IMG/VR virus record: IMGVR_UViG_3300042922_000850
Location: 62,001 to 126,000 of that record
Strand: one strand, 5' to 3'
DNA length: 64,000 nt
Origin: a virus
Shown here piece after piece: positions 1 to 64,000 of this stretch (its first letter is position 1; the number at the start of each line of letters is the position of its first letter). The translations under genes were made by a program, and so were the position numbers. The notes beneath the pieces are model-generated. The model was not told where the DNA came from. It made no database searches and was given only the letters and a program-made list of their open reading frames with translations.

Positions 1-1
1 G

Positions 2-556
2 AATTTGTACAATGCTACACATATCGTTCTGAAAAAAGAAGATGTTGACAAATATTTAACTCTGGGAGAAGTGGAAATACTTGCTAGACTCTGTGAAAAG
101 ATTGTTAGCCGCAGGGGAAAAGAGGACAAGCCACACAATGAATATATTGTGTGCGATACGGATGAAACCTATGCCGAAGAAATCTTGAACACAATTCAAT
201 GGCACGAAGAAAAGAAAGAAATGCGTACATACGGAGACATTATCCAATCATTAAAAGCTGGCGAGAAACCAGCTTATGAAGAAATTAGGCTGGCAGCTCT
301 CATGGGCTCCAATTTACTTTTCTTCGCAAATAATGATATTAAGCGTCTCGCAGGTGAGCCGTCAAAAATTTTTACAAAAGAATGGTATCTGAGTGAGAGT
401 TACACCAGATATCACAAAGCATTAAACACAACACCTTTTAAATGGCTTGGCAATGACCACCCAGATAACCCGCAATATAGAGAAAGATTTAATCTCAGTA
501 ATAAGATATTAGATAAGGTACTTAATGGCATGGAATCTAAGGATAGTACAAACTAA
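2..556 (+). CDS. hypothetical protein, possibly 5' truncated
   Basis: The reading frame is open from the first bases of the window; a TTG at position 5 could start it, but no ribosome binding site is visible, so the true start may lie upstream. The 183 visible residues are hydrophilic and helical, with no signal peptide or membrane segment and no motif I recognise. It ends 33 bases before a promoter-like motif and hairpin, so it appears to close the preceding operon. Confidence 0.7.
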   Translation, partial: NLYNATHIVLKKEDVDKYLTLGEVEILARLCEKIVSRRGKEDKPHNEYIVCDTDETYAEEILNTIQWHEEKKEMRTYGDIIQSLKAGEKPAYEEIRLAALMGSNLLFFANNDIKRLAGEPSKIFTKEWYLSESYTRYHKALNTTPFKWLGNDHPDNPQYRERFNLSNKILDKVLNGMESKDSTN

Positions 557-588
557 CATTACCATATATTCTCAGATAAAACGGTATG

Positions 589-630
589 GTATAAGAAATA
601 AAAGGAAATTGACTTTCCTTTTATTTCTTA
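589..630 (+). promoter_or_regulatory. class I promoter motif plus 5' hairpin
   Basis: GTATAAGAAATAAAA at 589-603 is copy 1 of the repeated class I motif. The bases from 592 form a perfect 17-bp inverted repeat (592-608 with 614-630, 5-nt loop), ending 3 bases before the GGAGG of the next gene. The hairpin would sit at or near the 5' end of the transcript. Confidence 0.6.
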
Positions 631-645
631 TTAAGGAGGTAATTT

Positions 646-939
646 ATGTGCAATTGTGTCAAGGAAGCAGAAGATAAGTACAAAGAATTTTATTTAAAGC
701 AACATCCTGAAAGTGCCCCTGAAAGCGTTAATGTATATTGCGACTGCATAGCGTTAATTTTCGGGAAGAACGGGGGTACGAGATTTTCAATACCGTTCTC
801 AGTTACAGATACCACGAAGTCAGCAAGAAGGCCAAAAGTGAAAAAGATTAATGTTCTTCCCCAATATTGTCCGTTCTGCGGCGAAAAAAGAGAGGAGAGT
901 GATCTCAATGAAGAAGGACACACAAGCGTTCTGCAATAA
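646..939 (+). CDS. small zinc-ribbon-like hypothetical protein
   Basis: This 97-aa protein starts at an ATG 8 bases after AAGGAGG. It has C-x-C near the N-terminus, a second CDC at about residue 32 and CPFCGEK at about residue 75, which together could bind one zinc. It is first in an operon of small genes that continues to about 4.15 kb. The overall arrangement is common in short phage proteins of Gram-positive hosts; function is unknown. Confidence 0.75.
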   Translation: MCNCVKEAEDKYKEFYLKQHPESAPESVNVYCDCIALIFGKNGGTRFSIPFSVTDTTKSARRPKVKKINVLPQYCPFCGEKREESDLNEEGHTSVLQ

Positions 940-1051
940 ATTTAATTGCGAAGATAACATTAAAGGAAAGTGCTCTTCGCAAAAAATAACCGGGAAAGAT
1001 GGCCGGTGCCTTTTTTACAACAGGAAGACCGTCGTTAAAGGGGGTAGCTAG
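908..1051 (+). CDS. short cysteine-rich hypothetical protein
   Basis: This 47-aa protein starts at ATG 908, preceded by GAGGAGAGTG, and overlaps the previous gene by 32 bases. Cysteines in CNKFNC, KGKC and GRC resemble a compact metal-binding knuckle. An in-frame ATG at 851 has no ribosome binding site and lies deep in the upstream gene, so I rejected it. Function unknown. Confidence 0.6.
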   Translation: MKKDTQAFCNKFNCEDNIKGKCSSQKITGKDGRCLFYNRKTVVKGGS

Positions 1052-1052
1052 T

Positions 1053-1247
1053 TTGCTTAAAGAAATGGAAGATAAACGTAAAGAGGCTATTCACAAACTA
1101 GCTACTTGTTCACTGTGTATCGTGTGTAGTAAGGGGTTTTCAGAAAAGGATTTGGAGGATGAGAACTTCCACCATATAGTGACTAAGCGTAGTACAGATT
1201 TATTTGCACATAAGCATTGTTTGGTGGATGGGCAATCAAATAAATGA
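1053..1247 (+). CDS. small Cys/His-rich hypothetical protein
   Basis: A TTG start at 1053, right after GGGGGTAGCTAG and the stop of the previous gene, gives 64 aa. CSLCIVC, then HH and HKHC, form a C-x2-C ... H-x2-C type zinc site such as is seen in treble-clef or HNH-like folds, although no HNH catalytic signature is clear. It lies inside the small-gene operon. Function unknown. Confidence 0.6.
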   Translation: MLKEMEDKRKEAIHKLATCSLCIVCSKGFSEKDLEDENFHHIVTKRSTDLFAHKHCLVDGQSNK

Positions 1248-1267
1248 ATTACAGGGAGGATATTATT

Positions 1268-1618
1268 ATGAATGCCGTTGAAGTAATCTTCGACTTATTG
1301 GATGAGGAGCAGAAACCTTCTGTTTTCGTATTTGTAGTGACAAAGGAGACGAAAACAGACTATCTGGCAAAAAGAAAGTCAGAGGACAGGCCGAGCAGAA
1401 GGTTTTGTAAAGAGGGTCTTGATAAAATCATACGTCAAAAGCCATTATATTATGTTTATCGGTATCTGACAGAAGAAACCCCGGAGCAAATTAATACATC
1501 TGAAAAAATGAAAGATGTCGGCAAATTAATGATGAGCGAGATTGGCTACGACATTCAATCTTACAACCATCAATTAACAAAGCTATCGAATCACTTTGTT
1601 AATTTCATCACGCATTAA
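1268..1618 (+). CDS. hypothetical protein
   Basis: I chose ATG 1268 because GGAGG lies 8 bases upstream; the ATG at 1244 overlaps that ribosome site. The 116-aa product is charged, without membrane segments or cysteines, and not recognised. Confidence 0.7.
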   Translation: MNAVEVIFDLLDEEQKPSVFVFVVTKETKTDYLAKRKSEDRPSRRFCKEGLDKIIRQKPLYYVYRYLTEETPEQINTSEKMKDVGKLMMSEIGYDIQSYNHQLTKLSNHFVNFITH

Positions 1619-1629
1619 CGGGAGGGCTT

Positions 1630-1863
1630 ATGTGGAAAATAAGATTTATCTATGGTGACGGCGGTAAAATAACACTAACCAACAAGAGATCTGCCTTATC
1701 AGAAGAATTGTATGATAAGTATATGCTACTCTATGGCAGATTATCTGATAAGGCTTTATATCAGCAATATCCAAAAAAGAATTATAATGAAGTGGATTTA
1801 AAACAAAATCCGGACTTATCTTTTTTGGATAAAATGAAGCGCATAGAGAAAACTGGAAAATAG
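1630..1863 (+). CDS. hypothetical protein
   Basis: A basic 77-aa protein with a good GGAGG site, 11 bases after the preceding stop. The N-terminal part (about residues 1-20) looks like a beta hairpin and is followed by a Tyr/Lys-rich helix. No family recognised. Confidence 0.65.
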   Translation: MWKIRFIYGDGGKITLTNKRSALSEELYDKYMLLYGRLSDKALYQQYPKKNYNEVDLKQNPDLSFLDKMKRIEKTGK

Positions 1864-1884
1864 GAAAAGGAGTGTGGATTAACG

Positions 1885-2409
1885 ATGGTAGGATATTTTA
1901 CTGTAAGAAGCGGTCCTCTTTACGATAGATACTTGGCGCGTAAAGAGATGGCCGACAAAATAGACGAGGCTTTTAATGAGGTCCGTAGAGAGTTCGGGAT
2001 TAAAACCTCTGAATATGTTCAAGACAACGACCGTCTTGCTATTGTTCCAAGGAAAGAAGACGAAGAGATATTCAGAGATAAATTAAAGGCTTATAAGGGT
2101 AAATTAAAGGTATTTAAGGTAAAGAGTGATGTGCATATCAGGTGGATAAATCTGTGCAAAGAACGCAATTTAAGCGTTCCCATCCGTATGAGACTAATTG
2201 ATTATTTTCCTGTTAACAGAAGTGCGAAAAGCTCTATTGGTCCCATTGATGGAGTTCTGTTTTGTTATTATGAAACGGATGGTAACTTCTTTGCGGCGAA
2301 TAATTATAAACTTCCTGATGGATTTGAGGAAATTAAAGCGAGCGAGTATTGGAAAGCTATCGAGGATTATTATGAAAGATCAAACGAACCAATGCCTAAA
2401 GGAGTGTAG
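1885..2409 (+). CDS. hypothetical protein
   Basis: A 174-aa soluble protein with AAAAGGAG upstream. The alternating helix/strand pattern and the conserved-looking stretch GPIDGVLFCYY (about residues 119-129) suggest a folded alpha/beta domain, but I cannot name the family. It is three bases from the next gene, so they are co-translated. Confidence 0.7.
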   Translation: MVGYFTVRSGPLYDRYLARKEMADKIDEAFNEVRREFGIKTSEYVQDNDRLAIVPRKEDEEIFRDKLKAYKGKLKVFKVKSDVHIRWINLCKERNLSVPIRMRLIDYFPVNRSAKSSIGPIDGVLFCYYETDGNFFAANNYKLPDGFEEIKASEYWKAIEDYYERSNEPMPKGV

Positions 2410-2412
2410 ACC

Positions 2413-3090
2413 ATGACTGGACGAGAATTAATTAAGTATCTATTGGATGGGTTTCCGTTAGACCAAGAAACAGGAATAGATGGATTCTATTCGTTACCAA
2501 ATCAAGATCGTATATACCCAATGGCAAAGATAACTGGTAACACATCAGATGGTTATCATACATTTGATGAACTTTACGCACACCGTACGGTTTTGTTTGC
2601 TGTAATCTGCAATCAAAACCACGGCATCTCTTGGAGATCAAAACTTCACAATGACGGCACTATGTTTGAAGGTATGTTTATCGCCGGAATGGACTTGCCA
2701 TATTATGGTCAGGTGACATACCATTGCGAAGATAAGTATTGGGATTTATTTAATGGTAGTCAGATATTACTGCATGCTCCTGCATGGGATGGCCATCAGC
2801 CTAATGATGTAATTGAAAGAATGACCTCGTATAGAAATATAGAGGTCATGCGCAATAACCAAGAACTCGTTAACCATGTAGGTTTGGTAGCTGTTACGGA
2901 AATGGCTGCATTTTATTTTAATCAAGCTATTCAACAGCAGTACAAAGACCTTAATTTAAATGCCGATCTCCAGAAACAATATTTTGGAACGAAATTGCTG
3001 ACATTCTTCCCGGAAGATTTTAAACGTATTGATGAAAGATTCAGAATGTCCAGGGAATGGGTTAATGAAATACAAAAATACTTAAACTAA
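2413..3090 (+). CDS. WDGH-domain-like phage protein
   Basis: 225 aa. The middle region has the signature of the small domain found in many phage proteins: GYHTFDELYAHR (about 47-58), a stretch with WRSKLHNDGT, then ITYH-like VTYHCEDKYWDLF and finally APAWDGHQPNDVIERM, which carries the WDGH tetrapeptide. In other phages the domain is often fused to nucleotide-metabolism enzymes; here it stands with an N-terminal helix and a C-terminal helical tail and no enzyme domain I can see. Its biochemical role is unknown. Confidence 0.7.
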   Translation: MTGRELIKYLLDGFPLDQETGIDGFYSLPNQDRIYPMAKITGNTSDGYHTFDELYAHRTVLFAVICNQNHGISWRSKLHNDGTMFEGMFIAGMDLPYYGQVTYHCEDKYWDLFNGSQILLHAPAWDGHQPNDVIERMTSYRNIEVMRNNQELVNHVGLVAVTEMAAFYFNQAIQQQYKDLNLNADLQKQYFGTKLLTFFPEDFKRIDERFRMSREWVNEIQKYLN

Positions 3091-3104
3091 GTGGGGGGAC
3101 TATT

Positions 3105-3794
3105 ATGGATAACGACAAACAAAAAATTATTATTCACACAAAAGGTAAGAGATTTTCATTAGATCTAGAGCCTACAGAAGCAGATGACATGTTCTTTGCG
3201 CTTTTAAAAACAGTGGTGACAGCAAGTTCTGATGTGAACTCATCACCGATGTTAAAAGAACTATTCGAGCAGCACCGTAACTCTTCGATAGTTTCAACTA
3301 AGGCGATAGAAGAAGGAAGCGCCTCTGTAGAAGACTCCGAGGATGTTCCTTCTAATATAACAGAAGCTTGCGATGAAACCCAGAGTAGATTAGCTTTTGT
3401 TGACATCCCATATGAAATCAAAGACGAGATAAGAAACAGAGATACCGAAACGCAGACAGTTGCAGACAAGGTGATGGAACAAGCTCGTAATGCCGGAAAC
3501 CGAGGATACCGTGGATTTGTAATGATCCGATGTAAACATTGCGGAGCGGTAAAGGCCACTGCACTGAAAGATTATCTGACGACATTCAAATGTCGCGAAT
3601 GTGGGACCGAAACTGAGTTAGAAAATTTGAAAACGATGTACGTGAACTGTGAATGTGGCGGCAGATATAGATACCAAACAAATTTTACAGCCGATGACAC
3701 ACTGTTTGACGTAGATTGTCTCGGCTGTAATTCACCGGTTACTGTAAGATATAATAGTAACTCTGAAACATTTCAGTCATTAAATCGATATTAA
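3105..3794 (+). CDS. double zinc-ribbon hypothetical protein
   Basis: 229 aa, GGGGGG site upstream. The N-terminal two thirds are acidic and probably partly disordered. The C-terminal third has CKHCG/CREC (about 144-163) and CECGG/CLGC (about 178-203), spaced as two successive zinc ribbons. Such a layout suggests a nucleic-acid or protein adaptor; this is inference. Confidence 0.7.
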   Translation: MDNDKQKIIIHTKGKRFSLDLEPTEADDMFFALLKTVVTASSDVNSSPMLKELFEQHRNSSIVSTKAIEEGSASVEDSEDVPSNITEACDETQSRLAFVDIPYEIKDEIRNRDTETQTVADKVMEQARNAGNRGYRGFVMIRCKHCGAVKATALKDYLTTFKCRECGTETELENLKTMYVNCECGGRYRYQTNFTADDTLFDVDCLGCNSPVTVRYNSNSETFQSLNRY

Positions 3795-3816
3795 TAATCA
3801 AACGGAGGAATTAATT

Positions 3817-4149
3817 ATGAATGAATGTGATTTTGATATTCTTCTCCTTGAATTAATTAACAAGGGGATACTACAACTAGTAAAGAATATGGACGATTGT
3901 ACAATTTCTGATGTGCATCATAAAGACCTTGGACATTTTGTAATAAGAACGTCTGAGGAGGAAGTCTATTATCTATCTGTTAAAAAGTCGGCAGGAGCGA
4001 TAAGCAATAGACTTGTTATTAATACCAGAAATGTCATCGTTCCATCGGTGGCAGCCGATACCGGCTATAACGACGCAGCCACGACGACAGCTACCATAAC
4101 CACCACGGCCACGACTAAGAACAAAGCTTGTCAGCCACCAGTATTTTAA
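3817..4149 (+). CDS. hypothetical protein with Thr/Ala-rich tail
   Basis: 110 aa with a strong GGAGG. Residues 1-78 look globular. The tail (about 85-103) is a low-complexity Ala/Thr run encoded by an ACN/GCN repeat, probably a flexible linker. It is last in the operon and is followed at once by a strong terminator. Function unknown. Confidence 0.7.
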   Translation: MNECDFDILLLELINKGILQLVKNMDDCTISDVHHKDLGHFVIRTSEEEVYYLSVKKSAGAISNRLVINTRNVIVPSVAADTGYNDAATTTATITTTATTKNKACQPPVF

Positions 4150-4195
4150 AAATAAGAAGATTAACTGGGTTATAACCCAGTTAATCTTCTTATTT
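4150..4195 (+). terminator. long terminator hairpin
   Basis: Perfect inverted repeat with about 21-bp arms around a 3-nt centre, immediately after the stop of the preceding gene. The arms start with A-rich and end with T-rich sequence, so it could work in both directions. Confidence 0.75.
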
Positions 4196-4205
4196 AAATT
4201 TTCTC

Positions 4206-4248
4206 GTATAAGTAAGAAAAGAGGGAATAATATTATTCCCTCTTTTCT
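4206..4248 (+). promoter_or_regulatory. class I promoter motif plus 5' hairpin
   Basis: GTATAAGTAAGAAAA at 4206-4220, preceded by TTCTC. Bases 4215-4231 pair perfectly with 4232-4248 (17 bp, no spacer), so the motif's A-rich tail is one arm of a hairpin upstream of the ribosome binding site. Confidence 0.6.
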
Positions 4249-4270
4249 AAATAATCATGGGAGGAATGTT

Positions 4271-4429
4271 ATGTATGTAGAAATGGAACGTAAAAGAAAG
4301 AGGCGCAAAAAAATACTGCGAATTACATTTAATATTATCGGTGTAACTGTCGTGTGTTTGTTTGTCGCTGTCGTCGTTGTTGGCGCAATTTATGTAGCGG
4401 ATATATTTACAAACCAAGGAGGATATTAG
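4271..4429 (+). CDS. small single-pass membrane protein
   Basis: This 52-aa gene has GGAGG just upstream. A very basic N-terminus (residues 1-17, with RKRKRRKK) is followed by a hydrophobic helix of about 24 residues (about 18-43), giving an expected N-in topology. One base separates it from the next gene, whose ribosome site lies inside this coding sequence. Confidence 0.65.
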   Translation: MYVEMERKRKRRKKILRITFNIIGVTVVCLFVAVVVVGAIYVADIFTNQGGY

Positions 4430-4430
4430 G

Positions 4431-4748
4431 ATGGAAGGGCCGGAAGTTGCTCAAGTTTTTCGTAAAATCGCGAGTGCGCTAGAGAAAGGTGAAATGGTAT
4501 ACAAAATCAATATTACCAGTGATTTTGTATGGCCGGAGAATTGTGTTATCGTTGTGAACAAATCAGAAGATGTTCCTGGAATTGATATAACCTTTAAACA
4601 GATTGAACTATCAACAGAAAAGTATCTGGCAATGAAGCTTATCAGCGATAAAGTGATGCCACTTAATGGCGACACCAAAGTCTGTATTTCAGTCGAATCT
4701 GATGTGTTGCCAGTTGTGTCGGAATTATCAGAATTATTCAAAAATTAG
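4431..4748 (+). CDS. hypothetical protein
   Basis: 105 aa, soluble, with GGAGG upstream inside the previous gene. No motif recognised. It sits directly ahead of thyX and is co-transcribed with it. Confidence 0.65.
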   Translation: MEGPEVAQVFRKIASALEKGEMVYKINITSDFVWPENCVIVVNKSEDVPGIDITFKQIELSTEKYLAMKLISDKVMPLNGDTKVCISVESDVLPVVSELSELFKN

Positions 4749-4762
4749 GGAGGGTTATTAAA

Positions 4763-5776
4763 ATGAAATGTATTAAACCAAGCTTTGAGATTTCAATTCA
4801 ACCGGAGGATCCAAAGGGAGTTCTGCAACACATTGAGAAAGTTGCAAGGGTGTGTTATAAGTCCGAGGGGAATATTACAGAAGATGGCGAGAGCGCAAAG
4901 AAACTTTGCACCAATTTAATTAGTAGGGGCCACGAAGCTATGATCGAACACTCTTCTTACATACTTCGCATGAGTGACACATTTTATAAAATCTGCACAA
5001 ATTATATTACAAACTTCGAAGAACATGGCTATAATTTGTTTCTTCGACGTACGTCAGATGGCAATTCACGCCATATTGTTTCCGGAAACGTAAGAGCGTG
5101 GAGAGATTTTATGAGAGCCGCTATCAATATAACTGGTTCTATACCTCCGTGGCTTAGTGTGTTCTTTACTAATGATGTGGACAAAGTGAATTTGTTCGGA
5201 GATTTACCTTTTGTTCATAGTGGACCACAAGATGACGCATGTTGTGAAAAAGAGGTATATATCATTGGCAAAAACGATCTAGAGACCTTGGTAGAAAAAA
5301 GAGTTCATTATGATATCTCTGTAAAATTTATCGTCGACCGCGGCGTATCTCATGAATTAGTTCGCCACAGAGTTGCTAGTTTCGGACAAGAAAGTACAAG
5401 ATACTGCAACTACAGTAACGATAAATTCGGTAGTAGTATTACCGTAATTGATCTTTTCGGCGGCATTAAATTAGATGCCGCGATGGGGAAATTAACATTG
5501 AGCCAGGTTGCCAGTATTTTGGCTGAATGGGAAGCTGCAATGGAAGATGCGGAGAAACATTATCTCAAAATGATGGAACTCGGTGCAACCGCACAAATTT
5601 CTCGTTCCGTTCTTCCGAACTCAACAAAAACCGAAATTACATTTACATCTAATATAGGTGAGTGGCAACAATTCTTCTCTCTGAGATTACCTGCTACGGC
5701 ACATCCTCAAATGAGAGAGGTAACGAGTGGTTTACATAAGAATTTTGTGGAATTATTTCCAGATTCATTTCAATAA
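4763..5776 (+). CDS. thyX: FAD-dependent thymidylate synthase ThyX
   Basis: ThyX converts dUMP to dTMP using FAD, NADPH and methylenetetrahydrofolate, feeding phage DNA synthesis. The signature RHR-x2-S-x4-S-x-RY is present as RHRVASFGQESTRY at about residues 201-214, and EH (residues 61-62) with a downstream FLRRTSDGNSRH stretch matches the substrate region. At 337 aa it is clearly longer than the usual 210-250 aa; the extra sequence lies mainly between about residues 115 and 180. GGAGG sits 12 bases upstream. It ends an operon and is followed by a terminator. The family call is secure. Confidence 0.95.
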   Translation: MKCIKPSFEISIQPEDPKGVLQHIEKVARVCYKSEGNITEDGESAKKLCTNLISRGHEAMIEHSSYILRMSDTFYKICTNYITNFEEHGYNLFLRRTSDGNSRHIVSGNVRAWRDFMRAAINITGSIPPWLSVFFTNDVDKVNLFGDLPFVHSGPQDDACCEKEVYIIGKNDLETLVEKRVHYDISVKFIVDRGVSHELVRHRVASFGQESTRYCNYSNDKFGSSITVIDLFGGIKLDAAMGKLTLSQVASILAEWEAAMEDAEKHYLKMMELGATAQISRSVLPNSTKTEITFTSNIGEWQQFFSLRLPATAHPQMREVTSGLHKNFVELFPDSFQ

Positions 5777-5797
5777 CACTGCGCAATTATATTTCCA

Positions 5798-5835
5798 AGA
5801 ATGGCTGTGAGTTCGTTTCACAGCCATTCTATTTT
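5798..5835 (+). terminator. intrinsic terminator after thyX
   Basis: Inverted repeat AGAATGGCTGTGA / TCACAGCCATTCT (798-810 and 818-830 of the 5 kb block) with a 7-nt loop, followed by ATTTT. The downstream gene has no class I motif of its own, so read-through may serve it. Confidence 0.75.
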
Positions 5836-5849
5836 AAAGGAGAATTGAC

Positions 5850-6047
5850 ATGAGGAAAGTAATAAAAGTAATCTTTGGTATTATCATCCTAAGTGTGTTT
5901 GGTTTGTTCTGCATTAATAATATTGCCAATACAGCAGACAAAAACTTACAGGCGGTTGCTCTCGGGCTTGCAATTGGGTTTGTGATTTTCATATATGCTT
6001 GGGTGTGCGAAATAATTGATATGATAAGTAAGTGTAGAAAGGGATAA
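5850..6047 (+). CDS. small two-helix membrane protein
   Basis: 65 aa with AAAGGAG upstream. Hydrophobic segments at about residues 5-23 and 36-56 with basic ends predict a hairpin in the inner membrane. First gene after the thyX terminator. Function unknown. Confidence 0.65.
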   Translation: MRKVIKVIFGIIILSVFGLFCINNIANTADKNLQAVALGLAIGFVIFIYAWVCEIIDMISKCRKG

Positions 6048-6053
6048 GCTGCC

Positions 6054-6488
6054 ATGAATAAAAAGGAATACATCTTTTTGGTAAAAGATGTTGAGGCCGA
6101 GTACCAAAATCATGTTATACTCACAACTGATGTGGAGAAAGCTATGTTGAATTTCTGCCAAGAGATGCCGAATTATAGTTATGGCAGACAGCTCGAAGTG
6201 TGGTGCGACAACGAATGCATAATTCACCAATTAAAATATGTAGCGTCTCAAATTGGCAGGATATCAGAACTTCTAAGGACCACTTTGGAAGAAGATAGTC
6301 CTGAATTACTGGATATCATGTTAGGCTATCTTCTAAAGGAAAAGGCGCGTTACGAAGATAGCCAGCGATTAGCAAAAGAGGCGGAGGAACAGCGACAGCG
6401 AGAAATCGATTTAAGGCAGCTTGAGGCTCTAAAAGAAAAGTATCCTGATCAATTTCTTAGGCAAATAAGTAAACGGTTTAATTTCTAG
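6054..6488 (+). CDS. hypothetical protein with coiled-coil tail
   Basis: 144 aa. The N-terminal half looks globular (KKEYIFLVKDVEAEY ...), and residues about 95-140 are a charged heptad-like helix rich in Glu, Arg, Gln and Leu. AAAGGGA precedes the ATG. Function unknown. Confidence 0.7.
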   Translation: MNKKEYIFLVKDVEAEYQNHVILTTDVEKAMLNFCQEMPNYSYGRQLEVWCDNECIIHQLKYVASQIGRISELLRTTLEEDSPELLDIMLGYLLKEKARYEDSQRLAKEAEEQRQREIDLRQLEALKEKYPDQFLRQISKRFNF

Positions 6489-6513
6489 GCTTCTACGCTG
6501 AAAAGGAGAGACA

Positions 6514-6855
6514 ATGGAAACAAGGCAAATAACAGAAGTAAGATTATGTATTTTGAAATTAAATATGATGAGAAACGAACATGTAGAAAATGTGGATATA
6601 GCTGCTATATCCACATCGCTCACAGCTCTGCAAAATTGGTATGAAAGTTTATTGGTACCAGTATATAAAGAGCCGGACGAAGGTATTTGCGGCCCGAGAA
6701 CACTTTGCAAAAGCTTTCGAAAAGGTAGTCCATTGGAATATTACAACCCGATAAGTTGGGGACACGGAGGAATATCATCACAATGGGTCCCTATAGATTC
6801 ATTAAGTGAGATACGGTCGCAATTTTATTTTGTTGAAGAAGGAGGGTTTAATTAA
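6514..6855 (+). CDS. hypothetical protein
   Basis: 113 aa, AAAAGGAG site. Unrecognised. The coding sequence carries a 13-bp perfect inverted repeat with a 1-nt centre at 6590-6616, over a Val-Asp-Ile-Ala-Ala-Ile-Ser-Thr stretch. Its stop overlaps the next start (TAATG). Confidence 0.65.
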   Translation: METRQITEVRLCILKLNMMRNEHVENVDIAAISTSLTALQNWYESLLVPVYKEPDEGICGPRTLCKSFRKGSPLEYYNPISWGHGGISSQWVPIDSLSEIRSQFYFVEEGGFN

Positions 6856-7106
6856 TGTTTGGGAGAAAGTTCTACTGGTATTATGTATTGACCGATGGCG
6901 ATGGAATTAGATGCGGTGTTGCAATTACAAAGAGCAACGCATTTCCACTTAGTGGCGTAGTTGAGTTATACAAAAACAACTTTGGGCGCACCCATAATGT
7001 CACCTTTTTTGCAAGAATTAGCAAAAAAGAAAGTGAGCAGATTAAAGATGAAAAGGAGACGGAATTCCTTTATGACGGGGCCAATGTTTCTGCGAAAGAA
7101 GGATGA
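6855..7106 (+). CDS. hypothetical protein
   Basis: 83 aa, translationally coupled to the previous gene. The opening strands YWYYVLTDGDGIRCGVAITKSNA resemble those of the protein at 13698 (FIVIDGDGNSSVYVATTISNA), so the two may be distant paralogues of a small beta-rich family. Function unknown. Confidence 0.65.
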   Translation: MFGRKFYWYYVLTDGDGIRCGVAITKSNAFPLSGVVELYKNNFGRTHNVTFFARISKKESEQIKDEKETEFLYDGANVSAKEG

Positions 7107-7110
7107 AACT

Positions 7111-7452
7111 ATGAGTGTGATTGAAAAAGTGAAAGAGACTATTCAAGATATTGTAGAAAACACTGTTGCGTCAAAAGAAATGCAAGGATTTACGGCCACA
7201 GAGTTAATAGAACTACAAAATAAGTTAAGAAAGGTAGTATACCGGTCTCTCGGAAATGTACTTAGTCAGAGAGATGATATTTTTGCCATCCGTTTTGCCG
7301 TTGATATCGACGATACTATGTTGTCGGAATACAGACAACATAGTATCTTAATGACGAACCAGAGATTAGAGTTGCAGCAATTTGATCCCGTAGCAGAGGA
7401 TTGGATAAAATTAAGGGATATAAAAGGAGAAGATGATTATGAGCCAAGATAA
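7111..7452 (+). CDS. hypothetical protein
   Basis: 113 aa. ATG 7111 is preferred because AAGGATG lies upstream; the open frame extends to 6961 but that part overlaps the previous gene. A 14-bp perfect inverted repeat with an 8-nt loop occupies 7312-7347 within the coding sequence. Overlaps the following gene by 14 bases. Confidence 0.6.
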   Translation: MSVIEKVKETIQDIVENTVASKEMQGFTATELIELQNKLRKVVYRSLGNVLSQRDDIFAIRFAVDIDDTMLSEYRQHSILMTNQRLELQQFDPVAEDWIKLRDIKGEDDYEPR

Positions 7453-8224
7453 TGAAAACAAATCAAATGAGACGTTAGAGTCTGCTGTTCTGCAAGCAAT
7501 TACCGTAGAGTTACAAAGCGATTTAATTCCCAATCTTGTAAAGAAATACCTGGAAAAAGGTATTTCTGATGTTCTTGCAGACTTAACTGGATACGGCGGG
7601 GATGTTAGAAAAGTATTGAAACAGAAACTCAGGGATACTATGGTTCCTTGCATTGAACAAAATGATTTTAATGTATACATGGTTAAGCTAGACACTGTGT
7701 TAACCGAAATTATCAACAAAACATCACTTATTGAGAATAAAGAGATCCTTGATAATTTCAAGGATCTGATGGCAGAGCCCGATAAAGGGTCAATCAAGCT
7801 CTCAGAAATCTTCGTAGAGTGGCAGAAACATGTAGCTGCTAATGTGAACACATCAGGATTAGATGCGAATTGTGAAGATGGGGAACCAAGCTACGAATTG
7901 GTTGAGGTTACCATGAGTGTTGATATCCAGAACAGAGGCAGCGGATATTATAAATCTAATTATGATGATGCAACAGTATTCTTTAAATGCGAGCACGACC
8001 CTGAAATGGACTTCGAATTTCGTCTTTATAAGCATAAGGACACGAAGGTATGGAAAAACATTGGTCTTAACGAATATTGCAACGTAAATGGGTTAAGACA
8101 TCTTGGTGATTTCCAAATCTTTTTGATGAAACTAAATCGAGCCTTTGTTGAGATTGAAATAGACGATCAGGAAGATAGTGCCGAAGTTGAACCAGATGCT
8201 AAACCGGAATGGGAATTAAACTGA
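7439..8224 (+). CDS. hypothetical acidic protein
   Basis: 261 aa. The second of two close ATGs (7439) has the better spacing to AAAGGAGA. The N-terminal 130 residues are helical, and the C-terminal half (about 155-245) alternates strands, with DFEFRLYKHKDTKVWKN and LNRAFVEIEID. The tail is strongly acidic. No family recognised. Confidence 0.65.
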   Translation: MSQDNENKSNETLESAVLQAITVELQSDLIPNLVKKYLEKGISDVLADLTGYGGDVRKVLKQKLRDTMVPCIEQNDFNVYMVKLDTVLTEIINKTSLIENKEILDNFKDLMAEPDKGSIKLSEIFVEWQKHVAANVNTSGLDANCEDGEPSYELVEVTMSVDIQNRGSGYYKSNYDDATVFFKCEHDPEMDFEFRLYKHKDTKVWKNIGLNEYCNVNGLRHLGDFQIFLMKLNRAFVEIEIDDQEDSAEVEPDAKPEWELN

Positions 8225-8268
8225 CCCGAGGTTGATAAGAAAGATGCAGAGAAGGGAGACAATAACTA

Positions 8269-8781
8269 GTGGAGATTGAAAGAAAATGGCTGTTTGATGA
8301 TTTATTTTATAGAGACATAAAGGAAGATGTAAAGCGTGTTGGATATAATAGATATGGCCAAGCGTATTTGAGCATCTGTCCAGAAATACGAATACGCTGG
8401 AAACAGGGTCTTAATGGTGAGAAAAGCTATAAACTCTGTGTTAAGAGCAAGGGCAAAATTGAGCGCATTGAGGTAGAAAAAGATTTAACAGAAGATGAGT
8501 TTAATCAACTCATGATTGTAGGGAATTTAAAGGCCGAGGATTTTATCATAAAGGATACTTTGTTATTTGAGGATGCCGGCGGTAATATCCTGGCTGTTGG
8601 TAATACAGATATTTACCGTGACACAAGGTTTGTCTATGGAGAAATTGAATTCAAGTCTGTTGAAGAAGCTAACGCTTTCGTTACACCGGAATGGTTTGGC
8701 AAAGAAGTAACAGAAGATGATTATTATAAAATGGCGAACTATTGGAAGCGTACCAGAATTGATACTATTGAAGCGAGGTAA
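8269..8781 (+). CDS. CYTH domain protein (triphosphate tunnel metalloenzyme-like)
   Basis: 170 aa with a GTG start after AAGGGAG. The N-terminal EIERKW is the ExExK motif of the CYTH superfamily. Tunnel-strand features follow: RIRWKQ (about 44-49), KSYKLCVKSKG (about 55-65), IEVEKDLT (about 69-76) and YGEIEFKS (about 124-131). Family members hydrolyse inorganic triphosphate or thiamine triphosphate, or make cAMP; which applies here cannot be told from sequence. It lies 1.2 kb from a SLOG nucleotide-binding protein. Confidence 0.85.
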   Translation: MEIERKWLFDDLFYRDIKEDVKRVGYNRYGQAYLSICPEIRIRWKQGLNGEKSYKLCVKSKGKIERIEVEKDLTEDEFNQLMIVGNLKAEDFIIKDTLLFEDAGGNILAVGNTDIYRDTRFVYGEIEFKSVEEANAFVTPEWFGKEVTEDDYYKMANYWKRTRIDTIEAR

Positions 8782-8786
8782 AGCGT

Positions 8787-9332
8787 ATGAAACTCAGAAT
8801 AGGTAATGCCTATTTACTTGATGATGATATTTTCTTAAAAGGGACTATTCAAAAGAAAGGGCTTCGAAAAATATTCGTTCCGGATACAGGCATTGGATGC
8901 GGATTTTCTTACCAAGTTATAACAAGAAAATCCATCGGGAAGAATTTGTTTTTTAGCCTAGAAGATATTAAATCAGATGAGCGTTTAAAGAATTTTGAAA
9001 TTGTAACCGCTGAGAATGTTCTTAAAAATAATGCCACGATCGGAGAGCTTGTTTATATTTATGAGCGCCCTCACGGAGGTTGTGAGCGTGAGGAAAACGC
9101 TCATGCAATGTATACCTATTTTAAAGAGAAGTCTAACGATAATACCGTAATGAAAGCATACTTCTCTTTAGAAACTTGGTTATACGGTGACGGGAAAGAC
9201 AAACCCCTTGAAATAAAGTCTGCAATGTTGTGGGGTGGGCTTATGGTAGCACATAAGCATGGAGATATTTCGTGGGACCAAATGAGAGAGATGTATGGTG
9301 AGTATATAAGCAAGGCAATGAATTTAAGATAA
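8787..9332 (+). CDS. hypothetical protein
   Basis: 181 aa, five bases after the CYTH gene and coupled to it. Conserved-looking features are ERPHGGCEREENAHAMY (about 92-108) and WDQMREMYGEYISK near the C-terminus. No family recognised. Last gene of its operon. Confidence 0.65.
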   Translation: MKLRIGNAYLLDDDIFLKGTIQKKGLRKIFVPDTGIGCGFSYQVITRKSIGKNLFFSLEDIKSDERLKNFEIVTAENVLKNNATIGELVYIYERPHGGCEREENAHAMYTYFKEKSNDNTVMKAYFSLETWLYGDGKDKPLEIKSAMLWGGLMVAHKHGDISWDQMREMYGEYISKAMNLR

Positions 9333-9337
9333 ATCTG

Positions 9338-9383
9338 GTATAAGTAATAAAAGGAAGATATCGATATCTTCCTTTTATTACTT
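9338..9383 (+). promoter_or_regulatory. class I promoter motif plus 5' palindrome
   Basis: GTATAAGTAATAAAA at 9338-9352 after ATCTG. From 9342 to 9383 the sequence is a perfect 42-nt palindrome whose left arm contains the motif's tail. It ends ahead of AAGGAGG. This is the clearest case of the motif-plus-hairpin arrangement. Confidence 0.6.
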
Positions 9384-9402
9384 ATTTTAAGGAGGAAAGT
9401 TT

Positions 9403-9657
9403 ATGAGCGCATATGATAACAATGTAAATTCAACACAATCTGCAACAACCGGAATAGGAACTACATACACCTCGGCTGAACAGTCAGTAAGTAGTGCATT
9501 ATTGCCTACGAAGCATGGTTTTGAACAATTCGTAATTCTTCCGACCAAATTAAACACAGGTTGGGTTGGTATCAGTAACACCGCAATTGAAAACAACAAT
9601 CTTCAGCAAGCGCCATCATCTGCAGCTGAACGTGTGAGCCGATTATTTAGTATATAA
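9403..9657 (+). CDS. hypothetical Ser/Thr/Asn-rich protein
   Basis: 84 aa with AAGGAGG upstream; first gene of the operon. The composition (many Ser, Thr, Asn, Gln) and the lack of charge suggest a flexible N-terminal part; there is no signal peptide. Not recognised. Confidence 0.6.
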   Translation: MSAYDNNVNSTQSATTGIGTTYTSAEQSVSSALLPTKHGFEQFVILPTKLNTGWVGISNTAIENNNLQQAPSSAAERVSRLFSI

Positions 9658-9670
9658 GAAAGGCAATGGT

Positions 9671-9922
9671 ATGAAAGAAAATTACTACGCCTTATTAATC
9701 TGTATTCTTCGACCAGTCTCAATCGAAAGAAGCTTGCAGATGATGGTTGATGAAGAATTTACAAGGCAAAGAGATGAAAATATCAATGATGAAGATATCG
9801 AAAGCATGATTAAGATGAAAAAGAGCGGCATGACTTATGGAAAAATCGGTGAGATTTTCGGCCTTGCAGAAAGCGCTACCTATAGGAGAATTAAAAGATA
9901 CAAAGAAAGGATGAAAAAGTAA
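9671..9922 (+). CDS. small helix-turn-helix protein
   Basis: 83 aa. Residues about 44-80 (IESMIKMKKSGMTYGKIGEIFG, then LAESATYRRIKRYKERMKK) match the resolvase/homeodomain-like helix-turn-helix used in Hin recombinases and many regulators: a G-M-T-Y turn, then a Lys/Arg-rich recognition helix. The N-terminus is a hydrophobic then acidic helix. Probably a DNA-binding regulator; no enzyme domain. Confidence 0.7.
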   Translation: MKENYYALLICILRPVSIERSLQMMVDEEFTRQRDENINDEDIESMIKMKKSGMTYGKIGEIFGLAESATYRRIKRYKERMKK

Positions 9923-10021
9923 GATGCTATTACGAGTAACAAATCTGGGAGAGAACCGTATAACGTCCAGAGGTTATATGTGGTCGTTATCTTCTTCAAT
10001 AACAGCAAGGAGGAATAGAAT

Positions 10022-10507
10022 TTGGGGAAAGTAATTGGCGGCACCGGACATAGGCCTGATAAATTATATGGTTACGATATGAGCAACCCAAAGTATCGCA
10101 CTATGATAGATTGGGTTAAGAAGGAGCTGGTTAGCGAAGATTGCGATGAAGCGATATGCGGTATGGCGCTTGGCTTTGACCAGATTTTTGGTCTTGCTGT
10201 CATCGAATTAAAAGATGAAGGGTATGATATCAAATTGCATTGCGCCATACCTTGCCTGAACTATACTAAGAAGTGGTACAAACAATCTGATATTAACCGC
10301 TATAATTTCATCCTCTCAAGAGCTGATGTTATCAAAATAGTACATGAGGATGAATATAAACCATGGTATCTCGATGATCGCAATAAATATGTTGTGGACT
10401 TATCTGATAAAATGCTTGCTGCGTGGAACGGTAGCAAAGGTGGCACATATAATTGTGTGAAGTACGCGATGAAAAATAATAAACCAATCATTCAAATGGT
10501 ATTCTAA
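10022..10507 (+). CDS. SLOG (YpsA/DUF1273-like) nucleotide-binding protein
   Basis: 161 aa with a TTG start after AAGGAGG. GGTGHRP (about 6-12), GMALGFDQIF (about 47-56) and WNGSKGGTYNCVKYA (about 135-149) match the Rossmann-like SLOG superfamily, where the GTGHR and G-x-GGT loops bind nucleotides or ADP-ribose derivatives. YpsA relatives are linked to cell division or stress in Firmicutes, and other SLOG proteins sense signals in defence systems. A role in nucleotide-signal handling is plausible but inferred. Confidence 0.85.
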   Translation: MGKVIGGTGHRPDKLYGYDMSNPKYRTMIDWVKKELVSEDCDEAICGMALGFDQIFGLAVIELKDEGYDIKLHCAIPCLNYTKKWYKQSDINRYNFILSRADVIKIVHEDEYKPWYLDDRNKYVVDLSDKMLAAWNGSKGGTYNCVKYAMKNNKPIIQMVF

Positions 10508-10522
10508 GGAGGATTTATCGGT

Positions 10523-11458
10523 ATGGCAAAGAAACAAACTATCTTGATAACGGAAAGCAATATAAAACAAATTTATTCCAGGTTAGGCGCATTTTTCCGC
10601 TCATGCGAGCATTGTAAACAATATAAGTCAACATCTCCAAGCGGTGAAGCCATTGGAGATGTTTACCCCGTACATAGTAACCAAGCAAATGATTTAATGT
10701 TATCTGCAGACAAGCCCGCGATCCATTTATTTGCGTCTATCTCTGTAAGCATTTATCCAGGGGAACGTATTTATATCGACTCAAACAAGATTATTATCCA
10801 GAAAAAAAATAAAGAACTAGTGACGAAAACTAAAGGTAAAACCTTTGGTGAAAATTGTTGCTATATAATTTTCGAGAGGGATTATAAATATTATCGCTCG
10901 GTTCAGGTTGATGGTGTAAAATACAGAGTTCTCTACAATTTACTTGGTACCACCTTAAATAAATGTGTCCAGAAACTTATTGAATCTGATGAGAAGGGGG
11001 TTAAAGCTATGATAGAATTTAATGGCCATAGCTTTTATTCTGACACAGTAACATTAGATAGTGCTTATATGGAGATACAGGGTAAAACGTATTCGGAATT
11101 TGTTGCGGATCAGGAAACAGCGCTTGCGCGGTGGAATAAAGAAAGGGCAGAAGACGAAGCTCTTTTACCGGCTAGGATAGAAAGACTTAAAAAAGCCGGT
11201 AGGGAATTAATTCACAAAGAACTTTGGGAAGATTGGGATAAGATGGTTACGGTTAGAGCTAAAGATATATACAAGGGATTTGAAGTCGATAGCTCGTTGA
11301 AAATCATCAAAGTACTGACAGAGGACGAAGACATTGAAAGTGCTGTCAAAGTAATTAGATCACAAGGCCATTCAGGAATGTCTTACAGCCTCGTACGTGA
11401 GATTGTAAGACGGTTTGGGGTTAGAGGTGAAGAATTTGCCGAGGCTTGCGGAAAATGA
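10523..11458 (+). CDS. hypothetical protein
   Basis: 311 aa, GGAGG upstream. Contains CEHCKQY (about 29-35), beta-rich central segments (about 70-180), a coiled-coil-like region (about 195-235) and a helical C-terminus. One CxxC pair alone is not a convincing zinc ribbon. Not recognised. Confidence 0.7.
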   Translation: MAKKQTILITESNIKQIYSRLGAFFRSCEHCKQYKSTSPSGEAIGDVYPVHSNQANDLMLSADKPAIHLFASISVSIYPGERIYIDSNKIIIQKKNKELVTKTKGKTFGENCCYIIFERDYKYYRSVQVDGVKYRVLYNLLGTTLNKCVQKLIESDEKGVKAMIEFNGHSFYSDTVTLDSAYMEIQGKTYSEFVADQETALARWNKERAEDEALLPARIERLKKAGRELIHKELWEDWDKMVTVRAKDIYKGFEVDSSLKIIKVLTEDEDIESAVKVIRSQGHSGMSYSLVREIVRRFGVRGEEFAEACGK

Positions 11459-11487
11459 GTTTAATAGAGATTTGGGAGGATTAATTT

Positions 11488-11652
11488 ATGTCGGTGCTTT
11501 GGTGTGAATTCTTAAATATGTGGTGTAGCGACATTGATGATGAGGATAGAAGCGAGATGTGCCCTCATGGTCCAGACAGTAAGTGTAAAGGATGTTGCGA
11601 TAGCATGGATATTCCTTCGTCTAAAGAAGAAATGAGGAGGCAGTGGGAATGA
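11488..11652 (+). CDS. small cysteine-rich hypothetical protein
   Basis: A 54-aa gene with GGGAGG at the right spacing. Six cysteines (CEFLNMWC, MC, SKC, GCC) point to metal binding or a ferredoxin-like knuckle. Its last codons overlap the next start. Confidence 0.6.
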   Translation: MSVLWCEFLNMWCSDIDDEDRSEMCPHGPDSKCKGCCDSMDIPSSKEEMRRQWE

Positions 11653-11858
11653 TGAGGAAATGTCAGGGTTCTTATTATGTAAATAAAGTGTGGGCTGCAT
11701 TTGAGGATGGATTGTTCCATCCTTGGGGCTCAGACTATGAAGAGTTTGATAATGGTGCGGTTAACTTTACTGTGGCCATTGTTGAGTTACCTAATGGAGG
11801 AATAATAGAGGTCCTGCCAGAAAAATTACGATTTACAGATAAGGATGAACAGCTATGA
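11649..11858 (+). CDS. hypothetical protein
   Basis: 69 aa starting at ATG 11649, overlapping the previous stop, with AGGAGG 8 bases upstream. Compact beta-rich sequence with FHPWGSDYEEF near the middle. Unrecognised. Confidence 0.55.
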   Translation: MMRKCQGSYYVNKVWAAFEDGLFHPWGSDYEEFDNGAVNFTVAIVELPNGGIIEVLPEKLRFTDKDEQL

Positions 11859-12136
11859 GCGAAGAAGAAATGAAAGCAAAGCCACCGAGAGAGCGTATTC
11901 TGGAATACATCAGTGCATACATATTCGAGCATGGGTATTCTCCATGCATAAGAGAGATTGGCGCGGCAGTTGGCTTAAAATCAATGGCATCAGTTAGTTA
12001 TCATGTTAATACCATGTTGTCTATGGGAACGCTAGAGACCGATACAGAGCCAGGAACACCTAGAGCGCTTCGTGTTCCTGGCTTAATGGTTATACGGCGC
12101 GAAGAATTCAAGAAATACGAGAAAAAAGAGGTGTAA
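11855..12136 (+). CDS. LexA-type winged-helix DNA-binding protein without peptidase
   Basis: 93 aa. Residues about 12-72 (RERILEYISAYIFEHGYSPCIREIGAAVG ... SMASVSYHVNTMLSMGTLE) follow the LexA N-terminal DNA-binding domain. The Ser/Lys peptidase half is absent, so RecA-triggered self-cleavage is impossible. It could be a stable repressor or a competitor of host LexA at SOS boxes. ATGA overlap with the upstream gene. Domain call good, role inferred. Confidence 0.85.
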   Translation: MSEEEMKAKPPRERILEYISAYIFEHGYSPCIREIGAAVGLKSMASVSYHVNTMLSMGTLETDTEPGTPRALRVPGLMVIRREEFKKYEKKEV

Positions 12137-12137
12137 A

Positions 12138-12605
12138 ATGACAAAGCAGGAATATCTAGAAAGTATTTTATCAAAAAATCAGATTAAAGAAATTGAGAGA
12201 GCCATCAAAAATGGCTCTCCGGTATTTATTGGCGGTGAAAACCAAGCAACAGGGAAAAGTTCTTTGATGCAATTTCTAAGGATAGCTTATCGTGAGCATA
12301 ACCCTCAAGTATATGATCTTAGCGAAAAGAACATGCAAACGGTCATATATCTCAATCAACCATTAACTGAGCAGATACCCGATATCATTGGAAAAATTGA
12401 TGATATCACAACAAAAAAACCACAACCAAGATATGATGGAAAGTATAATGTCTTATCGCTCCCATCTAATCCGCGTGATTGTTGCCCAGAATATAAGTGC
12501 CCTGTGTGCGGTGAAAGATTTAATGGTTATCTAATAAATCATAATGACGCACATTGCCCAAATGCTGCATGCAATGTAAAACTGTGTGATCCGGGAAACT
12601 TCTAG
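12138..12605 (+). CDS. P-loop-like protein with C-terminal zinc ribbon
   Basis: 155 aa. GGENQATGKSS (about 32-42) looks like a Walker A loop (G-x5-GKS), but no Walker B is evident and the protein is short for an NTPase. The C-terminal part has CPVCGERF ... CPNAACNVKLC (about 121-149), a zinc ribbon. Similar small GGExxxTGK proteins occur in phages without a known role. Confidence 0.7.
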   Translation: MTKQEYLESILSKNQIKEIERAIKNGSPVFIGGENQATGKSSLMQFLRIAYREHNPQVYDLSEKNMQTVIYLNQPLTEQIPDIIGKIDDITTKKPQPRYDGKYNVLSLPSNPRDCCPEYKCPVCGERFNGYLINHNDAHCPNAACNVKLCDPGNF

Positions 12606-12619
12606 AAGAGGTGAAAGCG

Positions 12620-12943
12620 ATGTTCGGCCGAGAAAAATTAAAAGATCAGATAGATAAGTTAACGCGGCAGTTAAGTCTAAAAGATAAGGAGATCACATAT
12701 CTGAATTCTCTTCTTAAAGAGAATTCTGTAGACCCTGAAAAAGGAAGATTTAAAGTGGTTCCTTTCAATCCGGTAACGGTTGATGGTGTTGAAAGGAAAG
12801 TTAAGAAAGTTTACATGGGCACAGGGGGCGGCAAGTCGGCAGAGTGCGACAAAATCCTTGATAAGATGACCGGAAGGTTTTACATAGTTGCTCGTCATAA
12901 AAAAGATGACGAGCAAAAAATAGAAAATACGGAGGAAGATTAA
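12620..12943 (+). CDS. hypothetical protein with N-terminal coiled coil
   Basis: 107 aa. ATG 12620 has GAGGTG at proper spacing; a GTG at 12611 is less likely. Residues about 4-40 form a heptad-like helix and the rest is basic and Gly-rich (KKVYMGTGGGKSAECDK). GTGGGKS is not preceded by the usual strand, so I do not call a P-loop. Confidence 0.6.
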   Translation: MFGREKLKDQIDKLTRQLSLKDKEITYLNSLLKENSVDPEKGRFKVVPFNPVTVDGVERKVKKVYMGTGGGKSAECDKILDKMTGRFYIVARHKKDDEQKIENTEED

Positions 12944-12945
12944 TT

Positions 12946-13350
12946 ATGGATCCTAAGTTAAAGAAATGGGTTGGATTTAACTTTGACCTAAATAAAACAT
13001 TTGAGAAACCACCAAGAGAAGGAACCGATGAATCTGATGAAATGAAACAGTTCTTCAAAGATTTGAAGTCGGATATAAAAAAGGCTCTTGGTAGCAAGGG
13101 TATTAAAATAATTCGCATGAAGCCGAATTATTACAGCACAACAATTGTTGTTGGTGACGGAAAAGAAAAATATGCATATATTTCTTTTGGCGATATGCGA
13201 TGGAACGGACTGTGGAATAGCCAAATTCTAGTGCGAACGATGAAACACGATAAAGACTGGAGTGGTGGTCATAATAACTTTGTTAATTATGATGGTATTC
13301 CTGATAAAATATTGGAATTATGGGAAAGGTCAGCTTCAGAAAAAAGGTGA
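12946..13350 (+). CDS. hypothetical protein
   Basis: 134 aa with GGAGG upstream. Alternating strands around YYSTTIVVGDGKEKYAYISFGDMRW (in two halves, about 64-87) and many aromatics suggest a folded alpha/beta domain. Not recognised. Confidence 0.65.
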   Translation: MDPKLKKWVGFNFDLNKTFEKPPREGTDESDEMKQFFKDLKSDIKKALGSKGIKIIRMKPNYYSTTIVVGDGKEKYAYISFGDMRWNGLWNSQILVRTMKHDKDWSGGHNNFVNYDGIPDKILELWERSASEKR

Positions 13351-13357
13351 CGAGAAC

Positions 13358-13708
13358 ATGAGAATAGTTACATCAGTGTCAAGAAGAAGACTAAAGAATA
13401 TGCTCCGCTGGTTTAAAAACAAAGGTCAGGAAGTTAAAATCTCATACATCTATAATAATTCTAGGGGGCAGCACGAGGAGCGTTCTTACATAGGGATTAT
13501 AAAATCTTTTACTGTGGAGAAAGACGAAGAATACGGAGAATTTAAAATATCTGTACTCTTCACAGATGATTCTTCTATGAAAGAATGCTTAGACTCTTGG
13601 TGGGAATTTTATGACCTTGGAAAATTAAGAATGTGTAATAGTGGACCATATTGTTATTTCTCAATATGGTTTACAGAAAGAAATAAGGAGAAAAGTAATG
13701 GCGCTTAG
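13358..13708 (+). CDS. hypothetical protein
   Basis: 116 aa from ATG 13358, after AAAGGTGA. Basic N-terminal helix (RRRLKNMLRWFKNKG) followed by several strands. Overlaps the next gene by 11 bases. Function unknown. Confidence 0.6.
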   Translation: MRIVTSVSRRRLKNMLRWFKNKGQEVKISYIYNNSRGQHEERSYIGIIKSFTVEKDEEYGEFKISVLFTDDSSMKECLDSWWEFYDLGKLRMCNSGPYCYFSIWFTERNKEKSNGA

Positions 13709-13895
13709 CTTGTGGAATTTCATAGTAATTGATGGTGATGGTAACAGTAGCGTTTACGTAGCAACCACTATCTCAAATGCAATTGACAGTATAGCCGATG
13801 CGTTTGAACCAACAGCAATATTAAGAACCACATTGTACAGTAATAACTGTAATGATTATGATAACGTAGTTACAGTTAATTATTCGGGTACGTAA
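13698..13895 (+). CDS. hypothetical protein
   Basis: 65 aa, start ATG 13698 with AAGGAG upstream. The FIVIDGDGNSS ... TISNAIDSI pattern resembles the start of the protein at 6855, suggesting a small duplicated family. No function. Confidence 0.6.
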   Translation: MALSLWNFIVIDGDGNSSVYVATTISNAIDSIADAFEPTAILRTTLYSNNCNDYDNVVTVNYSGT

Positions 13896-13908
13896 TTAGG
13901 AGGATACA

Positions 13909-14121
13909 ATGGCAAAAGATAGTTCACTGCATTGCAAAATGGATGGCCGAGTGTTTCAAATGAGGGATGGGTCTTCTCACAGACCCATCCCTTTTTCGTC
14001 GGCAAAGCATAATTATACTAAAGGTGATATGGACCGATTGAAAGTTGGTCAAAGCGTTAGTTTTATGCCGATGTTTGGGAACGCAAACCCGGTGTACAGT
14101 AGTTTAGTGAGAATAAGATAG
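13909..14121 (+). CDS. hypothetical protein with terminator-like hairpin in its coding sequence
   Basis: 70 aa with AGGAGG. Beta-rich and basic, possibly an OB/cold-shock-like mini-fold (KVGQSVSFMPMFG), not certain. Bases 13964-13991 are a perfect 11-bp inverted repeat followed by five T (13992-13996), which is indistinguishable from an intrinsic terminator inside the gene and may attenuate this gene and those downstream. Confidence 0.65.
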   Translation: MAKDSSLHCKMDGRVFQMRDGSSHRPIPFSSAKHNYTKGDMDRLKVGQSVSFMPMFGNANPVYSSLVRIR

Positions 14122-14132
14122 AAGGAGTAAAT

Positions 14133-14714
14133 ATGAAAGCTTGGAAACATTTTAAGTTAATATCCCTGCATAAATGGTATGTGTTCAAAAATTGTTGCAG
14201 AGCAGGTATTTATCTACAAGGGATTACCCATGATGTATCGAAATATTCACCAACAGAATATTTCGAATCTATCAAATATTATACCGGAACAAGAAGTCCA
14301 ATAGAAGCCTGCAAAGAATTAAATGGTTACAGCATGGCTTGGTTCCATCATAGAGGACGTAATAAACACCATTGGGAATATTGGGTTGATAATTTTGAAC
14401 AAGGAATGACATACACTCTAATTCCTTATAAATATGCCGTAGAATTGCTATGCGATTGGATTGGCGCAGGTCAAGCTTACGAAAAAGAAAACTGGAGTTT
14501 TCAATCGCAGTATCGTTGGTGGAAGAAGAAAGTAAAGACAGCAAAATTACATCCAGTAATAGCTCATTTTATCGATACGATACTCGCTTTAATGTCGATA
14601 AATAATACTTATTTATATTTGAATAAGGAACATACCAGAGATATTTATGATACTATGGTGACTTTATATGGCCAAGGGATTTTAGAGGAGGCCTGTCCTT
14701 ACTACCCGGAATAA
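14133..14714 (+). CDS. DUF5662 family protein
   Basis: 193 aa, GGAG upstream. The conserved layout of DUF5662 is easy to follow: HKWYVFKNCCRAGIY, then GITHDVSKYSPTEYFE, then GYSMAWFHHRGRNKHHWEYW. The many His residues and the HD pair (33-34) hint at a metal-binding helical fold, possibly HD-like, but the family has no established function. Common in phages and mobile elements of Firmicutes. Confidence 0.85.
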   Translation: MKAWKHFKLISLHKWYVFKNCCRAGIYLQGITHDVSKYSPTEYFESIKYYTGTRSPIEACKELNGYSMAWFHHRGRNKHHWEYWVDNFEQGMTYTLIPYKYAVELLCDWIGAGQAYEKENWSFQSQYRWWKKKVKTAKLHPVIAHFIDTILALMSINNTYLYLNKEHTRDIYDTMVTLYGQGILEEACPYYPE

Positions 14715-14730
14715 AAGACAAGGAGGATTT

Positions 14731-14931
14731 ATGAAAATGGCTAGATCTATAATTGGAGCACTCATGATTATTGCTGGGGTAATAATCATATTTGTCCTGT
14801 CTGCAATTAATCCAGATATGACGGAATGGAGGTTATTTTTAACCTATTGGAAAGAGTATCTAGGCGTAGTAGTCTTGTTTATACTAGGTCAATACATTTT
14901 ATTAAGTGATGGAAGGAGAAAGAAAAAATGA
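14731..14931 (+). CDS. small two-helix membrane protein
   Basis: 66 aa with AGGAGG upstream. Hydrophobic spans at about residues 5-25 and 41-59, followed by a basic GRRKKK tail. The stop overlaps the next start by four bases. Confidence 0.65.
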   Translation: MKMARSIIGALMIIAGVIIIFVLSAINPDMTEWRLFLTYWKEYLGVVVLFILGQYILLSDGRRKKK

Positions 14932-15137
14932 TAGTAATTGGCCAAGACGAAAGAGAACACGAGACCCGTGAGGTAGAACAAAAAGGATTGAAGATTTATT
15001 GCATCCCAGGGAAAGATAGAAGAAAGAAAGAATTGGTTGGGGAATACAAGGATCTTATGCGAGCTTGCGAAGTATTTGCAAGTATTTATGTTGCGAATAA
15101 AGATAAGCAAGCTTCATTTACAATGCCAAAAGAGTAG
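14928..15137 (+). CDS. hypothetical protein
   Basis: 69-aa soluble, charged protein, translationally coupled to the membrane protein upstream (ATGA). Last gene of the left operon, followed by a hairpin terminator. Confidence 0.6.
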   Translation: MIVIGQDEREHETREVEQKGLKIYCIPGKDRRKKELVGEYKDLMRACEVFASIYVANKDKQASFTMPKE

Positions 15138-15138
15138 G

Positions 15139-15166
15139 TTTTAGAGGGGCAATTGCCCCTCTAAAC
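15139..15166 (+). terminator. GGGGCAATTGCCCC terminator, copy 1
   Basis: Palindrome TTTAGAGGGGCAATTGCCCC continuing into TCTAAA. The same core is used again at 16186 and 17116. Closes the first long operon group. Confidence 0.75.
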
Positions 15167-15168
15167 TT

Positions 15169-15208
15169 TCCTCCCATTTCTTGTATAAGTAATAAAAGAA
15201 ATGGGAGG
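15169..15208 (+). promoter_or_regulatory. class I promoter motif between inverted repeats
   Basis: GTATAAGTAATAAAA at 15183-15197. CCTCCCATTTCTT upstream (15169-15181) pairs with AAGAAATGGGAGG downstream (about 15196-15208), so the motif sits in a loop and the ribosome site GGGAGG sits in the stem. Confidence 0.6.
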
Positions 15209-15219
15209 ATAAAAATAAA

Positions 15220-15609
15220 ATGGCAATAAGTGATAAGGAAATAGCATTTGTAGCAATGAACGGAATAGCATTAACAGTAATGGGGCTGATAACAGCATAT
15301 ACAACAAAGAGGTTATCTGAAGAAAAGATAAAAAATATAAAGAAAGGGCAAGAAGTTGAGACACTGAAGACAAATCTTAATAAAATGGAAGATTTTATGG
15401 AATGGGAAATTAGTTACATGGAGGATAAAATAAATCTAAATATGATTCAGCTTAGATCAGTGGATATGTATCGATTTGCAGAAAGAGAATTGAAAGAAAT
15501 TAAAGGAGTAACAGAGGTATACGCAAAAGAAGAATTATTAGCAGGAATACGACAGAGAGTGAATACAATTAGAACATTATTAAATAGTGACGAGGAGGCA
15601 ACAAAATAA
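15220..15609 (+). CDS. membrane-anchored coiled-coil protein
   Basis: 129 aa, GGGAGG upstream. A hydrophobic helix at about residues 8-26 is followed by long charged helices rich in Lys, Glu, Ile and Leu. First member of the cassette array and co-transcribed with the next gene (TAATG overlap). Strong preference for A-ending codons, unlike genes left of 15 kb. Confidence 0.65.
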   Translation: MAISDKEIAFVAMNGIALTVMGLITAYTTKRLSEEKIKNIKKGQEVETLKTNLNKMEDFMEWEISYMEDKINLNMIQLRSVDMYRFAERELKEIKGVTEVYAKEELLAGIRQRVNTIRTLLNSDEEATK

Positions 15610-16184
15610 TGAAAATTAGAATGTCAGCAAAGGATTTAGAGAGATTGAGTAATTTAAAAGAGCAGTTAGACAGGGATGTGCATGAATTGGAAATAATAGA
15701 CAATATGGAAGAAAAAGCAGATTTACAAGATAGTATTGAACGCACAAAAAATGTAATCAAAGGAATAAAAGAAGAACCGATAAGAAATATAATTATTATC
15801 GCGGGCGTGGTAAGCGTTGTAATAGGAACAGGTATTATTGTGTCGGAAATATATAAGTTACACAAGAAAATTCGGAAGATAGATACGATGAAGGTGGCAG
15901 AGAACATTTTAGCAGAGAAGGCTAAATTAGAAACAGAACTGGAAGAAGTAATAGAGAATGAAATTGTAAGTGAAGAGATTGAAGAGATAATTGGAAATGA
16001 TGCGGAGGAAGAATTCGCAGTAAGCGAAGTAGTAGCAGAAGATATTAAACAGACGGAGCCAGATGTAAAAGAAGCATTTGAACAGGAGGTTATAAACGCA
16101 GAGGAGCAGAGAAGCAAGAAGTTAGGTGATTTCGGAGAAAGATTAGCTAAAAAGAGAGACAAAATGAAAGCAAAGAAAGCATAG
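15609..16184 (+). CDS. membrane protein with acidic coiled-coil region
   Basis: 191 aa. A basic helical N-terminus, a transmembrane segment at about residues 59-81 (NIIIIAGVVSVVIGTGIIVS) and an acidic Glu-rich region (about 100-160) that ends in a basic tail. Probably forms a complex with the product of the overlapping upstream gene. Function unknown. Confidence 0.65.
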   Translation: MKIRMSAKDLERLSNLKEQLDRDVHELEIIDNMEEKADLQDSIERTKNVIKGIKEEPIRNIIIIAGVVSVVIGTGIIVSEIYKLHKKIRKIDTMKVAENILAEKAKLETELEEVIENEIVSEEIEEIIGNDAEEEFAVSEVVAEDIKQTEPDVKEAFEQEVINAEEQRSKKLGDFGERLAKKRDKMKAKKA

Positions 16185-16185
16185 A

Positions 16186-16211
16186 TTTAGAGGGGCAATT
16201 GCCCCTCTAAA
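16186..16211 (+). terminator. GGGGCAATTGCCCC terminator, copy 2
   Basis: TTTAGAGGGGCAATTGCCCC and then TCTAAA, directly after the stop of the preceding gene. Same core as copies 1 and 3. Confidence 0.75.
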
Positions 16212-16228
16212 CTTCCCTTCCATTTCTT

Positions 16229-16243
16229 GTATAAGAGATAAAA
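16229..16243 (+). promoter_or_regulatory. class I promoter motif
   Basis: GTATAAGAGATAAAA after CATTTCTT, 14 bases before AAAGGAGG of the next gene. Confidence 0.6.
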
Positions 16244-16269
16244 TATAAACAATAAAGGAGGAATTAGTT

Positions 16270-17112
16270 ATGAGAACAAAAATGAGATTAGTAATTTTAG
16301 CAATGGTAATGGTATTAACGGGGTTACAATCAACAACAGCATTTGCTGAGACAGTGATTTACGGAGAGCGTGTTGAAGAAACAATGTATGACATTGGACT
16401 ATGTGTGAGACTTAGTGAGACAGATATTACACTTAAATATCTTAACAGAAGTGGTCGAGAATTAGATCACATGTTGGAAAAAATGTTTGAACCAACAGGA
16501 ATTAGTAACATGAATATTGGCGTATCAGAAGAAATAGATTATTATACATTAAAGCTATGGCAAATGTCATGGGATGTCGAAACATATGACTATTATGACG
16601 GGTATTACACAGTCAATCTTTATCTGGAATACAGGGAAACAGCAGATGAAACAGCATTTGTAATTCAAAAAGTAAAAGAGTTTGTTCGAGCAAATAAGAA
16701 AAAAGTAGCCGGACTTTCAGATGCAGAGAAATACAGATGGATTTATGATCACCTTATTAACAATATGGATTATGATTATACAGAAGAAAATGATTCATGC
16801 TATGAGGCAATAACGTACGGAACAGGTACATGTGTAGCATACTCAGGATTATACTATCTGATTGCAGTAAATATGGGATTACCATGTAAAATAGTGTACG
16901 GCAAAGCAGGAGGCGGAGATCACGCATGGAATTTAGCAAGGTTAGATGGAAAATGGTATTACGTAGATGCAACGTGGGGCGATGATTATAGTGAGGAATA
17001 TTTCATGAGAGCAAAAAAGAATGTAACTACACATAAAATTAACGAAGAAGCAGCATCAAACAGTATTGATGAGAACGGAGTAATTGTATTTGCAAGGGAA
17101 GATTACAGATAA
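16270..17112 (+). CDS. secreted transglutaminase-like protein
   Basis: 280 aa. Residues 1-26 are a typical signal peptide (basic MRTKMR, hydrophobic core, cleavage likely after AFA). The C-terminal half carries a transglutaminase-like (papain-like) fold: catalytic Cys in GTGTCVAYSG (about 180-189), His in GDHAWN (about 217-222) and Asp in WYYVDATWGD (about 230-239). Members cross-link or hydrolyse peptides, often in cell-wall or spore-coat contexts. The N-terminal domain is unrecognised. A phage gene exported under its own promoter suggests action at the cell surface during infection. Confidence 0.85.
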   Translation: MRTKMRLVILAMVMVLTGLQSTTAFAETVIYGERVEETMYDIGLCVRLSETDITLKYLNRSGRELDHMLEKMFEPTGISNMNIGVSEEIDYYTLKLWQMSWDVETYDYYDGYYTVNLYLEYRETADETAFVIQKVKEFVRANKKKVAGLSDAEKYRWIYDHLINNMDYDYTEENDSCYEAITYGTGTCVAYSGLYYLIAVNMGLPCKIVYGKAGGGDHAWNLARLDGKWYYVDATWGDDYSEEYFMRAKKNVTTHKINEEAASNSIDENGVIVFAREDYR

Positions 17113-17115
17113 AAA

Positions 17116-17137
17116 TAGAGGGGCAATTGCCCCTCTA
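17116..17137. terminator. GGGGCAATTGCCCC terminator, copy 3, bidirectional
   Basis: TAGAGGGGCAATTGCCCCTC hairpin between convergent genes. It overlaps the stop codon of the minus-strand gene and can serve both strands. Confidence 0.75.
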
Positions 17138-17932
17138 AACTTCTTTTTTATTGTATCGCTCTTGCATTTTTAAAATCTCTGTTTGTAGCCGGTTAACACT
17201 ATTGGCTATTAAGTCCAACTCCTCAGGACAATTCTTATTAAAATGTTCCTCTAATTTTTCTGGAATGCGTGAAGATGGCCATGTAGAAACACCATACTTT
17301 CTCAACACATCTAAAATAACGTTTAAGAGTTCAATTTGCTCTTTAGCATTGTATAGCTGGTCAATCTGCTTCTGCATCTCTTGCATATCTCTTGCCATCT
17401 TGGTTCCTAGTGATCTGCCGATATATTTTTTCTTACCTATGTCAGCGAGATAGCTTTCTGCAAACTCTTGCTTAGAACTGCAGAAGGGAATTCTATCACT
17501 ATCTAATTTGTTCATGATGATATACATAAGTAAATTCGGATCTAGTTCAATCTTTTTATATACCGCTTTTTTCACTGTGCGAATTGCACCAGTTACCGGA
17601 TCATAATATTTTAAACCAACACTTTCGGGAAGTTCCTCTTTCTTTACCATCCCTTTAGGCACAACAAAGTAAAATTCATGGCAATATGGAACATAACATT
17701 GCCATTTACCATCTTGTAAGAAATCACCTCGACTAACCTTTACTTCGTATATAGTGATATCAGGGTTTGACCAACTCTTAGCAATTGCAATTGCATCAAA
17801 TATCAATAACCCGTTGCCCACAGGGTTATAAGTCGGTCCATTTTTACACTCGGTGGCGAAGAAATCTTTAACATGATACTGTGCCAGCGCCCGCTTAATC
17901 ATCATAGATGTTACTTTTATGTTATCTGCCAT
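17135..17932 (-). CDS. MmcB-like PD-(D/E)XK nuclease-fold protein
   Basis: 265 aa. Residues about 43-98 (DAIAIAKSWSNPDITIYEVKVSRGDF ... KWQCYVPYCHEFYFVVP, given in parts) show the Asp, then E-V-K, then Tyr/Cys pattern of MmcB-type PD-(D/E)XK endonuclease-fold proteins, linked to DNA repair. Residues about 190-260 form a coiled coil. ATG is preceded by GAGGTG. It is the last gene of a four-gene leftward operon with a sigma-A-like promoter, so it is probably expressed early. Confidence 0.75.
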   Translation of the reverse strand: MADNIKVTSMMIKRALAQYHVKDFFATECKNGPTYNPVGNGLLIFDAIAIAKSWSNPDITIYEVKVSRGDFLQDGKWQCYVPYCHEFYFVVPKGMVKKEELPESVGLKYYDPVTGAIRTVKKAVYKKIELDPNLLMYIIMNKLDSDRIPFCSSKQEFAESYLADIGKKKYIGRSLGTKMARDMQEMQKQIDQLYNAKEQIELLNVILDVLRKYGVSTWPSSRIPEKLEEHFNKNCPEELDLIANSVNRLQTEILKMQERYNKKEV

Positions 17933-17941
17933 AATGCACCT

Positions 17942-18388
17942 CTAAAAACGCGTTTTTTGAAATCCGTCATAAGGGGCGCTATAGCAAAACCCGTTCTCTT
18001 TGATCTCAAACTTAACTCCGCATGCCTCACTAATAATCGGAGCAATTTCATCAAACTCTTCTTTACTTAATAGTTCCAGATGACGGCTATAAAACTTCAT
18101 TGTAAGAAACTTTGATGCTCCGCCCATGATCGGCTTATTAGCGTTCCATTCACAGTCTTCATCGAACCCGCCGTGACCAAGTTCAACAATTTCTCCCGCC
18201 TTAGGATTAGGAATACTGACATAGAATTTATGTGGCCAACCATATTTCCAATCAGAACCAGACATTATAGCTTTACCTTCTTTAATTAATTCTGCAAGCT
18301 GTTTAGGATATAAGCTGCCGCAGTAGCCACAACATTCATATCCATCTCTTTCGTAACGCTCCGCTTCTTCACAACTTCTAGATAACAT
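17942..18388 (-). CDS. hypothetical protein with N-terminal CxxC knuckle
   Basis: 148 aa with AAAAGGAG upstream. CCGYCGSLYPKQ near residue 20 looks like half of a rubredoxin-type zinc knuckle followed by a helix. The remainder contains HKFYVSIPNP and GHGGFDEDC. Second-last in the leftward operon. Function unknown. Confidence 0.65.
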   Translation of the reverse strand: MLSRSCEEAERYERDGYECCGYCGSLYPKQLAELIKEGKAIMSGSDWKYGWPHKFYVSIPNPKAGEIVELGHGGFDEDCEWNANKPIMGGASKFLTMKFYSRHLELLSKEEFDEIAPIISEACGVKFEIKENGFCYSAPYDGFQKTRF

Positions 18389-18417
18389 AGTCTTCGCACT
18401 CCTTTTAAATTTTATTA

Positions 18418-18633
18418 TTATTTAACATTAAGATATGGCCCGTTGCAAGGGCAGTTCTTTTCTGGGCCATATAACATTTCGTCAGGATCATCATGACCGA
18501 TATACTCGGGAACACAATCGCAACAACCTCCACCATGGCACTCTTTTGGTCTTTTGTTTTTATATGATTGCCGATAAATACATTTTGCACATACACACCC
18601 ATTTTTATAGCATTCATTCGAGAAGCTAGACAT
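18418..18633 (-). CDS. cysteine-rich hypothetical protein
   Basis: 71 aa with ten cysteines (CYKNGCVCAKC, CHGGGCCDC, CPC), suggesting one or two metal sites or disulfides. AAAGGAGG is 10 bases upstream, inside the end of the previous leftward gene. Confidence 0.65.
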   Translation of the reverse strand: MSSFSNECYKNGCVCAKCIYRQSYKNKRPKECHGGGCCDCVPEYIGHDDPDEMLYGPEKNCPCNGPYLNVK

Positions 18634-18639
18634 AGTTAT

Positions 18640-18810
18640 CTACCTCCTTTTAGATTTTTTATTATTCTTTGCAGCATAGACCGGACACATATCTTTATCT
18701 TTACTAAAATCTTGCTTTAATTGTAAATGTCTTATCTCTGCGTCTATTTTGGATATATGCGTAAAACAATAGTTTTTTATCAAACAGGTTTCGCTATTAC
18801 AGAATATCAT
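18640..18810 (-). CDS. short hypothetical protein, first gene of leftward operon
   Basis: A 56-aa gene whose ATG follows AAAGGAG by about 8 bases. Contains CNSETC, NYC and MCPVY with a basic KNNKKSKRR end. Its last codons include the ribosome site of the next gene. It begins about 40 bases after a consensus promoter. Confidence 0.65.
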   Translation of the reverse strand: MIFCNSETCLIKNYCFTHISKIDAEIRHLQLKQDFSKDKDMCPVYAAKNNKKSKRR

Positions 18811-18859
18811 TACAACCACTCCTTTAATTATAAATTCCCTTGTAGAGGTATCTTTTATA

Positions 18860-18888
18860 AGTATAATACAAAAGAAAGCTTATGTAAA
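18860..18888 (-). promoter_or_regulatory. sigma-A-type promoter for leftward early operon
   Basis: Reading the minus strand: TTTACA (18888-18883), exactly 17 bases, then TATACT (18865-18860). This is a near-consensus host-type promoter, clearly different from the class I motif, and fits immediate-early expression of the four leftward genes. Confidence 0.75.
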
Positions 18889-18903
18889 TATCCTTGTGCT
18901 ATA

Positions 18904-18938
18904 AAAAAAGAGTTGGCAACATTGCCAACTCTTTTTTT
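18904..18938. terminator. bidirectional intrinsic terminator
   Basis: AAAAAAGAGTTGGCAA and TTGCCAACTCTTTTTT as a perfect stem flanked by A and T tracts. Ends the long minus-strand gene that stops at 18952. Confidence 0.8.
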
Positions 18939-18951
18939 AGGCTGTAAATGA

Positions 18952-21900
18952 TTATTCTTCGAAAGACTGTGCGCTCTCTGAATAGATTTCACCACCAAGG
19001 TCGTGGGAAGGCGCTGACATTTCGGTTACATTGCTAATTTCTTTTGGGGTTATTCCACCAAGTGCACCACACTCCGGGCAATAGCCTAAGTTATCTGGTT
19101 GACCTTTGTAACTGCACACTTCACAATTAATGTCTTTTAATCCGGTTTTAGGATCAATTGTGGGTTCCTCAGGAACAACATTACTTTCTTTCTTTGCCTC
19201 TTCCTTTGTCGGAACATTCATCTCTGCCTCTTTAAACAGTTCATCAAGTTCTTCGGAAGCTAACTTCGAGACTTTTACATTTTTGACCGCATTTTTTATC
19301 GCTTTGACTCCGGCTCCTGCAAGTGCTCCAATTCCTACACCTGCAGCTCCTCCTGCGATAGCGTTGCTTGCAGCTTCACTACCATAATCAGATGGTAGTG
19401 CGGTTGGATTAACTTCTTTTGCTTGGTCAACCGACTTTTGATAAGCTGCTCCACTACCCATAAGACCGCCAATAGCTGCACCACTAAGTGCGCTAGCTTC
19501 TTTAGCGAGTTCATCGAGTTCTTCAGATGCATGCTTAACCGCTTTTGATTTTGCCACATCTTTTACAAGTGCCGGTAAAGATGTAACGATATTGCCAACT
19601 GCTCCCGCACTCGCACCCAATAAACCACCTTTTACCGCTCCTTTAAGAACAGCTTTGGGGTTCTCTTCACTTTCTTTTTTTTTACCTTCTATACCACCAA
19701 GAACTGTTCCTACTCCGGCACTAAATGGAATGAGGCCGGCACCTGCTTCTTTCTCCGCAGACTCATCGGTTGCTTCAAAAGATTGTTTTTCCACATGATT
19801 TTTAAATTCTTCTTGCATTTTTGCCTTAGCTGCTTCAAATTTCTGAGTCCCTTGCTCTGATGCTTTCTGAACCACCTTAGCGCCAAGTGCACTACTAGCC
19901 AAATTCGCGCCTAGCCCAATTCCGGCTCCAGCTAACGCACCTTTAGCAACGCCTTTTAAAGTTTTGTCACGATCGTTTTCTTTGGAAGTTTTAAGACCAC
20001 CAATTGCCCCGCCAACAATTGCACCAGGGAGAACAAACCCTGCTTCTTTCTCCATAATCTCCGTCATATCATATTTTGCCGAACAAACATCGTATGCGAC
20101 TTTATGAAGGTGATCGATTTGTTCAATAGCGGCTTGAATATAATTAGGGCTAACTACTTGGTTACGGTTTTTATACTGCATTACCTTTAATTGCATAAGG
20201 TCACAAGCAACTCTCTCTAATATATCACGATTTTCTATAATATCCTTAGATACTTCATAAATTCTCGGATAATTATGAGTTTCATTAGCTGTTGATGCAA
20301 CCTTTTCTGCGAAGAAGGATGATAAGCTCATAATCTTTGCTACTTCCAAAGCTGATTGCGATTCTCTTTCTAAAGCAATCTTCTCAAACACAGACGATAA
20401 TGTCTTACCCTCAGATGCAACGTTACCTAATTGTGCTGCGATGTCTTTAACTGCACTCGGTGCTCCGCTAAGTCCATCCGATAACATGCTTGCGATTACA
20501 GAAGTTGCAAGAACACCTGCAAGTTCTTTGGGTTTTACCATTGACTTTACGGTATTTTGTATCTTTTTACCTGCAAGAGATTGAACTCTTGCGCCTTGAA
20601 GTGCTTCGATATTCGGATTAGCAGGTAAAGCATAGGTCATTTGAGGATTGTTATTTACTTTGAAGATGATCTCTTGAAACTCCGCCTGATTAAATCCAAG
20701 GAGTTTAAGAACTAACTTTAAATCGTCTTTGGAAATTCTTGTATATGTCTTTACAAATCGTTTCAATATAGCTTTTTTTGTATCAACGTAATTAATTTCC
20801 ACATCGTATGCGCCGAGTTGCTTATCTCTGCATACGATTTTAATTTTATTCTTTTCTACTGCGGCAACCTTTTCAAAAGTATCTTCGTAGCTTTCTACGT
20901 AAGCAAGTTTATCGAGATCTTCTTTGTTCTGAAGATAATCTTTAATAATGCCCTTGATTAAGATTACTCTGGTTTCCGGATCCGTTGCAAGGACAAGGTT
21001 GGTTTCTGTCCTTGCGGGCCCCTGCGTTGCATAAGGGTTTTTATCAACTTTATGATAATTGATACAGATAGAACCTTTTGACATTAGGTTAGATAGCTTA
21101 AATTCGTCCATTGCAAGTTCTTTGGATTTCTTCGCAATGAAATCACCATAGGGCATTTCAAAGAACTTTGCCCCATCAAGAGTGCAAAGATTAACTCTGA
21201 TATTAACATTTAAGATATTCTGAGTTTCACTTGTTGTTAATAAGTTTGCGATTTCTGAGTTATCATAAATGGGCGATAACTCATAGCTTTTTGTTGAGAT
21301 ATCGTTTTTGCGGTCACCGCTACCATAAGTTCTTTCGTTTATCCAATTTACTTTTGAGGGGAATAAAGCTTTGTCTCCATCGAATGCCATGAAGATATCG
21401 CCTTCTTGCAATGTGGACAGGCTCTCCATCTTTATGGAAAATTTTGTCTCTGGCGCTTTTAAGCAAAGGAAACGTTCCGAGTTGCTGAGAATTTTCACAC
21501 GAGCATCGGCGGTGATGACTAATTTTACCTTCTTCGGAGCTTTGTCAGCAAAGGACATAAAATTATCGACAACAATGCCGTTAGTCATGGAAATCTCGTT
21601 ACCATTTTTCTCAGGAAAAGCAATGACTGTGCCGTTTGGTAATTTAATAGCATCGTCATATTGTAAGTTCTTCGCCTTTTCAAATAATTTAAGTTTCTCT
21701 TGGTCATCTGGGACGTTAATCTCAGCCGCCATTTTCTCCATTTCAAGTTTCACTTCTTCTGAAGCTTTTCTCTCAAACTCTTGATTAAGAACTTTCAGGT
21801 CAGCTTCAGTGAATTCTTTAATTGTTGCAGCCTTTTCAAGGAGTTCATCAATCTTCTCTGCAGCATAGATATAATTTTGGCCAGATGGACTACTATGCCC

Positions 21901-22461
21901 AACCGCTTGATCTCTAATTTGCAGAACGTTTCCAAGAAATCCTGTACTTGTAGCTGGGTTGTTCCTGGTATCAAGACCAACATAAGGGTCATCTGTATTA
22001 TTTTGGCGGTCTTTCTCCTGTAATTGCTGTATAGCGTAAACGACCTTTTTCATGTTTTCTCTAGAGTAAGGAACTCTGGTTCCTTCGGATTGAATAACAT
22101 CAAAAGGGATAAGTTCTCCATCAATAACCATAAACGGGAGTTCAATTACTTTGCCAAAATATTTGATTGCAACTACACCATTCGCATCTGAAACATAATC
22201 AGAATGTGCTTTATCCATCTCTTCGGGGTTTAGTTGTATAGCCACATTCGGTGTGCTTGGGAAGAAGGCTAATTCATTAAGCACGTACTTTCTAATAAAA
22301 GTCTCTATATTATCTGCTGTCGGCTGATAAATATCTATCCCTGCATATTTCTTAATAGCAAGATCCTCTTTGCTTAAAGAATAGTCTCTTGCTTCTTTCT
22401 CAAAGCCAAAAGACAAAGATGCTCCAAAGGCATTCGATATATTTCTCAATCTCTTATCCAT
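18952..22461 (-). CDS. large protein with glycine-zipper segments and C-terminal zinc ribbon
   Basis: 1169 aa from the ATG preceded by AGAGGTG; a GTG four codons upstream overlaps that site. Residues 1 to about 640 look globular. About residues 860-1080 contain at least six Gly/Ala-rich zipper-like hydrophobic segments (GAIVGGAIGG, AGAGIGLGAN, GVGTVLGG, GGLLGASAG, GAAIGGLMGSG, GVGIGALAGAG) separated by charged linkers with KEA or EKEAG. The C-terminus has CEVC ... CPEC. The pattern suggests a membrane-inserting or injected virion protein, but no homologue is recognised. It has its own extended -10 promoter. Confidence 0.85.
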   Translation of the reverse strand: MDKRLRNISNAFGASLSFGFEKEARDYSLSKEDLAIKKYAGIDIYQPTADNIETFIRKYVLNELAFFPSTPNVAIQLNPEEMDKAHSDYVSDANGVVAIKYFGKVIELPFMVIDGELIPFDVIQSEGTRVPYSRENMKKVVYAIQQLQEKDRQNNTDDPYVGLDTRNNPATSTGFLGNVLQIRDQAVGHSSPSGQNYIYAAEKIDELLEKAATIKEFTEADLKVLNQEFERKASEEVKLEMEKMAAEINVPDDQEKLKLFEKAKNLQYDDAIKLPNGTVIAFPEKNGNEISMTNGIVVDNFMSFADKAPKKVKLVITADARVKILSNSERFLCLKAPETKFSIKMESLSTLQEGDIFMAFDGDKALFPSKVNWINERTYGSGDRKNDISTKSYELSPIYDNSEIANLLTTSETQNILNVNIRVNLCTLDGAKFFEMPYGDFIAKKSKELAMDEFKLSNLMSKGSICINYHKVDKNPYATQGPARTETNLVLATDPETRVILIKGIIKDYLQNKEDLDKLAYVESYEDTFEKVAAVEKNKIKIVCRDKQLGAYDVEINYVDTKKAILKRFVKTYTRISKDDLKLVLKLLGFNQAEFQEIIFKVNNNPQMTYALPANPNIEALQGARVQSLAGKKIQNTVKSMVKPKELAGVLATSVIASMLSDGLSGAPSAVKDIAAQLGNVASEGKTLSSVFEKIALERESQSALEVAKIMSLSSFFAEKVASTANETHNYPRIYEVSKDIIENRDILERVACDLMQLKVMQYKNRNQVVSPNYIQAAIEQIDHLHKVAYDVCSAKYDMTEIMEKEAGFVLPGAIVGGAIGGLKTSKENDRDKTLKGVAKGALAGAGIGLGANLASSALGAKVVQKASEQGTQKFEAAKAKMQEEFKNHVEKQSFEATDESAEKEAGAGLIPFSAGVGTVLGGIEGKKKESEENPKAVLKGAVKGGLLGASAGAVGNIVTSLPALVKDVAKSKAVKHASEELDELAKEASALSGAAIGGLMGSGAAYQKSVDQAKEVNPTALPSDYGSEAASNAIAGGAAGVGIGALAGAGVKAIKNAVKNVKVSKLASEELDELFKEAEMNVPTKEEAKKESNVVPEEPTIDPKTGLKDINCEVCSYKGQPDNLGYCPECGALGGITPKEISNVTEMSAPSHDLGGEIYSESAQSFEE

Positions 22462-22512
22462 AATAAGCTTCACCTCTCTTAATAATATTAAACGTTATAT
22501 CCGTCTGGAAAT

Positions 22513-22541
22513 ATTATAGCACAAATGAGTTCAATTTTAAA
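22513..22541 (-). promoter_or_regulatory. extended -10 promoter for the 1169-aa gene
   Basis: Minus strand: TTTAAA (22541-22536), 17 bases, then TATAAT (22518-22513) preceded by TGC, giving GTGCTATAAT. Same GTGNTATAAT core as the other class II promoters. Confidence 0.65.
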
Positions 22542-23110
22542 AGTCTATCTATTATATGTCCATGGACATATAATTTGGACACGAAAAATTATATGTCCAG
22601 AAATAAATTACCCTCTGCTACAGTATTTAAAAAAATCCGTGGACATGTAATTTTATTGTAAAAATTTAGATGTCCATGATATTTCGTTGATATACAATGG
22701 TTTCGTCTTTTTTGGACATGAAAACGTGGACTTTTGAAAAACAAACCCCTCTCGGTAGAATTTTTTTTAATGATATTTATATCTTATGTCCATTTTTTGA
22801 AAAAAATTTTTTATTTAAGGTATATGTCTGCAAAAGAAAAGTCCATTAATTTGGTTTTACCATAGCTATCATTATTATTATTATTTATATATATATAATA
22901 GAATAGTTGATAATAAGCGCATACGTCATTTGGGACAAGCCAACAGTTTGGGAAATTATGTATGGGTATGGTAAAACACCGTGGACTTTGACATAGGTTT
23001 TCGTGGACTTTGACATGGACTTTGACATACCTAAATGGACATATGGGGTAAAAAATGGACTTTTGACGTCCAAATTATCATCAAGAAGAGGTCCAAATGG
23101 CAAAACCCTT
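22540..23110. repeat. gene-free GGACA/TGTCC repeat field, candidate origin or operator array
   Basis: About 600 AT-rich bases without a credible gene between a leftward gene and the rightward cassette array. They hold about fifteen GGAC or GTCC half-sites: the palindrome ATGTCCATGGACAT at 22556-22569; GGACA or ATGTCC units near 22576, 22593, 22641, 22671, 22714, 22729 and 22786; and three direct TGGACTTTGACAT repeats at 22982, 23004 and 23016, plus a variant at about 23056. A TATATATA tract lies near 22887-22898. Iterated sites in AT-rich DNA at a strand switch suggest an origin, partition site or repressor array; sequence alone cannot decide. Confidence 0.75.
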
Positions 23111-23148
23111 CATCTTTGACCTAGCATTTTAACTTTACCTCTTTTCCA

Positions 23149-23163
23149 GTATAAGAGATAAAA
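23149..23163 (+). promoter_or_regulatory. class I promoter motif
   Basis: GTATAAGAGATAAAA after CTTTTCCA. It is the first promoter to the right of the GGACA repeat field and precedes ACAGGAGG. Confidence 0.6.
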
Positions 23164-23186
23164 CAAAACACAGGAGGAATAAAATT

Positions 23187-23381
23187 ATGAGACAAATAAG
23201 TAAAAAGACAATGGCAAAGTTAGACATTGTATCCGGAGTAATAGAAGTAACAGTGGGAGTTTTAGGAATGGTTACATTGGGAAAATCACCAAAGAGTTTG
23301 ATTGCAGCAGCATCATTGGTATTTGGAGCAGCAAATGTATGCTTTGGCATAGACGAAGCAGTGGAAGCAGCACAGGAATAA
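23187..23381 (+). CDS. small hydrophobic membrane protein
   Basis: 64 aa, GGAGG upstream. Two hydrophobic stretches (about residues 13-31 and 38-55) after a basic N-terminus. A-ending codons dominate. It is a single-gene cassette with its own promoter and terminator. Function unknown. Confidence 0.65.
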   Translation: MRQISKKTMAKLDIVSGVIEVTVGVLGMVTLGKSPKSLIAAASLVFGAANVCFGIDEAVEAAQE

Positions 23382-23395
23382 ACACAAGGATAGAG

Positions 23396-23423
23396 AAACA
23401 AAAGGACATATGTCCTTTTGTTT
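23396..23423 (+). terminator. terminator hairpin containing GGACATATGTCC
   Basis: AAACAAAAGGACAT and its complement form a perfect 28-nt palindrome. Its centre (23404-23415) is also a GGACAT palindrome like those in the repeat field, so it may be both terminator and binding site. Confidence 0.65.
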
Positions 23424-23431
23424 CCGTTTCA

Positions 23432-23507
23432 ACCACGCCCACCACGTTGTTAATGATATCCGATGCCCAGCTTTATTCCTGCTGTTTTTCTAGTATAAGA
23501 GATAAAA
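23432..23507 (+). promoter_or_regulatory. composite cassette promoter region, copy 1
   Basis: ACCACGCCCACCACGTTGT at 23432-23450, a degenerate GGACA palindrome at about 23454-23468, then CTTTATTCCTGCTGTTTTTC and GTATAAGAGATAAAA at 23493-23507. Element-to-motif distance is 61 bp. Confidence 0.6.
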
Positions 23508-23527
23508 CAAAACACAGGAGGAATAAA

Positions 23528-23752
23528 ATGAAAACAATAAAAACAATAATCGCATTTTTAAAGATAATAGGAAAGGTATTATTTAGTACAAGAGAAGAAA
23601 AAGAAAATATGAAATCAGTATTGAAAGCATATAACGATGCAGTACAGTCATATATGAAAGAAAATAATGTGAGTAGGGAAGTAGCAGAAGATGAAATGAA
23701 TGCAAGACTTCAGCGAGAAGCAATGAAAATGGAAAACAAGACAAGAGCGTAA
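23528..23752 (+). CDS. small amphipathic helical protein, paralogue A1
   Basis: 74 aa from the ATG after GGAGGAATAAA. A hydrophobic/basic N-terminal helix (about 1-18) is followed by a charged helix with AYNDAVQSYMKENNVSREVA. The same pattern (Y-N/D-x4-YM-x-E, then A-E-x-E/Q) recurs in proteins at 27802 and 29349, so the three are paralogues. Function unknown. Confidence 0.65.
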   Translation: MKTIKTIIAFLKIIGKVLFSTREEKENMKSVLKAYNDAVQSYMKENNVSREVAEDEMNARLQREAMKMENKTRA

Positions 23753-23762
23753 GGCTCTTGTC
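23740..23762 (+). terminator. cassette terminator
   Basis: GACAAGAGC / GCTCTTGTC hairpin with loop GTAAG that includes the stop codon of the preceding gene, followed by TTTCG. Confidence 0.65.
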
Positions 23763-23772
23763 TTTCGCTTCA

Positions 23773-23848
23773 ACCACGCCCACCACGTTGTCAAGGACAT
23801 CAGGTGTCCAGTTTTATTCTCGTCGTTTTTCTAGTATAAGAGATAAAA
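23773..23848 (+). promoter_or_regulatory. composite cassette promoter region, copy 2
   Basis: ACCACGCCCACCACGTTGT (23773-23791), GGACATCAGGTGTCC (23795-23809), then a TTTTATTCTC...GTTTTTCT spacer and GTATAAGAGATAAAA (23834-23848). The palindrome ends 25 bases before the motif. Confidence 0.65.
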
Positions 23849-23870
23849 TAAACAAATGGAGGAATTAAAA

Positions 23871-24164
23871 ATGGGTATGAGTATGGCAGGAAGAATTGTT
23901 GTATTAACAGAAAACGGAGCATTTGCAGTAGAAGAAGTAAAAGTTAAGGTTATAGAAGAATCAAGACAGTTTATAGTAAAGGAATGGGATGATACATTAA
24001 GTAAAGTAACAGCGTATGTAAGAGAAGATGGTTATGTAGATATGATTTACGAAGACGGGGTATGTCACACAGTAAATAAGGTATATTTTGAATCAATAGC
24101 ATTTGAAGGTGAGCTTGAAAATCAGAAGCAGATGGCAATAGAAGCAAAATTAATCAAAGCATAA
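23871..24164 (+). CDS. hypothetical protein
   Basis: 97 aa. ATG 23871 is 8 bases after GGAGG; an ATG at 23856 overlaps that site. Beta-rich, acidic and soluble, without a membrane segment. Single-gene cassette. Not recognised. Confidence 0.65.
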   Translation: MGMSMAGRIVVLTENGAFAVEEVKVKVIEESRQFIVKEWDDTLSKVTAYVREDGYVDMIYEDGVCHTVNKVYFESIAFEGELENQKQMAIEAKLIKA

Positions 24165-24170
24165 ACAAAA

Positions 24171-24186
24171 GGGAGCGAAAGCTCCC
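24171..24186 (+). terminator. GGGAGCGAAAGCTCCC terminator, copy 1
   Basis: GNRA-type tetraloop hairpin (loop GAAA) preceded by A-rich and followed by T-rich sequence. The identical stem-loop recurs at 25548 and 25857. Confidence 0.75.
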
Positions 24187-24202
24187 TGTGTCTTTTTCCT
24201 TT

Positions 24203-24286
24203 ACCCCGTCCACCTCGTGCACGAGGTTCTCTCGGACATGCCGTGTCCGTTTTATTCTCCATGTTTTTTTCCTATAAGAAAGAAAA
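24203..24286 (+). promoter_or_regulatory. composite cassette promoter region, copy 3
   Basis: A diverged ACCCCGTCCACCTCG element (24203-24217), GGACATGCCGTGTCC (24234-24248), a TTTTATTCTCC spacer and CTATAAGAAAGAAAA (24272-24286). The palindrome ends 24 bases before the motif; the motif's first base is C instead of G. Confidence 0.6.
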
Positions 24287-24316
24287 TAAAACAGAAAGAT
24301 AAAGAGGTAAGAGATT

Positions 24317-24535
24317 ATGAAAAAAGTAATGAAGGCAACAGTAATAGGATTAGGAATATTTATGATGGGAATGTATAGTTATGAAAGAGGAGTAAAGGAT
24401 ACAAAGGAAATATATGAAAAGGTATTAAGTAATCGAAACGAAGAATTAAATCAATTATTCAAAGAGGTATTGGATGAAAAGAATGAGAAAATTAGAGCAT
24501 TGAAAGCAGAAATATATAGGATGTCAGAGGCGTAA
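24317..24535 (+). CDS. small membrane-anchored coiled-coil protein
   Basis: 72 aa. Transmembrane helix at about residues 6-22, then a Glu/Lys-rich helix to the end. GAGGTAAG precedes the ATG. The coding segment 24484-24501 is perfectly complementary to the downstream untranslated segment at about 24554-24571, so the transcript can fold back on its 3' end. Confidence 0.65.
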   Translation: MKKVMKATVIGLGIFMMGMYSYERGVKDTKEIYEKVLSNRNEELNQLFKEVLDEKNEKIRALKAEIYRMSEA

Positions 24536-24589
24536 GCCTCGCATCTTTTTCTTCCAATGCTCTAATTTTCTCCGCTCACCATGCTGACC

Positions 24590-24642
24590 GGACATCCCAT
24601 GTCCACTTTATTCTCCCTGTTTTTCTCCTATAAGAAAGAAAA
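24590..24642 (+). promoter_or_regulatory. cassette promoter with GGACA palindrome, copy 4
   Basis: GGACATCCCATGTCC (24590-24604), a TTTATTCTCC spacer, then CTATAAGAAAGAAAA (24628-24642). Spacing of 24 bases, as in copies 2 and 3; the ACCACG element has decayed to CTCACCATGCTGACC. Confidence 0.6.
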
Positions 24643-24664
24643 CAATATTAGGAGGTAACACAAA

Positions 24665-24952
24665 ATGAAATTAGAAGAGTTCGGAATACAGGCAGTATTG
24701 GAAGTAAAAAGAATTAGAGTAACACCATGTTATGAAAGTAAATGGGAAATTATGTTAAAGTTAGATGACAGTGAAAAGGTATATGGGGAAAATATAAAAA
24801 ATCACGGGTATGTAGAAATATATAAAGGAAAGGCAATCGTAGGGCTAACGAGGTTAGACACTGAAACACAGGAAAAAATGGAAGATTTGGTACATATGTG
24901 TAAAACGGTAAAAGAAGTATGTGATTTATATTTTGAGGTTTATTATGACTAA
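24665..24952 (+). CDS. hypothetical protein
   Basis: 95 aa, AGGAGG upstream. Soluble, with alternating strands (IQAVLEVKRIRVTP, WEIMLKL, YVEIYKGKAIVGLTR) and a helical C-terminus. Single-gene cassette; not recognised. Confidence 0.65.
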   Translation: MKLEEFGIQAVLEVKRIRVTPCYESKWEIMLKLDDSEKVYGENIKNHGYVEIYKGKAIVGLTRLDTETQEKMEDLVHMCKTVKEVCDLYFEVYYD

Positions 24953-24969
24953 GGGCATTTGCCCTTAGT
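24951..24969 (+). terminator. cassette terminator
   Basis: CTAAGGGCATTTGCCCTTAG hairpin overlapping the stop, followed by TTTTATTTT. Confidence 0.75.
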
Positions 24970-24990
24970 TTTATTTTCCCTATTTTCCAC

Positions 24991-25005
24991 GTATAAGTAA
25001 GAAAA
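24991..25005 (+). promoter_or_regulatory. class I promoter motif
   Basis: GTATAAGTAAGAAAA after TATTTTCCAC. No ACCACG or GGACA element upstream. Confidence 0.6.
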
Positions 25006-25031
25006 TAAACAAAAGAAAGAAGGAATAAATT

Positions 25032-25541
25032 ATGAAATCAAGCATTAAGATAGTAGGAGCAACAACGGTAACAGCAACAGTGGCATTAGTAATTGGAATG
25101 ATGGCAAAGAGAAAAGTGAATCATCGAAGAAAAGAGAAAGAAGGATATTTATTAAAAGAATATTATGAGCACGGATATAGTGAAGGGCATAAGGACGGAT
25201 ACGAAGAGGGACAGCAGAAAATGGAGATTAAACCGGAGAAAACGGGAAGAAGTTATAGTTATGAGAAGTTCATGGACACTTTAAGAAGAAGTGAAGCAGG
25301 TGAGTTTGATTACACCGGATGGAAGATGGTAACATCGGAACAGTCAGGATTTGACAGAAATTATTACAACGGAAGAGTTGTATGGGGATATGATGGAGCA
25401 CCAGATGATGAGTTTTACTTCACAGTAGTAACAGAAGATGGGCACAACGCAAGGATAGTAAGCGTTATGAGAGCAGATGGAACAGAAATCAATTATGATG
25501 AATCATTTATTGTACAGTATTTTATACTGAGAACGTTTTAA
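25032..25541 (+). CDS. membrane-anchored protein with GYxxGxxxG repeats
   Basis: 169 aa. Transmembrane helix at about residues 6-24, basic stretch, then YYEHGYSEGHKDGYEEGQQ (about 46-64), a glycine-every-four repeat also seen in the cassette proteins at 27486 and 35965. The C-terminal domain (about 85-165) is soluble and beta-rich. A cytoplasmic domain tethered to the membrane is likely. Function unknown. Confidence 0.65.
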   Translation: MKSSIKIVGATTVTATVALVIGMMAKRKVNHRRKEKEGYLLKEYYEHGYSEGHKDGYEEGQQKMEIKPEKTGRSYSYEKFMDTLRRSEAGEFDYTGWKMVTSEQSGFDRNYYNGRVVWGYDGAPDDEFYFTVVTEDGHNARIVSVMRADGTEINYDESFIVQYFILRTF

Positions 25542-25547
25542 ACAAGA

Positions 25548-25563
25548 GGGAGCGAAAGCTCCC
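25548..25563 (+). terminator. GGGAGCGAAAGCTCCC terminator, copy 2
   Basis: Identical stem-loop to 24171 and 25857, followed by TTAAACTTTT. Confidence 0.75.
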
Positions 25564-25584
25564 TTAAACTTTTCTCTTTTTCTC

Positions 25585-25599
25585 CTATAAGTAAGAAAA
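25585..25599 (+). promoter_or_regulatory. class I promoter motif
   Basis: CTATAAGTAAGAAAA after TTTTTCTC; C replaces the usual first G. Confidence 0.55.
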
Positions 25600-25624
25600 C
25601 AACGAAAGAGAGGATTTAAAGATT

Positions 25625-25846
25625 ATGGACAACGATAAAGTAATTAAAGAATGTAACATTGAAAGACAAACAGGATTTGCGGCAGAAAACAAAGTAAACG
25701 TAGTTTACGAGGACGGAATGGCAGAGAAGATATTAAATTATTACCCGGATGAATTATCATTCAGCGAAGAAGAATTTATAGGATTAACGAAGCAGCAGGC
25801 GAAGGATTTATTCCATAAAAAAGACATAGCATATTTACAAAGCTAA
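25625..25846 (+). CDS. hypothetical protein
   Basis: 73 aa, acidic, soluble. AGAGGATT upstream. VNVVYEDGMAEKILNYYPDELSF resembles the YEDG stretch in the 23871 protein, a weak similarity. Single-gene cassette. Confidence 0.6.
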   Translation: MDNDKVIKECNIERQTGFAAENKVNVVYEDGMAEKILNYYPDELSFSEEEFIGLTKQQAKDLFHKKDIAYLQS

Positions 25847-25856
25847 ATAAATAAAA

Positions 25857-25872
25857 GGGAGCGAAAGCTCCC
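25857..25872. terminator. GGGAGCGAAAGCTCCC terminator, copy 3
   Basis: Third identical stem-loop, between convergent genes; it is symmetrical enough to end the minus-strand gene as well. Confidence 0.7.
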
Positions 25873-25891
25873 TGGACTTTTTCTTTTTGTA

Positions 25892-26809
25892 TCAGGCTTT
25901 TCTTGGAGATTTGTCAAAGAATATCGATCGCTTCGTATACGGGGTGACTTTGTGAACTCCGATATAATCTTGATTGGGATTTATAATTCTCTCTATTCTG
26001 TTCTTTTCTCCAAGTATCTCGGATTCTTTAATTGCTGCGGCAACATCATTATTTAACAACGGATAATGAGTCTCTTTATATCGCTGTAATTTATCATAAA
26101 TCTCCGGAGACCGCTTTGATCCTTGTTCTAAGTGTGTTAACTGTCTCTTTTTTGTTAAGTCCCCAGAAACTCCGTTATAACGAGAGATCCCACCCGACAT
26201 ATCAGTTATAAGATGGTTCCTTTTTGGGAATGCCAAGTTTTTCGGAAGGACATCTGATACTTTAATATTTTTTGGCAAATACTTACGAGAATGCTCATCT
26301 GTAATGCGGCGAATTTCTTTAATCTTCTTTTGATTTTTTGGTGTATCTCCAATTTCCTCAATCTCACCTACTATTCTATCAACAGTTCTCATCTCTTGTA
26401 GCTCTTTAATTTTACGCTCACCCTCATTAATAGGATGAGTGTGTAGATTTGAATAAGTGGAGTTATTGTTAATACGTGAATCCACTCTATGCTCTCTGAC
26501 CGGACCCGTTTTAATAGCCTTTACTTCACCTTTGTCTATCAGGGCAGCCAATTCTGTTTCACTTGGGAGTTTACGAGAAGTACTTTTTATTTTTTGATAT
26601 GCATTATTAGAAACATCTCCAAGCCCCATTTTTGCCTCAGCAAGCTCTCTTCCCGCTAACGCATTACCCTTTCTATCTCTTAGTTTGCGAAGTGCCCACT
26701 TCCAATTACCATCTGGGACTAAGCGAACCTTTTTTGCAATCTCATGGGCTTTACTTGCGGTTAAGGCCTCTTTATATATTTCGTTCTCATAATGAACCAC
26801 TTTATCCAC
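25892..26809 (-). CDS. hypothetical protein with IYKEA N-terminal motif, possible virion protein
   Basis: 305 aa. I chose the GTG at 26809, after AAGGAAGGAG, because it gives MDKVVHYENEIYKEAL, closely matching MDKIAAYEELIYKEAS of the minus-strand protein at 33547. The rest is basic, Lys/Arg/Asn/His-rich and low in hydrophobics, typical of an extended nucleic-acid-binding or internal virion protein. It has its own leftward promoter in the array of rightward cassettes. Confidence 0.7.
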   Translation of the reverse strand: MDKVVHYENEIYKEALTASKAHEIAKKVRLVPDGNWKWALRKLRDRKGNALAGRELAEAKMGLGDVSNNAYQKIKSTSRKLPSETELAALIDKGEVKAIKTGPVREHRVDSRINNNSTYSNLHTHPINEGERKIKELQEMRTVDRIVGEIEEIGDTPKNQKKIKEIRRITDEHSRKYLPKNIKVSDVLPKNLAFPKRNHLITDMSGGISRYNGVSGDLTKKRQLTHLEQGSKRSPEIYDKLQRYKETHYPLLNNDVAAAIKESEILGEKNRIERIINPNQDYIGVHKVTPYTKRSIFFDKSPRKA

Positions 26810-26837
26810 GCCAACCACGCTCCTTCCTTTTGTAGTA

Positions 26838-26846
26838 ATTATATCA
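26838..26846 (-). promoter_or_regulatory. extended -10 promoter, leftward
   Basis: Minus strand GTGATATAATTA: TGA before TATAAT. The neighbouring ACCACG element lies about 12 bases further upstream. Expected to drive the gene starting at 26809. Confidence 0.55.
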
Positions 26847-26857
26847 CAAACCTGTCG

Positions 26858-26895
26858 ACCACGCACACCACGTTTTTCTGGTATAAGTAATAAAA
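26858..26895 (+). promoter_or_regulatory. ACCACG element and class I promoter motif
   Basis: ACCACGCACACCACGTTTT (26858-26876) leads directly into CTGGTATAAGTAATAAAA (motif from 26881). A second partial element, CCACGCCAACCACGC, lies at 26806-26820. Divergent with the leftward promoter at 26838. Confidence 0.6.
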
Positions 26896-26953
26896 GGAGG
26901 ATGTTAATGCCTTCTTTTGTAATCGACACAATAACAGAAAGGAGGGGCAGTTA

Positions 26954-27109
26954 ATGAATACCTCAATCAAAATAACTATTAAAGTACTTGGTTTTGTACC
27001 ATCGGTGTTTTTGAATTTAGCTTTGATATCTGCGGGTACAGGGGTAGCGCTAAGTGCTGGGAAAAACTTGGTAACGATATGTTCTAATGTAATGAAGACA
27101 GAGTTATAG
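26954..27109 (+). CDS. small hydrophobic protein
   Basis: 51 aa, start after AGGAGGGG. The sequence is hydrophobic over about residues 10-36 and may form one membrane helix. A 15-codon open frame with its own GGAGG (26907-26954) precedes it and overlaps its start, which could be a leader peptide for translational coupling. Confidence 0.55.
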   Translation: MNTSIKITIKVLGFVPSVFLNLALISAGTGVALSAGKNLVTICSNVMKTEL

Positions 27110-27124
27110 CAGAGATATAGCAAG

Positions 27125-27155
27125 GAAGACAGAGTGGCAGTGCCACTCTGTCTTC
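27125..27155 (+). terminator. cassette terminator
   Basis: Perfect palindrome with a 15-bp stem (GAAGACAGAGTGGCA and complement). Confidence 0.75.
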
Positions 27156-27177
27156 ACCATTATACCGCTTTTATCTG

Positions 27178-27192
27178 GTATAAGTAATAAAA
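27178..27192 (+). promoter_or_regulatory. class I promoter motif
   Basis: GTATAAGTAATAAAA after CTTTTATCTG. Confidence 0.6.
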
Positions 27193-27215
27193 TAAAGAGA
27201 ATGGAGAATTTGATC

Positions 27216-27413
27216 ATGGAAGAGAAATTATACACAGAACAAGAAGTAATCGAGCATATGATAAGAGCAGTTAAGACTTATAAGGATGGGATAACCCTTG
27301 GCAGAAAAGAGGGAGCAGTAATAGGTATAGTAATTGGGGTGGTATTAGTAGCATCAATAGAAATTGGGAATGCGATTAGCCGAATGAAAGCTAAGAAGGA
27401 GGCAGAGGCGTAA
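27216..27413 (+). CDS. small single-pass membrane protein
   Basis: 65 aa from ATG 27216 (GGAG 9 bases upstream; ATG 27201 overlaps the ribosome site). Soluble N-terminal 33 residues, then a helix AVIGIVIGVVLVASIEIG, then a basic tail. This gives a C-terminal membrane anchor, unlike most cassette proteins. Confidence 0.6.
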   Translation: MEEKLYTEQEVIEHMIRAVKTYKDGITLGRKEGAVIGIVIGVVLVASIEIGNAISRMKAKKEAEA

Positions 27414-27444
27414 GCCTCTACTCTTTATTTTCTACTATTTTCTG

Positions 27445-27459
27445 GTACAAGAGATAAAA
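27445..27459 (+). promoter_or_regulatory. class I promoter motif, GTACAAG variant
   Basis: GTACAAGAGATAAAA after ATTTTCTG. Preceded by a GAGGCGTAAGCCTC hairpin at 27407-27420 that ends the upstream cassette. CTCTTTATTTT upstream pairs with AAAATAAAGAG just downstream of the motif. Confidence 0.55.
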
Positions 27460-27485
27460 TAAAGAGAATAGAGGAGAAATTAACT

Positions 27486-27632
27486 ATGGGAGCAAAAATC
27501 AGGATGGCAATAAGAACAATTGAAGCAATACAAGCAATGGGAGCAGTAATAGTAGTTGCGGCAGCAGCATATGGTGTAGGTTATAAACAAGGACACGAAG
27601 ACGGGCGGAGACAAGGCGTTAGATATAGATAA
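27486..27632 (+). CDS. short membrane peptide with GxxxG tail
   Basis: A 48-aa gene with GGAG upstream. Membrane helix at about residues 15-31, then YGVGYKQGHEDGRRQG, the same glycine-every-four motif as in 25032 and 35965. Single-gene cassette. Confidence 0.6.
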   Translation: MGAKIRMAIRTIEAIQAMGAVIVVAAAAYGVGYKQGHEDGRRQGVRYR

Positions 27633-27642
27633 ATAGATGATT

Positions 27643-27674
27643 AACAGGGTGAGGAGCAATAGGCTCCTCCTGTT
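27643..27674 (+). terminator. cassette terminator
   Basis: AACAGG, a mismatch region, GAGGAGC / GCTCCTC, CTGTT: a bulged stem followed by ATTTG. Confidence 0.6.
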
Positions 27675-27683
27675 ATTTGTCTG

Positions 27684-27778
27684 ACCACGCCCACCACGTG
27701 CGCGATGTTTACAGCATGGTTATAAACTGCTATAAATTCTTGTATAAGTAATAAAAGAAGAACAACAATGTTCTTCCA
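27684..27778 (+). promoter_or_regulatory. ACCACG element, class I motif and 5' hairpin
   Basis: ACCACGCCCACCACGTG (27684-27700), then GTATAAGTAATAAAA (27742-27756), 58 bp apart, then GAAGAAC / GTTCTTC as a 7-bp hairpin before the ribosome site of the 27802 gene. Confidence 0.6.
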
Positions 27779-27801
27779 AATATATTTTATGGAGGGTTTT
27801 C

Positions 27802-28050
27802 ATGAAAAAAACCGCATTTTATTTTAATGTAATACGTATAAGGTTATTTGGCACAAAAGAAGAGAGAGAAGACGAAAGAAGAGTGAGAAATCTTTATAAT
27901 AATATGATAATCGGATATATGGAAAAAGAAGGGCTGAAGAGCAAGCGAAAGGCAGAACGGCAATTAATTAACAGTCTAGAATTTTCTGCTCAAGAGGCAA
28001 GGAAAAAACGCGAAGAACAACGAAAATTGTGGAGGAAAGGTAATGTTTAA
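27802..28050 (+). CDS. small amphipathic helical protein, paralogue A2
   Basis: 82 aa, GGAGG upstream. Shares with the 23528 and 29349 proteins an N-terminal hydrophobic/basic helix, then LYNNMIIGYMEKEGLKSKRKAE. Very basic C-terminus. Function unknown. Confidence 0.65.
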   Translation: MKKTAFYFNVIRIRLFGTKEEREDERRVRNLYNNMIIGYMEKEGLKSKRKAERQLINSLEFSAQEARKKREEQRKLWRKGNV

Positions 28051-28234
28051 AGTAAAGGTATTTCCAGTCCCGTTTCGCAATATCGGGCTCGGATGTTATA
28101 TTGACACCCTCCATATAGGTCTTATCCCATTTATTAATCTTATTACAATGGAAGACACCCCATCCAGGCACCGAATTGATATTGGTTGGCTGTGCTTTTC
28201 TATCTTAATCCTTACCGGAAAGCGCAATACCTAA
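28043..28234 (+). CDS. hypothetical protein of unusual composition
   Basis: 63 aa, overlapping the upstream gene by 8 bases, with GGAGGAAAGG before ATG. Its codon use is balanced and GC-richer than in the other cassette genes. Proline and isoleucine rich. It could be a chance frame, but the start signal is good. Confidence 0.45.
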   Translation: MFKVKVFPVPFRNIGLGCYIDTLHIGLIPFINLITMEDTPSRHRIDIGWLCFSILILTGKRNT

Positions 28235-28356
28235 CCACGCCCACCACGTGTGTCACACTACCTAGTAAATATATAAGGGGAGTGTGACACACAGTATGTT
28301 GTCAACCGCATATGATTGCAAACCAAGCTTGCAATCATATGCGGTTGACAACATAC
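28234..28356. repeat. ACCACG element followed by two large inverted repeats
   Basis: ACCACGCCCACCACGTG (28234-28250) runs into a 12-bp inverted repeat (28248-28259 with 28281-28292) that encloses AAATATATAAGGGG, and then a perfect 28-bp inverted repeat (28294-28321 with 28329-28356, 7-nt loop). No open frame. The long palindrome separates the ACCACG element from its class I motif (156 bp instead of about 60), as if roughly 95 bases had been inserted. Confidence 0.8.
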
Positions 28357-28389
28357 ACTATACCGGTCTTTAATTCACGCCCTTTTCTG

Positions 28390-28404
28390 GTACAAGAAAT
28401 AAAA
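28390..28404 (+). promoter_or_regulatory. class I promoter motif, GTACAAG variant
   Basis: GTACAAGAAATAAAA after CTTTTCTG, downstream of the double inverted repeat. Confidence 0.55.
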
Positions 28405-28426
28405 CAAACAATAGGAGGAAGATAAA

Positions 28427-28624
28427 ATGAAAATCGGAACAGTAGTAGTAATCAGTACATTAACAGCAGCATTAGGATTTACAATAGGCATATTTGTAGG
28501 CGCAGTAGCAGGTGCAATAGCAGTATCAGAAATAATAACAGATAAGGAAGATGAAGACAGCAACGAAAGTGAAAGCAGTAATGAAAGTGAAAGCAGTAAA
28601 GACGTCTTCTCATTCCTTGTATAA
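28427..28624 (+). CDS. membrane peptide with acidic Ser-rich tail
   Basis: 65 aa, AGGAGG upstream. Membrane helix over about residues 4-33, with glycine spacing that suggests helix packing, followed by an acidic region with the repeat NESESSNESESS. The stop codon TAA lies inside the next class I motif, with no terminator between, so the two cassettes are fused end to start. Confidence 0.6.
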   Translation: MKIGTVVVISTLTAALGFTIGIFVGAVAGAIAVSEIITDKEDEDSNESESSNESESSKDVFSFLV

Positions 28625-28633
28625 GTAATAAAA
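28619..28633 (+). promoter_or_regulatory. class I promoter motif overlapping upstream stop
   Basis: GTATAAGTAATAAAA after CATTCCTT; its GTATAA supplies the last sense codon and stop of the preceding gene. Confidence 0.6.
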
Positions 28634-28655
28634 TAAAGAGAAAGGAGAGAGTATT

Positions 28656-28856
28656 ATGCAAAGCAGTATTACAATAGACGGCGGAGTTAATTTAGAAGCA
28701 CAAGAGATTAAAATAAGTAATATAGAAGGAAAGGCTGTCATTGAAATTGGAGCAATAAAAACAATTTTAGACGAAGGGGAATCTATTACAATCAAGTGTC
28801 AACAGGGGTTGCAATCATTAGAAATAGGGGATTTTGTCGTAGCATCAAAACAGTGA
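28656..28856 (+). CDS. hypothetical protein
   Basis: 66 aa, AAAGGAGAG upstream. Soluble and beta-rich (ITIDGGVNLEAQEIKISNIEGKA in two strands). Not recognised. Single-gene cassette. Confidence 0.65.
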   Translation: MQSSITIDGGVNLEAQEIKISNIEGKAVIEIGAIKTILDEGESITIKCQQGLQSLEIGDFVVASKQ

Positions 28857-28860
28857 TAGT

Positions 28861-28884
28861 GAAGAGGGGTTAAACCCCCTCTTC
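28861..28884 (+). terminator. cassette terminator
   Basis: GAAGAGGGGTTAAACCCCCTCTTC hairpin with flanking T-rich sequence. Confidence 0.7.
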
Positions 28885-28891
28885 TTTCCTC

Positions 28892-28906
28892 GTATAAGTA
28901 ATAAAA
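28892..28906 (+). promoter_or_regulatory. class I promoter motif
   Basis: GTATAAGTAATAAAA after CTTTCCTC. Confidence 0.6.
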
Positions 28907-28932
28907 TAAAGAACGCAGAGGAGGAAGAATAT

Positions 28933-29136
28933 ATGGATTTAACAGCAGTGATAGCAAGAGTAAGAGCAGATGGTCACACTATAAGAGAGACAGAAAGTAC
29001 ATATCAGTTTTATGCAAATGACGAGTATATTAAATCGTTAGAAGTAAGAGGATTATTAGTGAAGGGAGATTGTCATAAGATAAGGAATAGCACATTTAGG
29101 CTATACAAAGAAAAATGGTACAAAAGGGCAAAGTAA
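28933..29136 (+). CDS. hypothetical protein
   Basis: 67 aa, GAGGAGG upstream. Soluble, basic C-terminus (RLYKEKWYKRAK). The last codons overlap a terminator stem (AAAAGGGCA ... TGCCCTTTT). Not recognised. Confidence 0.65.
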   Translation: MDLTAVIARVRADGHTIRETESTYQFYANDEYIKSLEVRGLLVKGDCHKIRNSTFRLYKEKWYKRAK

Positions 29137-29178
29137 TTGCCCTTTTGTCTCTTCTCTCATAAAATCCTTTATCTTATT

Positions 29179-29193
29179 GTATAAGTAATAAAA
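29179..29193 (+). promoter_or_regulatory. class I promoter motif with long-range complement
   Basis: GTATAAGTAATAAAA. AAATCCTTTATCTTAT at about 29162-29177, just upstream, is the exact reverse complement of the segment in the first codons of the next gene (about 29224-29239), a 16-bp match bracketing promoter and ribosome site. Confidence 0.6.
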
Positions 29194-29217
29194 TAAGAGA
29201 AAGGAGGTAATTTATAT

Positions 29218-29346
29218 ATGAAAGATAAGATAAAGGATTTAAGTACGGCAATGATGATAGTCATTACAGTAGGAGCAGCAGTTATAGCTGGAGCAATTGT
29301 ATTAGTTATATCTCGAATTAGAGATGCGATTAAGGGGAGACTTTAA
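29218..29346 (+). CDS. short single-pass membrane peptide
   Basis: 42 aa, AAGGAGG upstream. Basic N-terminus (MKDKIKD), hydrophobic helix over about residues 11-32, basic end. Two bases before the next gene, which shares its transcript. Confidence 0.6.
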   Translation: MKDKIKDLSTAMMIVITVGAAVIAGAIVLVISRIRDAIKGRL

Positions 29347-29348
29347 TT

Positions 29349-29549
29349 ATGATGGTATTGATCGGGAGGATATTTAAAAACGTATTTGGCAAGAAAATGC
29401 AAGTAGATGATGTACAAGTTTTAGTTGAGGACCATGATGAAATAGTCTATCAATATATGAAGACTAATAAAGTAGATAGAGCAGCCGCAGAGAAGGAAGT
29501 AAACAAAATGATATTGGACTTAAAGGTAGTGAGAGAAAAGAGAGGTTAA
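29349..29549 (+). CDS. small amphipathic helical protein, paralogue A3
   Basis: 66 aa. N-terminal hydrophobic helix, then DHDEIVYQYMKTNKVDRAAAEKEV, matching the 23528 and 27802 proteins. A weak ribosome site (GGGGAG) suggests coupling to the preceding membrane peptide. Confidence 0.6.
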   Translation: MMVLIGRIFKNVFGKKMQVDDVQVLVEDHDEIVYQYMKTNKVDRAAAEKEVNKMILDLKVVREKRG

Positions 29550-29560
29550 AACCTCTCTTT
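29538..29560 (+). terminator. cassette terminator
   Basis: AAGAGAGGTTAAAACCTCTC hairpin then TTT, at the stop of the preceding gene. Confidence 0.7.
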
Positions 29561-29572
29561 CACTATCATCTG

Positions 29573-29606
29573 GTATAAGTTATAAAACAAGAGAAGTCTT
29601 GTTATT
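29573..29606 (+). promoter_or_regulatory. class I promoter motif plus 5' hairpin
   Basis: GTATAAGTTATAAAA then AAAACAAG AGAAGT CTTGTT hairpin. It heads the operon with the radical SAM gene. Confidence 0.6.
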
Positions 29607-29628
29607 TTATTTTTAAGGAGGTAAGGTT

Positions 29629-29847
29629 ATGTCCAACCCAATTAGGGACTGTGCAAATGCCCATAAGCGCACGGGAGAAATGTTAAATGATTTTCTTTAT
29701 GAAGATGGAAAACCATTATTGAAAGGAGGTAAACCGGGTGTGCGTAAGGACCATACAAAAGAAGAATTAGAACAGATGCTAGAAGGGATATTAATAAGTT
29801 CTTTTGAAAATTATAATGATATTGCGAATGAACTTGGCTGGGAATGA
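29629..29847 (+). CDS. hypothetical protein, first gene of radical SAM operon
   Basis: 72 aa, AAGGAGG upstream. Soluble; Gly/Lys-rich middle (GKPLLKGGKPGVRKDH) and a helical C-terminus. Codon use is normal, unlike the surrounding cassettes. The size and Gly/Lys loop would fit a substrate or partner of the radical SAM enzyme, but this is speculation. Confidence 0.6.
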   Translation: MSNPIRDCANAHKRTGEMLNDFLYEDGKPLLKGGKPGVRKDHTKEELEQMLEGILISSFENYNDIANELGWE

Positions 29848-29868
29848 TTTATATTAAGGAGGAGAAAG

Positions 29869-30201
29869 ATGAGCAACCAGAAGAAAAGATATTTTATCAT
29901 CACAATAATAGCACTTGTAGCTGTTATTGCAGGAGGCACTATTTTTAATAGCCGACTATTAGGTTCTATCGGATTAACAGCTTATGTAATAAATGCCACA
30001 ATAGACCTTGTACTTGCTTTTAAAAGAGATGAATTAATTTCACTAAGAGACCTGAGAATTTACAAAGAGTTTTTTGTGGACAATAAAGGCGTTTACATCT
30101 CGGCGGTTCTAATGTTTATAATAACATTACTGACCCCTGTAGTAATGTATGCTTTCTTTATAATCATCTGGATAAATACGATCAAAGAGTTTATAGGTTA
30201 A
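29869..30201 (+). CDS. membrane protein with three predicted helices
   Basis: 110 aa, AGGAGG upstream. Hydrophobic segments at about residues 9-25, 31-50 and 74-104 (the last long enough for one bent or two short helices). Co-transcribed with the radical SAM gene 13 bases downstream. No family recognised. Confidence 0.65.
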   Translation: MSNQKKRYFIITIIALVAVIAGGTIFNSRLLGSIGLTAYVINATIDLVLAFKRDELISLRDLRIYKEFFVDNKGVYISAVLMFIITLLTPVVMYAFFIIIWINTIKEFIG

Positions 30202-30213
30202 GGAGGAAAGATT

Positions 30214-31104
30214 ATGGATTTATATTCAGTTGGACTAATGATTACTAAGCGGTGTAATTTCCATTGCGGGCATTGTATGTTTTCATGCAACGCAAAGGGT
30301 GACAATATGTCTGATGAGGTAATTAAAGCTGCAGGCTATTTTATTAGAGAAAATAACGTTGACCATGTAGCCATCTACGGCGGAGAACCATTTTTAAACA
30401 TCCCGCTCTTTGATAAAGTGCTTGACGAAGTTTATGATAGGGATATAGGATTTTTTGTGTCTACAAATGGGAGTTTTATGGGATCCAAGGCAAAAAGAGA
30501 GTATGTGTATAAACTGTTGTGTCGGATGAAAAACAATAGCTCTGAATTTACGGGCATCAGGGTATCAAACACCGTTTTTCATAATGCGTGTCGAACAGAA
30601 AAACAAAAGGCGTCTATCAAACAATTAAAATGGTGGATTAGTGATCCATATTCTTGGGTCGAAGATAATTATGACAGCTACGAAGAATGCTATGACGAAA
30701 ACCCTTTTGACTTTCCAAGGGGAAGGGGGTCATTATACATTGACCCGGAGAACGCGAGTGAAAAAATGAATCCTAGTGGGCGAGCTTTAAAACATGCTGA
30801 TATTCATGATAAAGCATGTCATTGTTCAATGACATGCAATACAAATGAGATTTATGACGAGTTTGAAATGAATATCAGTACGAACGGGGATATTTCAGTA
30901 TGTTGTTATTGCGACGGATGCGTTGTAGGAAATATACTAGAGGAAAATATTTGTCCAAGCGTAATATTCGAACGTACAAAGAAGCTGAATGAGTTTTTTA
31001 AAGAGAAGTATGATGTTCATCAAAAGACGAAGATGGTAGATATCTGCCAAATATGTAAGAAATACCGGATTGGACCAGATGGCATAAGAAAATATAGGAG
31101 GTAG
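30214..31104 (+). CDS. radical SAM protein with SPASM/twitch-like C-terminus
   Basis: 296 aa. CNFHCGHC at residues 14-21 is the CxxxCxxC [4Fe-4S] site of radical SAM enzymes, followed by the SAM-binding GGEP (about 57-60). The C-terminal region has many more cysteines: HDKACHCSMTC (about 202-210), SVCCYCDGCVVGN (about 232-244) and DICQICKKY, consistent with an auxiliary cluster as in SPASM/twitch domains. Such enzymes usually modify peptides or proteins, or mature other enzymes. It differs from QueE-type phage radical SAM proteins in length and in the cysteine-rich tail. The substrate is unknown; it sits with small membrane and soluble proteins. Confidence 0.85.
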   Translation: MDLYSVGLMITKRCNFHCGHCMFSCNAKGDNMSDEVIKAAGYFIRENNVDHVAIYGGEPFLNIPLFDKVLDEVYDRDIGFFVSTNGSFMGSKAKREYVYKLLCRMKNNSSEFTGIRVSNTVFHNACRTEKQKASIKQLKWWISDPYSWVEDNYDSYEECYDENPFDFPRGRGSLYIDPENASEKMNPSGRALKHADIHDKACHCSMTCNTNEIYDEFEMNISTNGDISVCCYCDGCVVGNILEENICPSVIFERTKKLNEFFKEKYDVHQKTKMVDICQICKKYRIGPDGIRKYRR

Positions 31105-31110
31105 TACATA

Positions 31111-31383
31111 GTGGCGATATACGAAATAACGATCACAAGAACAATTGAAGAGAAGCAAAAAATTTATGTTGAAAGCAGCACTGGGGTAATTCATAAGGTC
31201 CTCAGTAAACAAAATAATATCGACCAGAGTTTGGAGAGTTATGTTAAGAACGTTGGGAGAGAAATTGAAATATTAGATAAAGAGAAACCTAAGGTAAGAA
31301 AGCTCACAATGGGTTCAATATCACATTGGTGCAAACGAATTGGTCCAGGACAATATATTTGGAATGATGCACCGGGGAGGTAA
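31111..31383 (+). CDS. hypothetical protein in radical SAM operon
   Basis: 90 aa with a GTG start after AGGAGG, six bases after the radical SAM stop. Basic, with IGPGQYIWNDAPGR at the C-terminus. The initial strands (IYEITITRTIEEKQKIYVE) suggest a small alpha/beta fold. Unknown. Confidence 0.6.
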   Translation: MAIYEITITRTIEEKQKIYVESSTGVIHKVLSKQNNIDQSLESYVKNVGREIEILDKEKPKVRKLTMGSISHWCKRIGPGQYIWNDAPGR

Positions 31384-31384
31384 T

Positions 31385-31597
31385 ATGACAAGAAAAGAAA
31401 TGTTTGTTAATTGGGCGGTAACTACTTCGGGTGTCTATTTTATAAATGTTATGATGTTTTCATTTACGAATGATATGATGGCCTTCAGAGCGATCAATCC
31501 CACCGCTTATACAGCTGTAGGCATAGGACAAATAATTGCCGATGTTATTTTAATAATAGCTCTTTCTCGTTATCTTTTTAAACGAAAGAGTAAATAA
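31385..31597 (+). CDS. small two-helix membrane protein
   Basis: 70 aa from ATG 31385, with GGGGAGG inside the previous gene. Hydrophobic segments at about residues 10-27 and 40-62, with a basic KRKSK end. Last gene of the radical SAM operon. Confidence 0.6.
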   Translation: MTRKEMFVNWAVTTSGVYFINVMMFSFTNDMMAFRAINPTAYTAVGIGQIIADVILIIALSRYLFKRKSK

Positions 31598-31622
31598 AAA
31601 TTTTAGGAATAAAAATATTCTG

Positions 31623-31637
31623 GTATAAGAAAGAAAA
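31623..31637 (+). promoter_or_regulatory. class I promoter motif for the tRNA-like gene
   Basis: GTATAAGAAAGAAAA ends two bases before the tRNA acceptor stem. With no room for a leader, it constrains the transcription start to within or just after the motif. Confidence 0.65.
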
Positions 31638-31639
31638 GG

Positions 31640-31711
31640 AAAGCAGTAGCTCAGATGGGAGAGCACCAGTATTAATACTGAGGGTGGCAGGTTCGATACC
31701 TGTCTGCTTTT
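31640..31711 (+). tRNA. tRNA-like gene, anticodon arm irregular (UAA by position)
   Basis: A 72-nt cloverleaf: acceptor arms AAAGCAG / CTGCTTT pair fully; D stem GCTC/GAGC with an 8-nt loop; T arm GCAGG-TTCGATA-CCTGT with one G-T pair. No CCA is encoded. The 17-nt anticodon arm CCAGTATTAATACTGAG pairs poorly in the canonical register, but CAGT/ACTG can pair around a 6-nt loop. Canonical numbering puts TAA at 34-36 (reading UUA, Leu), yet there is no long variable arm as Leu tRNAs have. So it is a tRNA or tRNA mimic of uncertain identity. Confidence 0.7.
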
Positions 31712-31717
31712 GTTTTC

Positions 31718-31737
31718 ATTGTTTTTAAAAAACAATG
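31718..31737 (+). terminator. terminator after tRNA-like gene
   Basis: CATTGTTTTT / AAAAAACAATG hairpin of A-T pairs directly downstream of the tRNA 3' end. Confidence 0.6.
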
Positions 31738-31745
31738 TATTTCTA

Positions 31746-31760
31746 GTATAAGGAATAAAA
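31746..31760 (+). promoter_or_regulatory. class I promoter motif
   Basis: GTATAAGGAATAAAA after TATTTCTA. Confidence 0.6.
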
Positions 31761-31783
31761 CAAAACAAAGGAGGTTCATAAGT

Positions 31784-31996
31784 ATGAACGAGGAAGTATA
31801 CGAGACAACAGAAGAGGTAACAGAGGCAGTAGCAGGTATGGATGACAATCGAATAAAGATTGCAGTAGTAGCAGTAGCGGGGGTTGTATTATTAGCAGGA
31901 GCAGGTTTTACATGGCTGAAGTTAAGAAAGAAAAAGAAATTGGCAGTATCAGATGCAGACATCGATTTAGATGAAGTTGCAGCAGACGAACAATAA
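31784..31996 (+). CDS. small single-pass membrane protein
   Basis: 70 aa, AAGGAGG upstream. Acidic N-terminus (residues 1-23), membrane helix at about 24-46, basic KLRKKKKL and then an acidic tail. The charge bias suggests the N-terminus is outside and the tail in the cytoplasm. Single-gene cassette. Confidence 0.65.
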   Translation: MNEEVYETTEEVTEAVAGMDDNRIKIAVVAVAGVVLLAGAGFTWLKLRKKKKLAVSDADIDLDEVAADEQ

Positions 31997-32000
31997 GGTT

Positions 32001-32032
32001 TAAGAACCGGGGGCATATGCCCTTGGTTCTTT
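32001..32032 (+). terminator. cassette terminator
   Basis: AAGAACCGGGGGCATATGCC then CTTGGTTCTTTT; imperfect stem with G-T pairs. Confidence 0.65.
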
Positions 32033-32056
32033 TCTGCTAATTGAGCGGATTTTATT

Positions 32057-32071
32057 GTATAAGAAATAAAA
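32057..32071 (+). promoter_or_regulatory. class I promoter motif
   Basis: GTATAAGAAATAAAA after ATTTTATT. Confidence 0.6.
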
Positions 32072-32093
32072 CAAATGAAAGGAGAATTAAAGT

Positions 32094-32279
32094 ATGGACG
32101 CAACAACAGATAAGAAAGTAGGAGAGGTATTAGTACAGACAATTGTATTAACTTCAAAAGAAGGAACATTAAAAGGATTTATCGCAGGATGTATTGTAAC
32201 AGGGATAGCAATAGGTGGTATTTATATTGCAAACAAACATGGAATAGCAATTAAAAGCTTCATCAAAGAAAAGATTTAA
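32094..32279 (+). CDS. small single-pass membrane protein
   Basis: 61 aa, AAAGGAG upstream. Soluble N-terminus, one Gly-rich membrane helix (about residues 28-46), basic amphipathic end. A-ending codons. Single-gene cassette. Confidence 0.6.
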   Translation: MDATTDKKVGEVLVQTIVLTSKEGTLKGFIAGCIVTGIAIGGIYIANKHGIAIKSFIKEKI

Positions 32280-32281
32280 AT

Positions 32282-32307
32282 ATATAGGAGGCGCTTGCCT
32301 CCTATAT
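32282..32307 (+). terminator. cassette terminator
   Basis: ATATAGGAGGCGCTTGCCTC and then CTATAT as a compact stem, followed by TCTTTCTTTT. Confidence 0.7.
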
Positions 32308-32333
32308 TCTTTCTTTTGATGTTGAATTTTCTT

Positions 32334-32348
32334 GTATAAGAAATAAAA
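32334..32348 (+). promoter_or_regulatory. class I promoter motif
   Basis: GTATAAGAAATAAAA after ATTTTCTT. Confidence 0.6.
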
Positions 32349-32375
32349 GAATAATAGATAATGGAGGATACGAGA

Positions 32376-32552
32376 ATGAGAAAGTTGATAAGAAGAAAAA
32401 TCAAAGAGACAATGGTAAGCGTAGGATTTAAGTTAGTAACTACAGTTATGGCACTTGTAATGACGGCAAAAGAGTTGTGGAATATGAGAGAAACCAGGAA
32501 AGACATTAATAAAATGAAAAGAATGTGGAGCGAATGGGCAAACGAAAAATAA
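32376..32552 (+). CDS. small basic amphipathic membrane-associated protein
   Basis: 58 aa from ATG 32376; GGAGG is 9 bases upstream and an ATG at 32361 overlaps it. Very basic N-terminus (RKLIRRKIKE), hydrophobic stretch at about residues 13-31, then a charged helix rich in Arg, Lys and Trp. Single-gene cassette. Confidence 0.6.
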   Translation: MRKLIRRKIKETMVSVGFKLVTTVMALVMTAKELWNMRETRKDINKMKRMWSEWANEK

Positions 32553-32557
32553 AGAAA

Positions 32558-32580
32558 AGAGGAGGCGTTGCCTCCTCTAA
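32558..32580. terminator. terminator between convergent genes
   Basis: AGAGGAGGCGTTGCCTCCTCT hairpin, followed by a T run interrupted by AAGTCA. Usable from both strands. Confidence 0.65.
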
Positions 32581-32581
32581 G

Positions 32582-33547
32582 TCATTTTTTTATTCCAAAT
32601 AAGCTACTAACATAATCGGATACATTCTTGCTAGCGACTATAGGGGCTCTTTTTTTGAAATTTTCTTCTGCTACTTGCTTTTCCATTTGGTCAGCAAGTT
32701 TTTTATCATAAACACCGCTATCACCATATTTTAAACCATAAGTTTCATAAGTTTTACCCTTCTGAAACTTCTTAGCGCCAGGATACATTTTTAAATATTT
32801 AGGGTCTGCAGTTTCTCCTGAAGTGGCCCGAAGTGCTTTATAGAAATTTCTTGTGTGCAAAGGAGCAACTGCAACATTAGCAGATTCCCTTGCAATTACT
32901 TTGGGAGATACGTGAGCACTATTGCCGATTTGCTCTGGCCGAAAATCATGTTTAATCATGCCATTCTTCTTGTTTTTTAATTTCTTCTCAACCTGTTGAG
33001 TAGCTCTGTTTTCATCTACTTCATGTCTAAGACTAATCGCCTTATTCCATTTATCAAAATCTTTTTTTACCGGTTTACTCATGCTAAAAACATGTTCTTT
33101 CTGATAAACATTATCTGCAAACTCTTGGTCAATTTTTGATTTTGATGGTGCATAAGCTACCCTGCTCTTCGACACAGATCCGGCACCGTCTTTTACTCCG
33201 GATATACTCCGAGAAGCGGCTTCAAAATTTACCTTCAGCGCTTTTTCAGCAGGATTAATACCCTTGCTTTTAAATTTTTGTTCGGCTACATATTCTGCAT
33301 TAGGCTTATGGATATCCTTAAACAGTGCTTTTCCATAAGTTAGTGGATTGGATGTTGTCTTAACCTTATAATCTTTAGCGATTGCTTTCGTTCCCTTTTC
33401 CAATCCCTTTAGTTCCCTGTTGTAATTTAGGATATTCTTTTTTACTAACTCTCTACGAGCAAGATCAGATAAAGTACCGAGTTCTCGTTTCCATGCTCTA
33501 CTGGCTTCTTTATAAATTAGTTCTTCATATGCTGCGATTTTATCCAT
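32582..33547 (-). CDS. hypothetical protein with IYKEA N-terminal motif, possible virion protein
   Basis: 321 aa, AAAGGAG upstream. The N-terminus MDKIAAYEELIYKEAS matches the product of the minus-strand gene starting at 26809, and both are long, basic, Lys-rich and poor in hydrophobic residues. The rest is unrecognised. The isolated minus-strand position with its own promoter parallels the 1169-aa protein, which also has KEA motifs, so the three could be expressed together late in infection. Confidence 0.75.
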   Translation of the reverse strand: MDKIAAYEELIYKEASRAWKRELGTLSDLARRELVKKNILNYNRELKGLEKGTKAIAKDYKVKTTSNPLTYGKALFKDIHKPNAEYVAEQKFKSKGINPAEKALKVNFEAASRSISGVKDGAGSVSKSRVAYAPSKSKIDQEFADNVYQKEHVFSMSKPVKKDFDKWNKAISLRHEVDENRATQQVEKKLKNKKNGMIKHDFRPEQIGNSAHVSPKVIARESANVAVAPLHTRNFYKALRATSGETADPKYLKMYPGAKKFQKGKTYETYGLKYGDSGVYDKKLADQMEKQVAEENFKKRAPIVASKNVSDYVSSLFGIKK

Positions 33548-33580
33548 CTATACAAGTCTCCTTTGCTTGGGTTTAGAATA

Positions 33581-33589
33581 ATTATATCA
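33581..33589 (-). promoter_or_regulatory. extended -10 promoter, leftward
   Basis: Minus strand GTGATATAATTA (TATAAT at 33586-33581 preceded by TGA), the same twelve bases as at 26838. The ACCTCGCCCACAACG element abuts its upstream side. Confidence 0.6.
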
Positions 33590-33591
33590 CG

Positions 33592-33667
33592 ACCTCGCCC
33601 ACAACGCACTTCACTGCATTTCACCGTACCCTTTATTCCATGCTCTTTTCTAGTATAAGAAATAAAA
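33592..33667 (+). promoter_or_regulatory. ACCACG-like element and class I promoter motif
   Basis: ACCTCGCCCACAACGCAC (33592-33609) lies 61 bp before GTATAAGAAATAAAA (33653-33667), the same distance as at 23432 and 23773. TTTATTCCATGCTCTTTTCT fills the spacer. Confidence 0.6.
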
Positions 33668-33689
33668 CAATACATAGGAGGAAAATAGC

Positions 33690-34004
33690 ATGACAGAGGT
33701 AATGAAAGAAGCAATGAAAGAACTTGAAGTTTTAAGAAAGCAAGAAGAAAGAGTGAAGACAATAATTTTTAATGAACTGGCTGATAAAGATGGGCCAATG
33801 TTAGAAGAAGGGTTTACAATTCACGCAAAGAAATTTAGCAGTGTAGAAGTGGCAAAGCTTTTAGGAGTACACGTACATACATTACGCAGATGGATACAAT
33901 CTGGTAAATTAGTGGCAGAAACAGGAATGGGACCGCATGGAATACAAATACATGAATGGGCGTTAAAAGAGTTTATTAGAAAAAACAGAGAGGTTTTTAT
34001 TTAA
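33690..34004 (+). CDS. MerR/excisionase-type helix-turn-helix protein
   Basis: 104 aa, AGGAGG upstream. Residues about 49-95 (KKFSSVEVAKLLGVHVHTLRRW, then IQSGKLVAETGMGPHGIQIHEWALKEFI) follow the winged helix-turn-helix of the MerR/excisionase class. The N-terminal half is a charged helix, possibly for dimerisation. It is the only obvious DNA-binding protein inside the cassette array and is thus a candidate regulator of it. Confidence 0.8.
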   Translation: MTEVMKEAMKELEVLRKQEERVKTIIFNELADKDGPMLEEGFTIHAKKFSSVEVAKLLGVHVHTLRRWIQSGKLVAETGMGPHGIQIHEWALKEFIRKNREVFI

Positions 34005-34024
34005 AGAGGCAACCGCCTCTTTAA
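34003..34024 (+). terminator. cassette terminator
   Basis: TAAAGAGGCAACCGCCTCTTTA hairpin overlapping the stop. Confidence 0.75.
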
Positions 34025-34040
34025 AATTTGTTGTTTTATT

Positions 34041-34055
34041 GTATAAGAAATAAAA
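34041..34055 (+). promoter_or_regulatory. class I promoter motif
   Basis: GTATAAGAAATAAAA. TTGTTGTTTTATT upstream is nearly complementary to AATAAAACAACAA across the motif. Confidence 0.6.
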
Positions 34056-34108
34056 CAACAAATAATAGTAACAGAAAGTGGGGAATAATAAATAGGAGGA
34101 TACGTATT

Positions 34109-34216
34109 ATGGGAGTAATTAAAAGCGTAAACAAGCAAACGATTGTATTGGTAGTAATTGGATCAGCAATAGGATTTATTACAACTTTGGCAGCGGAAGC
34201 ATCCAGAAGAAAATAG
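34109..34216 (+). CDS. very short membrane peptide
   Basis: 35 aa, AGGAGG upstream. Membrane helix at about residues 10-28 between basic ends. Its own class I motif and terminator support it despite the size. Confidence 0.55.
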   Translation: MGVIKSVNKQTIVLVVIGSAIGFITTLAAEASRRK

Positions 34217-34227
34217 GATAAGAGGAA

Positions 34228-34252
34228 TTAGGGGAGAGTCAGCTCCCCTAAA
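34228..34252 (+). terminator. cassette terminator
   Basis: TTAGGGGAG and CTCCCCTAA with loop AGTCAG, followed by ACCTTCGTCTTTTT. Confidence 0.7.
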
Positions 34253-34302
34253 CCTTCGTCTTTTTGTCAAAAACTTATATTATAAAACCAGACAGGTTTC
34301 TA

Positions 34303-34317
34303 GTATAAGAAAGAAAA
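34303..34317 (+). promoter_or_regulatory. class I promoter motif
   Basis: GTATAAGAAAGAAAA after GGTTTCTA. Confidence 0.6.
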
Positions 34318-34346
34318 GAAGTATATAAGAAAGAAGGAGAGATAGT

Positions 34347-34697
34347 ATGAAAATGCAGAATGTAATTTTAGGAACAGTTGTAGTAGGGATAGCAATTATT
34401 GTAACAACAGCGGTAATAACGACAAAAGTTATAAAAAAGAAGGCAGGTGATAAGCAAACACCAGAACATCTGGAGGAGAGTGGTGAAGTATCTTTTTATA
34501 AAGAAAAGTTTAATATCGATACAGAGGCGGCAGAAGCAATCGCATCGACTATGGATATCGTCATGGCAGAATTAGAGGAAGCGGATAGACCGGCATCGAG
34601 AGAGAATTTAATCGAAGCAATACAAGATGAATTTAATATAGGGGTTAACCCGGAAGACATTGTGGATGCATACATAGCATATTGCAACATGGATTAG
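34347..34697 (+). CDS. membrane-anchored protein with acidic helical domain
   Basis: 116 aa, AAGGAG upstream. Membrane helix at about residues 5-26, then a soluble acidic helical domain (about 50-116). Function unknown. Confidence 0.65.
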   Translation: MKMQNVILGTVVVGIAIIVTTAVITTKVIKKKAGDKQTPEHLEESGEVSFYKEKFNIDTEAAEAIASTMDIVMAELEEADRPASRENLIEAIQDEFNIGVNPEDIVDAYIAYCNMD

Positions 34698-34701
34698 AGG
34701 A

Positions 34702-34730
34702 TGAGGGACATTAAGTGTCCCTCAAATTTT
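34702..34730 (+). terminator. cassette terminator
   Basis: TGAGGGACA / TGTCCCTCA hairpin (loop TTAAG) followed by AAATTTTC. Confidence 0.75.
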
Positions 34731-34742
34731 CTTCATCTTATC

Positions 34743-34866
34743 GTATAAGTAATAAAAGAAAAAGGTGAATAGAAATAAATATATAAGATAGGCGCCTATT
34801 CACACCGCAGTTTGACAAAATGCGGTATATAATGTGCAGACAGCAATAGCAGACAAATATTTGTCT
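34743..34866 (+). promoter_or_regulatory. class I promoter motif with a structured leader
   Basis: GTATAAGTAATAAAA (34743-34757) is followed by about 135 bases of leader before the next ATG. Three hairpins are visible: GTGAATAG (34765) with CTATTCAC (34796), enclosing AAATATATAAG; CCGCA with TGCGG (34805-34825); and AGACAAATATTTGTCT (34851-34866). A leader this long is exceptional here and could be a regulatory RNA. I do not recognise a riboswitch class. Confidence 0.5.
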
Positions 34867-34892
34867 GACTTTTATTTTTAGGGGGTAATTTT

Positions 34893-35288
34893 ATGAAAAA
34901 AATGAAGACATTTATTCAAAATGAAAGGCTTAATTTGGGTGTAGGTATAGATACCGGTGAATGGCAGTTAACACCATCCTTTAGTATCTATTTTGAGAGA
35001 GATTGGTACAATAGCCGGCTAATCCAGTTTTCATGGCTCTGCTTCTTTATCGCCGGTGTAGTGTATAGTAAAGAGCATTTGCATGCACAGGCGATAAAAG
35101 ATATTGAAAAAACCAACTACCTTTTTACTAACAAAAAGGTAGTTGTAATGGCTAAGATTGCCACATATACATGGGAAGTCTTGCCGGTAATTGGATATGC
35201 CCAATTACCGGATAATCCCGAACACGGAACTATATTTGAAGTAACATGGTTATGTTTCACGTTCGGTGCATCTTTTTATAAACAATAA
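34893..35288 (+). CDS. hypothetical protein
   Basis: 131 aa, GGGGG upstream. Beta-rich, with two related segments: WYNSRLIQFSWLCFFIAGVVYSK (about 43-65) and GTIFEVTWLCFTFGASFYKQ at the C-terminus. Both contain a W-L-C-F core, suggesting an internal duplication. The coding sequence carries 13-bp (35114-35145) and 11-bp (35184-35211) perfect inverted repeats. Codon use is ordinary. Confidence 0.6.
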   Translation: MKKMKTFIQNERLNLGVGIDTGEWQLTPSFSIYFERDWYNSRLIQFSWLCFFIAGVVYSKEHLHAQAIKDIEKTNYLFTNKKVVVMAKIATYTWEVLPVIGYAQLPDNPEHGTIFEVTWLCFTFGASFYKQ

Positions 35289-35413
35289 AGAGATAAAAGA
35301 GCGGGGGATTTTGCCCTAACTGGTTCACTTTTGAGGTACAAAATCAAAAATAAATATTTTAAAAGGTTAAATTAAAATTCAGGGCATTAATAAGTAGTGC
35401 AGATTGGAGAAAA

Positions 35414-35572
35414 ATGAACGTTGAAAGAATGGGAAAAAACTTTGAATTATGTATCAGAGACGAATCCAATCTTATAGTTGCATGGCAAGCGGGGATGTCA
35501 GAAGAAGATATTAATGATATGTTAAAAAGACATTTTGGATGGCGAAGAAGTCATGCATATGTAGAGAGCTAA
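35414..35572 (+). CDS. short hypothetical protein
   Basis: 52 aa, TTGGAG upstream. Soluble, with the pattern VAWQAGMSEEDINDMLKRHFGW. No class I motif precedes it in the 125-base gap from the previous gene, so it is probably on that transcript. Confidence 0.5.
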   Translation: MNVERMGKNFELCIRDESNLIVAWQAGMSEEDINDMLKRHFGWRRSHAYVES

Positions 35573-35631
35573 ACTGAAAAGTAGCGGTGGGTGAAAATAT
35601 ATTCTTCGCTCCTGAGTTTTTCCTTTTTCTG

Positions 35632-35646
35632 GTATAAGAAACAAAA
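35632..35646 (+). promoter_or_regulatory. class I promoter motif
   Basis: GTATAAGAAACAAAA after TTTTTCTG. Confidence 0.6.
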
Positions 35647-35667
35647 GGATTAAAGGAGGATAATATT

Positions 35668-35811
35668 ATGAACGAAGCAAGTATGGGGTTAGACCAAGAA
35701 CAACGAATGAAAGAAGTTGAACGAAGAGTTCAGAACGAAATAAGTCACGGAGAGATTTTAACTGAGAAGGAATTTAACAGCATTATAGAGGATGTAATGA
35801 AAACAAATTGA
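35668..35811 (+). CDS. short hypothetical protein
   Basis: 47 aa, AAAGGAGG upstream. Highly charged, probably two helices; the pattern EILTEKEFNSIIEDVMK resembles the SHOCT/short C-terminal helical pairs common in phage peptides. Single-gene cassette. Confidence 0.55.
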   Translation: MNEASMGLDQEQRMKEVERRVQNEISHGEILTEKEFNSIIEDVMKTN

Positions 35812-35812
35812 G

Positions 35813-35832
35813 AGAGGAGCTTATGCTCCTTT
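35813..35832 (+). terminator. cassette terminator
   Basis: AGAGGAGCTTATGCTCCTTT with a T-rich tail. Confidence 0.7.
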
Positions 35833-35852
35833 TTAATTTCTTCTTTTTTTTG

Positions 35853-35891
35853 GTATAAGAAAGAAAATAAGAGAATGTAATGTAATTCTCT
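35853..35891 (+). promoter_or_regulatory. class I promoter motif plus 5' hairpin
   Basis: GTATAAGAAAGAAAA, then TAAGAGAAT / ATTCTCTTA as a 9-bp hairpin. Confidence 0.6.
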
Positions 35892-35964
35892 TAAGTTTGT
35901 TTTCATTTGTAACATAGGAAGTAAGACAAAAGAAAATATTAAATAATTCAAGGAGGATTCACAA

Positions 35965-36492
35965 ATGCAGATTTTAACAAAGGGAACAATGATTGCAACG
36001 GTTATCGTGTCAGGGGCAACAGCAGTAACATCTATAGTAGTATCCGCAAGAGAGAAAAAGAAATCAGGTAAACTTCTAAGTGAAATGTGTGATGCATATG
36101 AGGAGTTGTCAAAGAAAAATGCCGATATGAGCAAAACTATTGAGGCGAACAACGCTTTTATGTCTAGGGCGGAAAACGAACTTACAGAAAGAGCTAAGAA
36201 CATCCGTGAACTATCCAGAGATAAAGTTTCTCTCGAAGGAAAACTTACTATTGAGAAAAACATATCGAAAACGTCATTTAACAATGGATTTTCAGCAGGT
36301 GACGAAGCAGGATATGCTCGTGGTTATGAAACTGGATTTAAAGAAGGCAAGAAAGCCGGAGTAAAAGAAAGTAAGAAGATTGATAAGGAAACTACCGATA
36401 GCACAGCTGCTCCTGGTAAAGAACGCAAAAAGAGAGAAAGTAAGAGCACAGAGAGTAAGAATGTGGCTGGCGAAGAAACGTTGGGCAAATAA
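35965..36492 (+). CDS. membrane-anchored coiled-coil protein with GxxxG repeats
   Basis: 175 aa, AAGGAGG upstream. Membrane helix at about residues 6-27, coiled coil at about 30-100, then GFSAGDEAGYARGYETGFKEG (written here in full only to 20 residues: GFSAGDEAGYARGYETGFKE), a glycine-every-four motif as in 25032 and 27486, and a basic disordered tail. Function unknown. Last unit of the cassette array. Confidence 0.65.
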   Translation: MQILTKGTMIATVIVSGATAVTSIVVSAREKKKSGKLLSEMCDAYEELSKKNADMSKTIEANNAFMSRAENELTERAKNIRELSRDKVSLEGKLTIEKNISKTSFNNGFSAGDEAGYARGYETGFKEGKKAGVKESKKIDKETTDSTAAPGKERKKRESKSTESKNVAGEETLGK

Positions 36493-36504
36493 GGATAATG
36501 GGCT

Positions 36505-36530
36505 ATCAGGAGGCTACATAGCCTCCTGAT
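36505..36530 (+). terminator. cassette terminator
   Basis: ATCAGGAGGCT and AGCCTCCTGAT with loop ACAT, followed by ATTTTGC. Confidence 0.75.
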
Positions 36531-36576
36531 ATTTTGCTATGTCAATTTAGCAAAATGCTTTTATTTTTTACTTCTC

Positions 36577-36620
36577 GTATAAGAAAGAAAAGGGGGATAT
36601 TTTCTTCTTTTCTTTCTTGC
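36577..36620 (+). promoter_or_regulatory. class I promoter motif plus 5' hairpin
   Basis: GTATAAGAAAGAAAA; AAGAAAGAAAAG pairs with CTTTTCTTTCTT at about 36609-36620. It starts the long operon group that follows the cassette array; the leader before the first GTG is about 100 bases. Confidence 0.55.
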
Positions 36621-36698
36621 TATCATGATTTTACAATGATAAAATAGAAAGAAAAATGCGTTACAAAGGGTAAAAATATTAATATAGGAGGCAAAATT

Positions 36699-36932
36699 GT
36701 GGAGAAACAAGTACCGGGTAATGAGCCAGTGGGAACAGGCTTTTTAAACACAGCTGATATACTGGGCAATCCCTGTGATATAAGAAACAGTTCAATTATG
36801 ACTGTTCTTTATTACTTACAAAACGCAACAAATTTTGTTATTTGTGACGAGCAAGGTAATAGATACTTGATATCTGAAACAAAGTATGAAAAAGAAACTG
36901 GATCAATACTATTAGAAATTAAAAGAAAGTAA
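36699..36932 (+). CDS. hypothetical protein
   Basis: 77 aa with a GTG start after AGGAGG. Soluble, with ICDEQGNRYLISETKY near the C-terminus. No family recognised. Confidence 0.6.
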   Translation: MEKQVPGNEPVGTGFLNTADILGNPCDIRNSSIMTVLYYLQNATNFVICDEQGNRYLISETKYEKETGSILLEIKRK

Positions 36933-36944
36933 GGGAGATAAATT

Positions 36945-37925
36945 ATGATGACCTATGATGAATTTAAAGCAAATGTTTCAACGGATGTTCTTAATTATTT
37001 ACCAGGTGGAGCAGACGAATGGATAGCGGGAGTTAAACCTATCAGAAAGACAAACCAAATTCTTGATGGCCTTTTGATCTTAAGAACAAATCAGGAAACA
37101 GAGAAAGTGGCCTGCCCTATTATATATCTAGAGCAATGTTACAAATATATAAAAGAGGGTGCCCATTCATACGAAAACGTATTAGAGAGTATTGCTGATG
37201 GATACCTAAAGGAACTGAAGGCGCACGAACAGATTGTCGATAAAGCGGACATCTGTAAAGAAAGCGCATCCGATCATCTTTTTTGCACTGTAATTAACGT
37301 GGAAAAGAACGAGAAATTACTTGCCTGCACCCCCCATCAAATCAAACATGGCCTTGCGATTATTTGCAAGTGGCTTTTTAGCAAGGATGAGGATGGGTTA
37401 GTAACAGCTTTGGTCAATGAAGGCATTATGAAAGAGCAATTAAACATGGATGAGGATGAAATGTTTTCGCTTGCAATGAAGAATACAAAACGGATGTTCC
37501 CAACAAAGATCTGCCCTATCTGTGTGAGTGTTGAAAAAACATTGGAACGGATGGGAATGCCAAAAGAAATGATAAAGAAAGCAGTAAAAGAAATTACTCC
37601 AGAAAACGATATGTTTGTTGTCTCAAACGATATTGGGCAAAACGGAGCCATCAACTTTTTATATGATGAAACGTTACTTCGGTTATCAGATATAATGAAA
37701 GGTAATTTTTATATTCTGCCCTCTAGTATTCACGAAGTGATTGCAGTAAGAGATCCTAACAAATATACTGGGTATAGCGAACAAGTGGCACGGAATATGC
37801 TGGAAACGGTTATGGAGGTAAACAAGACCGAGGTTTCTGCCCCCGATTTTTTATCAGACAGCGTTTATTATTATGAATGGCTATCTGAGAAGATGACCAT
37901 AAAGAAAGCAAGCACACAACAATAA
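36945..37925 (+). CDS. DUF5688 family protein
   Basis: 326 aa, GGGAG upstream. The pattern MTYDEFKANVSTDVLNYLPG, a KTNQILDGLLI stretch and PIIYLEQCYKYIKEG matches DUF5688, a family frequent in Lachnospiraceae/Ruminococcaceae genomes and mobile elements. The C-terminal part, with NFYILPSSIHEVIAV, is also typical. Function is not established. The family's distribution supports a gut-clostridial host. Confidence 0.85.
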   Translation: MMTYDEFKANVSTDVLNYLPGGADEWIAGVKPIRKTNQILDGLLILRTNQETEKVACPIIYLEQCYKYIKEGAHSYENVLESIADGYLKELKAHEQIVDKADICKESASDHLFCTVINVEKNEKLLACTPHQIKHGLAIICKWLFSKDEDGLVTALVNEGIMKEQLNMDEDEMFSLAMKNTKRMFPTKICPICVSVEKTLERMGMPKEMIKKAVKEITPENDMFVVSNDIGQNGAINFLYDETLLRLSDIMKGNFYILPSSIHEVIAVRDPNKYTGYSEQVARNMLETVMEVNKTEVSAPDFLSDSVYYYEWLSEKMTIKKASTQQ

Positions 37926-37944
37926 TATTAAGGTAGGTGAAAGA

Positions 37945-38454
37945 ATGTTTCATATAGTAAAAACCTTAGTATACCGGGGAGTGGATATCTTCTTGGTACA
38001 GCAAGAAGAAGATGATAAAATCTATATCCCTAGAGATTGCATCAGAAAAGCTCTGCAATATGTTAATAGCGGACAAATATCGAAGATGCAATCTCGATAT
38101 AGCAAGATTTTTCAATCCGAGTACATCCGTGATTTTACACTGCAGGTTCCTGAGGGTGGAGTTGTAAATGGTACCGGGTTATACACTATACGAGGAATGG
38201 TTGAGGTGTGTTCCCATACACAAAAATTTAGAGCTGCAGATGCGCTCATGGATTTCTTAAAACATGAGTTAAATATCATGGGCGTGCAAGAGCTGTTCCC
38301 TGAAATTGCACAGATTCATCCGTTTACTGTTTTTGATAAAACAGAGCGGGAGTTATTAATACAAATCAATCTTCATATGTCCAAGATAGAGAAGATATTG
38401 GAAGATATCAAAGAGAGGTTAACTGAGGAGGATAATCATGGACAAACAGAATAA
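37945..38454 (+). CDS. BRO-N/antirepressor-like protein (tentative)
   Basis: 169 aa, AGGTAGGTG upstream. Layout reminiscent of BRO/antirepressor N-domains: YRGVDIFLVQQE, YIPRDCIRKALQYVN, then TGLYTIRGMVEVCSHTQKFR and AADALMDFLKHEL. The C-terminal helix is coiled-coil-like. Overlaps the next gene by 17 bases. The assignment is weak. Confidence 0.6.
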   Translation: MFHIVKTLVYRGVDIFLVQQEEDDKIYIPRDCIRKALQYVNSGQISKMQSRYSKIFQSEYIRDFTLQVPEGGVVNGTGLYTIRGMVEVCSHTQKFRAADALMDFLKHELNIMGVQELFPEIAQIHPFTVFDKTERELLIQINLHMSKIEKILEDIKERLTEEDNHGQTE

Positions 38455-38770
38455 ACTGGTCGACAGGGTTAAATACCAAACGATAAAAAAGTTTACTTAT
38501 GATCAGATGCAAAATTTTTTAATAGACATTTATACAATAGGATATAAATCGGCTGTAGAACAAATTAATCCTTCGATTAAAAGCATTGATGAAAGCGCTG
38601 TGGAAAGGGCGATAAAGGAATTAATCCGGAAAGAGTTTGGCATAGGAGAAAAACGATATTCTGCTGCCGGCATGGAACAAAAGATTAAAGAAGCTCTGGA
38701 TGGTAGCTTTGAAGATTTAGACGTTGCTGAAATTAGTGTTAAACTTGATGAAAAGAGGCGAGAACTTTAG
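38438..38770 (+). CDS. hypothetical protein
   Basis: 110 aa, GAGGAGG upstream. Mostly helical and charged, with a conserved-looking VERAIKELIRKEFGIGEKRYS. Unrecognised. Confidence 0.65.
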   Translation: MDKQNKLVDRVKYQTIKKFTYDQMQNFLIDIYTIGYKSAVEQINPSIKSIDESAVERAIKELIRKEFGIGEKRYSAAGMEQKIKEALDGSFEDLDVAEISVKLDEKRREL

Positions 38771-39175
38771 ATGGTATACACTACATATTTTGGGAGACTT
38801 AAAAAGATACCTGTTCTTTCAAGAAAAATTATTGTAGCAAGATACGTGCCACCACAGTTCAATCTGAAAGCTGCGGCAAATACATATCACTACCCGCAGC
38901 TTTCTCCATCAACATCTTTATTAAAATCATATAAAGATGGGTTATGCGATTGGGATACTTTTGCCGAGGAATACCGACAGGAAATGGAGAATCGCCCAGA
39001 CCTTATAAAATGTATCGATGCCATGGCAAAGTATATAAAAGAACATGGTGATGAAGATATTTTTTTAGTCTGTTATGAAAAGGATCCAAACTCTTGTCAT
39101 CGGTATCTGTTGGCGCTTCATTTAAAAGAAAAATATCAAATTGATTGTGAGGAGTGGAGAGATGGAAGTATTTAA
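38771..39175 (+). CDS. DUF488 family protein
   Basis: 134 aa, starting directly after the previous stop. ARYVPP (about 23-28), PSTSLLKSYKDG (about 45-56), then FLVCYEKDPNSCHRYLLA (about 98-115) are the DUF488 signature, including the C-x8-CHR arrangement. The family is of unknown function, sometimes proposed to act in stress or DNA repair. Confidence 0.85.
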   Translation: MVYTTYFGRLKKIPVLSRKIIVARYVPPQFNLKAAANTYHYPQLSPSTSLLKSYKDGLCDWDTFAEEYRQEMENRPDLIKCIDAMAKYIKEHGDEDIFLVCYEKDPNSCHRYLLALHLKEKYQIDCEEWRDGSI

Positions 39176-39452
39176 AATTGAAAAGGATTTAAGTTTTGAC
39201 CTTGAGTTCTGGCTTGAAAAGTTAGCTGTGAAATCAAATGACATCCTTTTAATGAAAACATCTAGTGAAATACCTGATGTTGTGACAAAAAATGTAGTAG
39301 AACAATTTGCCGCATTAGTACAGGGTGAAGAGAAATTCGAAGGCGTAAAGATGTTTATCATCCCAAGCTCAGGCATAGACATATCGTTGTTAACTGACCT
39401 GCAATTAGAAGAAATGGGATTAATGCGCATCCCAAAAAAGAAAAAGAAATAA
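39162..39452 (+). CDS. hypothetical protein
   Basis: 96 aa from ATG 39162 (GGAG upstream), overlapping DUF488 by 14 bases. Acidic body with a basic KKKKK end. Unrecognised. Confidence 0.6.
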   Translation: MEVFKIEKDLSFDLEFWLEKLAVKSNDILLMKTSSEIPDVVTKNVVEQFAALVQGEEKFEGVKMFIIPSSGIDISLLTDLQLEEMGLMRIPKKKKK

Positions 39453-39486
39453 CTTTAAAACATTAGCGAAAGTAGGCAAATCTATT

Positions 39487-39738
39487 ATGGCAAATATCAT
39501 TCAGTTTCCTACAAAGAAGATTAAAGTTAGTCTTGATATGATGCGTTTGATCGGGTCTCCAGTGCCACACCGGATAATTGTGGCGGCCATAGAATTAGAG
39601 TTAAAGAATTGCAATTGTTCTTATCGCGAGCAACATGATGATATAGCCAACGGAGGAACAAAATTAACTTGCATTGTTGATAAAATGCCAAGGGATAATG
39701 AGATGTTAGGGATACGTTGGGAAGTAATAGAAGAATAA
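39487..39738 (+). CDS. hypothetical protein
   Basis: 83 aa. Weak ribosome site (GTAGG). Starts with MANIIQFPTKK, an opening often seen in short phage regulators, but no domain follows that I can name. Confidence 0.6.
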   Translation: MANIIQFPTKKIKVSLDMMRLIGSPVPHRIIVAAIELELKNCNCSYREQHDDIANGGTKLTCIVDKMPRDNEMLGIRWEVIEE

Positions 39739-39749
39739 AGGAGGATCTT

Positions 39750-40097
39750 ATGCCAAGCTTTGATGAATTGGGAAGGCCAGGGAAGTGTGATGTATGTAGT
39801 AAGGAGGCAAATGTAGTTGTTCTCTCATCAAGTATGGGGCCAATAAGTTGGGCTTACTGCGAAAATTGTGCGACTAAAAGATTGGAACCATACGGCGGTA
39901 TGATAGCATATATTTCATCGTTAAATTACCCAGATGATGTTAATCCGGATTATGTAAAGGAAATCCGAAGAATATTAAAAGAATTGGGCAAAACAGAAGA
40001 GGAATTTATTGCAGACTGTAAAAAATCCAATGAGGAATATACGGAATATCTTAAAAATCAGTCGGAAGAACTTTGTGAAGAGAGTGAGGAAGAATAA
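39750..40097 (+). CDS. zinc-ribbon hypothetical protein with acidic tail
   Basis: 115 aa from ATG 39750 after AGGAGG. CDVCSKEA (about 13-20) and YCENCATKR (about 36-44) form one zinc ribbon. The C-terminus is a Glu-rich helix. Probably a protein or RNA adaptor (inference). Confidence 0.65.
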   Translation: MPSFDELGRPGKCDVCSKEANVVVLSSSMGPISWAYCENCATKRLEPYGGMIAYISSLNYPDDVNPDYVKEIRRILKELGKTEEEFIADCKKSNEEYTEYLKNQSEELCEESEEE

Positions 40098-40098
40098 C

Positions 40099-40650
40099 AT
40101 GAACCAAGAAGATTTTAGCATCAGCCAGTTTACAAGTAGCACCGCAGTTTATCTATTAAACGCGATAGCAGAAACCATTGAATTTGAAATGGGGGAGGAA
40201 GATGCTATCGATCATATAGTTGAAGCATTTAATAAGCTTGCAACAGTAATAGAGCGGAAAAACGTCAATATCTCTGATTTTCAGAACGATAACAACTTTA
40301 TATTGCAAACAGCAAAGGATCTAATAGTTTTAATTAATGATGAAAATCCATATGCAGTAATTAAAGAAAAATATAATAACTTAAGAGACGAATATATTAC
40401 AAGCTTCGGTAATTCTTTTATTTCAATGAACAGAAAAGACCTCGAAAATTTGGGATTTGCTTTCTGGCAACCATCAGAGCCTCTGATGTTAATACCAATC
40501 TGGGCTTATCGGCTGCTCCCGACAGACCTAGAGCTTACGTCAATTAATGGGGACAAGGCAATTGCGTTTAATCCAATTATTCGGGTTGACCGTAGTTCAG
40601 ATATTCGATTTGGTCATCTTGGATGGGGATTTTACTTAAGAAAGGAGTAA
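40099..40650 (+). CDS. hypothetical protein
   Basis: 183 aa from ATG 40099, GAGGAAG upstream. Helical N-terminal two thirds; the C-terminus has PLMLIPIWAYRLLPTDLELTS and FGHLGWGFYL, reminding of small beta domains that follow helical regions in phage proteins. Unrecognised. Confidence 0.65.
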   Translation: MNQEDFSISQFTSSTAVYLLNAIAETIEFEMGEEDAIDHIVEAFNKLATVIERKNVNISDFQNDNNFILQTAKDLIVLINDENPYAVIKEKYNNLRDEYITSFGNSFISMNRKDLENLGFAFWQPSEPLMLIPIWAYRLLPTDLELTSINGDKAIAFNPIIRVDRSSDIRFGHLGWGFYLRKE

Positions 40651-40653
40651 ACA

Positions 40654-41178
40654 ATGTTTGGTAGAGTACTGTGGTTCGACGATAATAAAGGATATGGATT
40701 TATAGGTTCCTCGGATGCAAGCTGCGATATTAAGGAGGACATCTTCTTTCATTACAGCGAGATAAAAACGGAAGAATCATTCAAAACACTTATGTATGGA
40801 CAACCTGTAGAATTTGACATGCAAACTACGGGGACAGCAAAGGATCGTGTTATCGCGGTTAATATAAAGCCAATGCCATTTATTAACGAGAATACGAATA
40901 AGCCATTTCTATTGACAAGCTTTGTTGAATTTACAGATGAATCACCTTTAGGCTGCACCTTGCAAGAGTTTCAAACAGTTATTGGTTCCAAGGAGAAGAA
41001 GGGTATTAAACATATCTTTTCCTATCCGAGCTCCGGAATGCTCTTAGGACTTAGTCGTCCTGCCTCAGATTTTAATGGTCAGGAATTGAGCCGGATAGCA
41101 GAAACTATTCTTGATAACCGGTATAGGAAGATCATAGAAACAGGAGACTGGCTTAGTTACGATATATTACAAGTATAA
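40654..41178 (+). CDS. cold-shock-domain protein
   Basis: 174 aa, AAAGGAG upstream. Residues 1-72 form a cold-shock OB fold: WFDDNKGYGFIGS (RNP1-like, about 6-18), DIFFHYSEIKTE (RNP2-like, about 29-40) and GQPVEFDM. The C-terminal 100 residues have no known domain. Likely binds single-stranded RNA or DNA, as an antiterminator or RNA chaperone; inferred. Confidence 0.85.
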   Translation: MFGRVLWFDDNKGYGFIGSSDASCDIKEDIFFHYSEIKTEESFKTLMYGQPVEFDMQTTGTAKDRVIAVNIKPMPFINENTNKPFLLTSFVEFTDESPLGCTLQEFQTVIGSKEKKGIKHIFSYPSSGMLLGLSRPASDFNGQELSRIAETILDNRYRKIIETGDWLSYDILQV

Positions 41179-41190
41179 GGTGGGTGTTTT

Positions 41191-41625
41191 ATGGACCGAA
41201 GAGAGATATTAACTAATAAGGCAATTTGCGTTTGCGTAGAAGCGCGAAAAGCTGTCGAGCGGCAAACCGTTAAAATGGGATCAGCTAACGAAAAAAGACA
41301 AAAGGGCATAATAGGTTTGATTTTTGACACGGAAAGTATTTTGAAAAAATCTCATATTGAAAGAAACACGACAGTTTCGCTAGAATATCTGGAAAAGGGT
41401 CTAAATAATATATGCCTAATTGATTTAAAAATGAAGGGGATGAAAAATATTTATAGCCCTGTGCGCGAGATATTCCCGGAGATTGTTAAATGTACCGTCA
41501 AACTTGCCCACGACGCAGACAATGCGGGCAGCGTAGACGATGTGAACGGTATTTTCATTCCCTTCCCTTCTCCGGAACAATTTGCTAACCTTGCAAGACA
41601 GCTATTTTCAAGAGGAGGTGAGTAA
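41191..41625 (+). CDS. hypothetical protein
   Basis: 144 aa, AAGGTGGG upstream. Helical, with two Cys and the stretch IFIPFPSPEQFANLARQLF at the end. One base from the next gene. Confidence 0.65.
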   Translation: MDRREILTNKAICVCVEARKAVERQTVKMGSANEKRQKGIIGLIFDTESILKKSHIERNTTVSLEYLEKGLNNICLIDLKMKGMKNIYSPVREIFPEIVKCTVKLAHDADNAGSVDDVNGIFIPFPSPEQFANLARQLFSRGGE

Positions 41626-41829
41626 ATGGATTATTATCAGGAAAAATACGAAACACTATTACGCGATTATAAGAAGCTACAAAGGAAATGCGACGATTTA
41701 GAGGAGAATAATCGGAAACTGTATGACCAGTTAGATAGTGCAAATTTCCGAATAAGACAAGAATTGGAGCCCAGAATAAAACGCGAAGGAAGAAGATATG
41801 ATGCGTGGGTAACTGATCCAGAAAGATAG
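41626..41829 (+). CDS. short coiled-coil protein
   Basis: 67 aa, GAGGAGGTGAG upstream. Almost entirely a heptad-type helix (YETLLRDYKKLQRKCDDLEE), with a basic end. Probably a dimer or a partner of a neighbour. Confidence 0.65.
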   Translation: MDYYQEKYETLLRDYKKLQRKCDDLEENNRKLYDQLDSANFRIRQELEPRIKREGRRYDAWVTDPER

Positions 41830-41860
41830 GAAATAAGTTTAATTTGAAAGGAGGATGTTT

Positions 41861-42130
41861 ATGTTATTAAAGCAAGTCGTTAAAGATATAGGAGTCGAGG
41901 TAGAGAGTCATTATATCAGTACACGTAGGATATTTGATATTAACTTTATCAATTCTGATTTATATCAAATATTTAATATTAGCTTTATCAATTCTGATGG
42001 AGACAATGACGAAACTCAGTTTGAGGCACAAAACATCGATGAGTTAGATGCGCTGTATACCGAGTTTTGTAAAGAGAATGGGTTTAAAACTGACACAGTG
42101 TATGGTATAACCATCGTTGCGCCAGATTAA
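41861..42130 (+). CDS. hypothetical protein with internal 13-residue duplication
   Basis: 89 aa from ATG 41861 (the ATG at 41855 abuts GGAGG). Residues about 23-34 (RIFDINFINSDL) and 37-48 (IFNISFINSDGD) are a near-exact tandem duplication encoded by a 39-bp direct repeat (about 41930-42000). The rest is acidic. Function unknown. Confidence 0.6.
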   Translation: MLLKQVVKDIGVEVESHYISTRRIFDINFINSDLYQIFNISFINSDGDNDETQFEAQNIDELDALYTEFCKENGFKTDTVYGITIVAPD

Positions 42131-42149
42131 AATTAATGGAGGAAAGAAT

Positions 42150-42428
42150 ATGAAAATGAATGTTATTTTTAAATGTGGGGGAGTAATGGTAAACAAACAT
42201 TCTGATGGCGGTAAACACAATGGGTGGAATAATCCATTTGGGGAAAATTTGCCGGCTGTAGGAGATTATATTGAACTTGGAGAGCACACAGAAAAATTTA
42301 CTCATTTAGAATATACCCCAATGAAAAGATATATTGTAAAATCAAGGGCATTTTCTGCCATTGAAGATAGCAATAATCTTTATTCTTCGCCAACCTGTGT
42401 AATTGAATTGGAGGAAGTGTCTAAGTAA
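42150..42428 (+). CDS. hypothetical protein
   Basis: 92 aa from ATG 42150, GGAGG upstream. Beta-rich; VGDYIELGEHTEKFTHLEYTP and the VKS(R)AFSAI pattern suggest a small barrel. Unrecognised. Confidence 0.6.
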   Translation: MKMNVIFKCGGVMVNKHSDGGKHNGWNNPFGENLPAVGDYIELGEHTEKFTHLEYTPMKRYIVKSRAFSAIEDSNNLYSSPTCVIELEEVSK

Positions 42429-42461
42429 CCATTTCTATAAACAAAGACTTCGTGAGGTAAA

Positions 42462-42839
42462 ATGATGATCAGATGTAGTAACTCGGCTCTTTTACGAACA
42501 AACTGTTGTGTGGAGTGTGCGGCTCAAAACTTAGAGGACGAACGATGTTCCTGTATTATTGCAGAGGAGTTAGGATTTGATAAATGGAAAATTGTAAAGT
42601 ACTGCAAGTATGCGGTTTTAATAAGAGGATGGAGAGCAAGTAGCGAAGTTCATTTCGGTGACAAAGAACAGAAATTCGATGATAAAGAACAGAAAGTGGG
42701 TGGCAAAATTCGTTTTAACGGCGAAGAACATGAAGTGGAAGTAGAGATAAAGGACGACCAGTTATTTATTCACTTCTCGGAGGGTGCTAACACATCAAAT
42801 TGGTATCACGCCGTATATATTGACCACAAACGCAGCTAA
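42462..42839 (+). CDS. cysteine-rich hypothetical protein
   Basis: 125 aa, GAGGT upstream. Cysteines at CSNS, NCCVECA, RCSCI and YCKYA in the first 55 residues suggest metal binding. A GDKEQKFDDKEQK tandem repeat (about 67-79) links to a beta-rich C-terminus. Confidence 0.6.
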   Translation: MMIRCSNSALLRTNCCVECAAQNLEDERCSCIIAEELGFDKWKIVKYCKYAVLIRGWRASSEVHFGDKEQKFDDKEQKVGGKIRFNGEEHEVEVEIKDDQLFIHFSEGANTSNWYHAVYIDHKRS

Positions 42840-42862
42840 TGTTAAGAAAGGATGATAGTAGC

Positions 42863-43234
42863 ATGTCAATTGCAAAGAAGGACAGATTTATAAACACAAA
42901 TTTAAGACTAGCTCTTACATTCCAAGGCAGAGAAGTTTCCTTCCCTCCAGAAGCTTTTTATTATGAAGGGAATGAATATATTATTCTCGGGAAATCAAAC
43001 AAGGATGACCTAATCCCTATTAATGTGACGGACATCGAAATGCAAAAGATTGTTACGATGGGAGAGTTAGGGCAATATATCTGCACAAACATCGCAGGAG
43101 ATATATTTGATGCTTGTATATATAGAGGAGAAGATGGTGAGCACGCCTTCCTGCTTGCAATCCGAACAAGAGAGAAACCGGAGAAACAAAAGGGCGCACA
43201 AACCACAACAGGAAAGACGGAGGATGGAGAATAA
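42863..43234 (+). CDS. hypothetical protein
   Basis: 123 aa from ATG 42863 (AAGGATG upstream; the ATG at 42839 lacks a ribosome site). A disordered Lys/Gln/Thr C-terminal tail follows a globular region. It overlaps the SbcD-like gene by one base, so it may be functionally linked to it. Confidence 0.6.
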   Translation: MSIAKKDRFINTNLRLALTFQGREVSFPPEAFYYEGNEYIILGKSNKDDLIPINVTDIEMQKIVTMGELGQYICTNIAGDIFDACIYRGEDGEHAFLLAIRTREKPEKQKGAQTTTGKTEDGE

Positions 43235-44253
43235 TGAAATTAATGTATTTTACGGACCCACATGTACGTGTGAAATCTCCCCTATATCGATTAGATGATT
43301 ACGGGGAACGTATTCTCAAGAAACTTAATTACGTGGCGCAATTGGGCCATGAACACAACGTAGACGGATATATCTGTGGCGGTGATATACTTGACCGCCC
43401 GGATATACCATATTCAATGATGGCGAAACTCATATCTGTTCTAATAAAATTTGAAAAGCCAATTTATACCGTTATTGGAAATCATGAGGAATTCGGATAC
43501 AACCCAAATTCACACCCACGTACAGCATTATCTATTGTGACAGCGTCAGGGTTGCTTACAAGACTTTCAATGAACAACCCCATCATTCTTACGGACGCTC
43601 TGGGAAACAAAGTGTCTTTAACCGGATGCGACGCACATTCCGAACTTGATAAGTATGGCAGAGTATCTGATTATGTAGATATACCAGAGGTTACAAACGC
43701 AGTAAGAATTCATGTTGTGCATGGGTTCCTGGCGAAGCGCCCATGGCCTCAAGTGCCTGTCACCACAATCGACGATATTTTACACACAAAAGCACATCTT
43801 GTTCTTTCTGGCCACGAACACAGCGGTTTCGGAGTAGTCAGAAAGGGCGGGAAAGTGTTTTGTAATCCGGGTGCACTTGGTCGTGTAACTGCGTCGGTAG
43901 GTGATGTAAATTTGGATGTTAAAGTTGCTTTGATTGATACAGGAGTAGCTGTTGATAGTGACGGAATTAATATCGACCTTCTTAAATTCCCTATTGAAAT
44001 TGCTCCTCCGGCAAACGAGGTTATTGATCGCGAGAAACTTGAATTGGAAAAAGAGCATAAACAAGCGCAGGCTGCATTCGTGGCATCTGCAAAAGAAGCA
44101 ATCAAGAAATTTAATTTTGAAGAGGGATTTAACCTTTATTCAATGCTTGATTTCCTTATCCTTGAAGATGAAATTCCGGAAGAAGTACAGAAACTCATGA
44201 GATATTATATTGAGAAGGCAGAGGAAGAATTATCGAAAGGCGGCGGAGAATAA
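43234..44253 (+). CDS. sbcD: SbcD/Mre11-like metallophosphoesterase (nuclease subunit)
   Basis: 339 aa. The five metallophosphoesterase motifs are in order: FTDPH (6-10; D-x-H), GGDILDRP (about 48-55), GNHEEFG (about 81-87), VVHGF (about 158-162) and LSGHEHSG (about 192-199). This layout is that of SbcD/Mre11 and phage gp47 nucleases, which with SbcC/Rad50 resect or cleave DNA ends. The C-terminal helices (about 260-339) would carry the Rad50-binding site. The SbcC halves lie at 48.6 and 54.7 kb, so the complex is encoded in this window. Confidence 0.85.
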   Translation: MKLMYFTDPHVRVKSPLYRLDDYGERILKKLNYVAQLGHEHNVDGYICGGDILDRPDIPYSMMAKLISVLIKFEKPIYTVIGNHEEFGYNPNSHPRTALSIVTASGLLTRLSMNNPIILTDALGNKVSLTGCDAHSELDKYGRVSDYVDIPEVTNAVRIHVVHGFLAKRPWPQVPVTTIDDILHTKAHLVLSGHEHSGFGVVRKGGKVFCNPGALGRVTASVGDVNLDVKVALIDTGVAVDSDGINIDLLKFPIEIAPPANEVIDREKLELEKEHKQAQAAFVASAKEAIKKFNFEEGFNLYSMLDFLILEDEIPEEVQKLMRYYIEKAEEELSKGGGE

Positions 44254-44259
44254 TACCTC

Positions 44260-44439
44260 ATGGATGAAAAATTAAAGCAAAAATTAAAAGACCACATCGA
44301 CAGTCTTAAGCCAAAGGAAATAGCAGAAATTAAATATTCTGAGTGCGGGATTTGTTTAGACCCAAAAGAATGCGGGAAAACAACTTTGGAAAACTGCAAA
44401 AGAAAGTTAAGAAAACATCTGAAAGATGGTTTATCATAA
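44260..44439 (+). CDS. short Cys-containing hypothetical protein
   Basis: 59 aa. C-x2-C, then C-x8-C (YSECGICLDPKECGKTTLENC) suggests a small iron-sulfur or zinc knuckle; the ends are basic. It follows the sbcD-like gene by six bases; the ribosome site is weak (GGCGGAG). Confidence 0.55.
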   Translation: MDEKLKQKLKDHIDSLKPKEIAEIKYSECGICLDPKECGKTTLENCKRKLRKHLKDGLS

Positions 44440-44471
44440 TTTGTTATCGTGCTTTATTTTGTTGCAGAGCT

Positions 44472-44490
44472 CTGCATACAGTGCGATAAT
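44472..44490 (+). promoter_or_regulatory. possible class II promoter
   Basis: CATACAGTGCGATAATAAAT resembles the CATAAC-GTGNTATAATAAAA sites at 48156 and 62399, with G in the first -10 position. Located in the only sizeable gap between sbcD and the next operon. Confidence 0.4.
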
Positions 44491-44510
44491 AAATTAATGG
44501 AGGTGCAGAT

Positions 44511-45035
44511 ATGAAAGCAGATAAAGAATTAACATTGGAAGAGATAGGGGGAGGAATAGCTCAGCTTATAACCGACACTATTAATAAAAACCCTTCAGTT
44601 AATGTCCGTAATGATTCCGAGGGCAGGGATATTTTGAAAAATCGGATACTTGAATTTGCGGAAGAATTTATAAAAGTCGACCCTTTGCTTAAGATTGATA
44701 ATGAAACACACACAATTTATATTTACGATATTTTTGACATGAATATCTTAACAAGAGCTCCTCTCACTTATCCTGAAATTAAAATGAACTGCGAGTATAA
44801 AGTTATAGCAGAAGATGATAAGGTGTTTGGGACAATAGTTTGGGAACGTGAAGAGAAGGAGTGTAGCTTTACCTTTACCACATGTTACACTCCTTCTCAG
44901 ACGCTAGAGTATATTTCACTAGCAATAAATGTGAAAGGAGGTGAAGAGCAACATGATGGAGAAATATGGAACAGATATGGAGAATCTTCCATTGACGGAC
45001 GATCAGTACCGTCAATTGATGAGATTAGCTTCTGA
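44511..45035 (+). CDS. hypothetical protein
   Basis: 174 aa, GGAGGTG upstream. Helical N-terminus, beta-rich middle. A 13-bp perfect inverted repeat (44853-44865 with 44886-44898) lies in the coding sequence. Overlaps the next gene by 83 bases, so its last 27 residues are double-coded. Confidence 0.6.
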   Translation: MKADKELTLEEIGGGIAQLITDTINKNPSVNVRNDSEGRDILKNRILEFAEEFIKVDPLLKIDNETHTIYIYDIFDMNILTRAPLTYPEIKMNCEYKVIAEDDKVFGTIVWEREEKECSFTFTTCYTPSQTLEYISLAINVKGGEEQHDGEIWNRYGESSIDGRSVPSIDEISF

Positions 45036-45126
45036 TAATCCGCAGGAAGAATTTAAAATGCCTACAAATCGTAAGGCCGCAGATGAATTAATTGAAAAGT
45101 TGGCAGGTGAAGCATATGAGAGATAA
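44953..45126 (+). CDS. small hypothetical protein
   Basis: 57 aa from ATG 44953 after AAAGGAGGTG. Acidic, helical; ENLPLTDDQYRQLMRLASDNP resembles the tethering helices found in small phage regulators. Overlaps genes on both sides. Confidence 0.5.
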   Translation: MMEKYGTDMENLPLTDDQYRQLMRLASDNPQEEFKMPTNRKAADELIEKLAGEAYER

Positions 45127-45436
45127 GCAAGAATATAATTTAGATCAATTTAATCTTTCAGCATTTGATGAAGTGGCCAGTGAAACAAACCATTCAATAG
45201 AAGATGGATTAGATCCAATTACACATGCACAACAGATGACTGTCTACTCTCTATTTGGGCAGCTGGGACTGGATAAAACTGATTTTAAAATTGAGAAAGT
45301 AAGCAAGATGACAAAAGCTCAGGCCATGGACTTAATAGATCAGTTGATTAAAATGCAGGAAGAAAAAGAAGAAAGAGATGCTGAGGATGACTTTGAAGAT
45401 TACTATGGAGAAATTGGAGAGGACTTAAAATTTTAA
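45116..45436 (+). CDS. acidic hypothetical protein
   Basis: 106 aa from ATG 45116, AGGTG upstream. The central stretch (THAQQMTVYSLFGQLGL ... MTKAQAMDLIDQLIKMQE) is like the short C-terminal helical module that follows SSB or recombination proteins in phages, with the pattern Q-x3-L-x2-LG ... S/T-x-A-S/M-x-LI-x-L. The end is strongly acidic. Tentative role near single-stranded DNA. Confidence 0.6.
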   Translation: MRDKQEYNLDQFNLSAFDEVASETNHSIEDGLDPITHAQQMTVYSLFGQLGLDKTDFKIEKVSKMTKAQAMDLIDQLIKMQEEKEERDAEDDFEDYYGEIGEDLKF

Positions 45437-45457
45437 ATGACGAGGGGGGTAAGACCA

Positions 45458-46366
45458 ATGGACATCGCTACATTGTCGACTGTGAAGGAAGGGTCAAAAA
45501 TTGATATCCGTGCCATGATCACAGATAAGAAGACATTATTAAAAACAAATAAAGAAAGTTATCTTTCTTTAGACATTCAGGATGCTACAGGTAAAATAAA
45601 CTTTCCTATATGGGATAATATCGCTACATTGGATAGCGCATTGGAAGTCGGGACACTTGTGGATATTGCCGATGCAATCCTCGGTTCATGGAATGGCGCT
45701 ATCCAGCTGAAAAATCCCAGGTTCCACGTTTTAACAGAAGAGGAGTTAGAGACGGTAGACATCAATCAATTTATCCCATCTTATAATATTCCTCCGGAAC
45801 TGATAGATTATATGGAGCAAACGATTACAAATATGGATGAACCGTATAAAACAATTGCAACCTGCGCCACAGGAGCGTTGGGCTATAATACTCAGCGATG
45901 GAAGGCATTTACTGAATGTGTTGCAGCGGAAAAGCATCACGGAAATAAGCGCGGCGGCTTATTTCTACATACTTACGGTGTTCTCATTAATTCGGAGAGC
46001 GTTATAAATGCATATGTAACAAAACCATTCTTTTGTGACGCAAAAGAAGTTATCAATCCGTCTCGCCTGCGTTTAAAAGCAATTCTCCACGATATCAAAA
46101 AAGTGGATGAATACGAGTACCAAACAAATATCCGAAGAAAACCGGGCAGACCTCTCGGACACATTTATGATGGGGTAAGTTATCTAAGCGAAATCAATAA
46201 AGAAGCTGGATACGTTTTGTCCAAAGAAGAAGAGAATGATATTGCATGGTCAATCTTAACACATCACGGTCAATATGGACCTGCTAATCCTGAGACTTTA
46301 GAGGAATGGATATTACACTTGTCAGATATGATAGATAGCAGGGTTGTAGGATCTGTGGAAAAATAA
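45458..46366 (+). CDS. YhaM-like OB-fold plus HD-domain exonuclease
   Basis: 302 aa from ATG 45458 (AGGGGGG 9 bases upstream). Residues 1-95 form an OB fold (EGSKIDIRAMITDKK ... YLSLDIQDATGKINFPIWDN). An HD domain follows: HHG (about 163-165), LHTYGV, ILHDIKKVDEY (about 210-220), LGHIYDGV, TH-HGQ (about 266-270) and LSDMIDSR (about 288-295). The OB+HD order is that of YhaM 3'-5' exoribonuclease, which also degrades DNA. Likely a nucleotide-scavenging or RNA-turnover enzyme. Confidence 0.85.
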   Translation: MDIATLSTVKEGSKIDIRAMITDKKTLLKTNKESYLSLDIQDATGKINFPIWDNIATLDSALEVGTLVDIADAILGSWNGAIQLKNPRFHVLTEEELETVDINQFIPSYNIPPELIDYMEQTITNMDEPYKTIATCATGALGYNTQRWKAFTECVAAEKHHGNKRGGLFLHTYGVLINSESVINAYVTKPFFCDAKEVINPSRLRLKAILHDIKKVDEYEYQTNIRRKPGRPLGHIYDGVSYLSEINKEAGYVLSKEEENDIAWSILTHHGQYGPANPETLEEWILHLSDMIDSRVVGSVEK

Positions 46367-46373
46367 TAATATC

Positions 46374-46417
46374 GTATAAGAAATAAAAGAGGATGAACAA
46401 TATCCTCTTTTATTTTA
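46374..46417 (+). promoter_or_regulatory. class I promoter motif plus 5' hairpin
   Basis: GTATAAGAAATAAAA (46374-46388); AAATAAAAGAGGAT pairs with ATCCTCTTTTATTT across a 7-nt loop. Precedes the Spo0A-C-like gene. Confidence 0.65.
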
Positions 46418-46441
46418 TTTAATTAAAAGGAGGATATAAAA

Positions 46442-46951
46442 ATGGAACGAGTTATTTTAAATAGGCTCAGGGAAGAATTAAAGAGCCTATCAGTAAAGGA
46501 AAGAGAAGAGTATGCACAGGAGTTGGGAATTATTTTGGCAGAAAGACCCGTCGCTCGGATTGAAACATTGGCAGCGGAAGAGGAAGTAAGTAAAGAAATA
46601 TCGATCTTTGAGATCAAAGAACTGTTGAGAAAGTTTGGTATGCCAACCAATATCAAGGGTTATACTTTCGTTGCAGATGCGATCAACCTCTGTCTTACTG
46701 ATCCATCTTCCAGTGCAGCGTGGGTGAAGTGTATTTATATAGACGTTGCCTTAAAGAATGACACCACGCCTTCTCGTGCAGAAAGAGCGATGCGTCATGC
46801 AATTGAAATGGTCTGTAATCGTGCTCGAAATGACGGACTATTATATGAAATATTTGAAGCGGAAATGGATTCCGAGGGCGGCAAAGTTTGCAATAGCCGT
46901 TTTGTCTCAGGTCTCGTAGAATATCTTAAAGAAAAGCACTCTATTCAATAA
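46442..46951 (+). CDS. Spo0A C-terminal-like DNA-binding protein
   Basis: 169 aa, AAAGGAGG upstream. Residues about 54-165 resemble the effector domain of the sporulation master regulator Spo0A: IKELLRKFGMPTNIKGYTFV then ADAINLC, IYIDVALKNDTTPSRAERAM then RHAIEMVCNRARNDGLL, and NSRFVSGLVEYLKEKH. The TTPSRAERAMRHAIE helix corresponds to the Spo0A recognition helix (TTASRVERAIRHAIE). No receiver domain is present; the first 50 residues are a charged helix. It would not need phosphorylation and could bind Spo0A-box-like sites on host or phage DNA. Confidence 0.85.
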   Translation: MERVILNRLREELKSLSVKEREEYAQELGIILAERPVARIETLAAEEEVSKEISIFEIKELLRKFGMPTNIKGYTFVADAINLCLTDPSSSAAWVKCIYIDVALKNDTTPSRAERAMRHAIEMVCNRARNDGLLYEIFEAEMDSEGGKVCNSRFVSGLVEYLKEKHSIQ

Positions 46952-46982
46952 AAAATAACTTTAAAATGTGGAGGTAATTTAT

Positions 46983-48098
46983 ATGAGTTTCGATGCAAGG
47001 GAAACCAACAAGAATAACGTCATAGCAAAATTATTAGGCGAAAATGGAACAAGTAGTAAACTACTACAATTCACTCAAGATAATCCGGGAGAAAGAATAG
47101 GCAATTTTAACAATTTAAGGGATATGGCGTATGATATTCATAAGAACAGCAAGGATTATACGGTAGCCTTAAAGGATATGGTAGCTTACTCAGAGATGCG
47201 CGATGATATTGAAAATCTGTATTTGGGTGTAGACTTACCGGAGAAATATTTTGATAGTAAGTTCCTGTTTAGCAACAACGGTTTATCTGGAATTTGCGGA
47301 CAATTAGATATTCCTGCTGCATACATAAGGAAATGTTTAGAAGAAAATGTTACAGAGCATGCAGCTCACACTCTTAATTATTGGATAAGCCGCGCAAAGA
47401 ACAGTGCAAAAGAGATGCTCCTTCGCACCACTTCGTCCCGTATTCATGGCGTACTATCAAGTAAATATTCTGTTTTTGATGATCATGAAGTATTTGATAT
47501 AACGGAAGGTATCCTTGGTCAGCGCAACAATTACGAGGTAAAAAACTATCACCTAGACCCTGAGTTCATGAAGCTTCGTATCGTATCTAGAGATAAAGTT
47601 AATATCAACGGCAGACCACTAAGCTTCGGTTTTGATATTAATAATTCTAGAGTGGGTAGAAGTTCGTTAGAATTGAGCGTAATTATCTTCGACCATATCT
47701 GTCGTAACGGAATGATCATGGGTGGCGGCGCAGGTTTATTTTATAATAAGAGACATGTCGGCATAAGCAGAGAGACTTTCGTTACAGAGTTTACCGACAT
47801 GCTAGACAATGCCCCTGACACAGTCGCTTTTATCCAAAAGGCTATAAATTCGGCAGGCAATGAAAAATTAAACAGTGAGACAATTCAGCGTTATCTGGAT
47901 AAGTTTAAGGCCGAGAATATGTCTAAGAATATCAGCGGCAGGGTAGAACAAATGTTTGCCGAAAAATACGATAACAATTTATTCGGATTTGTAGGTGCGG
48001 TAACAGAGGTTGCACAGGACTACAATTTAGAAGTCAGAGAACGAATGGAAAAATTCGCAGGCACATTAATATATCAGTCCGGTAGAAAAATCTCTTAA
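46983..48098 (+). CDS. DUF932 phage/plasmid-like protein
   Basis: 371 aa from ATG 46983, GGAGG upstream. LSGICGQLDIPAAYIRKCL (about 95-113), RTTSSRIHGVLSSKYSVFDD (about 145-164), and the later SLELSVIIFDHICRNGMIMG follow the DUF932 family, common in plasmids and phages near recombination genes. No enzymatic role is known. Confidence 0.8.
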   Translation: MSFDARETNKNNVIAKLLGENGTSSKLLQFTQDNPGERIGNFNNLRDMAYDIHKNSKDYTVALKDMVAYSEMRDDIENLYLGVDLPEKYFDSKFLFSNNGLSGICGQLDIPAAYIRKCLEENVTEHAAHTLNYWISRAKNSAKEMLLRTTSSRIHGVLSSKYSVFDDHEVFDITEGILGQRNNYEVKNYHLDPEFMKLRIVSRDKVNINGRPLSFGFDINNSRVGRSSLELSVIIFDHICRNGMIMGGGAGLFYNKRHVGISRETFVTEFTDMLDNAPDTVAFIQKAINSAGNEKLNSETIQRYLDKFKAENMSKNISGRVEQMFAEKYDNNLFGFVGAVTEVAQDYNLEVRERMEKFAGTLIYQSGRKIS

Positions 48099-48113
48099 AA
48101 CTAAATATTATTT

Positions 48114-48143
48114 CTTCTGACGGGTAATTTTACCCGTCAGAAG
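48114..48143 (+). terminator. intrinsic terminator
   Basis: CTTCTGACGGGTA / TACCCGTCAGAAG with loop ATTT, between DUF932 and the next operon. Confidence 0.75.
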
Positions 48144-48155
48144 TCGTCATAACCG

Positions 48156-48164
48156 TGCTATAAT
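48156..48164 (+). promoter_or_regulatory. class II extended -10 promoter
   Basis: CATAACCGTGCTATAATAAAA region: TGC followed by TATAAT at 48159-48164. Heads the SbcC-N / dnaE operon. Matches the site before the primase gene (62399). Confidence 0.65.
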
Positions 48165-48199
48165 AAAATCTCATTAAAAGTTAGGAAGGAGAAAGATTT

Positions 48200-48607
48200 A
48201 TGTCTAAATTGGTAAGCGCTAAATGCAAAAAATGCGGGAACTATCTTAATTTTGATATTGGAAATATGGATAAAGAAGAAGCTGAGAACTCGCTTAAAGC
48301 AATCCGCAGTTGGCAATGTTCTGCCGGCAATCATGTAGAATTGATGTCACCCTTTGATTTATACGAATTTGATTGGGATAATATCACAGAGAACGAACCC
48401 GTAACAGAAGAACAGTTTCAAGCAGATTTAAAAGAAAAGTTTAAGGAAGTATATTCTTCTGACGAATTTGGAGAAGCATATAGTATTGATAGCTTTGCTT
48501 TAGGGAAGTGCCTTTGCCACCCTCGCAATGGTGACGAGGATAGTATGATCATCTTTGACTTTATTCACGGACCAAGCGGAAAGAGATATTATATATCCAT
48601 GTTATAG
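48200..48607 (+). CDS. zinc-finger hypothetical protein
   Basis: 135 aa, AAGGAG upstream. CKKCGNYLNFD (about 8-18) with CSAGNH (about 40-45) can bind zinc; the C-terminal half includes GKCLCHP. First gene of the replication operon. Function unknown. Confidence 0.65.
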   Translation: MSKLVSAKCKKCGNYLNFDIGNMDKEEAENSLKAIRSWQCSAGNHVELMSPFDLYEFDWDNITENEPVTEEQFQADLKEKFKEVYSSDEFGEAYSIDSFALGKCLCHPRNGDEDSMIIFDFIHGPSGKRYYISML

Positions 48608-48623
48608 AAAGGAAACCTCAATT

Positions 48624-49931
48624 ATGAGAAAAATTAAACTGGTAATTCTGCATAATTTTAAGTCTCATGCTCACAGCGAAATTCCATTCGATGATTTTAC
48701 TGCGATAATCGGCCCATCGAATAGTGGCAAGTCAACAGTTTTTAAGGCTATTCGTCTGTGCTTATATAATGAACCATCAGGAGATCGATTCATTACGCAT
48801 GGCGAAAAATTATGTTATGTAGAGGTAAGATTTGATGATAACTCCGGGATACGAAGAACTCGTGGTAAGGATGACCAGGAGATAAACCTCTATGAAATCA
48901 TTCATACAGATGGTAAAGTTGATCCCTATACAAATTTCGGGGCAGGTCCGGTTGCTCCCATTATCGCATTTCATGGTATGCCAAAAGTAAATTTATTTGG
49001 CGAAGAGGAATGTTTGAATATGGCAGACCAATTTTCTGCACCCTTTTTGCTAACCTCGACTTCTGAAAAACGGGCAAAAATGATTGGTAAAATAGCTAAG
49101 ACTGACGTCGCTGACCTTGCTCTCTCAAATCTTAATTCTGAGGTAAGAAATAGAACTGCCTTAAAGAAGAAATATACCAAGGAACTCAAAGAAAAACATG
49201 AATCACTCAAGGAACTAAAGGATTTGCCTTATGCTGAAAGCTTGATAGATTCGCTAGACCTAAAACTTGATAAGGCGAAGAATATCGACAATAGACTAAG
49301 GCGAATTATGGTTATACAAAAAGAATTAGAAGCGCTGACGAAGAAAAAAGACAGTCTCTTTGATTTCATTCAAAAAGAAGCTGACATAAATAATCTGATC
49401 AATCAATTAGATGGGATATTGGCCTTAGACCACAGAATGACAAAGATAATAACCATCCAGAGGAATTTGATAAAGGCTATCGGAGAAAAAGATGCTACGC
49501 AAAGATTAATCGATACCGTAGATATGGATCAGCTTGGCGCTATTTGTATAGATATGGATAAGCTTCTTTCCGTTACTGCAGATGTATTCCATATTCAAAA
49601 GATACAAGAAAAATTAGAGTCAGAGATAAAACGGAAGGGTATCGCAGAAAAAACAATTAAAGATGTTCCAGATGTTGATCTTATTGTCAGTGAATTGGAA
49701 AATTGCCGCTCAACCCTGCTAAGCTTAAACAATATTCTTTCGATTAAGTCAAAACTTGATACAGAAAAGTTAAGGGTACCGAGAGGAAGAGAGGTTATAG
49801 CAAACCTTGAAAAACAATATACTGGTAAATTCGAAATATATAAGCAAGCTCTGATTGATAATAAACAGTGTCCTGTCTGTCAATCAGAAATAACAGAGGA
49901 GAAAGTGGCCGCAATCACAGACTTGATGTAA
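48624..49931 (+). CDS. sbcC: SbcC/Rad50-like ATPase, N-terminal half ending at zinc hook
   Basis: 435 aa from ATG 48624, AAAGGAAA upstream. The N-terminus KLVILHNFKSHAHSEIPF and Walker A GPSNSGKST (about 31-39) are those of SMC/Rad50 ATPases, followed by a charged coiled coil (about 170-400) and the zinc hook CPVC at about 415-418. The protein stops 18 residues after the hook, so Walker B, signature and H-loop are missing; they occur in the separate gene at 54686. Expected to act with the SbcD-like nuclease. See that entry. Confidence 0.85.
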   Translation: MRKIKLVILHNFKSHAHSEIPFDDFTAIIGPSNSGKSTVFKAIRLCLYNEPSGDRFITHGEKLCYVEVRFDDNSGIRRTRGKDDQEINLYEIIHTDGKVDPYTNFGAGPVAPIIAFHGMPKVNLFGEEECLNMADQFSAPFLLTSTSEKRAKMIGKIAKTDVADLALSNLNSEVRNRTALKKKYTKELKEKHESLKELKDLPYAESLIDSLDLKLDKAKNIDNRLRRIMVIQKELEALTKKKDSLFDFIQKEADINNLINQLDGILALDHRMTKIITIQRNLIKAIGEKDATQRLIDTVDMDQLGAICIDMDKLLSVTADVFHIQKIQEKLESEIKRKGIAEKTIKDVPDVDLIVSELENCRSTLLSLNNILSIKSKLDTEKLRVPRGREVIANLEKQYTGKFEIYKQALIDNKQCPVCQSEITEEKVAAITDLM

Positions 49932-49943
49932 GGAGGTGGCATA

Positions 49944-52900
49944 ATGCAAGAAGAAAAAGATCGCGATAAGTTTACTCATTTGCACGTACATACCCAAGGT
50001 TCGTTAGCAGATTCTATGTTAAAAGAAATTGAACTTGCAAAAGCAATTAAAGCAAAAGGGATGCACGCAGTTGCGATTACAGATCACGGTAATATGTTCA
50101 ATGTAATAAAGTTCTATAAAGCTTGTAAGCGTGAGGGTATTAAGCCAATAATCGGTATGGAAGCTTATGTCGCCCCGAGATCTAATTTATTAAAACAACA
50201 TAAAATAGATGATGCAAATTACCATTTGGTTCTACTCGCAGAAAACAATGATGGTTATCAGAATTTAATGAGTATTGCTTCAGATTCATCAATTAACGGT
50301 ATGTACTATAGGCCTAGAACAGACAAGTCGAAACTAAGAGAATGGAGCAAAGGCATAATCGCTTTATCTGCTTGTTTAGGTGGAGAGGTTCAGCAATATA
50401 TTCTCGAAAAAGATTACAATACGGCAAAGAAAGTTGCTTTAGAATATCAAGATATTTTTGGAGTTGGTAATTTCTTTTTAGAATTGCAAGACCATGGCCT
50501 GCCTGAACAAAAGATGGTAAATGAAGCTTTGCTTAAAATGAGCAAGGAGACGAATATACCTCTGGTTTGCACAAATGACTGCCATTATCTAACCAATGGC
50601 GATTATGAGCCACACGACGTTCTCATGGCTATCCAAGCAAAGACCACAGTAGATAGCGAAAAACGAAAAAAGTATGGATCGGATCAATTCTATGTAAAAA
50701 CGCAAGAAGAAATGGAACAACTATTCAGTTATATCCCAGAGGCGCTTGAAAATACAGTAAAGATTGCAGAGCGATGTAATGTGGTAATTGATTTTCACTC
50801 TAATAAATTACCGCCATTCCGGTTACCGGCTAACTTTACTGGGACTAATTTCGAATATCTTATGATGCTTACGTATAAAGGTTTGAAGAAATTTTATGGT
50901 GAAATAACGCCAGAGATTAAAGAAAAAGCTGAATACGAAGCAAATGTTGTAAATGGTATGGGTTATGTAAATTACTTCTTAATTGTGTGGGACTTTTTCC
51001 GGTTCTGCATTGAGGGAACTGATGAACCAGGCCAACCAAGTCCTCCAGGATGGATACCAATTTTAACAGGTCCAGGCAGAGGAAGCGGAGCAGGAAGTAT
51101 TCTGTTATATGCCTTAGAAATTACTAAAATAGATCCAATAAGATATGACCTTTTGTTCGAGAGATTTTTAGACCCATCTCGTGTTTCCATGCCAGATGTG
51201 GATAGCGATTTCGAATATGAGAGAAGACAGGAGGTTATTGATTATGTAATTCGAAAATACGGAAGACAATCTGTGTGCCAGATTATAACGTACGGCACAT
51301 TAGCAGCAAGGGCCGCTATTCGAGCAGTTGGTAAAGCGCTTGATTTGCCGTATAGTATTTATGATGAAACGGCAAAAATGATACCGATTGAACCGGGGAT
51401 TACAATTAAAGATGCTCTGGAACAAAATCCAGATTTATTTCGTAAGTACGATAATGATGAAATCATACATCGTCTGCTTAATATTTCTATGAGACTAGAA
51501 GGACTACCGACTTATACAAGTACTCATGCTGCAGGTGTGTTAATCACGGATGATCGTGGAGTTACCGCACACGTTCCGGTTTGGGCAAATGAGGGCGCGA
51601 TTGTATCTCAATATGATATGAATATACTTGAAGAGTTAGGGCTTCTGAAAATGGACTTCCTTGGGCTTCGTACACTAGGAGTAATTCGAGAAGCTATGGA
51701 CATGATTAAGAAAAACCATGGGGTTACAGTTGACCTTGATCAGGTTTATCAATGTCTGGATATGGCTCCGCTACGATTACTTGAAGAAGGGAAGACAGAT
51801 GGTATTTTCCAGTTAGAAGGTGGCGGTCTAACTGAGTTTGTAAGAGAGTTAAAGCCAAAGAGCATGGAAGAGTGGATTGCTGTAATTTCTCTCTATCGCC
51901 CAGGACCAATGGATTCAATTCCACAATATATGGCCAATCGAAGAAACCCGGACCTTATCCAATATCCGTTCGAGGTATTACGAGAAGTGCTTGGGGAAAC
52001 CTTTGGAGTCCTCTGCTATCAAGAGCAATGTATGAAATCTGTTATTATTGTATCAGGATATGATAAATCCGACTCTGATGGCTTTCGTAAGGTTATTTCG
52101 AAGAAGAAGAAAGACCTAATCCCATTACATCGAAAATGGTTTATCGACGGAAGAAACCAAGTGGATTTGGACGAATACGGAAAGCAAAAGGACTATGGGC
52201 ACGTTATACCAGGAGGCATTACAAAAGGGCAAGCAAGAGAAGCTTTAGAGAGGTTCTTCGATAAGATGGAGGACTTTGGTAAATATGCTTTTAACAAATC
52301 CCATGCCGCAGCGTATGCCGTTGTTGGATATGTAACTGCGTGGCTGAAGTTCTATTATCCAGTAGAATTTATGGCGGCATTAATGAATTCTTTAGCAGGA
52401 GCTACAAAGCAAACAAAAACCGCTCGTTATATTAACCACTGCAGAAACAGTCTTGGTATTGATATTGTTGCACCAGATATTAACACGAGTGAGGAAAGAT
52501 TTGTTGCCACAGAAGATGGAAAAATCATCTTTACATTAAACGCAAAAAATGTATCAGCGACTAGCTTGCAAATCATTAAAGCGCAAAGAGCCACATCTAA
52601 ATTTAGAGACTTTGATGACTTTATACGCAGAACTCTCGACGGAGTGGGAAAACAAGATATTACTGCGTTCGCTTCTATAGGAGCATTTGATAGCCTTGGT
52701 AGCATAAGTTCACAAATCACTGCAGGAGCCGCCGATATTGCTGACAAGATGTCCAAAACCAAACAAGCAAGAGCCAGAGCAAGAAATTCGGGGAGAGCAT
52801 TTGAAATTGAAAAATGGTTAACCCTCGATGTAGCTATACCTTATGGTATAAAAGAGTTTCCGAACAGAGTTCGTTGGGCTTTGGAAAAAGAATATCTGGG

Positions 52901-53501
52901 ATTATATCTAACAGGCCACCCAATCTATGACTATCTTTATTACTCAGAACAATACTCTAATTTTAAGCTATCCGAGTTAGATTACGAGATCGATGAAGAA
53001 ACCGGATTGGTAATTATGAGTACACCAATCCACGGAAGAAAAACAGTAAGGTTTGTTGGAATGTTTAGCAGCATAAAGAAAACCATTACAAGAAAGAATA
53101 AAGAAAAGATGGCTATCGCAGAAGTTGAAGACTTAACCGGTACCGCAAAGATGATGATATGGCCAAATAATTATCTGGCTGTGGAAGACTTATTATCTAC
53201 GGATAAGGTCTACGACTTTACAGGATATATTAAAACAGATCCAGAGGAACCACCGGTCATTGTCCTAACTTCTCTCGAACCACTTGAAATACCAAAAATC
53301 AAGAAGCTCGTTATTCGAGAAAACGACAGGTTTAAACTCAAATCCGTTGTTGATTCCATTCGTTACAACAGACTTTTTAGAGGAGATACTCCGGTATATG
53401 TGGAGTGTGGTAATATCAGGTTGCTGCTTGATAATAAATGCTGGGTAAACTTGGACACAATAGACTTGAGTGAGTGCGAATATCAAATTATTGACAAATA
53501 A
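49944..53501 (+). CDS. dnaE: DNA polymerase III alpha subunit (DnaE type)
   Basis: 1185 aa, AAGGAGGTG upstream. Full-length C-family replicase: PHP domain with THLHVHTQGSLAD (about 10-22), ITDHGN and CTNDCHYL; palm motifs PGRGSGAGSILLYAL (about 374-388) and PDVDSDFEYERR (about 415-426) with catalytic aspartates, and LLKMDFLGLRTL (about 569-580); RPGPMDSIPQY; a finger/beta-binding region; and a C-terminal OB fold (AIAEVEDLTGTAKMMIWP). The 3'-5' exonuclease domain of PolC is absent, as is usual for DnaE. It lies between the two SbcC halves. A phage-encoded replicase of this type fits a large genome with substantially autonomous replication. Confidence 0.97.
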   Translation: MQEEKDRDKFTHLHVHTQGSLADSMLKEIELAKAIKAKGMHAVAITDHGNMFNVIKFYKACKREGIKPIIGMEAYVAPRSNLLKQHKIDDANYHLVLLAENNDGYQNLMSIASDSSINGMYYRPRTDKSKLREWSKGIIALSACLGGEVQQYILEKDYNTAKKVALEYQDIFGVGNFFLELQDHGLPEQKMVNEALLKMSKETNIPLVCTNDCHYLTNGDYEPHDVLMAIQAKTTVDSEKRKKYGSDQFYVKTQEEMEQLFSYIPEALENTVKIAERCNVVIDFHSNKLPPFRLPANFTGTNFEYLMMLTYKGLKKFYGEITPEIKEKAEYEANVVNGMGYVNYFLIVWDFFRFCIEGTDEPGQPSPPGWIPILTGPGRGSGAGSILLYALEITKIDPIRYDLLFERFLDPSRVSMPDVDSDFEYERRQEVIDYVIRKYGRQSVCQIITYGTLAARAAIRAVGKALDLPYSIYDETAKMIPIEPGITIKDALEQNPDLFRKYDNDEIIHRLLNISMRLEGLPTYTSTHAAGVLITDDRGVTAHVPVWANEGAIVSQYDMNILEELGLLKMDFLGLRTLGVIREAMDMIKKNHGVTVDLDQVYQCLDMAPLRLLEEGKTDGIFQLEGGGLTEFVRELKPKSMEEWIAVISLYRPGPMDSIPQYMANRRNPDLIQYPFEVLREVLGETFGVLCYQEQCMKSVIIVSGYDKSDSDGFRKVISKKKKDLIPLHRKWFIDGRNQVDLDEYGKQKDYGHVIPGGITKGQAREALERFFDKMEDFGKYAFNKSHAAAYAVVGYVTAWLKFYYPVEFMAALMNSLAGATKQTKTARYINHCRNSLGIDIVAPDINTSEERFVATEDGKIIFTLNAKNVSATSLQIIKAQRATSKFRDFDDFIRRTLDGVGKQDITAFASIGAFDSLGSISSQITAGAADIADKMSKTKQARARARNSGRAFEIEKWLTLDVAIPYGIKEFPNRVRWALEKEYLGLYLTGHPIYDYLYYSEQYSNFKLSELDYEIDEETGLVIMSTPIHGRKTVRFVGMFSSIKKTITRKNKEKMAIAEVEDLTGTAKMMIWPNNYLAVEDLLSTDKVYDFTGYIKTDPEEPPVIVLTSLEPLEIPKIKKLVIRENDRFKLKSVVDSIRYNRLFRGDTPVYVECGNIRLLLDNKCWVNLDTIDLSECEYQIIDK

Positions 53502-53515
53502 AGGAGGCTATTTAT

Positions 53516-53770
53516 ATGGCGACAATTACAGAAAATGATATCTTAAAAGTAAAAAACGAGGCTCTTGCAATCAGAGACCAGGTGATTTCTGCAAAATCAA
53601 CACTTGAAAACGTAACAACTAATATTAAAAATTATGAGGAAGAATTGAGACAATTAGATGTTGACCCAGATAAGATAGATGAAAAAATTGCCGAGATGTC
53701 AGCACAGCGAGATGAGATTTACACATCTTCCTTACAAACCATAAATGATTGGAAATCAAAAATGGTTTAG
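53516..53770 (+). CDS. short coiled-coil protein
   Basis: 84 aa, AAGGAGG upstream. Nearly all charged heptad helix (ALAIRDQVISAKSTLENVTT ... EELRQLDVDPDKIDEKIAEM). Located between the SbcC halves, so it may be a piece of, or partner for, the split coiled coil; this is inference. Confidence 0.65.
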   Translation: MATITENDILKVKNEALAIRDQVISAKSTLENVTTNIKNYEEELRQLDVDPDKIDEKIAEMSAQRDEIYTSSLQTINDWKSKMV

Positions 53771-53781
53771 GGGGAAGATGA

Positions 53782-54762
53782 TTGCTCGGTAAACCGTGGA
53801 CAGATGCAGATAAAGACTTCTTAATTAAGTCATACGCTGAAGAAAGTATCGAATACATATCTGATTATCTAGGCAGAAGTAAAAATGCTGTTATGGCCAA
53901 AGCCAGAGAACTTGACTTGAAAAAGATAGTCAAAAAGAATACTTGGACAGAACAAGAGATTTCTTATTTGGTAAAGATGTACCCTAAACAAAGTGCCAAA
54001 TACATCGCTAAGAAATTAGGGCGTGGGGTCGATGCGGTCTTCCGTATGGCACACAAAATGAATTTAACAAAGAAAAGGGGCAGAAAAGCAAAACCCAGAT
54101 GGACACAAGACGAAATATTCTACCTCACAAATTTATATGCAACAAAAGATATTAAAAAGATTGCGGAAAGATTAGGAAGAACGGAATCGGCTGTAATTCA
54201 TAAGGCTTCACAACTTCATTTATTCAGGGAGAAGAATTACAATCGAAACGGTGTTCCTTGGGCAGACTCGGAGTTCGATTATCTGAGAAAACACTATGCA
54301 ACAAAGAATACCGTAACGCTATCCATTGAGATGGATCGCCCAATAAGCACTATTCAGGAGTATGCAGCTAGGATGGGTATACACAAGAAAAGAGCCGCCG
54401 CACCTAAGCCACTTCGAAAAATAAGTCATGGCGGTATAGGGAAGTGGACGGATTGGGAATCGCAATATCTTAGAGAGACGTATGATATATTCCATTGGAA
54501 ACACATGCGTTATGATGCATTGTGTCGTTCTCCCAAGTCAATCAACAAAAGATTAAAAACCATGGGACTATACGAACTACGTGTACGAAGAGTTCGTAGT
54601 TATACGGTAGTTTTTTATTACCGAACAGAAGAAGAACTGAGACAAAAATGGGAATATGTGAATTTTTGGAAAGAGGTGACAAACGATGCTTACCCAGGAT
54701 CAAGAAAAGATGGCTACAGATTTCGAGGCAGCATTGCAGCAGTTGAAAGAGGCTGTAAGTAA
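53782..54762 (+). CDS. protein with five Myb/SANT-like helix-turn-helix repeats
   Basis: 326 aa with a TTG start after GGGGGAAG. Five consecutive repeats of 45-55 aa, each with a starting Trp and a third-helix basic patch: KPWTDADKDFLIKSY (about 4), NTWTEQEISYLVKMY (about 53), PRWTQDEIFYLTNLY (about 107), VPWADSEFDYLRKHY (about 161) and GKWTDWESQYLRETY (about 219). They are followed by GRS-KNAVMAKARELDL-type recognition helices. Multi-Myb arrays bind long DNA sites, suggesting an origin- or promoter-binding role. The 3' end overlaps the next gene by 77 bases. Confidence 0.8.
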   Translation: MLGKPWTDADKDFLIKSYAEESIEYISDYLGRSKNAVMAKARELDLKKIVKKNTWTEQEISYLVKMYPKQSAKYIAKKLGRGVDAVFRMAHKMNLTKKRGRKAKPRWTQDEIFYLTNLYATKDIKKIAERLGRTESAVIHKASQLHLFREKNYNRNGVPWADSEFDYLRKHYATKNTVTLSIEMDRPISTIQEYAARMGIHKKRAAAPKPLRKISHGGIGKWTDWESQYLRETYDIFHWKHMRYDALCRSPKSINKRLKTMGLYELRVRRVRSYTVVFYYRTEEELRQKWEYVNFWKEVTNDAYPGSRKDGYRFRGSIAAVERGCK

Positions 54763-55378
54763 AATGCGATTTAGAAAGGAAACTCTTCTAAACGACTCTG
54801 AAAAGTTACAAAAAGACATCGATGATTTAAAGATTGGTGATTATGATAAGGCAGCTATCCTGATGAATAAATTAGCAAACAATCAACGGGCAGCGGCAAG
54901 TGAACAGTTATCTAAATTAGGGACGATGGCGTTACAGTATACTTTTGGCCCTAACTATGAGATGCAAATTGAAATGGCAGGGACTTTGAAAAAGCCTAAA
55001 GCAGACATATGGTTTATTCAAGATGGAAAAGTCGATGAAAGAGAAGATCCGATGGAAGACAATGGTGGTGGCGTTGTCGATATTATTGGTTCCTCCATGC
55101 GCGTAGTGATTATGGATAACTATTCTGATGCTTCAAAAGGAATTCCTTATATTGATGGACCGATCCTATTTGATGAACCCTTCAAGATGGTTAGTAGTGA
55201 ATACATACCTCAAATGAGCGAATTTATTTCTAACGTAGCGAAGGATTTTAACCGACAGGTTATTGCGGTAACCCATAACGATTATCTATCATCTATGACA
55301 GACTCAAACATTTTTATCTCATTGGATGAGAACAAAAGGAGCGTTGTCGTTATACAAAAGAACAAAAAGGAGGAATAA
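54686..55378 (+). CDS. sbcC: SbcC/Rad50-like ATPase, C-terminal half
   Basis: 230 aa, AGAGGTGAC upstream. After an N-terminal coiled coil (about 1-75), the C-lobe of a Rad50-type ATPase is visible: a signature-like GGGVVDIIGSSMR (about 130-142), Walker B PILFDEPFKMVS (about 160-171) and the H-loop VIAVTHNDYL (about 192-201). Walker A is absent and is provided by the gene at 48624. The two halves, separated by 4.75 kb including dnaE, would assemble into one head. The strong ribosome site supports this start despite the 77-base overlap. Confidence 0.85.
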   Translation: MLTQDQEKMATDFEAALQQLKEAVSKMRFRKETLLNDSEKLQKDIDDLKIGDYDKAAILMNKLANNQRAAASEQLSKLGTMALQYTFGPNYEMQIEMAGTLKKPKADIWFIQDGKVDEREDPMEDNGGGVVDIIGSSMRVVIMDNYSDASKGIPYIDGPILFDEPFKMVSSEYIPQMSEFISNVAKDFNRQVIAVTHNDYLSSMTDSNIFISLDENKRSVVVIQKNKKEE

Positions 55379-55660
55379 ATGCCCATGCTATTATTCGGGA
55401 AGAAAGAAAGTGTTTGTGCACCAACCCCAAAGTATCGGACCGAAATTTCCAAATTGGTTGATGAGCGAAAAGCAGTACAAAATGTAATGCGGTTTATCTG
55501 TGATCCGGATTTGTATAATGTTTACCAGGATAAGTTACAGAATATTGATGCGGAACTTGGTTTACTATATAAAAAGGCTCGCACAGAAAACGAAAGGAAT
55601 GATCAGTTGTATGTTGTCACCTCAACTATTAAGCAATATCAAAAAAATCTTTATCAATAA
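55379..55660 (+). CDS. hypothetical coiled-coil protein
   Basis: 93 aa, starting directly at the previous stop, GGAGG upstream. Charged helices; LVDERKAVQNVMRFICDPD and KLQNIDAELGLLYKKAR. Possibly an accessory subunit for the ATPase. Overlaps the next gene by 50 bases. Confidence 0.6.
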   Translation: MPMLLFGKKESVCAPTPKYRTEISKLVDERKAVQNVMRFICDPDLYNVYQDKLQNIDAELGLLYKKARTENERNDQLYVVTSTIKQYQKNLYQ

Positions 55661-56075
55661 AATTGAATTGATGCAACAACGCGATGAATTACGAACCTCC
55701 GTCGCAAATGGAAAAGACTTTTTTTATAAGTACGCAAAGTCTGGTGATGGCAAGCTTCTTGGCGATGGTGCTCAAAGGATGTTGGAGATAATCCAGCGGA
55801 TAGCGGACATTGAGAGTGAAATAAAAAGGATGGATACTCTGATTATTTCAAACCTAGAAATGGAAATTAACCAAGTTAATTTTAAGTTTGTCATCCCGCA
55901 ACACCCAAATGATGCGGGCGATATTATACAAAGCACAGAATATTTTGTAACAAATGAGGATACTTCAAGAGAAAATAGCTTGGATATTAATGATTTATGG
56001 ACTATTATACTTTTGAAGGAGATGTTTGATGTTAAAAACGTTGAGCTAATTCCGAAAGAGAAAGGTGGTGAATAA
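55611..56075 (+). CDS. hypothetical protein
   Basis: 154 aa from ATG 55611 (AAAGGA about 12 bases upstream); an alternative ATG at 55671 has no ribosome site. Helical, with an IADIESEIKRMDTLI coiled coil in the middle, and a mixed C-terminus. Unrecognised. Confidence 0.55.
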   Translation: MLSPQLLSNIKKIFINKIELMQQRDELRTSVANGKDFFYKYAKSGDGKLLGDGAQRMLEIIQRIADIESEIKRMDTLIISNLEMEINQVNFKFVIPQHPNDAGDIIQSTEYFVTNEDTSRENSLDINDLWTIILLKEMFDVKNVELIPKEKGGE

Positions 56076-56076
56076 G

Positions 56077-56328
56077 ATGTTTATTAATTTTTACGATGAG
56101 TTAGAAATGATCGACGAGTTAAAACAGAGAGTTGGCGAACTTGTAGTTTTACACTATGAGTGTGAAGACTGCGGGACCGATCAGGTAACAGATGAGTTAG
56201 AGATAACTTCTGACATGATTGATGATTTACAAGCAGATGGATATTTTATGTGTAGTTGGCCTTGTACTGATTGCGGCGCAAACACTAAGTTTATGAGAAC
56301 AGACATGATGAGGGGAATTGAGTACTAG
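56077..56328 (+). CDS. small zinc-ribbon protein
   Basis: 83 aa from ATG 56077, AAAGGTGG upstream. CEDCGTDQ (about 29-36) and CSWPCTDCGANTKF (about 59-72) form one zinc ribbon. Acidic. Possibly a transcription-associated adaptor (inference). Confidence 0.65.
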   Translation: MFINFYDELEMIDELKQRVGELVVLHYECEDCGTDQVTDELEITSDMIDDLQADGYFMCSWPCTDCGANTKFMRTDMMRGIEY

Positions 56329-56348
56329 GCATACGGGGGTAAAGTGGA

Positions 56349-56489
56349 ATGTGTATTTTTAAGAAGGTTGCTACTGCTATATTAAAGTTCGTGACAGTAG
56401 TTGTTGTACCAGCTACATATCTTTTAATCAAAGGGTTCGTTGATTCTATGTTCCCGTCTTCTGCACGAGAAATATTTGAAAATTCATAA
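56349..56489 (+). CDS. short single-pass membrane peptide
   Basis: 46 aa; GGGGGT about 10 bases upstream. Basic N-terminus, membrane helix over about residues 8-28. The end overlaps an inverted repeat that runs into the next class I motif. Confidence 0.5.
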   Translation: MCIFKKVATAILKFVTVVVVPATYLLIKGFVDSMFPSSAREIFENS

Positions 56490-56519
56490 TCTCAAATATT
56501 TCTCGTATAAGAAAGGTGA
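56466..56519 (+). promoter_or_regulatory. hairpin overlapping a class I promoter motif
   Basis: CGAGAAATATTTGA (56466-56479) pairs with TCAAATATTTCTCG about ten bases on, whose last bases are the start of CTCGTATAAGAAAGG (motif from 56505). It may terminate the upstream transcript and start the next. Confidence 0.5.
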
Positions 56520-56670
56520 AGCGGGGCAACCCCGCCTGGAAACGATAATATACAGGCTTGTTATATAGTATGTTTGTAAGGTTAGCAAATAAAACAAATA
56601 ACCATATTATCAACGAAATACAAAATATAACTATAATACTAGGCTCTTGGCGGTTTGCCAAGAGCTATTT
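56512..56670 (+). ncRNA. candidate noncoding RNA of about 160 nt
   Basis: Between a class I motif and a terminator-like hairpin (56643-56665) there is no ribosome site and no credible frame. The segment opens with a GGGGCAACCCC stem-loop (about 56522-56533), has an AU-rich middle and ends in GCTCTTGGC-GGTTT-GCCAAGAGC, followed by TATTTATTT. The promoter-body-terminator layout supports a small RNA; structure and target are unknown. Confidence 0.5.
56643..56665 (+). terminator. terminator of candidate ncRNA
   Basis: GCTCTTGGC and GCCAAGAGC with a 5-nt loop, followed by TATTTATTT. Confidence 0.7.
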
Positions 56671-56688
56671 ATTTCATTAAATTTTATG

Positions 56689-56731
56689 GTATAAGAAAGA
56701 AAAGGTAGAGAAGACACGATTCTCTACCTTT
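56689..56731 (+). promoter_or_regulatory. class I promoter motif plus 5' hairpin
   Basis: GTATAAGAAAGAAAA; AAAGGTAGAGAA (56701-56712) pairs with TTCTCTACCTTT (56720-56731). Heads the operon with the acidic paralogue family. Confidence 0.65.
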
Positions 56732-56762
56732 AAATAATTTTATTTAAAGGAGGATAAAAACT

Positions 56763-57701
56763 ATGACTCAAAATTTAGAATCAGTTTTATCATTTTTATT
56801 AAGACCGGCGGTAGAATATAACCTGCCGCAGAAAAAATATTGGGGAACAGTGGTTAAAGAAAATTCAATGTTAGTTGCTTCTGGTAGTTTCACAATTGAA
56901 ATCGGGAACATTCATTTCGACAAAAAGCCAGATGGAGAGTATTTTAGTTTTCTGGAGAGCAAGTTTGCTGAGTTTGCATATCCGCTAAATCCGGCTCAGA
57001 TTCAAGAAAAAGTGAGTTCTCAGTGCAGCTTTGTTGGCAAGGTGGTATTCCCATTAACAAATATTATTAACCGGTTGTCTGATATCGATAAGCAACTCGT
57101 ACCTAATGGCAAGGATTCTATATTGAAACGCTGTAGACTTATCGTGTCTCCTGGGTTTTTAGAATCTGGAGATATGACACTAAAGTTTACAGACAATGGA
57201 AACGGGTGGGAATTCAAACATGCTTCTCTACCAAAACCAGTTCGCCTACACAAAGATTCTGTAATAGGACCTGACGGAATAAGAAAAGATACTGTGTACA
57301 GGTGCGAATTAAAAGATAGCGATGATCTTCTTGTAAATGTAATTGAACCGTATGGAAAAATGAGACTTGGTATTTTATATTCTCCAAAAGGATTTGTACC
57401 GGTGAATTTAGAGGAGATTAACCGAATGAGCGGTAAAATACCACCCGACATGATAATCTGTTCAAATATAATTGAACCGAACCCAATCCCGGCTCCACCA
57501 ATTCATTTAGACGCTAGTACAATGTTCGATTTATTAAATGTATTTTTAATGTGCCAGAACACAGAAAAGATAGAAATGCACTTACCTGATGATCCCAACA
57601 AACCGGTAATGTTTACTAACGTTCCTACGAGTGATGATGATTTAAGAATAAGAGTTGTTGTGGGAACGCTCAACCCGTTCTACGGAGCACAGAGGAGGTA
57701 A
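56763..57701 (+). CDS. hypothetical protein, possible clamp-like fold
   Basis: 312 aa, AAAGGAGG upstream. Mixed alpha/beta; the C-terminal KIEMHLPDDPNKPVMFTN ... LRIRVVVGTLNPF vaguely resembles the end of sliding clamps (K-P-V-x-I ... V-x-x-x-P), but length and N-terminus do not settle it. Otherwise unrecognised. First gene of the operon. Confidence 0.6.
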   Translation: MTQNLESVLSFLLRPAVEYNLPQKKYWGTVVKENSMLVASGSFTIEIGNIHFDKKPDGEYFSFLESKFAEFAYPLNPAQIQEKVSSQCSFVGKVVFPLTNIINRLSDIDKQLVPNGKDSILKRCRLIVSPGFLESGDMTLKFTDNGNGWEFKHASLPKPVRLHKDSVIGPDGIRKDTVYRCELKDSDDLLVNVIEPYGKMRLGILYSPKGFVPVNLEEINRMSGKIPPDMIICSNIIEPNPIPAPPIHLDASTMFDLLNVFLMCQNTEKIEMHLPDDPNKPVMFTNVPTSDDDLRIRVVVGTLNPFYGAQRR

Positions 57702-57708
57702 TTAGCTA

Positions 57709-58227
57709 GTGTATAGTACTTTTCATGAAAGGTTGGAAGAAGATGCGGATATTGACCTTGAGCACTTCAGTGTCTTGAGGCATACAGGCAAGGAGTTAAT
57801 AGCGCAAGGGGAGAATATCGCCTATCCAATTTTCGCATATGGATGGGACTATCTTCTTTCAAGTACGTTGATTACAATCCATAACAATGACTTCAGGAAG
57901 GAAGTTAAAACAAAGTATCAAGAGGCATTTATTGATGCGGATGACCTGGACTTCATTCCAAGTGTACTAGAAGTCGCAGATGCTATTGATGAATATAATA
58001 TGATTGTTATCCATGATTTTTATAAAAATAATGGATATTCTATCGATGATATTGATGTTATCATTGGAAATTATATTCAAGAGTTCTCATGCTCCATGGA
58101 GGATTGGGTTGAAGAAGTTTTTAGAGATTTTGGATACGCTTATTATGGTTCATCCGTAAGTCGGTGCCACGATATTACGGATGAATATGCTCCACAGAAT
58201 ATACTTCTAGTGGAATTTTTAAGATAG
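57709..58227 (+). CDS. acidic paralogue family protein 1
   Basis: 172 aa with a GTG start after GAGGAGG. The most diverged member of a tandem family; its C-terminal PQNILLVEFL corresponds to the DCQN(L/I)(L/I)L(P/Q) signature of the others. Rich in Asp and Glu. Function unknown. Confidence 0.6.
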   Translation: MYSTFHERLEEDADIDLEHFSVLRHTGKELIAQGENIAYPIFAYGWDYLLSSTLITIHNNDFRKEVKTKYQEAFIDADDLDFIPSVLEVADAIDEYNMIVIHDFYKNNGYSIDDIDVIIGNYIQEFSCSMEDWVEEVFRDFGYAYYGSSVSRCHDITDEYAPQNILLVEFLR

Positions 58228-58240
58228 GAGGCACTAATTT

Positions 58241-58885
58241 ATGAACAACCTCGCAATAAAAGGGGACCATTCCTTAGAAACTAGTGACACCCCACGGGTA
58301 TATTTCTATAACAAATATTATAATATGCCGGAAGCATACGACGCGGATACACTATGTAGTATGGTTATTAATCATCCACAGTATACAGAAGATAAGGAGG
58401 AGAACGAGAAGAGAATACTTCAAATCTATAATGATGTAATGGAACAGATGGGTGGCGAAGCTATCCCATCATTTATCGATATTACCGCTTCTGTTTCATC
58501 GTATAATGAAAATATATTTTATAATATAGCTGTTCTTCAAGTAATGGAAAATGGTTCATATTTGGATGTGGACGATATTGAGGAGCTGCTCGAAGAGGAA
58601 ACAACTTCCGTAATGGAGTGGTTTAGTTATAATTTAGAATATTGTAATTTGGATGACTCTATATTTGAACTGTTGCATAGAAATAAATTGTCCTTTTCGG
58701 TGTCTGAAGATGACTCACAATATGAAGATTTAATAAGAGTAGATGAGGTTGTTAGAACTTTGCCAGAAGGCGGAAAAGAATATGACATTATAATTGCTGA
58801 TTGCCAGAACATAATTCTCCCGTGCTTTGGAATTCGTGATTTCTTTTTACAAGACAACCTTATCTTATATAGACCTGGGGAGTGA
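58241..58885 (+). CDS. acidic paralogue family protein 2
   Basis: 214 aa, AGGAGG upstream. The region KRILQIYNDVMEQMGGEAIP, then SFIDITASVSSYNENIFYNIAVL, aligns with members 3-5, and the C-terminal IIADCQNIILPCFGIRDFF carries the family signature. Strongly acidic, with an EELLEEE run. Function unknown. Confidence 0.7.
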   Translation: MNNLAIKGDHSLETSDTPRVYFYNKYYNMPEAYDADTLCSMVINHPQYTEDKEENEKRILQIYNDVMEQMGGEAIPSFIDITASVSSYNENIFYNIAVLQVMENGSYLDVDDIEELLEEETTSVMEWFSYNLEYCNLDDSIFELLHRNKLSFSVSEDDSQYEDLIRVDEVVRTLPEGGKEYDIIIADCQNIILPCFGIRDFFLQDNLILYRPGE

Positions 58886-58889
58886 AAAA

Positions 58890-59546
58890 ATGTTTGATTT
58901 AGATTTTGTCAACAAAAGTTTGGGTTTATGCGACGAACCATACATGTCAAACGAAGATTTTCACAATCGGACAGAAGAAATACTAGGTTCGCTATTCTTA
59001 AGATCAAATTGCGTTACAAAAAAGGATTACCGAAAACATTGTGATTACATTTTCAAATCATATGAGATTAACTTTAAAGCTGTGGGTGGGCCGCCAGATA
59101 TTGAAGATATTATTCTTAATATTGAAACTGACAATTGGGAAAAAATGTTGGAACTTGGTAAATTAGATTTATGTTACGGACAAGGGAAACAGGGGTATTT
59201 AAAATTTATCAGCTATCAGGATTTTGAAAAAGACTTTATGGCGGAACAAGCAATTGAGAAATTGGCCGAAATGTGGTATACCGATTATCATTTTGAGGAT
59301 TCTGACGATATGTTCGAATATGTTATGAAAATCTTGAATGAGCACAATTTAGCATACACTTATCCAGAATCTAAATTGATTGAGTATCGCAAGGGTAAAA
59401 GAGAGATTGTTTGCTTCAACGACTGTCAGAATTTATTACTCCCGGAATGGCAGCTCCATATGATTATTTCGCGAGGTGGCAGCCATGAATATACAGCGGA
59501 TGAAATCAAAGCCCTGTTGAGTGTATCTATTATATCAAAAGATTAA
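58890..59546 (+). CDS. acidic paralogue family protein 3
   Basis: 218 aa from ATG 58890 after GGGGAG. Shares with members 2, 4 and 5 the order: helix with E-x-I-F/L, GGPPDIEDIILNIE, LGKLDLCYGQG and a C-terminal NDCQNLLLPEWQLHMI. Followed by DEIKALLSV. Function unknown. Confidence 0.7.
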   Translation: MFDLDFVNKSLGLCDEPYMSNEDFHNRTEEILGSLFLRSNCVTKKDYRKHCDYIFKSYEINFKAVGGPPDIEDIILNIETDNWEKMLELGKLDLCYGQGKQGYLKFISYQDFEKDFMAEQAIEKLAEMWYTDYHFEDSDDMFEYVMKILNEHNLAYTYPESKLIEYRKGKREIVCFNDCQNLLLPEWQLHMIISRGGSHEYTADEIKALLSVSIISKD

Positions 59547-59558
59547 GGAGGGAATTGT

Positions 59559-60209
59559 TTGAGCAATGAGATTTCTGTAAAAAACGATTATTCCGAGCAA
59601 TTTGAAAACTTAATGAGTAAGATAGTCTCCTCTTTTGTGGACAAAGAGGAGACTCGTTATAAAGCCCAAGAAAAAATAATCACGGATGCTTATATGGAGG
59701 TCTTAAATTATGGAGGAGATAGTGCGCCCGACTTTTCAGAAATTGTCTTGAATATAGAAGAGCGGAATTCCGATATATTGGCAGAACTAGCTGCTATGGA
59801 TATGGAATGCGGAATGATGTGTCCGGAGCACTCTCATCAAGAACTGACATCATATTTTATGGGGCCGGCAGAAGACGAAGAAGATAATTTGTACTCAGCA
59901 TATTTAAGTGCATGGTATGAAGAATACTCGGCAGAATTTCGTTATGAGCTACCATATTTTATAAGCACAGTTTTGGAAGAATTGGGCTTTTGTTATTTGA
60001 TTAGTGACGAGGCTGATGGGCCTAAAGATTATCAATATGGCTTATCGAATAACTTTGCCATTTATGTTAATGATGCACAAAATTTATTACTACAAGATTG
60101 GCATCTTAAAATACTTGCTGGAGACCGATTAGGTAACTACAGTTATACACAGCAAGATATAGAAAATTTGCTTAACATCAGATTTGATTCAAAACCAGAA
60201 AGGGGGTAA
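59559..60209 (+). CDS. acidic paralogue family protein 4
   Basis: 216 aa with a TTG start after GGAGGG. Motifs APDFSEIVLNIE, LAAMDMECGMM and VNDAQNLLLQDWHLKIL align with member 3 throughout, and the tail (QQDIENLLNI) as well. A 12-bp perfect inverted repeat (59624-59635 with 59643-59654) is in the coding sequence. Function unknown. Confidence 0.7.
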   Translation: MSNEISVKNDYSEQFENLMSKIVSSFVDKEETRYKAQEKIITDAYMEVLNYGGDSAPDFSEIVLNIEERNSDILAELAAMDMECGMMCPEHSHQELTSYFMGPAEDEEDNLYSAYLSAWYEEYSAEFRYELPYFISTVLEELGFCYLISDEADGPKDYQYGLSNNFAIYVNDAQNLLLQDWHLKILAGDRLGNYSYTQQDIENLLNIRFDSKPERG

Positions 60210-60214
60210 ATAAT

Positions 60215-60844
60215 TTGTATGCTGTTGAAGAATCTAAAGAAACGCAACTATGCAGTTTCTACGAGGGGCGATTAGATGAATTGCTCGATGACATGTTTCT
60301 CGGGGAAAGCTGGATCGAGACACCTGAAGATTGGGAGCGCAAGGAAGAGAAGTTGATGGAAATCTATCAGGAGGTATGGACCAATGAGCTTGTTACAAAA
60401 ACAGCCGTGCCGGAATTATCAGATATTTTAGATGCTGTTTACGATCACAATATGGAAATACAATCAGAAATTGTGGCTCTCGATCTTGAATACGGCCAAT
60501 ATGGTGAACGGTCATTTTATGTAGAAGACTTTTACGACGATAAAGAAGATGCCCAAGAAGCTGTAGAAGAGGCTTGGGAAAACGACCTCAATATAGAGAC
60601 TAATTATATGTACAACACAGATAGTTTGGTATTAAAAATATTGCATAAATTAAAATGCTCTTTCTTGGCAAACGAACAGACATTGCACGAATTCTTTTGT
60701 GAAGACTGGCCAGAGGGGTGTGATGCAGTAGTTGGTGATTGCCAGAATTTATTGCTTCCAGAATGGCATTTAGCGTCAATGCAAGAATATGAACACTCTG
60801 TGACAGACGAAGAAAGAATATTGGTACAATTGGTATCGAGGTGA
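60215..60844 (+). CDS. acidic paralogue family protein 5
   Basis: 209 aa with a TTG start after GGGGG. Motifs VPELSDILDAVYDHN, IVALDLEYGQYG and VGDCQNLLLPEWHLASM. The Glu/Asp content is especially high, with no compensating basic patch. Function unknown. Confidence 0.7.
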   Translation: MYAVEESKETQLCSFYEGRLDELLDDMFLGESWIETPEDWERKEEKLMEIYQEVWTNELVTKTAVPELSDILDAVYDHNMEIQSEIVALDLEYGQYGERSFYVEDFYDDKEDAQEAVEEAWENDLNIETNYMYNTDSLVLKILHKLKCSFLANEQTLHEFFCEDWPEGCDAVVGDCQNLLLPEWHLASMQEYEHSVTDEERILVQLVSR

Positions 60845-60848
60845 CGAC

Positions 60849-61214
60849 ATGAGTTATTTTTTAATACCGGACTACGGGACTCTTAATATAGGCTGTCCGT
60901 CAGGAGAAGATATATTAATCTATATGTACCGGGCTTACATGGATTGTTGCAAGCCGCATAAGGTATTTGGTTATCTCTCCGATACAGCGCCAAGTTTATT
61001 TGAGTTTTATGATAGTCTGACAGACCAAGTGCACTCATCAGATCGCAGAACATTTTTATTCCGAGGGATTGCATTAAACCGGGGAGAGCTAAGCGATCCA
61101 TATTTTGTGGAGATGCTTTTAAAAGACTTCCTGTTTCAATATACGAGAGATGATGGGATTGAGGGATGCGATTGCCAAAATATAATACTACAGGAGATGG
61201 TTGAAGATGAGTAG
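60849..61214 (+). CDS. acidic paralogue family protein 6, shortened
   Basis: 121 aa, GAGGTGAC upstream. It retains only the C-terminal DCQNIILQEM signature and a helical body (TAPSLFEFYDSLTDQV), and is much shorter than members 2-5. Overlaps the next gene by 8 bases. Confidence 0.6.
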   Translation: MSYFLIPDYGTLNIGCPSGEDILIYMYRAYMDCCKPHKVFGYLSDTAPSLFEFYDSLTDQVHSSDRRTFLFRGIALNRGELSDPYFVEMLLKDFLFQYTRDDGIEGCDCQNIILQEMVEDE

Positions 61215-61518
61215 AGAAAGCAAGATAATCGAGGAGAAGATACTCTCAGAATACTTCAAGATTATAAGTGAAGGATTTGTTCCTCAAACAAAAGCTTTAA
61301 GAGAAAAGGTAAAGTACCGTATGGATGTAGAATGTTTTGATCTTATATACGGTCAAACATTTGAAGACGAGATAACGGAAAACGCAATACACGATGTTCT
61401 GTCGCTTTATAAGCATGTGCATTATCATGACGGAAAGCGGTTTTTCGAATGTCAAAACCCATTATTTTTCGAGTGGTTTTCTTATCAGAAAATTCTACTG
61501 CTAACACAAAATCCTTAA
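61207..61518 (+). CDS. acidic paralogue family protein 7, shortened
   Basis: 103 aa from ATG 61207, AGGAGATGG upstream. Contains CFDLIYGQTFEDE, the equivalent of the LDLxYGQ motif in members 3-5, and FECQNPLFFEWFSYQKI as a diverged C-terminal signature. The tandem array ends here. Confidence 0.6.
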   Translation: MSRESKIIEEKILSEYFKIISEGFVPQTKALREKVKYRMDVECFDLIYGQTFEDEITENAIHDVLSLYKHVHYHDGKRFFECQNPLFFEWFSYQKILLLTQNP

Positions 61519-61545
61519 TTATAAATGAGAGAGGATATATAGACT

Positions 61546-62286
61546 ATGATTAATACAAAATATCAAGCAGTAGAATGTTTTACGTTTTTGCAAAAGATTT
61601 GCTCCAGAAATGGATGTGAGGAATGTGAGGAGAAGTCATGCGGAGTTTTGTTTGTCGGCCAACACGCTTACTCTGCTACTGCCAATATTGTTGGGAGAAT
61701 AGGTGTTAATGATAATCTTCCGATGGACAATCCAATTTTCTGGAGCTACGGCAGGGAGGGAGAAATTAATCGCCCAAGCCAAGATAAGTTTCTACTAAAC
61801 ACGAAGGGATACATTAAAAATAATCCATCCATGGGAGCATTTTTAAGCAGCGGTTTTATAGATCGCTTTGATCATTACTTGAACAAAGCTCCTGCGAATG
61901 ATTTCCGTATTCGCAGGAAAGATCTATTGGATCACTTAGACAGTCAAGGCTTAAGTTCGGCAAAACAAAACAAAATGAAAATACAAATTGGCTCAGCATT
62001 AACGGACGTGACATTTAATGCTGAGCCAATTAAATGGACAAAGGCAATGGATAGTCCATTTTCATTTGAGTTGCCTCGCTTTGTATACCCTGGTACATAT
62101 CAAAAAAGCAATATCGATAAAAACGTGGTCTGTTCTATCAATTTGCTATCTTTCTATGAAATTATTGCAAATGGGTTTACAGAGTATGAAATTATCCGTA
62201 TTAAATACGACAACGCTGGCCCTGTTGTTATCGAGGGAAAAGCAAGAAATAAAAGTGAGGTTTTCTTTGCTGTATCTCAAATATGA
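61546..62286 (+). CDS. hypothetical protein, possible sliding-clamp-like fold
   Basis: 246 aa, AGAGGAT upstream. N-terminal Cys-rich CSRNGCEECEEKSC (about 19-32). The C-terminus AGPVVIEGKARNKSEVFFAV is like the last strand of PCNA/beta clamps, and the length equals that of PCNA, but the evidence is thin. The coding sequence carries a 16-bp perfect inverted repeat (61987-62002 with 62015-62030) and a 9-bp one at 61891-61917. Located just before the primase. Confidence 0.6.
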   Translation: MINTKYQAVECFTFLQKICSRNGCEECEEKSCGVLFVGQHAYSATANIVGRIGVNDNLPMDNPIFWSYGREGEINRPSQDKFLLNTKGYIKNNPSMGAFLSSGFIDRFDHYLNKAPANDFRIRRKDLLDHLDSQGLSSAKQNKMKIQIGSALTDVTFNAEPIKWTKAMDSPFSFELPRFVYPGTYQKSNIDKNVVCSINLLSFYEIIANGFTEYEIIRIKYDNAGPVVIEGKARNKSEVFFAVSQI

Positions 62287-62303
62287 TAACATAAAATTCT
62301 ATC

Positions 62304-62318
62304 GTATAAGTAACAAAA
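62304..62318 (+). promoter_or_regulatory. class I promoter motif with imperfect hairpin
   Basis: GTATAAGTAACAAAA; AGAGTATAGGA..AAGTG downstream pairs imperfectly with CACTTCCTATA..TACTCT (about 62324-62380). It lies about 95 bp upstream of the class II site, so the primase may have two promoters. Confidence 0.55.
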
Positions 62319-62398
62319 CAGGGAGAGTATAGGATAAAGTGGGCTAAAAAATAAAGTCACTTCCTATATTTTTACTCTTTAAAAGTGCCATAACAAAG

Positions 62399-62407
62399 TG
62401 GTATAAT
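62399..62407 (+). promoter_or_regulatory. class II extended -10 promoter
   Basis: CATAACAAAGTGGTATAATAAAA region: TGG then TATAAT at 62402-62407, 35 bases before the primase start. Near-identical to the site at 48156. Confidence 0.65.
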
Positions 62408-62441
62408 AAAAATTACTGAAAGAATAGGGGGCCAAGGTCGC

Positions 62442-64000
62442 ATGAACAAAAAGGAATGGTATGAGCAAACAATAGAATTCATCACAAACGATCTTGAGGA
62501 TTTTTACCAGCATTTTTATAAAAATGATGAGAAAGGTTTTAAACTCGTTTCTATTGGGAGCGGTTACAGACTAAACCCATGTCCGGTATGTGGGCACAAC
62601 GATTGCGCAACTGTAGGAGAAGCCGTGAATTGTTTTTCTTGCCATTGGTCTGGTACCCATATTAGTGCATGGTACGAGTATGCTACAGGAGTGTTGGGTA
62701 TTCCGCTAAGGGATGCTATTGCGAAACTAGACATATTTACAGGTCTTAGATTTCCAAACTCAGCCGGTAGCAATATTGAGGACTATGCGCAGGAAATAGC
62801 TAGACAGAACATCTTAAGAGTTGCTGAAAAACACTATCATGAACAGCTGATAAAATGTACTCAAACATTTAATGTGGGAACCCGGTGGGTAACCCCGTTA
62901 GATTATCTCCTGAAAATAAGACAGAGAAAAATGACAACTATTGAAGATATGAAAATAGGCTTCATATCGAATTATTTTGATCTGCATAAACTACTTATTT
63001 CTATGGGGTATACCAAACAACAAATCAAAGATGCAAAAGCATGGGCTCCAGAAGGATTATTTATCTATTACTACAAAGATCCTCTTACAAAAGATATCAC
63101 GAGGATTAATACGAAAAACCCATTTCAAGCCAAGATACAGAAAAAAGATGATAGTGGCAGCACCATCGAGGGCGATGTTATTCAAGGATACTCAGTTGGT
63201 GATAAAGTGCCAATGTTTACCCCGCGGTTTTCTTTTAAGAAACCTTTTGTGGCGGTCGAAGGGGAAAATGACCTCGGTGCAATTTACGAAAACGGAGCTA
63301 CTAATTCAAGTTGTATCGGTGGTAACCTTTCCGATGAACAATTTGAAGCTGCCTTCGAAAATGCTGAAAATATCATATATGTAATGTTCGACAATGATGA
63401 AAAGGGCAATGAATATGTTGATAGGATGAACAGGCTTCTTCCTGATAAAGATATAAGAAAGATTGAATATCCCTTGAATTTCAATGACCCAGATGATTAT
63501 TACCGAAGCCCCGAGGCTAAGCATATAGACATCTTGATAAAGGACGCGAAGAGACTTGAAACGGAAGGATATAAAATATCTCATATTGGCAATGCATGGA
63601 CAATTGCGAACCGCCACAGAAAAGTTGAATTTATTATCGATATGCACAGTTCCGACAAAGGTCAAATGGTCGGAACTGTGAATCTCTTTAGCGATGGAAT
63701 ATTAATTGATAGGGAAGTCGATAAGGACTTAACTAAATGCAAAGCTAATAAGAAGCCATTCAATTTTTATCTACATGATAAGATTAATGAGCACTTTAAT
63801 TCCGGATTAGGTGAAAAATCTGCTGATGAGCTAGCGGACATTTATTGGTGTTCTGCAAAGAAACAGGAAATTGTAAGGCGATTAGCTAAAATCTTATTTG
63901 ATTCAAATAATGATGATAAGATTGTTAATATGCTGAAGATAAAACTAAAGACTTCGGACGGAAGAGAGGATGTCATTGACGCTATTTTAAAAGAAGCTAA
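62442..64000 (+). CDS. DNA primase with CHC2-type zinc finger and TOPRIM domain (3' truncated by window)
   Basis: The frame is open from ATG 62442 to the window end (519 codons, no stop); GGGG is upstream. Residues about 47-67 (CPVCGHNDC ... CFSCHWSG) form the zinc finger. A TOPRIM domain follows: FVAVEGENDLGAIYENG (about 269-285) with the catalytic Glu, NLSDEQF, and VMFDNDEKGNEYVDRM (about 314-329) with D-x-D, then NDPDDYY. These are primase hallmarks. Whether a helicase domain follows, as in T7 gp4-like proteins, lies beyond the window. Works with the DnaE polymerase. Confidence 0.9.
   Translation, partial: MNKKEWYEQTIEFITNDLEDFYQHFYKNDEKGFKLVSIGSGYRLNPCPVCGHNDCATVGEAVNCFSCHWSGTHISAWYEYATGVLGIPLRDAIAKLDIFTGLRFPNSAGSNIEDYAQEIARQNILRVAEKHYHEQLIKCTQTFNVGTRWVTPLDYLLKIRQRKMTTIEDMKIGFISNYFDLHKLLISMGYTKQQIKDAKAWAPEGLFIYYYKDPLTKDITRINTKNPFQAKIQKKDDSGSTIEGDVIQGYSVGDKVPMFTPRFSFKKPFVAVEGENDLGAIYENGATNSSCIGGNLSDEQFEAAFENAENIIYVMFDNDEKGNEYVDRMNRLLPDKDIRKIEYPLNFNDPDDYYRSPEAKHIDILIKDAKRLETEGYKISHIGNAWTIANRHRKVEFIIDMHSSDKGQMVGTVNLFSDGILIDREVDKDLTKCKANKKPFNFYLHDKINEHFNSGLGEKSADELADIYWCSAKKQEIVRRLAKILFDSNNDDKIVNMLKIKLKTSDGREDVIDAILKEA

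What the first reader, a model, noticed from the sequence alone, without database searches (positions are those of the whole stretch)
57709..61518. Tandem family of seven acidic paralogues with a DCQN(L/I)(L/I)L signature
Seven adjacent genes end in variants of DCQNLLLPEW (PQNILLV, DCQNIILP, DCQNLLLP, DAQNLLLQ, DCQNLLLP, DCQNIILQ, ECQNPLFF). The four long ones also share a central LDLxYGQ-type motif and an upstream D-I/F-x-I/E helix. They are very acidic without basic patches, and the last two are shortened. Tandem expansion with rapid divergence is typical of arms-race genes; acidity raises the option of DNA mimicry against host nucleases or restriction enzymes. I recognise no known family.
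Basis: partly seen in the sequence, partly recalled or inferred. Interest (0 to 1): 0.8.

Follow-up and report, generated by a model that had tools for sequence, protein, structure and literature searches.

The report
Phage clamp with tandem clamp-binding proteins
This large phage appears to carry its own, very unusual DNA sliding clamp (the ring that holds replication machinery on DNA), and right behind it a row of seven related acidic proteins that each seem to carry a short tag for docking onto that ring, which would make the row a purpose-built set of clamp attachments whose individual jobs are unknown.

Summary
Seven contiguous co-directional genes (57709-61518), each with a ribosome-binding site, share a motif near the C-terminus. 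An eighth copy lies 62 kb away. No known family matches.

Two relatives in IMG/VR (terminase 65% and 56% identical) have the same array, five genes each, in the same place. There the motif reads QNELFEGF or Q[SG]xLF. The family-wide pattern is Q-x-x-[LMI]-[FL], essentially the sliding-clamp-binding motif. It occurs in 17 of 18 family members but in 11 of 413 other ORFs, and paralogues within one phage share its details.

I therefore predicted that the conserved gene directly upstream (56763-57701) is a sliding clamp. Its AlphaFold model, though of modest confidence, matched only sliding clamps among the top 50 PDB hits. The phage's SF2 helicase also ends in QLDMLDQF. No clamp loader was found.

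Best reading: a divergent phage clamp followed by a tandem family of acidic helical clamp ligands. They most likely act as clamp-tethered adaptors, in the manner of T4 gp33/gp55. Binding is predicted, not shown, and the job of each member is open. DNA mimicry against restriction has no support.

The parts
56642..56666 (+). Terminator-like hairpin (11 pairs) upstream of the clamp gene; likely boundary of the operon
   Evidence: Consensus scan only
56763..57701 (+). Predicted divergent sliding clamp, 312 aa, first gene of the cluster
   Evidence: AlphaFold2 model pLDDT 65.5, pTM 0.66; all 50 best PDB rows are sliding clamps; viral library mostly clamps and processivity factors; syntenic homologues in G005 and G006; no sequence-profile match to DnaN
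57709..58227 (+). g1, 172 aa, type-1 array member, QNILLVEF two residues from the end
   Evidence: Orthologue first in the G005 array, blastp 3e-11; motif
58241..58885 (+). g2, 214 aa, long member, CQNIILPCF
   Evidence: phmmer to g5 1e-7
58890..59546 (+). g3, 218 aa, long member, CQNLLLPEW; start is the ATG at 58890, not the TTG at 58827
   Evidence: phmmer to distal copy 5e-15, g4 2e-12, g5 7e-11; modelled as a helical bundle with a flexible tail
59559..60209 (+). g4, 216 aa, long member, AQNLLLQDW, TTG start
60215..60844 (+). g5, 209 aa, long member, CQNLLLPEW, TTG start
60849..61214 (+). g6, 121 aa, short member, CQNIILQEM near the end
   Evidence: Motif and position; short members at the same place in G005 and G006
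61207..61518 (+). g7, 103 aa, shortest member, CQNPLFFEW; start taken as the ATG at 61207
   Evidence: Orthologue last in the G005 array, blastp 9e-7; matches g3 over 26 residues
61546..62286 (+). 246-aa neighbour between array and primase-helicase; weak homologue at the same place in G006, absent from G005; possible second clamp-like subunit, untested
   Evidence: Pairwise blastp 8e-5 to the G006 gene; no profile match to the first clamp or to DnaN

Best explanation
The cluster is a sliding-clamp operon. The first gene encodes a divergent phage sliding clamp. The seven following genes encode a family of small acidic helical proteins, each with a short clamp-binding motif (Qxx[LMI][FL], usually with a hydrophobic residue three places on) on a flexible C-terminal tail. 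The motif docks in the hydrophobic pocket of the phage's own clamp and the helical body holds or blocks something else, so the array is a set of interchangeable clamp attachments. The most likely role is as adaptors or regulators that couple replicating phage DNA to other factors (transcription, repair, end processing), as T4 gp33/gp55 do on gp45, with paralogues competing for or sharing clamp subunits. Shown: genes, paralogy, arrays at the same place in two other phages, the motif and its within-phage similarity. Predicted from a model: the clamp fold of the neighbour and the body-plus-tail shape. Inferred: binding, use of the phage's own clamp, and the adaptor role (this last step at about 0.35).
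For: Motif Qxx[LMI][FL] in 17/18 members against 11/413 other ORFs; motif similarity within phages 22.3 against 10.2 between, 0/5000 within-type permutations as extreme. Positions 1, 4 and 5 are those that define bacterial clamp-binding motifs (PMC11139829; PMC12309361). The upstream gene was predicted to be a clamp before testing; its model hits only sliding clamps in the PDB top 50 and mostly clamps or processivity factors in the viral library. Clamp, array and primase-helicase are in the same order in three phages. The unrelated SF2 helicase ends in QLDMLDQF / QLKMLIEF / QLDMLNGF in three phages. Among nine long members the only invariant column is the motif Q. The motif lies in a low-confidence tail after a confident helical bundle.
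Against: No binding data and no complex prediction. The clamp model is of modest confidence (pLDDT 65.5, three sequences, TM-scores 0.2-0.35) and no sequence method links it to DnaN. Position 2 of the motif is N/S/G, not the usual aliphatic residue. The phage DnaE shows no such motif at the usual internal site. G005_5 has R instead of Q. The G006 helicase lacks the motif. Gene conversion of the tail could also make the motif alike within a phage.
Confidence: 0.6

Rival explanations
1. The proteins bind the host's beta clamp and shut down or redirect host replication, in the manner of Twort Gp168 or other phage clamp inhibitors; the tandem copies reflect an arms race.
For: The motif resembles the ligand motif of bacterial clamps; Gp168 shows that phages target host clamps (PMC11139829). 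Strong acidity could suit the positively charged clamp channel (inference).
Against: The array lies directly behind a phage gene with a predicted clamp fold in three phages; the motif differs between phages but agrees within each, which a conserved host pocket does not explain; position 2 is off the host optimum.
Confidence: 0.14
2. The motif binds some other common partner (for example an RNA polymerase surface, the SF2 helicase or the phage SSB-like protein), or is a structural element of the fold; the neighbouring clamp-like gene is incidental.
For: The clamp call rests on fold only; DnaE lacks the motif at the usual site; the primase-helicase and an SSB-like protein have their own conserved terminal-F tails, so other tail-mediated contacts probably exist in this replisome.
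Against: All 50 best PDB rows are clamps after an advance prediction; residue preferences at positions 1, 4 and 5 match clamp ligands; the motif is in a poorly ordered tail of the model, not in its core.
Confidence: 0.18
3. Acidic DNA mimics that inhibit host restriction or nucleases.
For: pI near 4 for most members; top fold row is Ocr, but at E 1.2 and probability 0.15.
Against: No significant fold or family match to any DNA mimic; g7 is only weakly acidic; mimicry does not explain the conserved tail motif or the fixed place beside a clamp gene.
Confidence: 0.05
4. Clamp chaperones or a substitute clamp loader: the proteins open, hold or unload the ring, because the phage has a clamp but no recognisable loader.
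For: No PF13177 loader in any of the three phages while all 14 controls ring; no loader-like Walker A protein noticed.
Against: Array proteins lack any ATPase signature; the host loader may serve; nothing direct.
Confidence: 0.08

Closest known systems
T4 gp33 and gp55 (late-transcription factors tethered to sliding clamp gp45)
   Same: [quoted passage not shown] the epitope is near-identical among unrelated clamp clients of one phage (PMC2988020).
   Different: No sequence relation shown; here there is a tandem family of seven paralogues next to the clamp gene, the motif is of the bacterial QxxLF type, and no link to RNA polymerase was tested.
Bacterial beta-clamp-binding proteins (QL[SD]LF motif)
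   Same: Q at 1, L/M at 4, F/L at 5, acidic flanks, often on a flexible tail (PMC11139829).
   Different: Position 2 is N, S or G; an extra hydrophobic residue usually follows at position 8; a few members have I at position 4 and one has R at position 1; the carrier proteins belong to no known family.
Staphylococcus phage Twort Gp168 and other phage clamp inhibitors
   Same: Phage protein proposed to act on a sliding clamp.
   Different: Gp168 acts on the host clamp in the DNA channel, not the canonical pocket (PMC11139829); here the partner is probably the phage clamp and the contact a linear motif.
Sliding clamps (PCNA, DnaN beta, gp45)
   Same: Predicted fold of the 312-aa upstream protein.
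   Different: No sequence or profile similarity found; length lies between two-domain PCNA and three-domain DnaN; domain count and ring stoichiometry unresolved.

Membership tests
Sliding clamp (gene 56763-57701) | Processivity-clamp fold | tested here: met
   All 50 best PDB rows are sliding clamps, best E 1.3e-4; viral library agrees. Caveat: model pLDDT 65.5, TM-scores 0.2-0.35, so met at fold level only.
Sliding clamp (gene 56763-57701) | Sequence profile of DnaN/PCNA families | tested here: not met
   No Pfam row at E <= 10; hhalign against 31 DnaN, probability 0.1; no PF02768 match. DnaN, PCNA and gp45 are themselves hardly alike in sequence (own knowledge), so this does not exclude the fold.
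Sliding clamp (gene 56763-57701) | Closed or openable ring around DNA, polymerase processivity | not testable with these tools
   Needs a structure or biochemistry.
Clamp-binding proteins (g1-g7) | Motif Q-aliphatic-x-[LM]-[FL] or Q-aliphatic-x-[LM]-x-[FL] | tested here: inconclusive
   Positions 1, 4 and 5 met in nearly all 18 members; position 2 is N/S/G, and some members have I at 4.
Clamp-binding proteins (g1-g7) | Motif accessible, in a tail or loop | tested here: met
   Residues 163-183 of g3 modelled below pLDDT 50 after a bundle at 85-93; prediction only.
Clamp-binding proteins (g1-g7) | Binding to a clamp | not testable with these tools
   No complex prediction or assay available.
T4 gp33/gp55-type clamp-tethered transcription factors | Binds RNA polymerase (flap or coiled coil) | not testable with these tools
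   No sequence or fold evidence either way; works-like analogy only.
DNA-mimic anti-restriction proteins | Fold or sequence match to a known DNA mimic | tested here: not met
   Only a non-significant Ocr row, E 1.2; no family match.

The most novel reading that the evidence does not exclude
A new phage replisome type: a loader-less, highly divergent (possibly heteromeric, if 61546-62286 is a second clamp subunit) sliding clamp with a dedicated tandem family of clamp ligands that diversified to give the clamp several alternative partners, with the docking motif co-evolving with the clamp within each phage.
Probability: 0.25. Interest if true: 0.82.

Novelty: new variant of a known kind. Interest (0 to 1): 0.64.

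Why it matters
Phages with their own sliding clamp are known, and so are single clamp-docked regulators (T4 gp33/gp55). A tandem family of clamp ligands encoded directly behind the clamp would be a new way to build and vary a replication hub. Because each phage tunes one motif across many paralogues, the arrays give natural series of clamp and peptide pairs for asking how clamp pockets and their ligands co-evolve. It also puts a testable function on at least eight unannotated genes and on a clamp candidate that sequence searches miss, and gives a handle (motif plus clamp-fold neighbour) for finding similar systems elsewhere.

Tried and rejected
Single-protein and five-member alignment searches of IMG/VR found no relatives because the conserved stretch is too short; tblastn of g3 and of the clamp in 50,697 phages found nothing. 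DnaE as bait led to contigs without synteny. Terminase as bait gave the two informative relatives; primase-helicase and SF2 helicase as bait added only a fragment without the array; GTDB genomes gave one contig with a partial terminase, filed under a Cyclobacteriaceae MAG. Weak Pfam/NCBIfam/PADLOC rows (Thy1, TBPIP_C, PglX and others) hit one paralogue each and were treated as chance. A sequence-profile link of the clamp to DnaN was tried and failed. The idea that 61546-62286 is a second clamp found no support from profiles and could not be modelled, the two structure jobs being spent. The DnaE polymerases showed no motif at the usual site. Rfam found no RNA family in 56000-62500.

Full report
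What was checked. The window is bases 62001-126000 of a 166,758-base IMG/VR virus record whose first and last 127 bases are identical, so it is probably complete. It encodes a contractile-tail phage: tail sheath, portal and terminase match PHROGs. A search of the whole record finds one further member at 57516-58187, 62 kb from the array.

Is it more than chance? g2-g5 and the distal copy are linked by direct similarity (most pairs E 1e-5 to 1e-14). g1, g6 and g7 are not found by a profile of the five long members and are tied in by the motif and by synteny. Across the three phages Qxx[LMI][FL] lies in the last 60 residues of 17 of 18 family members, against 9/173, 2/147 and 0/93 of the other non-overlapping ORFs.

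Relatives. Direct searches failed because only about eight residues are well conserved. Using the terminase as bait gave two records of useful size: G005 (IMGVR_UViG_3300009009_000002, 152,620 bases, terminase 65%) and G006 (IMGVR_UViG_3300020112_002303, 102,257 bases, 56%). Both carry an array of five genes in the same place, between homologues of the 312-aa gene (window 56763-57701) and of the primase-helicase. The order of sizes is kept: a type-1 gene first (172/145/143 aa), then long members (four, two and two), then a short one (121/112/137) and the shortest last (103/104/87). The first and last genes of this phage and G005 are recognisable orthologues (3e-11 and 9e-7); for G006 and for the short member I assign types by position, with at best weak similarity. 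No relatives turned up among 50,697 deposited phages.

The motif. In this phage it reads QN[LIP][LI][LF], often followed by PEW; in G005 QNELFE; in G006 Q[SG]xLF or QSIMF. The shared pattern is Q at 1, L/M/I at 4, F/L at 5 and usually a hydrophobic residue at 8. Positions 1, 4 and 5 are those that define the bacterial clamp-binding motif (PMC11139829; PMC12309361). Position 2 differs from the usual aliphatic residue. In the motif, different-type paralogues of one phage resemble each other more than same-type genes of different phages do (mean 15.3 against 9.6 for types 1, 6 and 7; overall 22.3 within and 10.2 between phages; 0 of 5000 within-type permutations reach the observed difference), although outside the motif g1 and g7 find their G005 counterparts and not each other. 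This is what selection by a phage-specific partner would give; gene conversion limited to the tail is an alternative.

Advance prediction and test. From the motif I noted that the conserved upstream gene might be a clamp. An AlphaFold2 model from three sequences (pLDDT 65.5, pTM 0.66) was compared with the PDB: each of the 50 best rows is a sliding clamp (archaeal and eukaryotic PCNA, bacterial beta, 9-1-1, ASFV PCNA; ten at E <= 1e-3). The viral library gives mostly phage beta clamps, viral PCNAs and herpesvirus processivity factors. A second model of similar confidence, that of g3, gives no significant row and no clamps among its listed hits, so the result is not a general property of weak models. 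TM-scores are low (0.2-0.35), perhaps because domain placement is poorly predicted; how many domains and subunits the ring has is open. No sequence-level method links it to DnaN.

Further support. The SF2 helicase, unrelated to the family, ends in QLDMLDQF in this phage, QLKMLIEF in G005 and QLDMLNGF in a fourth relative (L091), two or three residues from the C-terminus; G006 differs. QLDML fits the canonical clamp motif exactly. None of the three phages has a clamp of the DnaN type or a clamp-loader ATPase of family PF13177, which rings in all 14 control genomes.

How it may work. The model of g3 shows a confident helical bundle (residues about 21-96 and 118-151) followed by a weakly predicted tail that holds the motif. 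I read each protein as a body on a tether: the tail docks to the clamp, the acidic helical body binds or shields another factor. T4 gp33 and gp55 are the working analogy: their C-terminal epitopes and that of the polymerase are highly similar and interchangeable on gp45 (PMC2988020). Whether the bodies bind RNA polymerase, repair enzymes, nucleases or the clamp channel itself cannot be told here. Binding itself is inferred.

Limits. Three phages only; a fold-only clamp call from a modest model; no complex prediction; the polymerase's own clamp contact was not found.

Verdict. Real, not matched by any family library, and better explained than at first reading: a tandem family of predicted clamp ligands behind a predicted divergent clamp. 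I rate it a new variant of a known kind (phage clamp-docked factors), interest 0.64.

Noticed in passing
32582-33547 (-), 25892-26929 (-); also G000 50398-51297 and 53916-55757 (L007): At least four otherwise different proteins share a short segment MDKxAxYExxIYKEA, near the N-terminus in most; one in G005 has it too. Could be a virion-targeting or processing signal.
   Followed up: partly
61546-62286: Neighbour of the array with a weak homologue at the same place in G006 but not in G005; by eye its C-terminal third resembles a clamp domain. Profiles gave no support; not modelled.
   Followed up: partly
primase-helicase from 62442, continuing past the window end (L009:4442-7651): The primase-helicase ends in a conserved terminal F in three phages (..VTLF..DKLF..ESEF), acidic in two. 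Its protein found no relative in 50,697 phages.
   Followed up: partly
L005:15877-16782: SSB-like protein with a conserved cysteine cluster and a tail ending in ..VLF..ALF or ..APF in the three phages, like bacterial SSB tails; function guessed from the tail only.
   Followed up: no
G006 97686-101637 (L043, L044): The DnaE gene of G006 is split into two ORFs about 295 bases apart; an intron, insertion or assembly error is possible.
   Followed up: no
G000 53916-55757 (L007): A second SF2-type helicase ends in QNQLLFDLLKKS, another match to the clamp motif near a C-terminus, not seen in its G005 or G006 homologue.
   Followed up: no
L056 (PXCO01000272.1): A 4.2-kb contig filed under a Cyclobacteriaceae MAG encodes a partial terminase 75% identical to this phage's over 264 residues, so it may be a phage contig binned into that MAG.
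   Followed up: no
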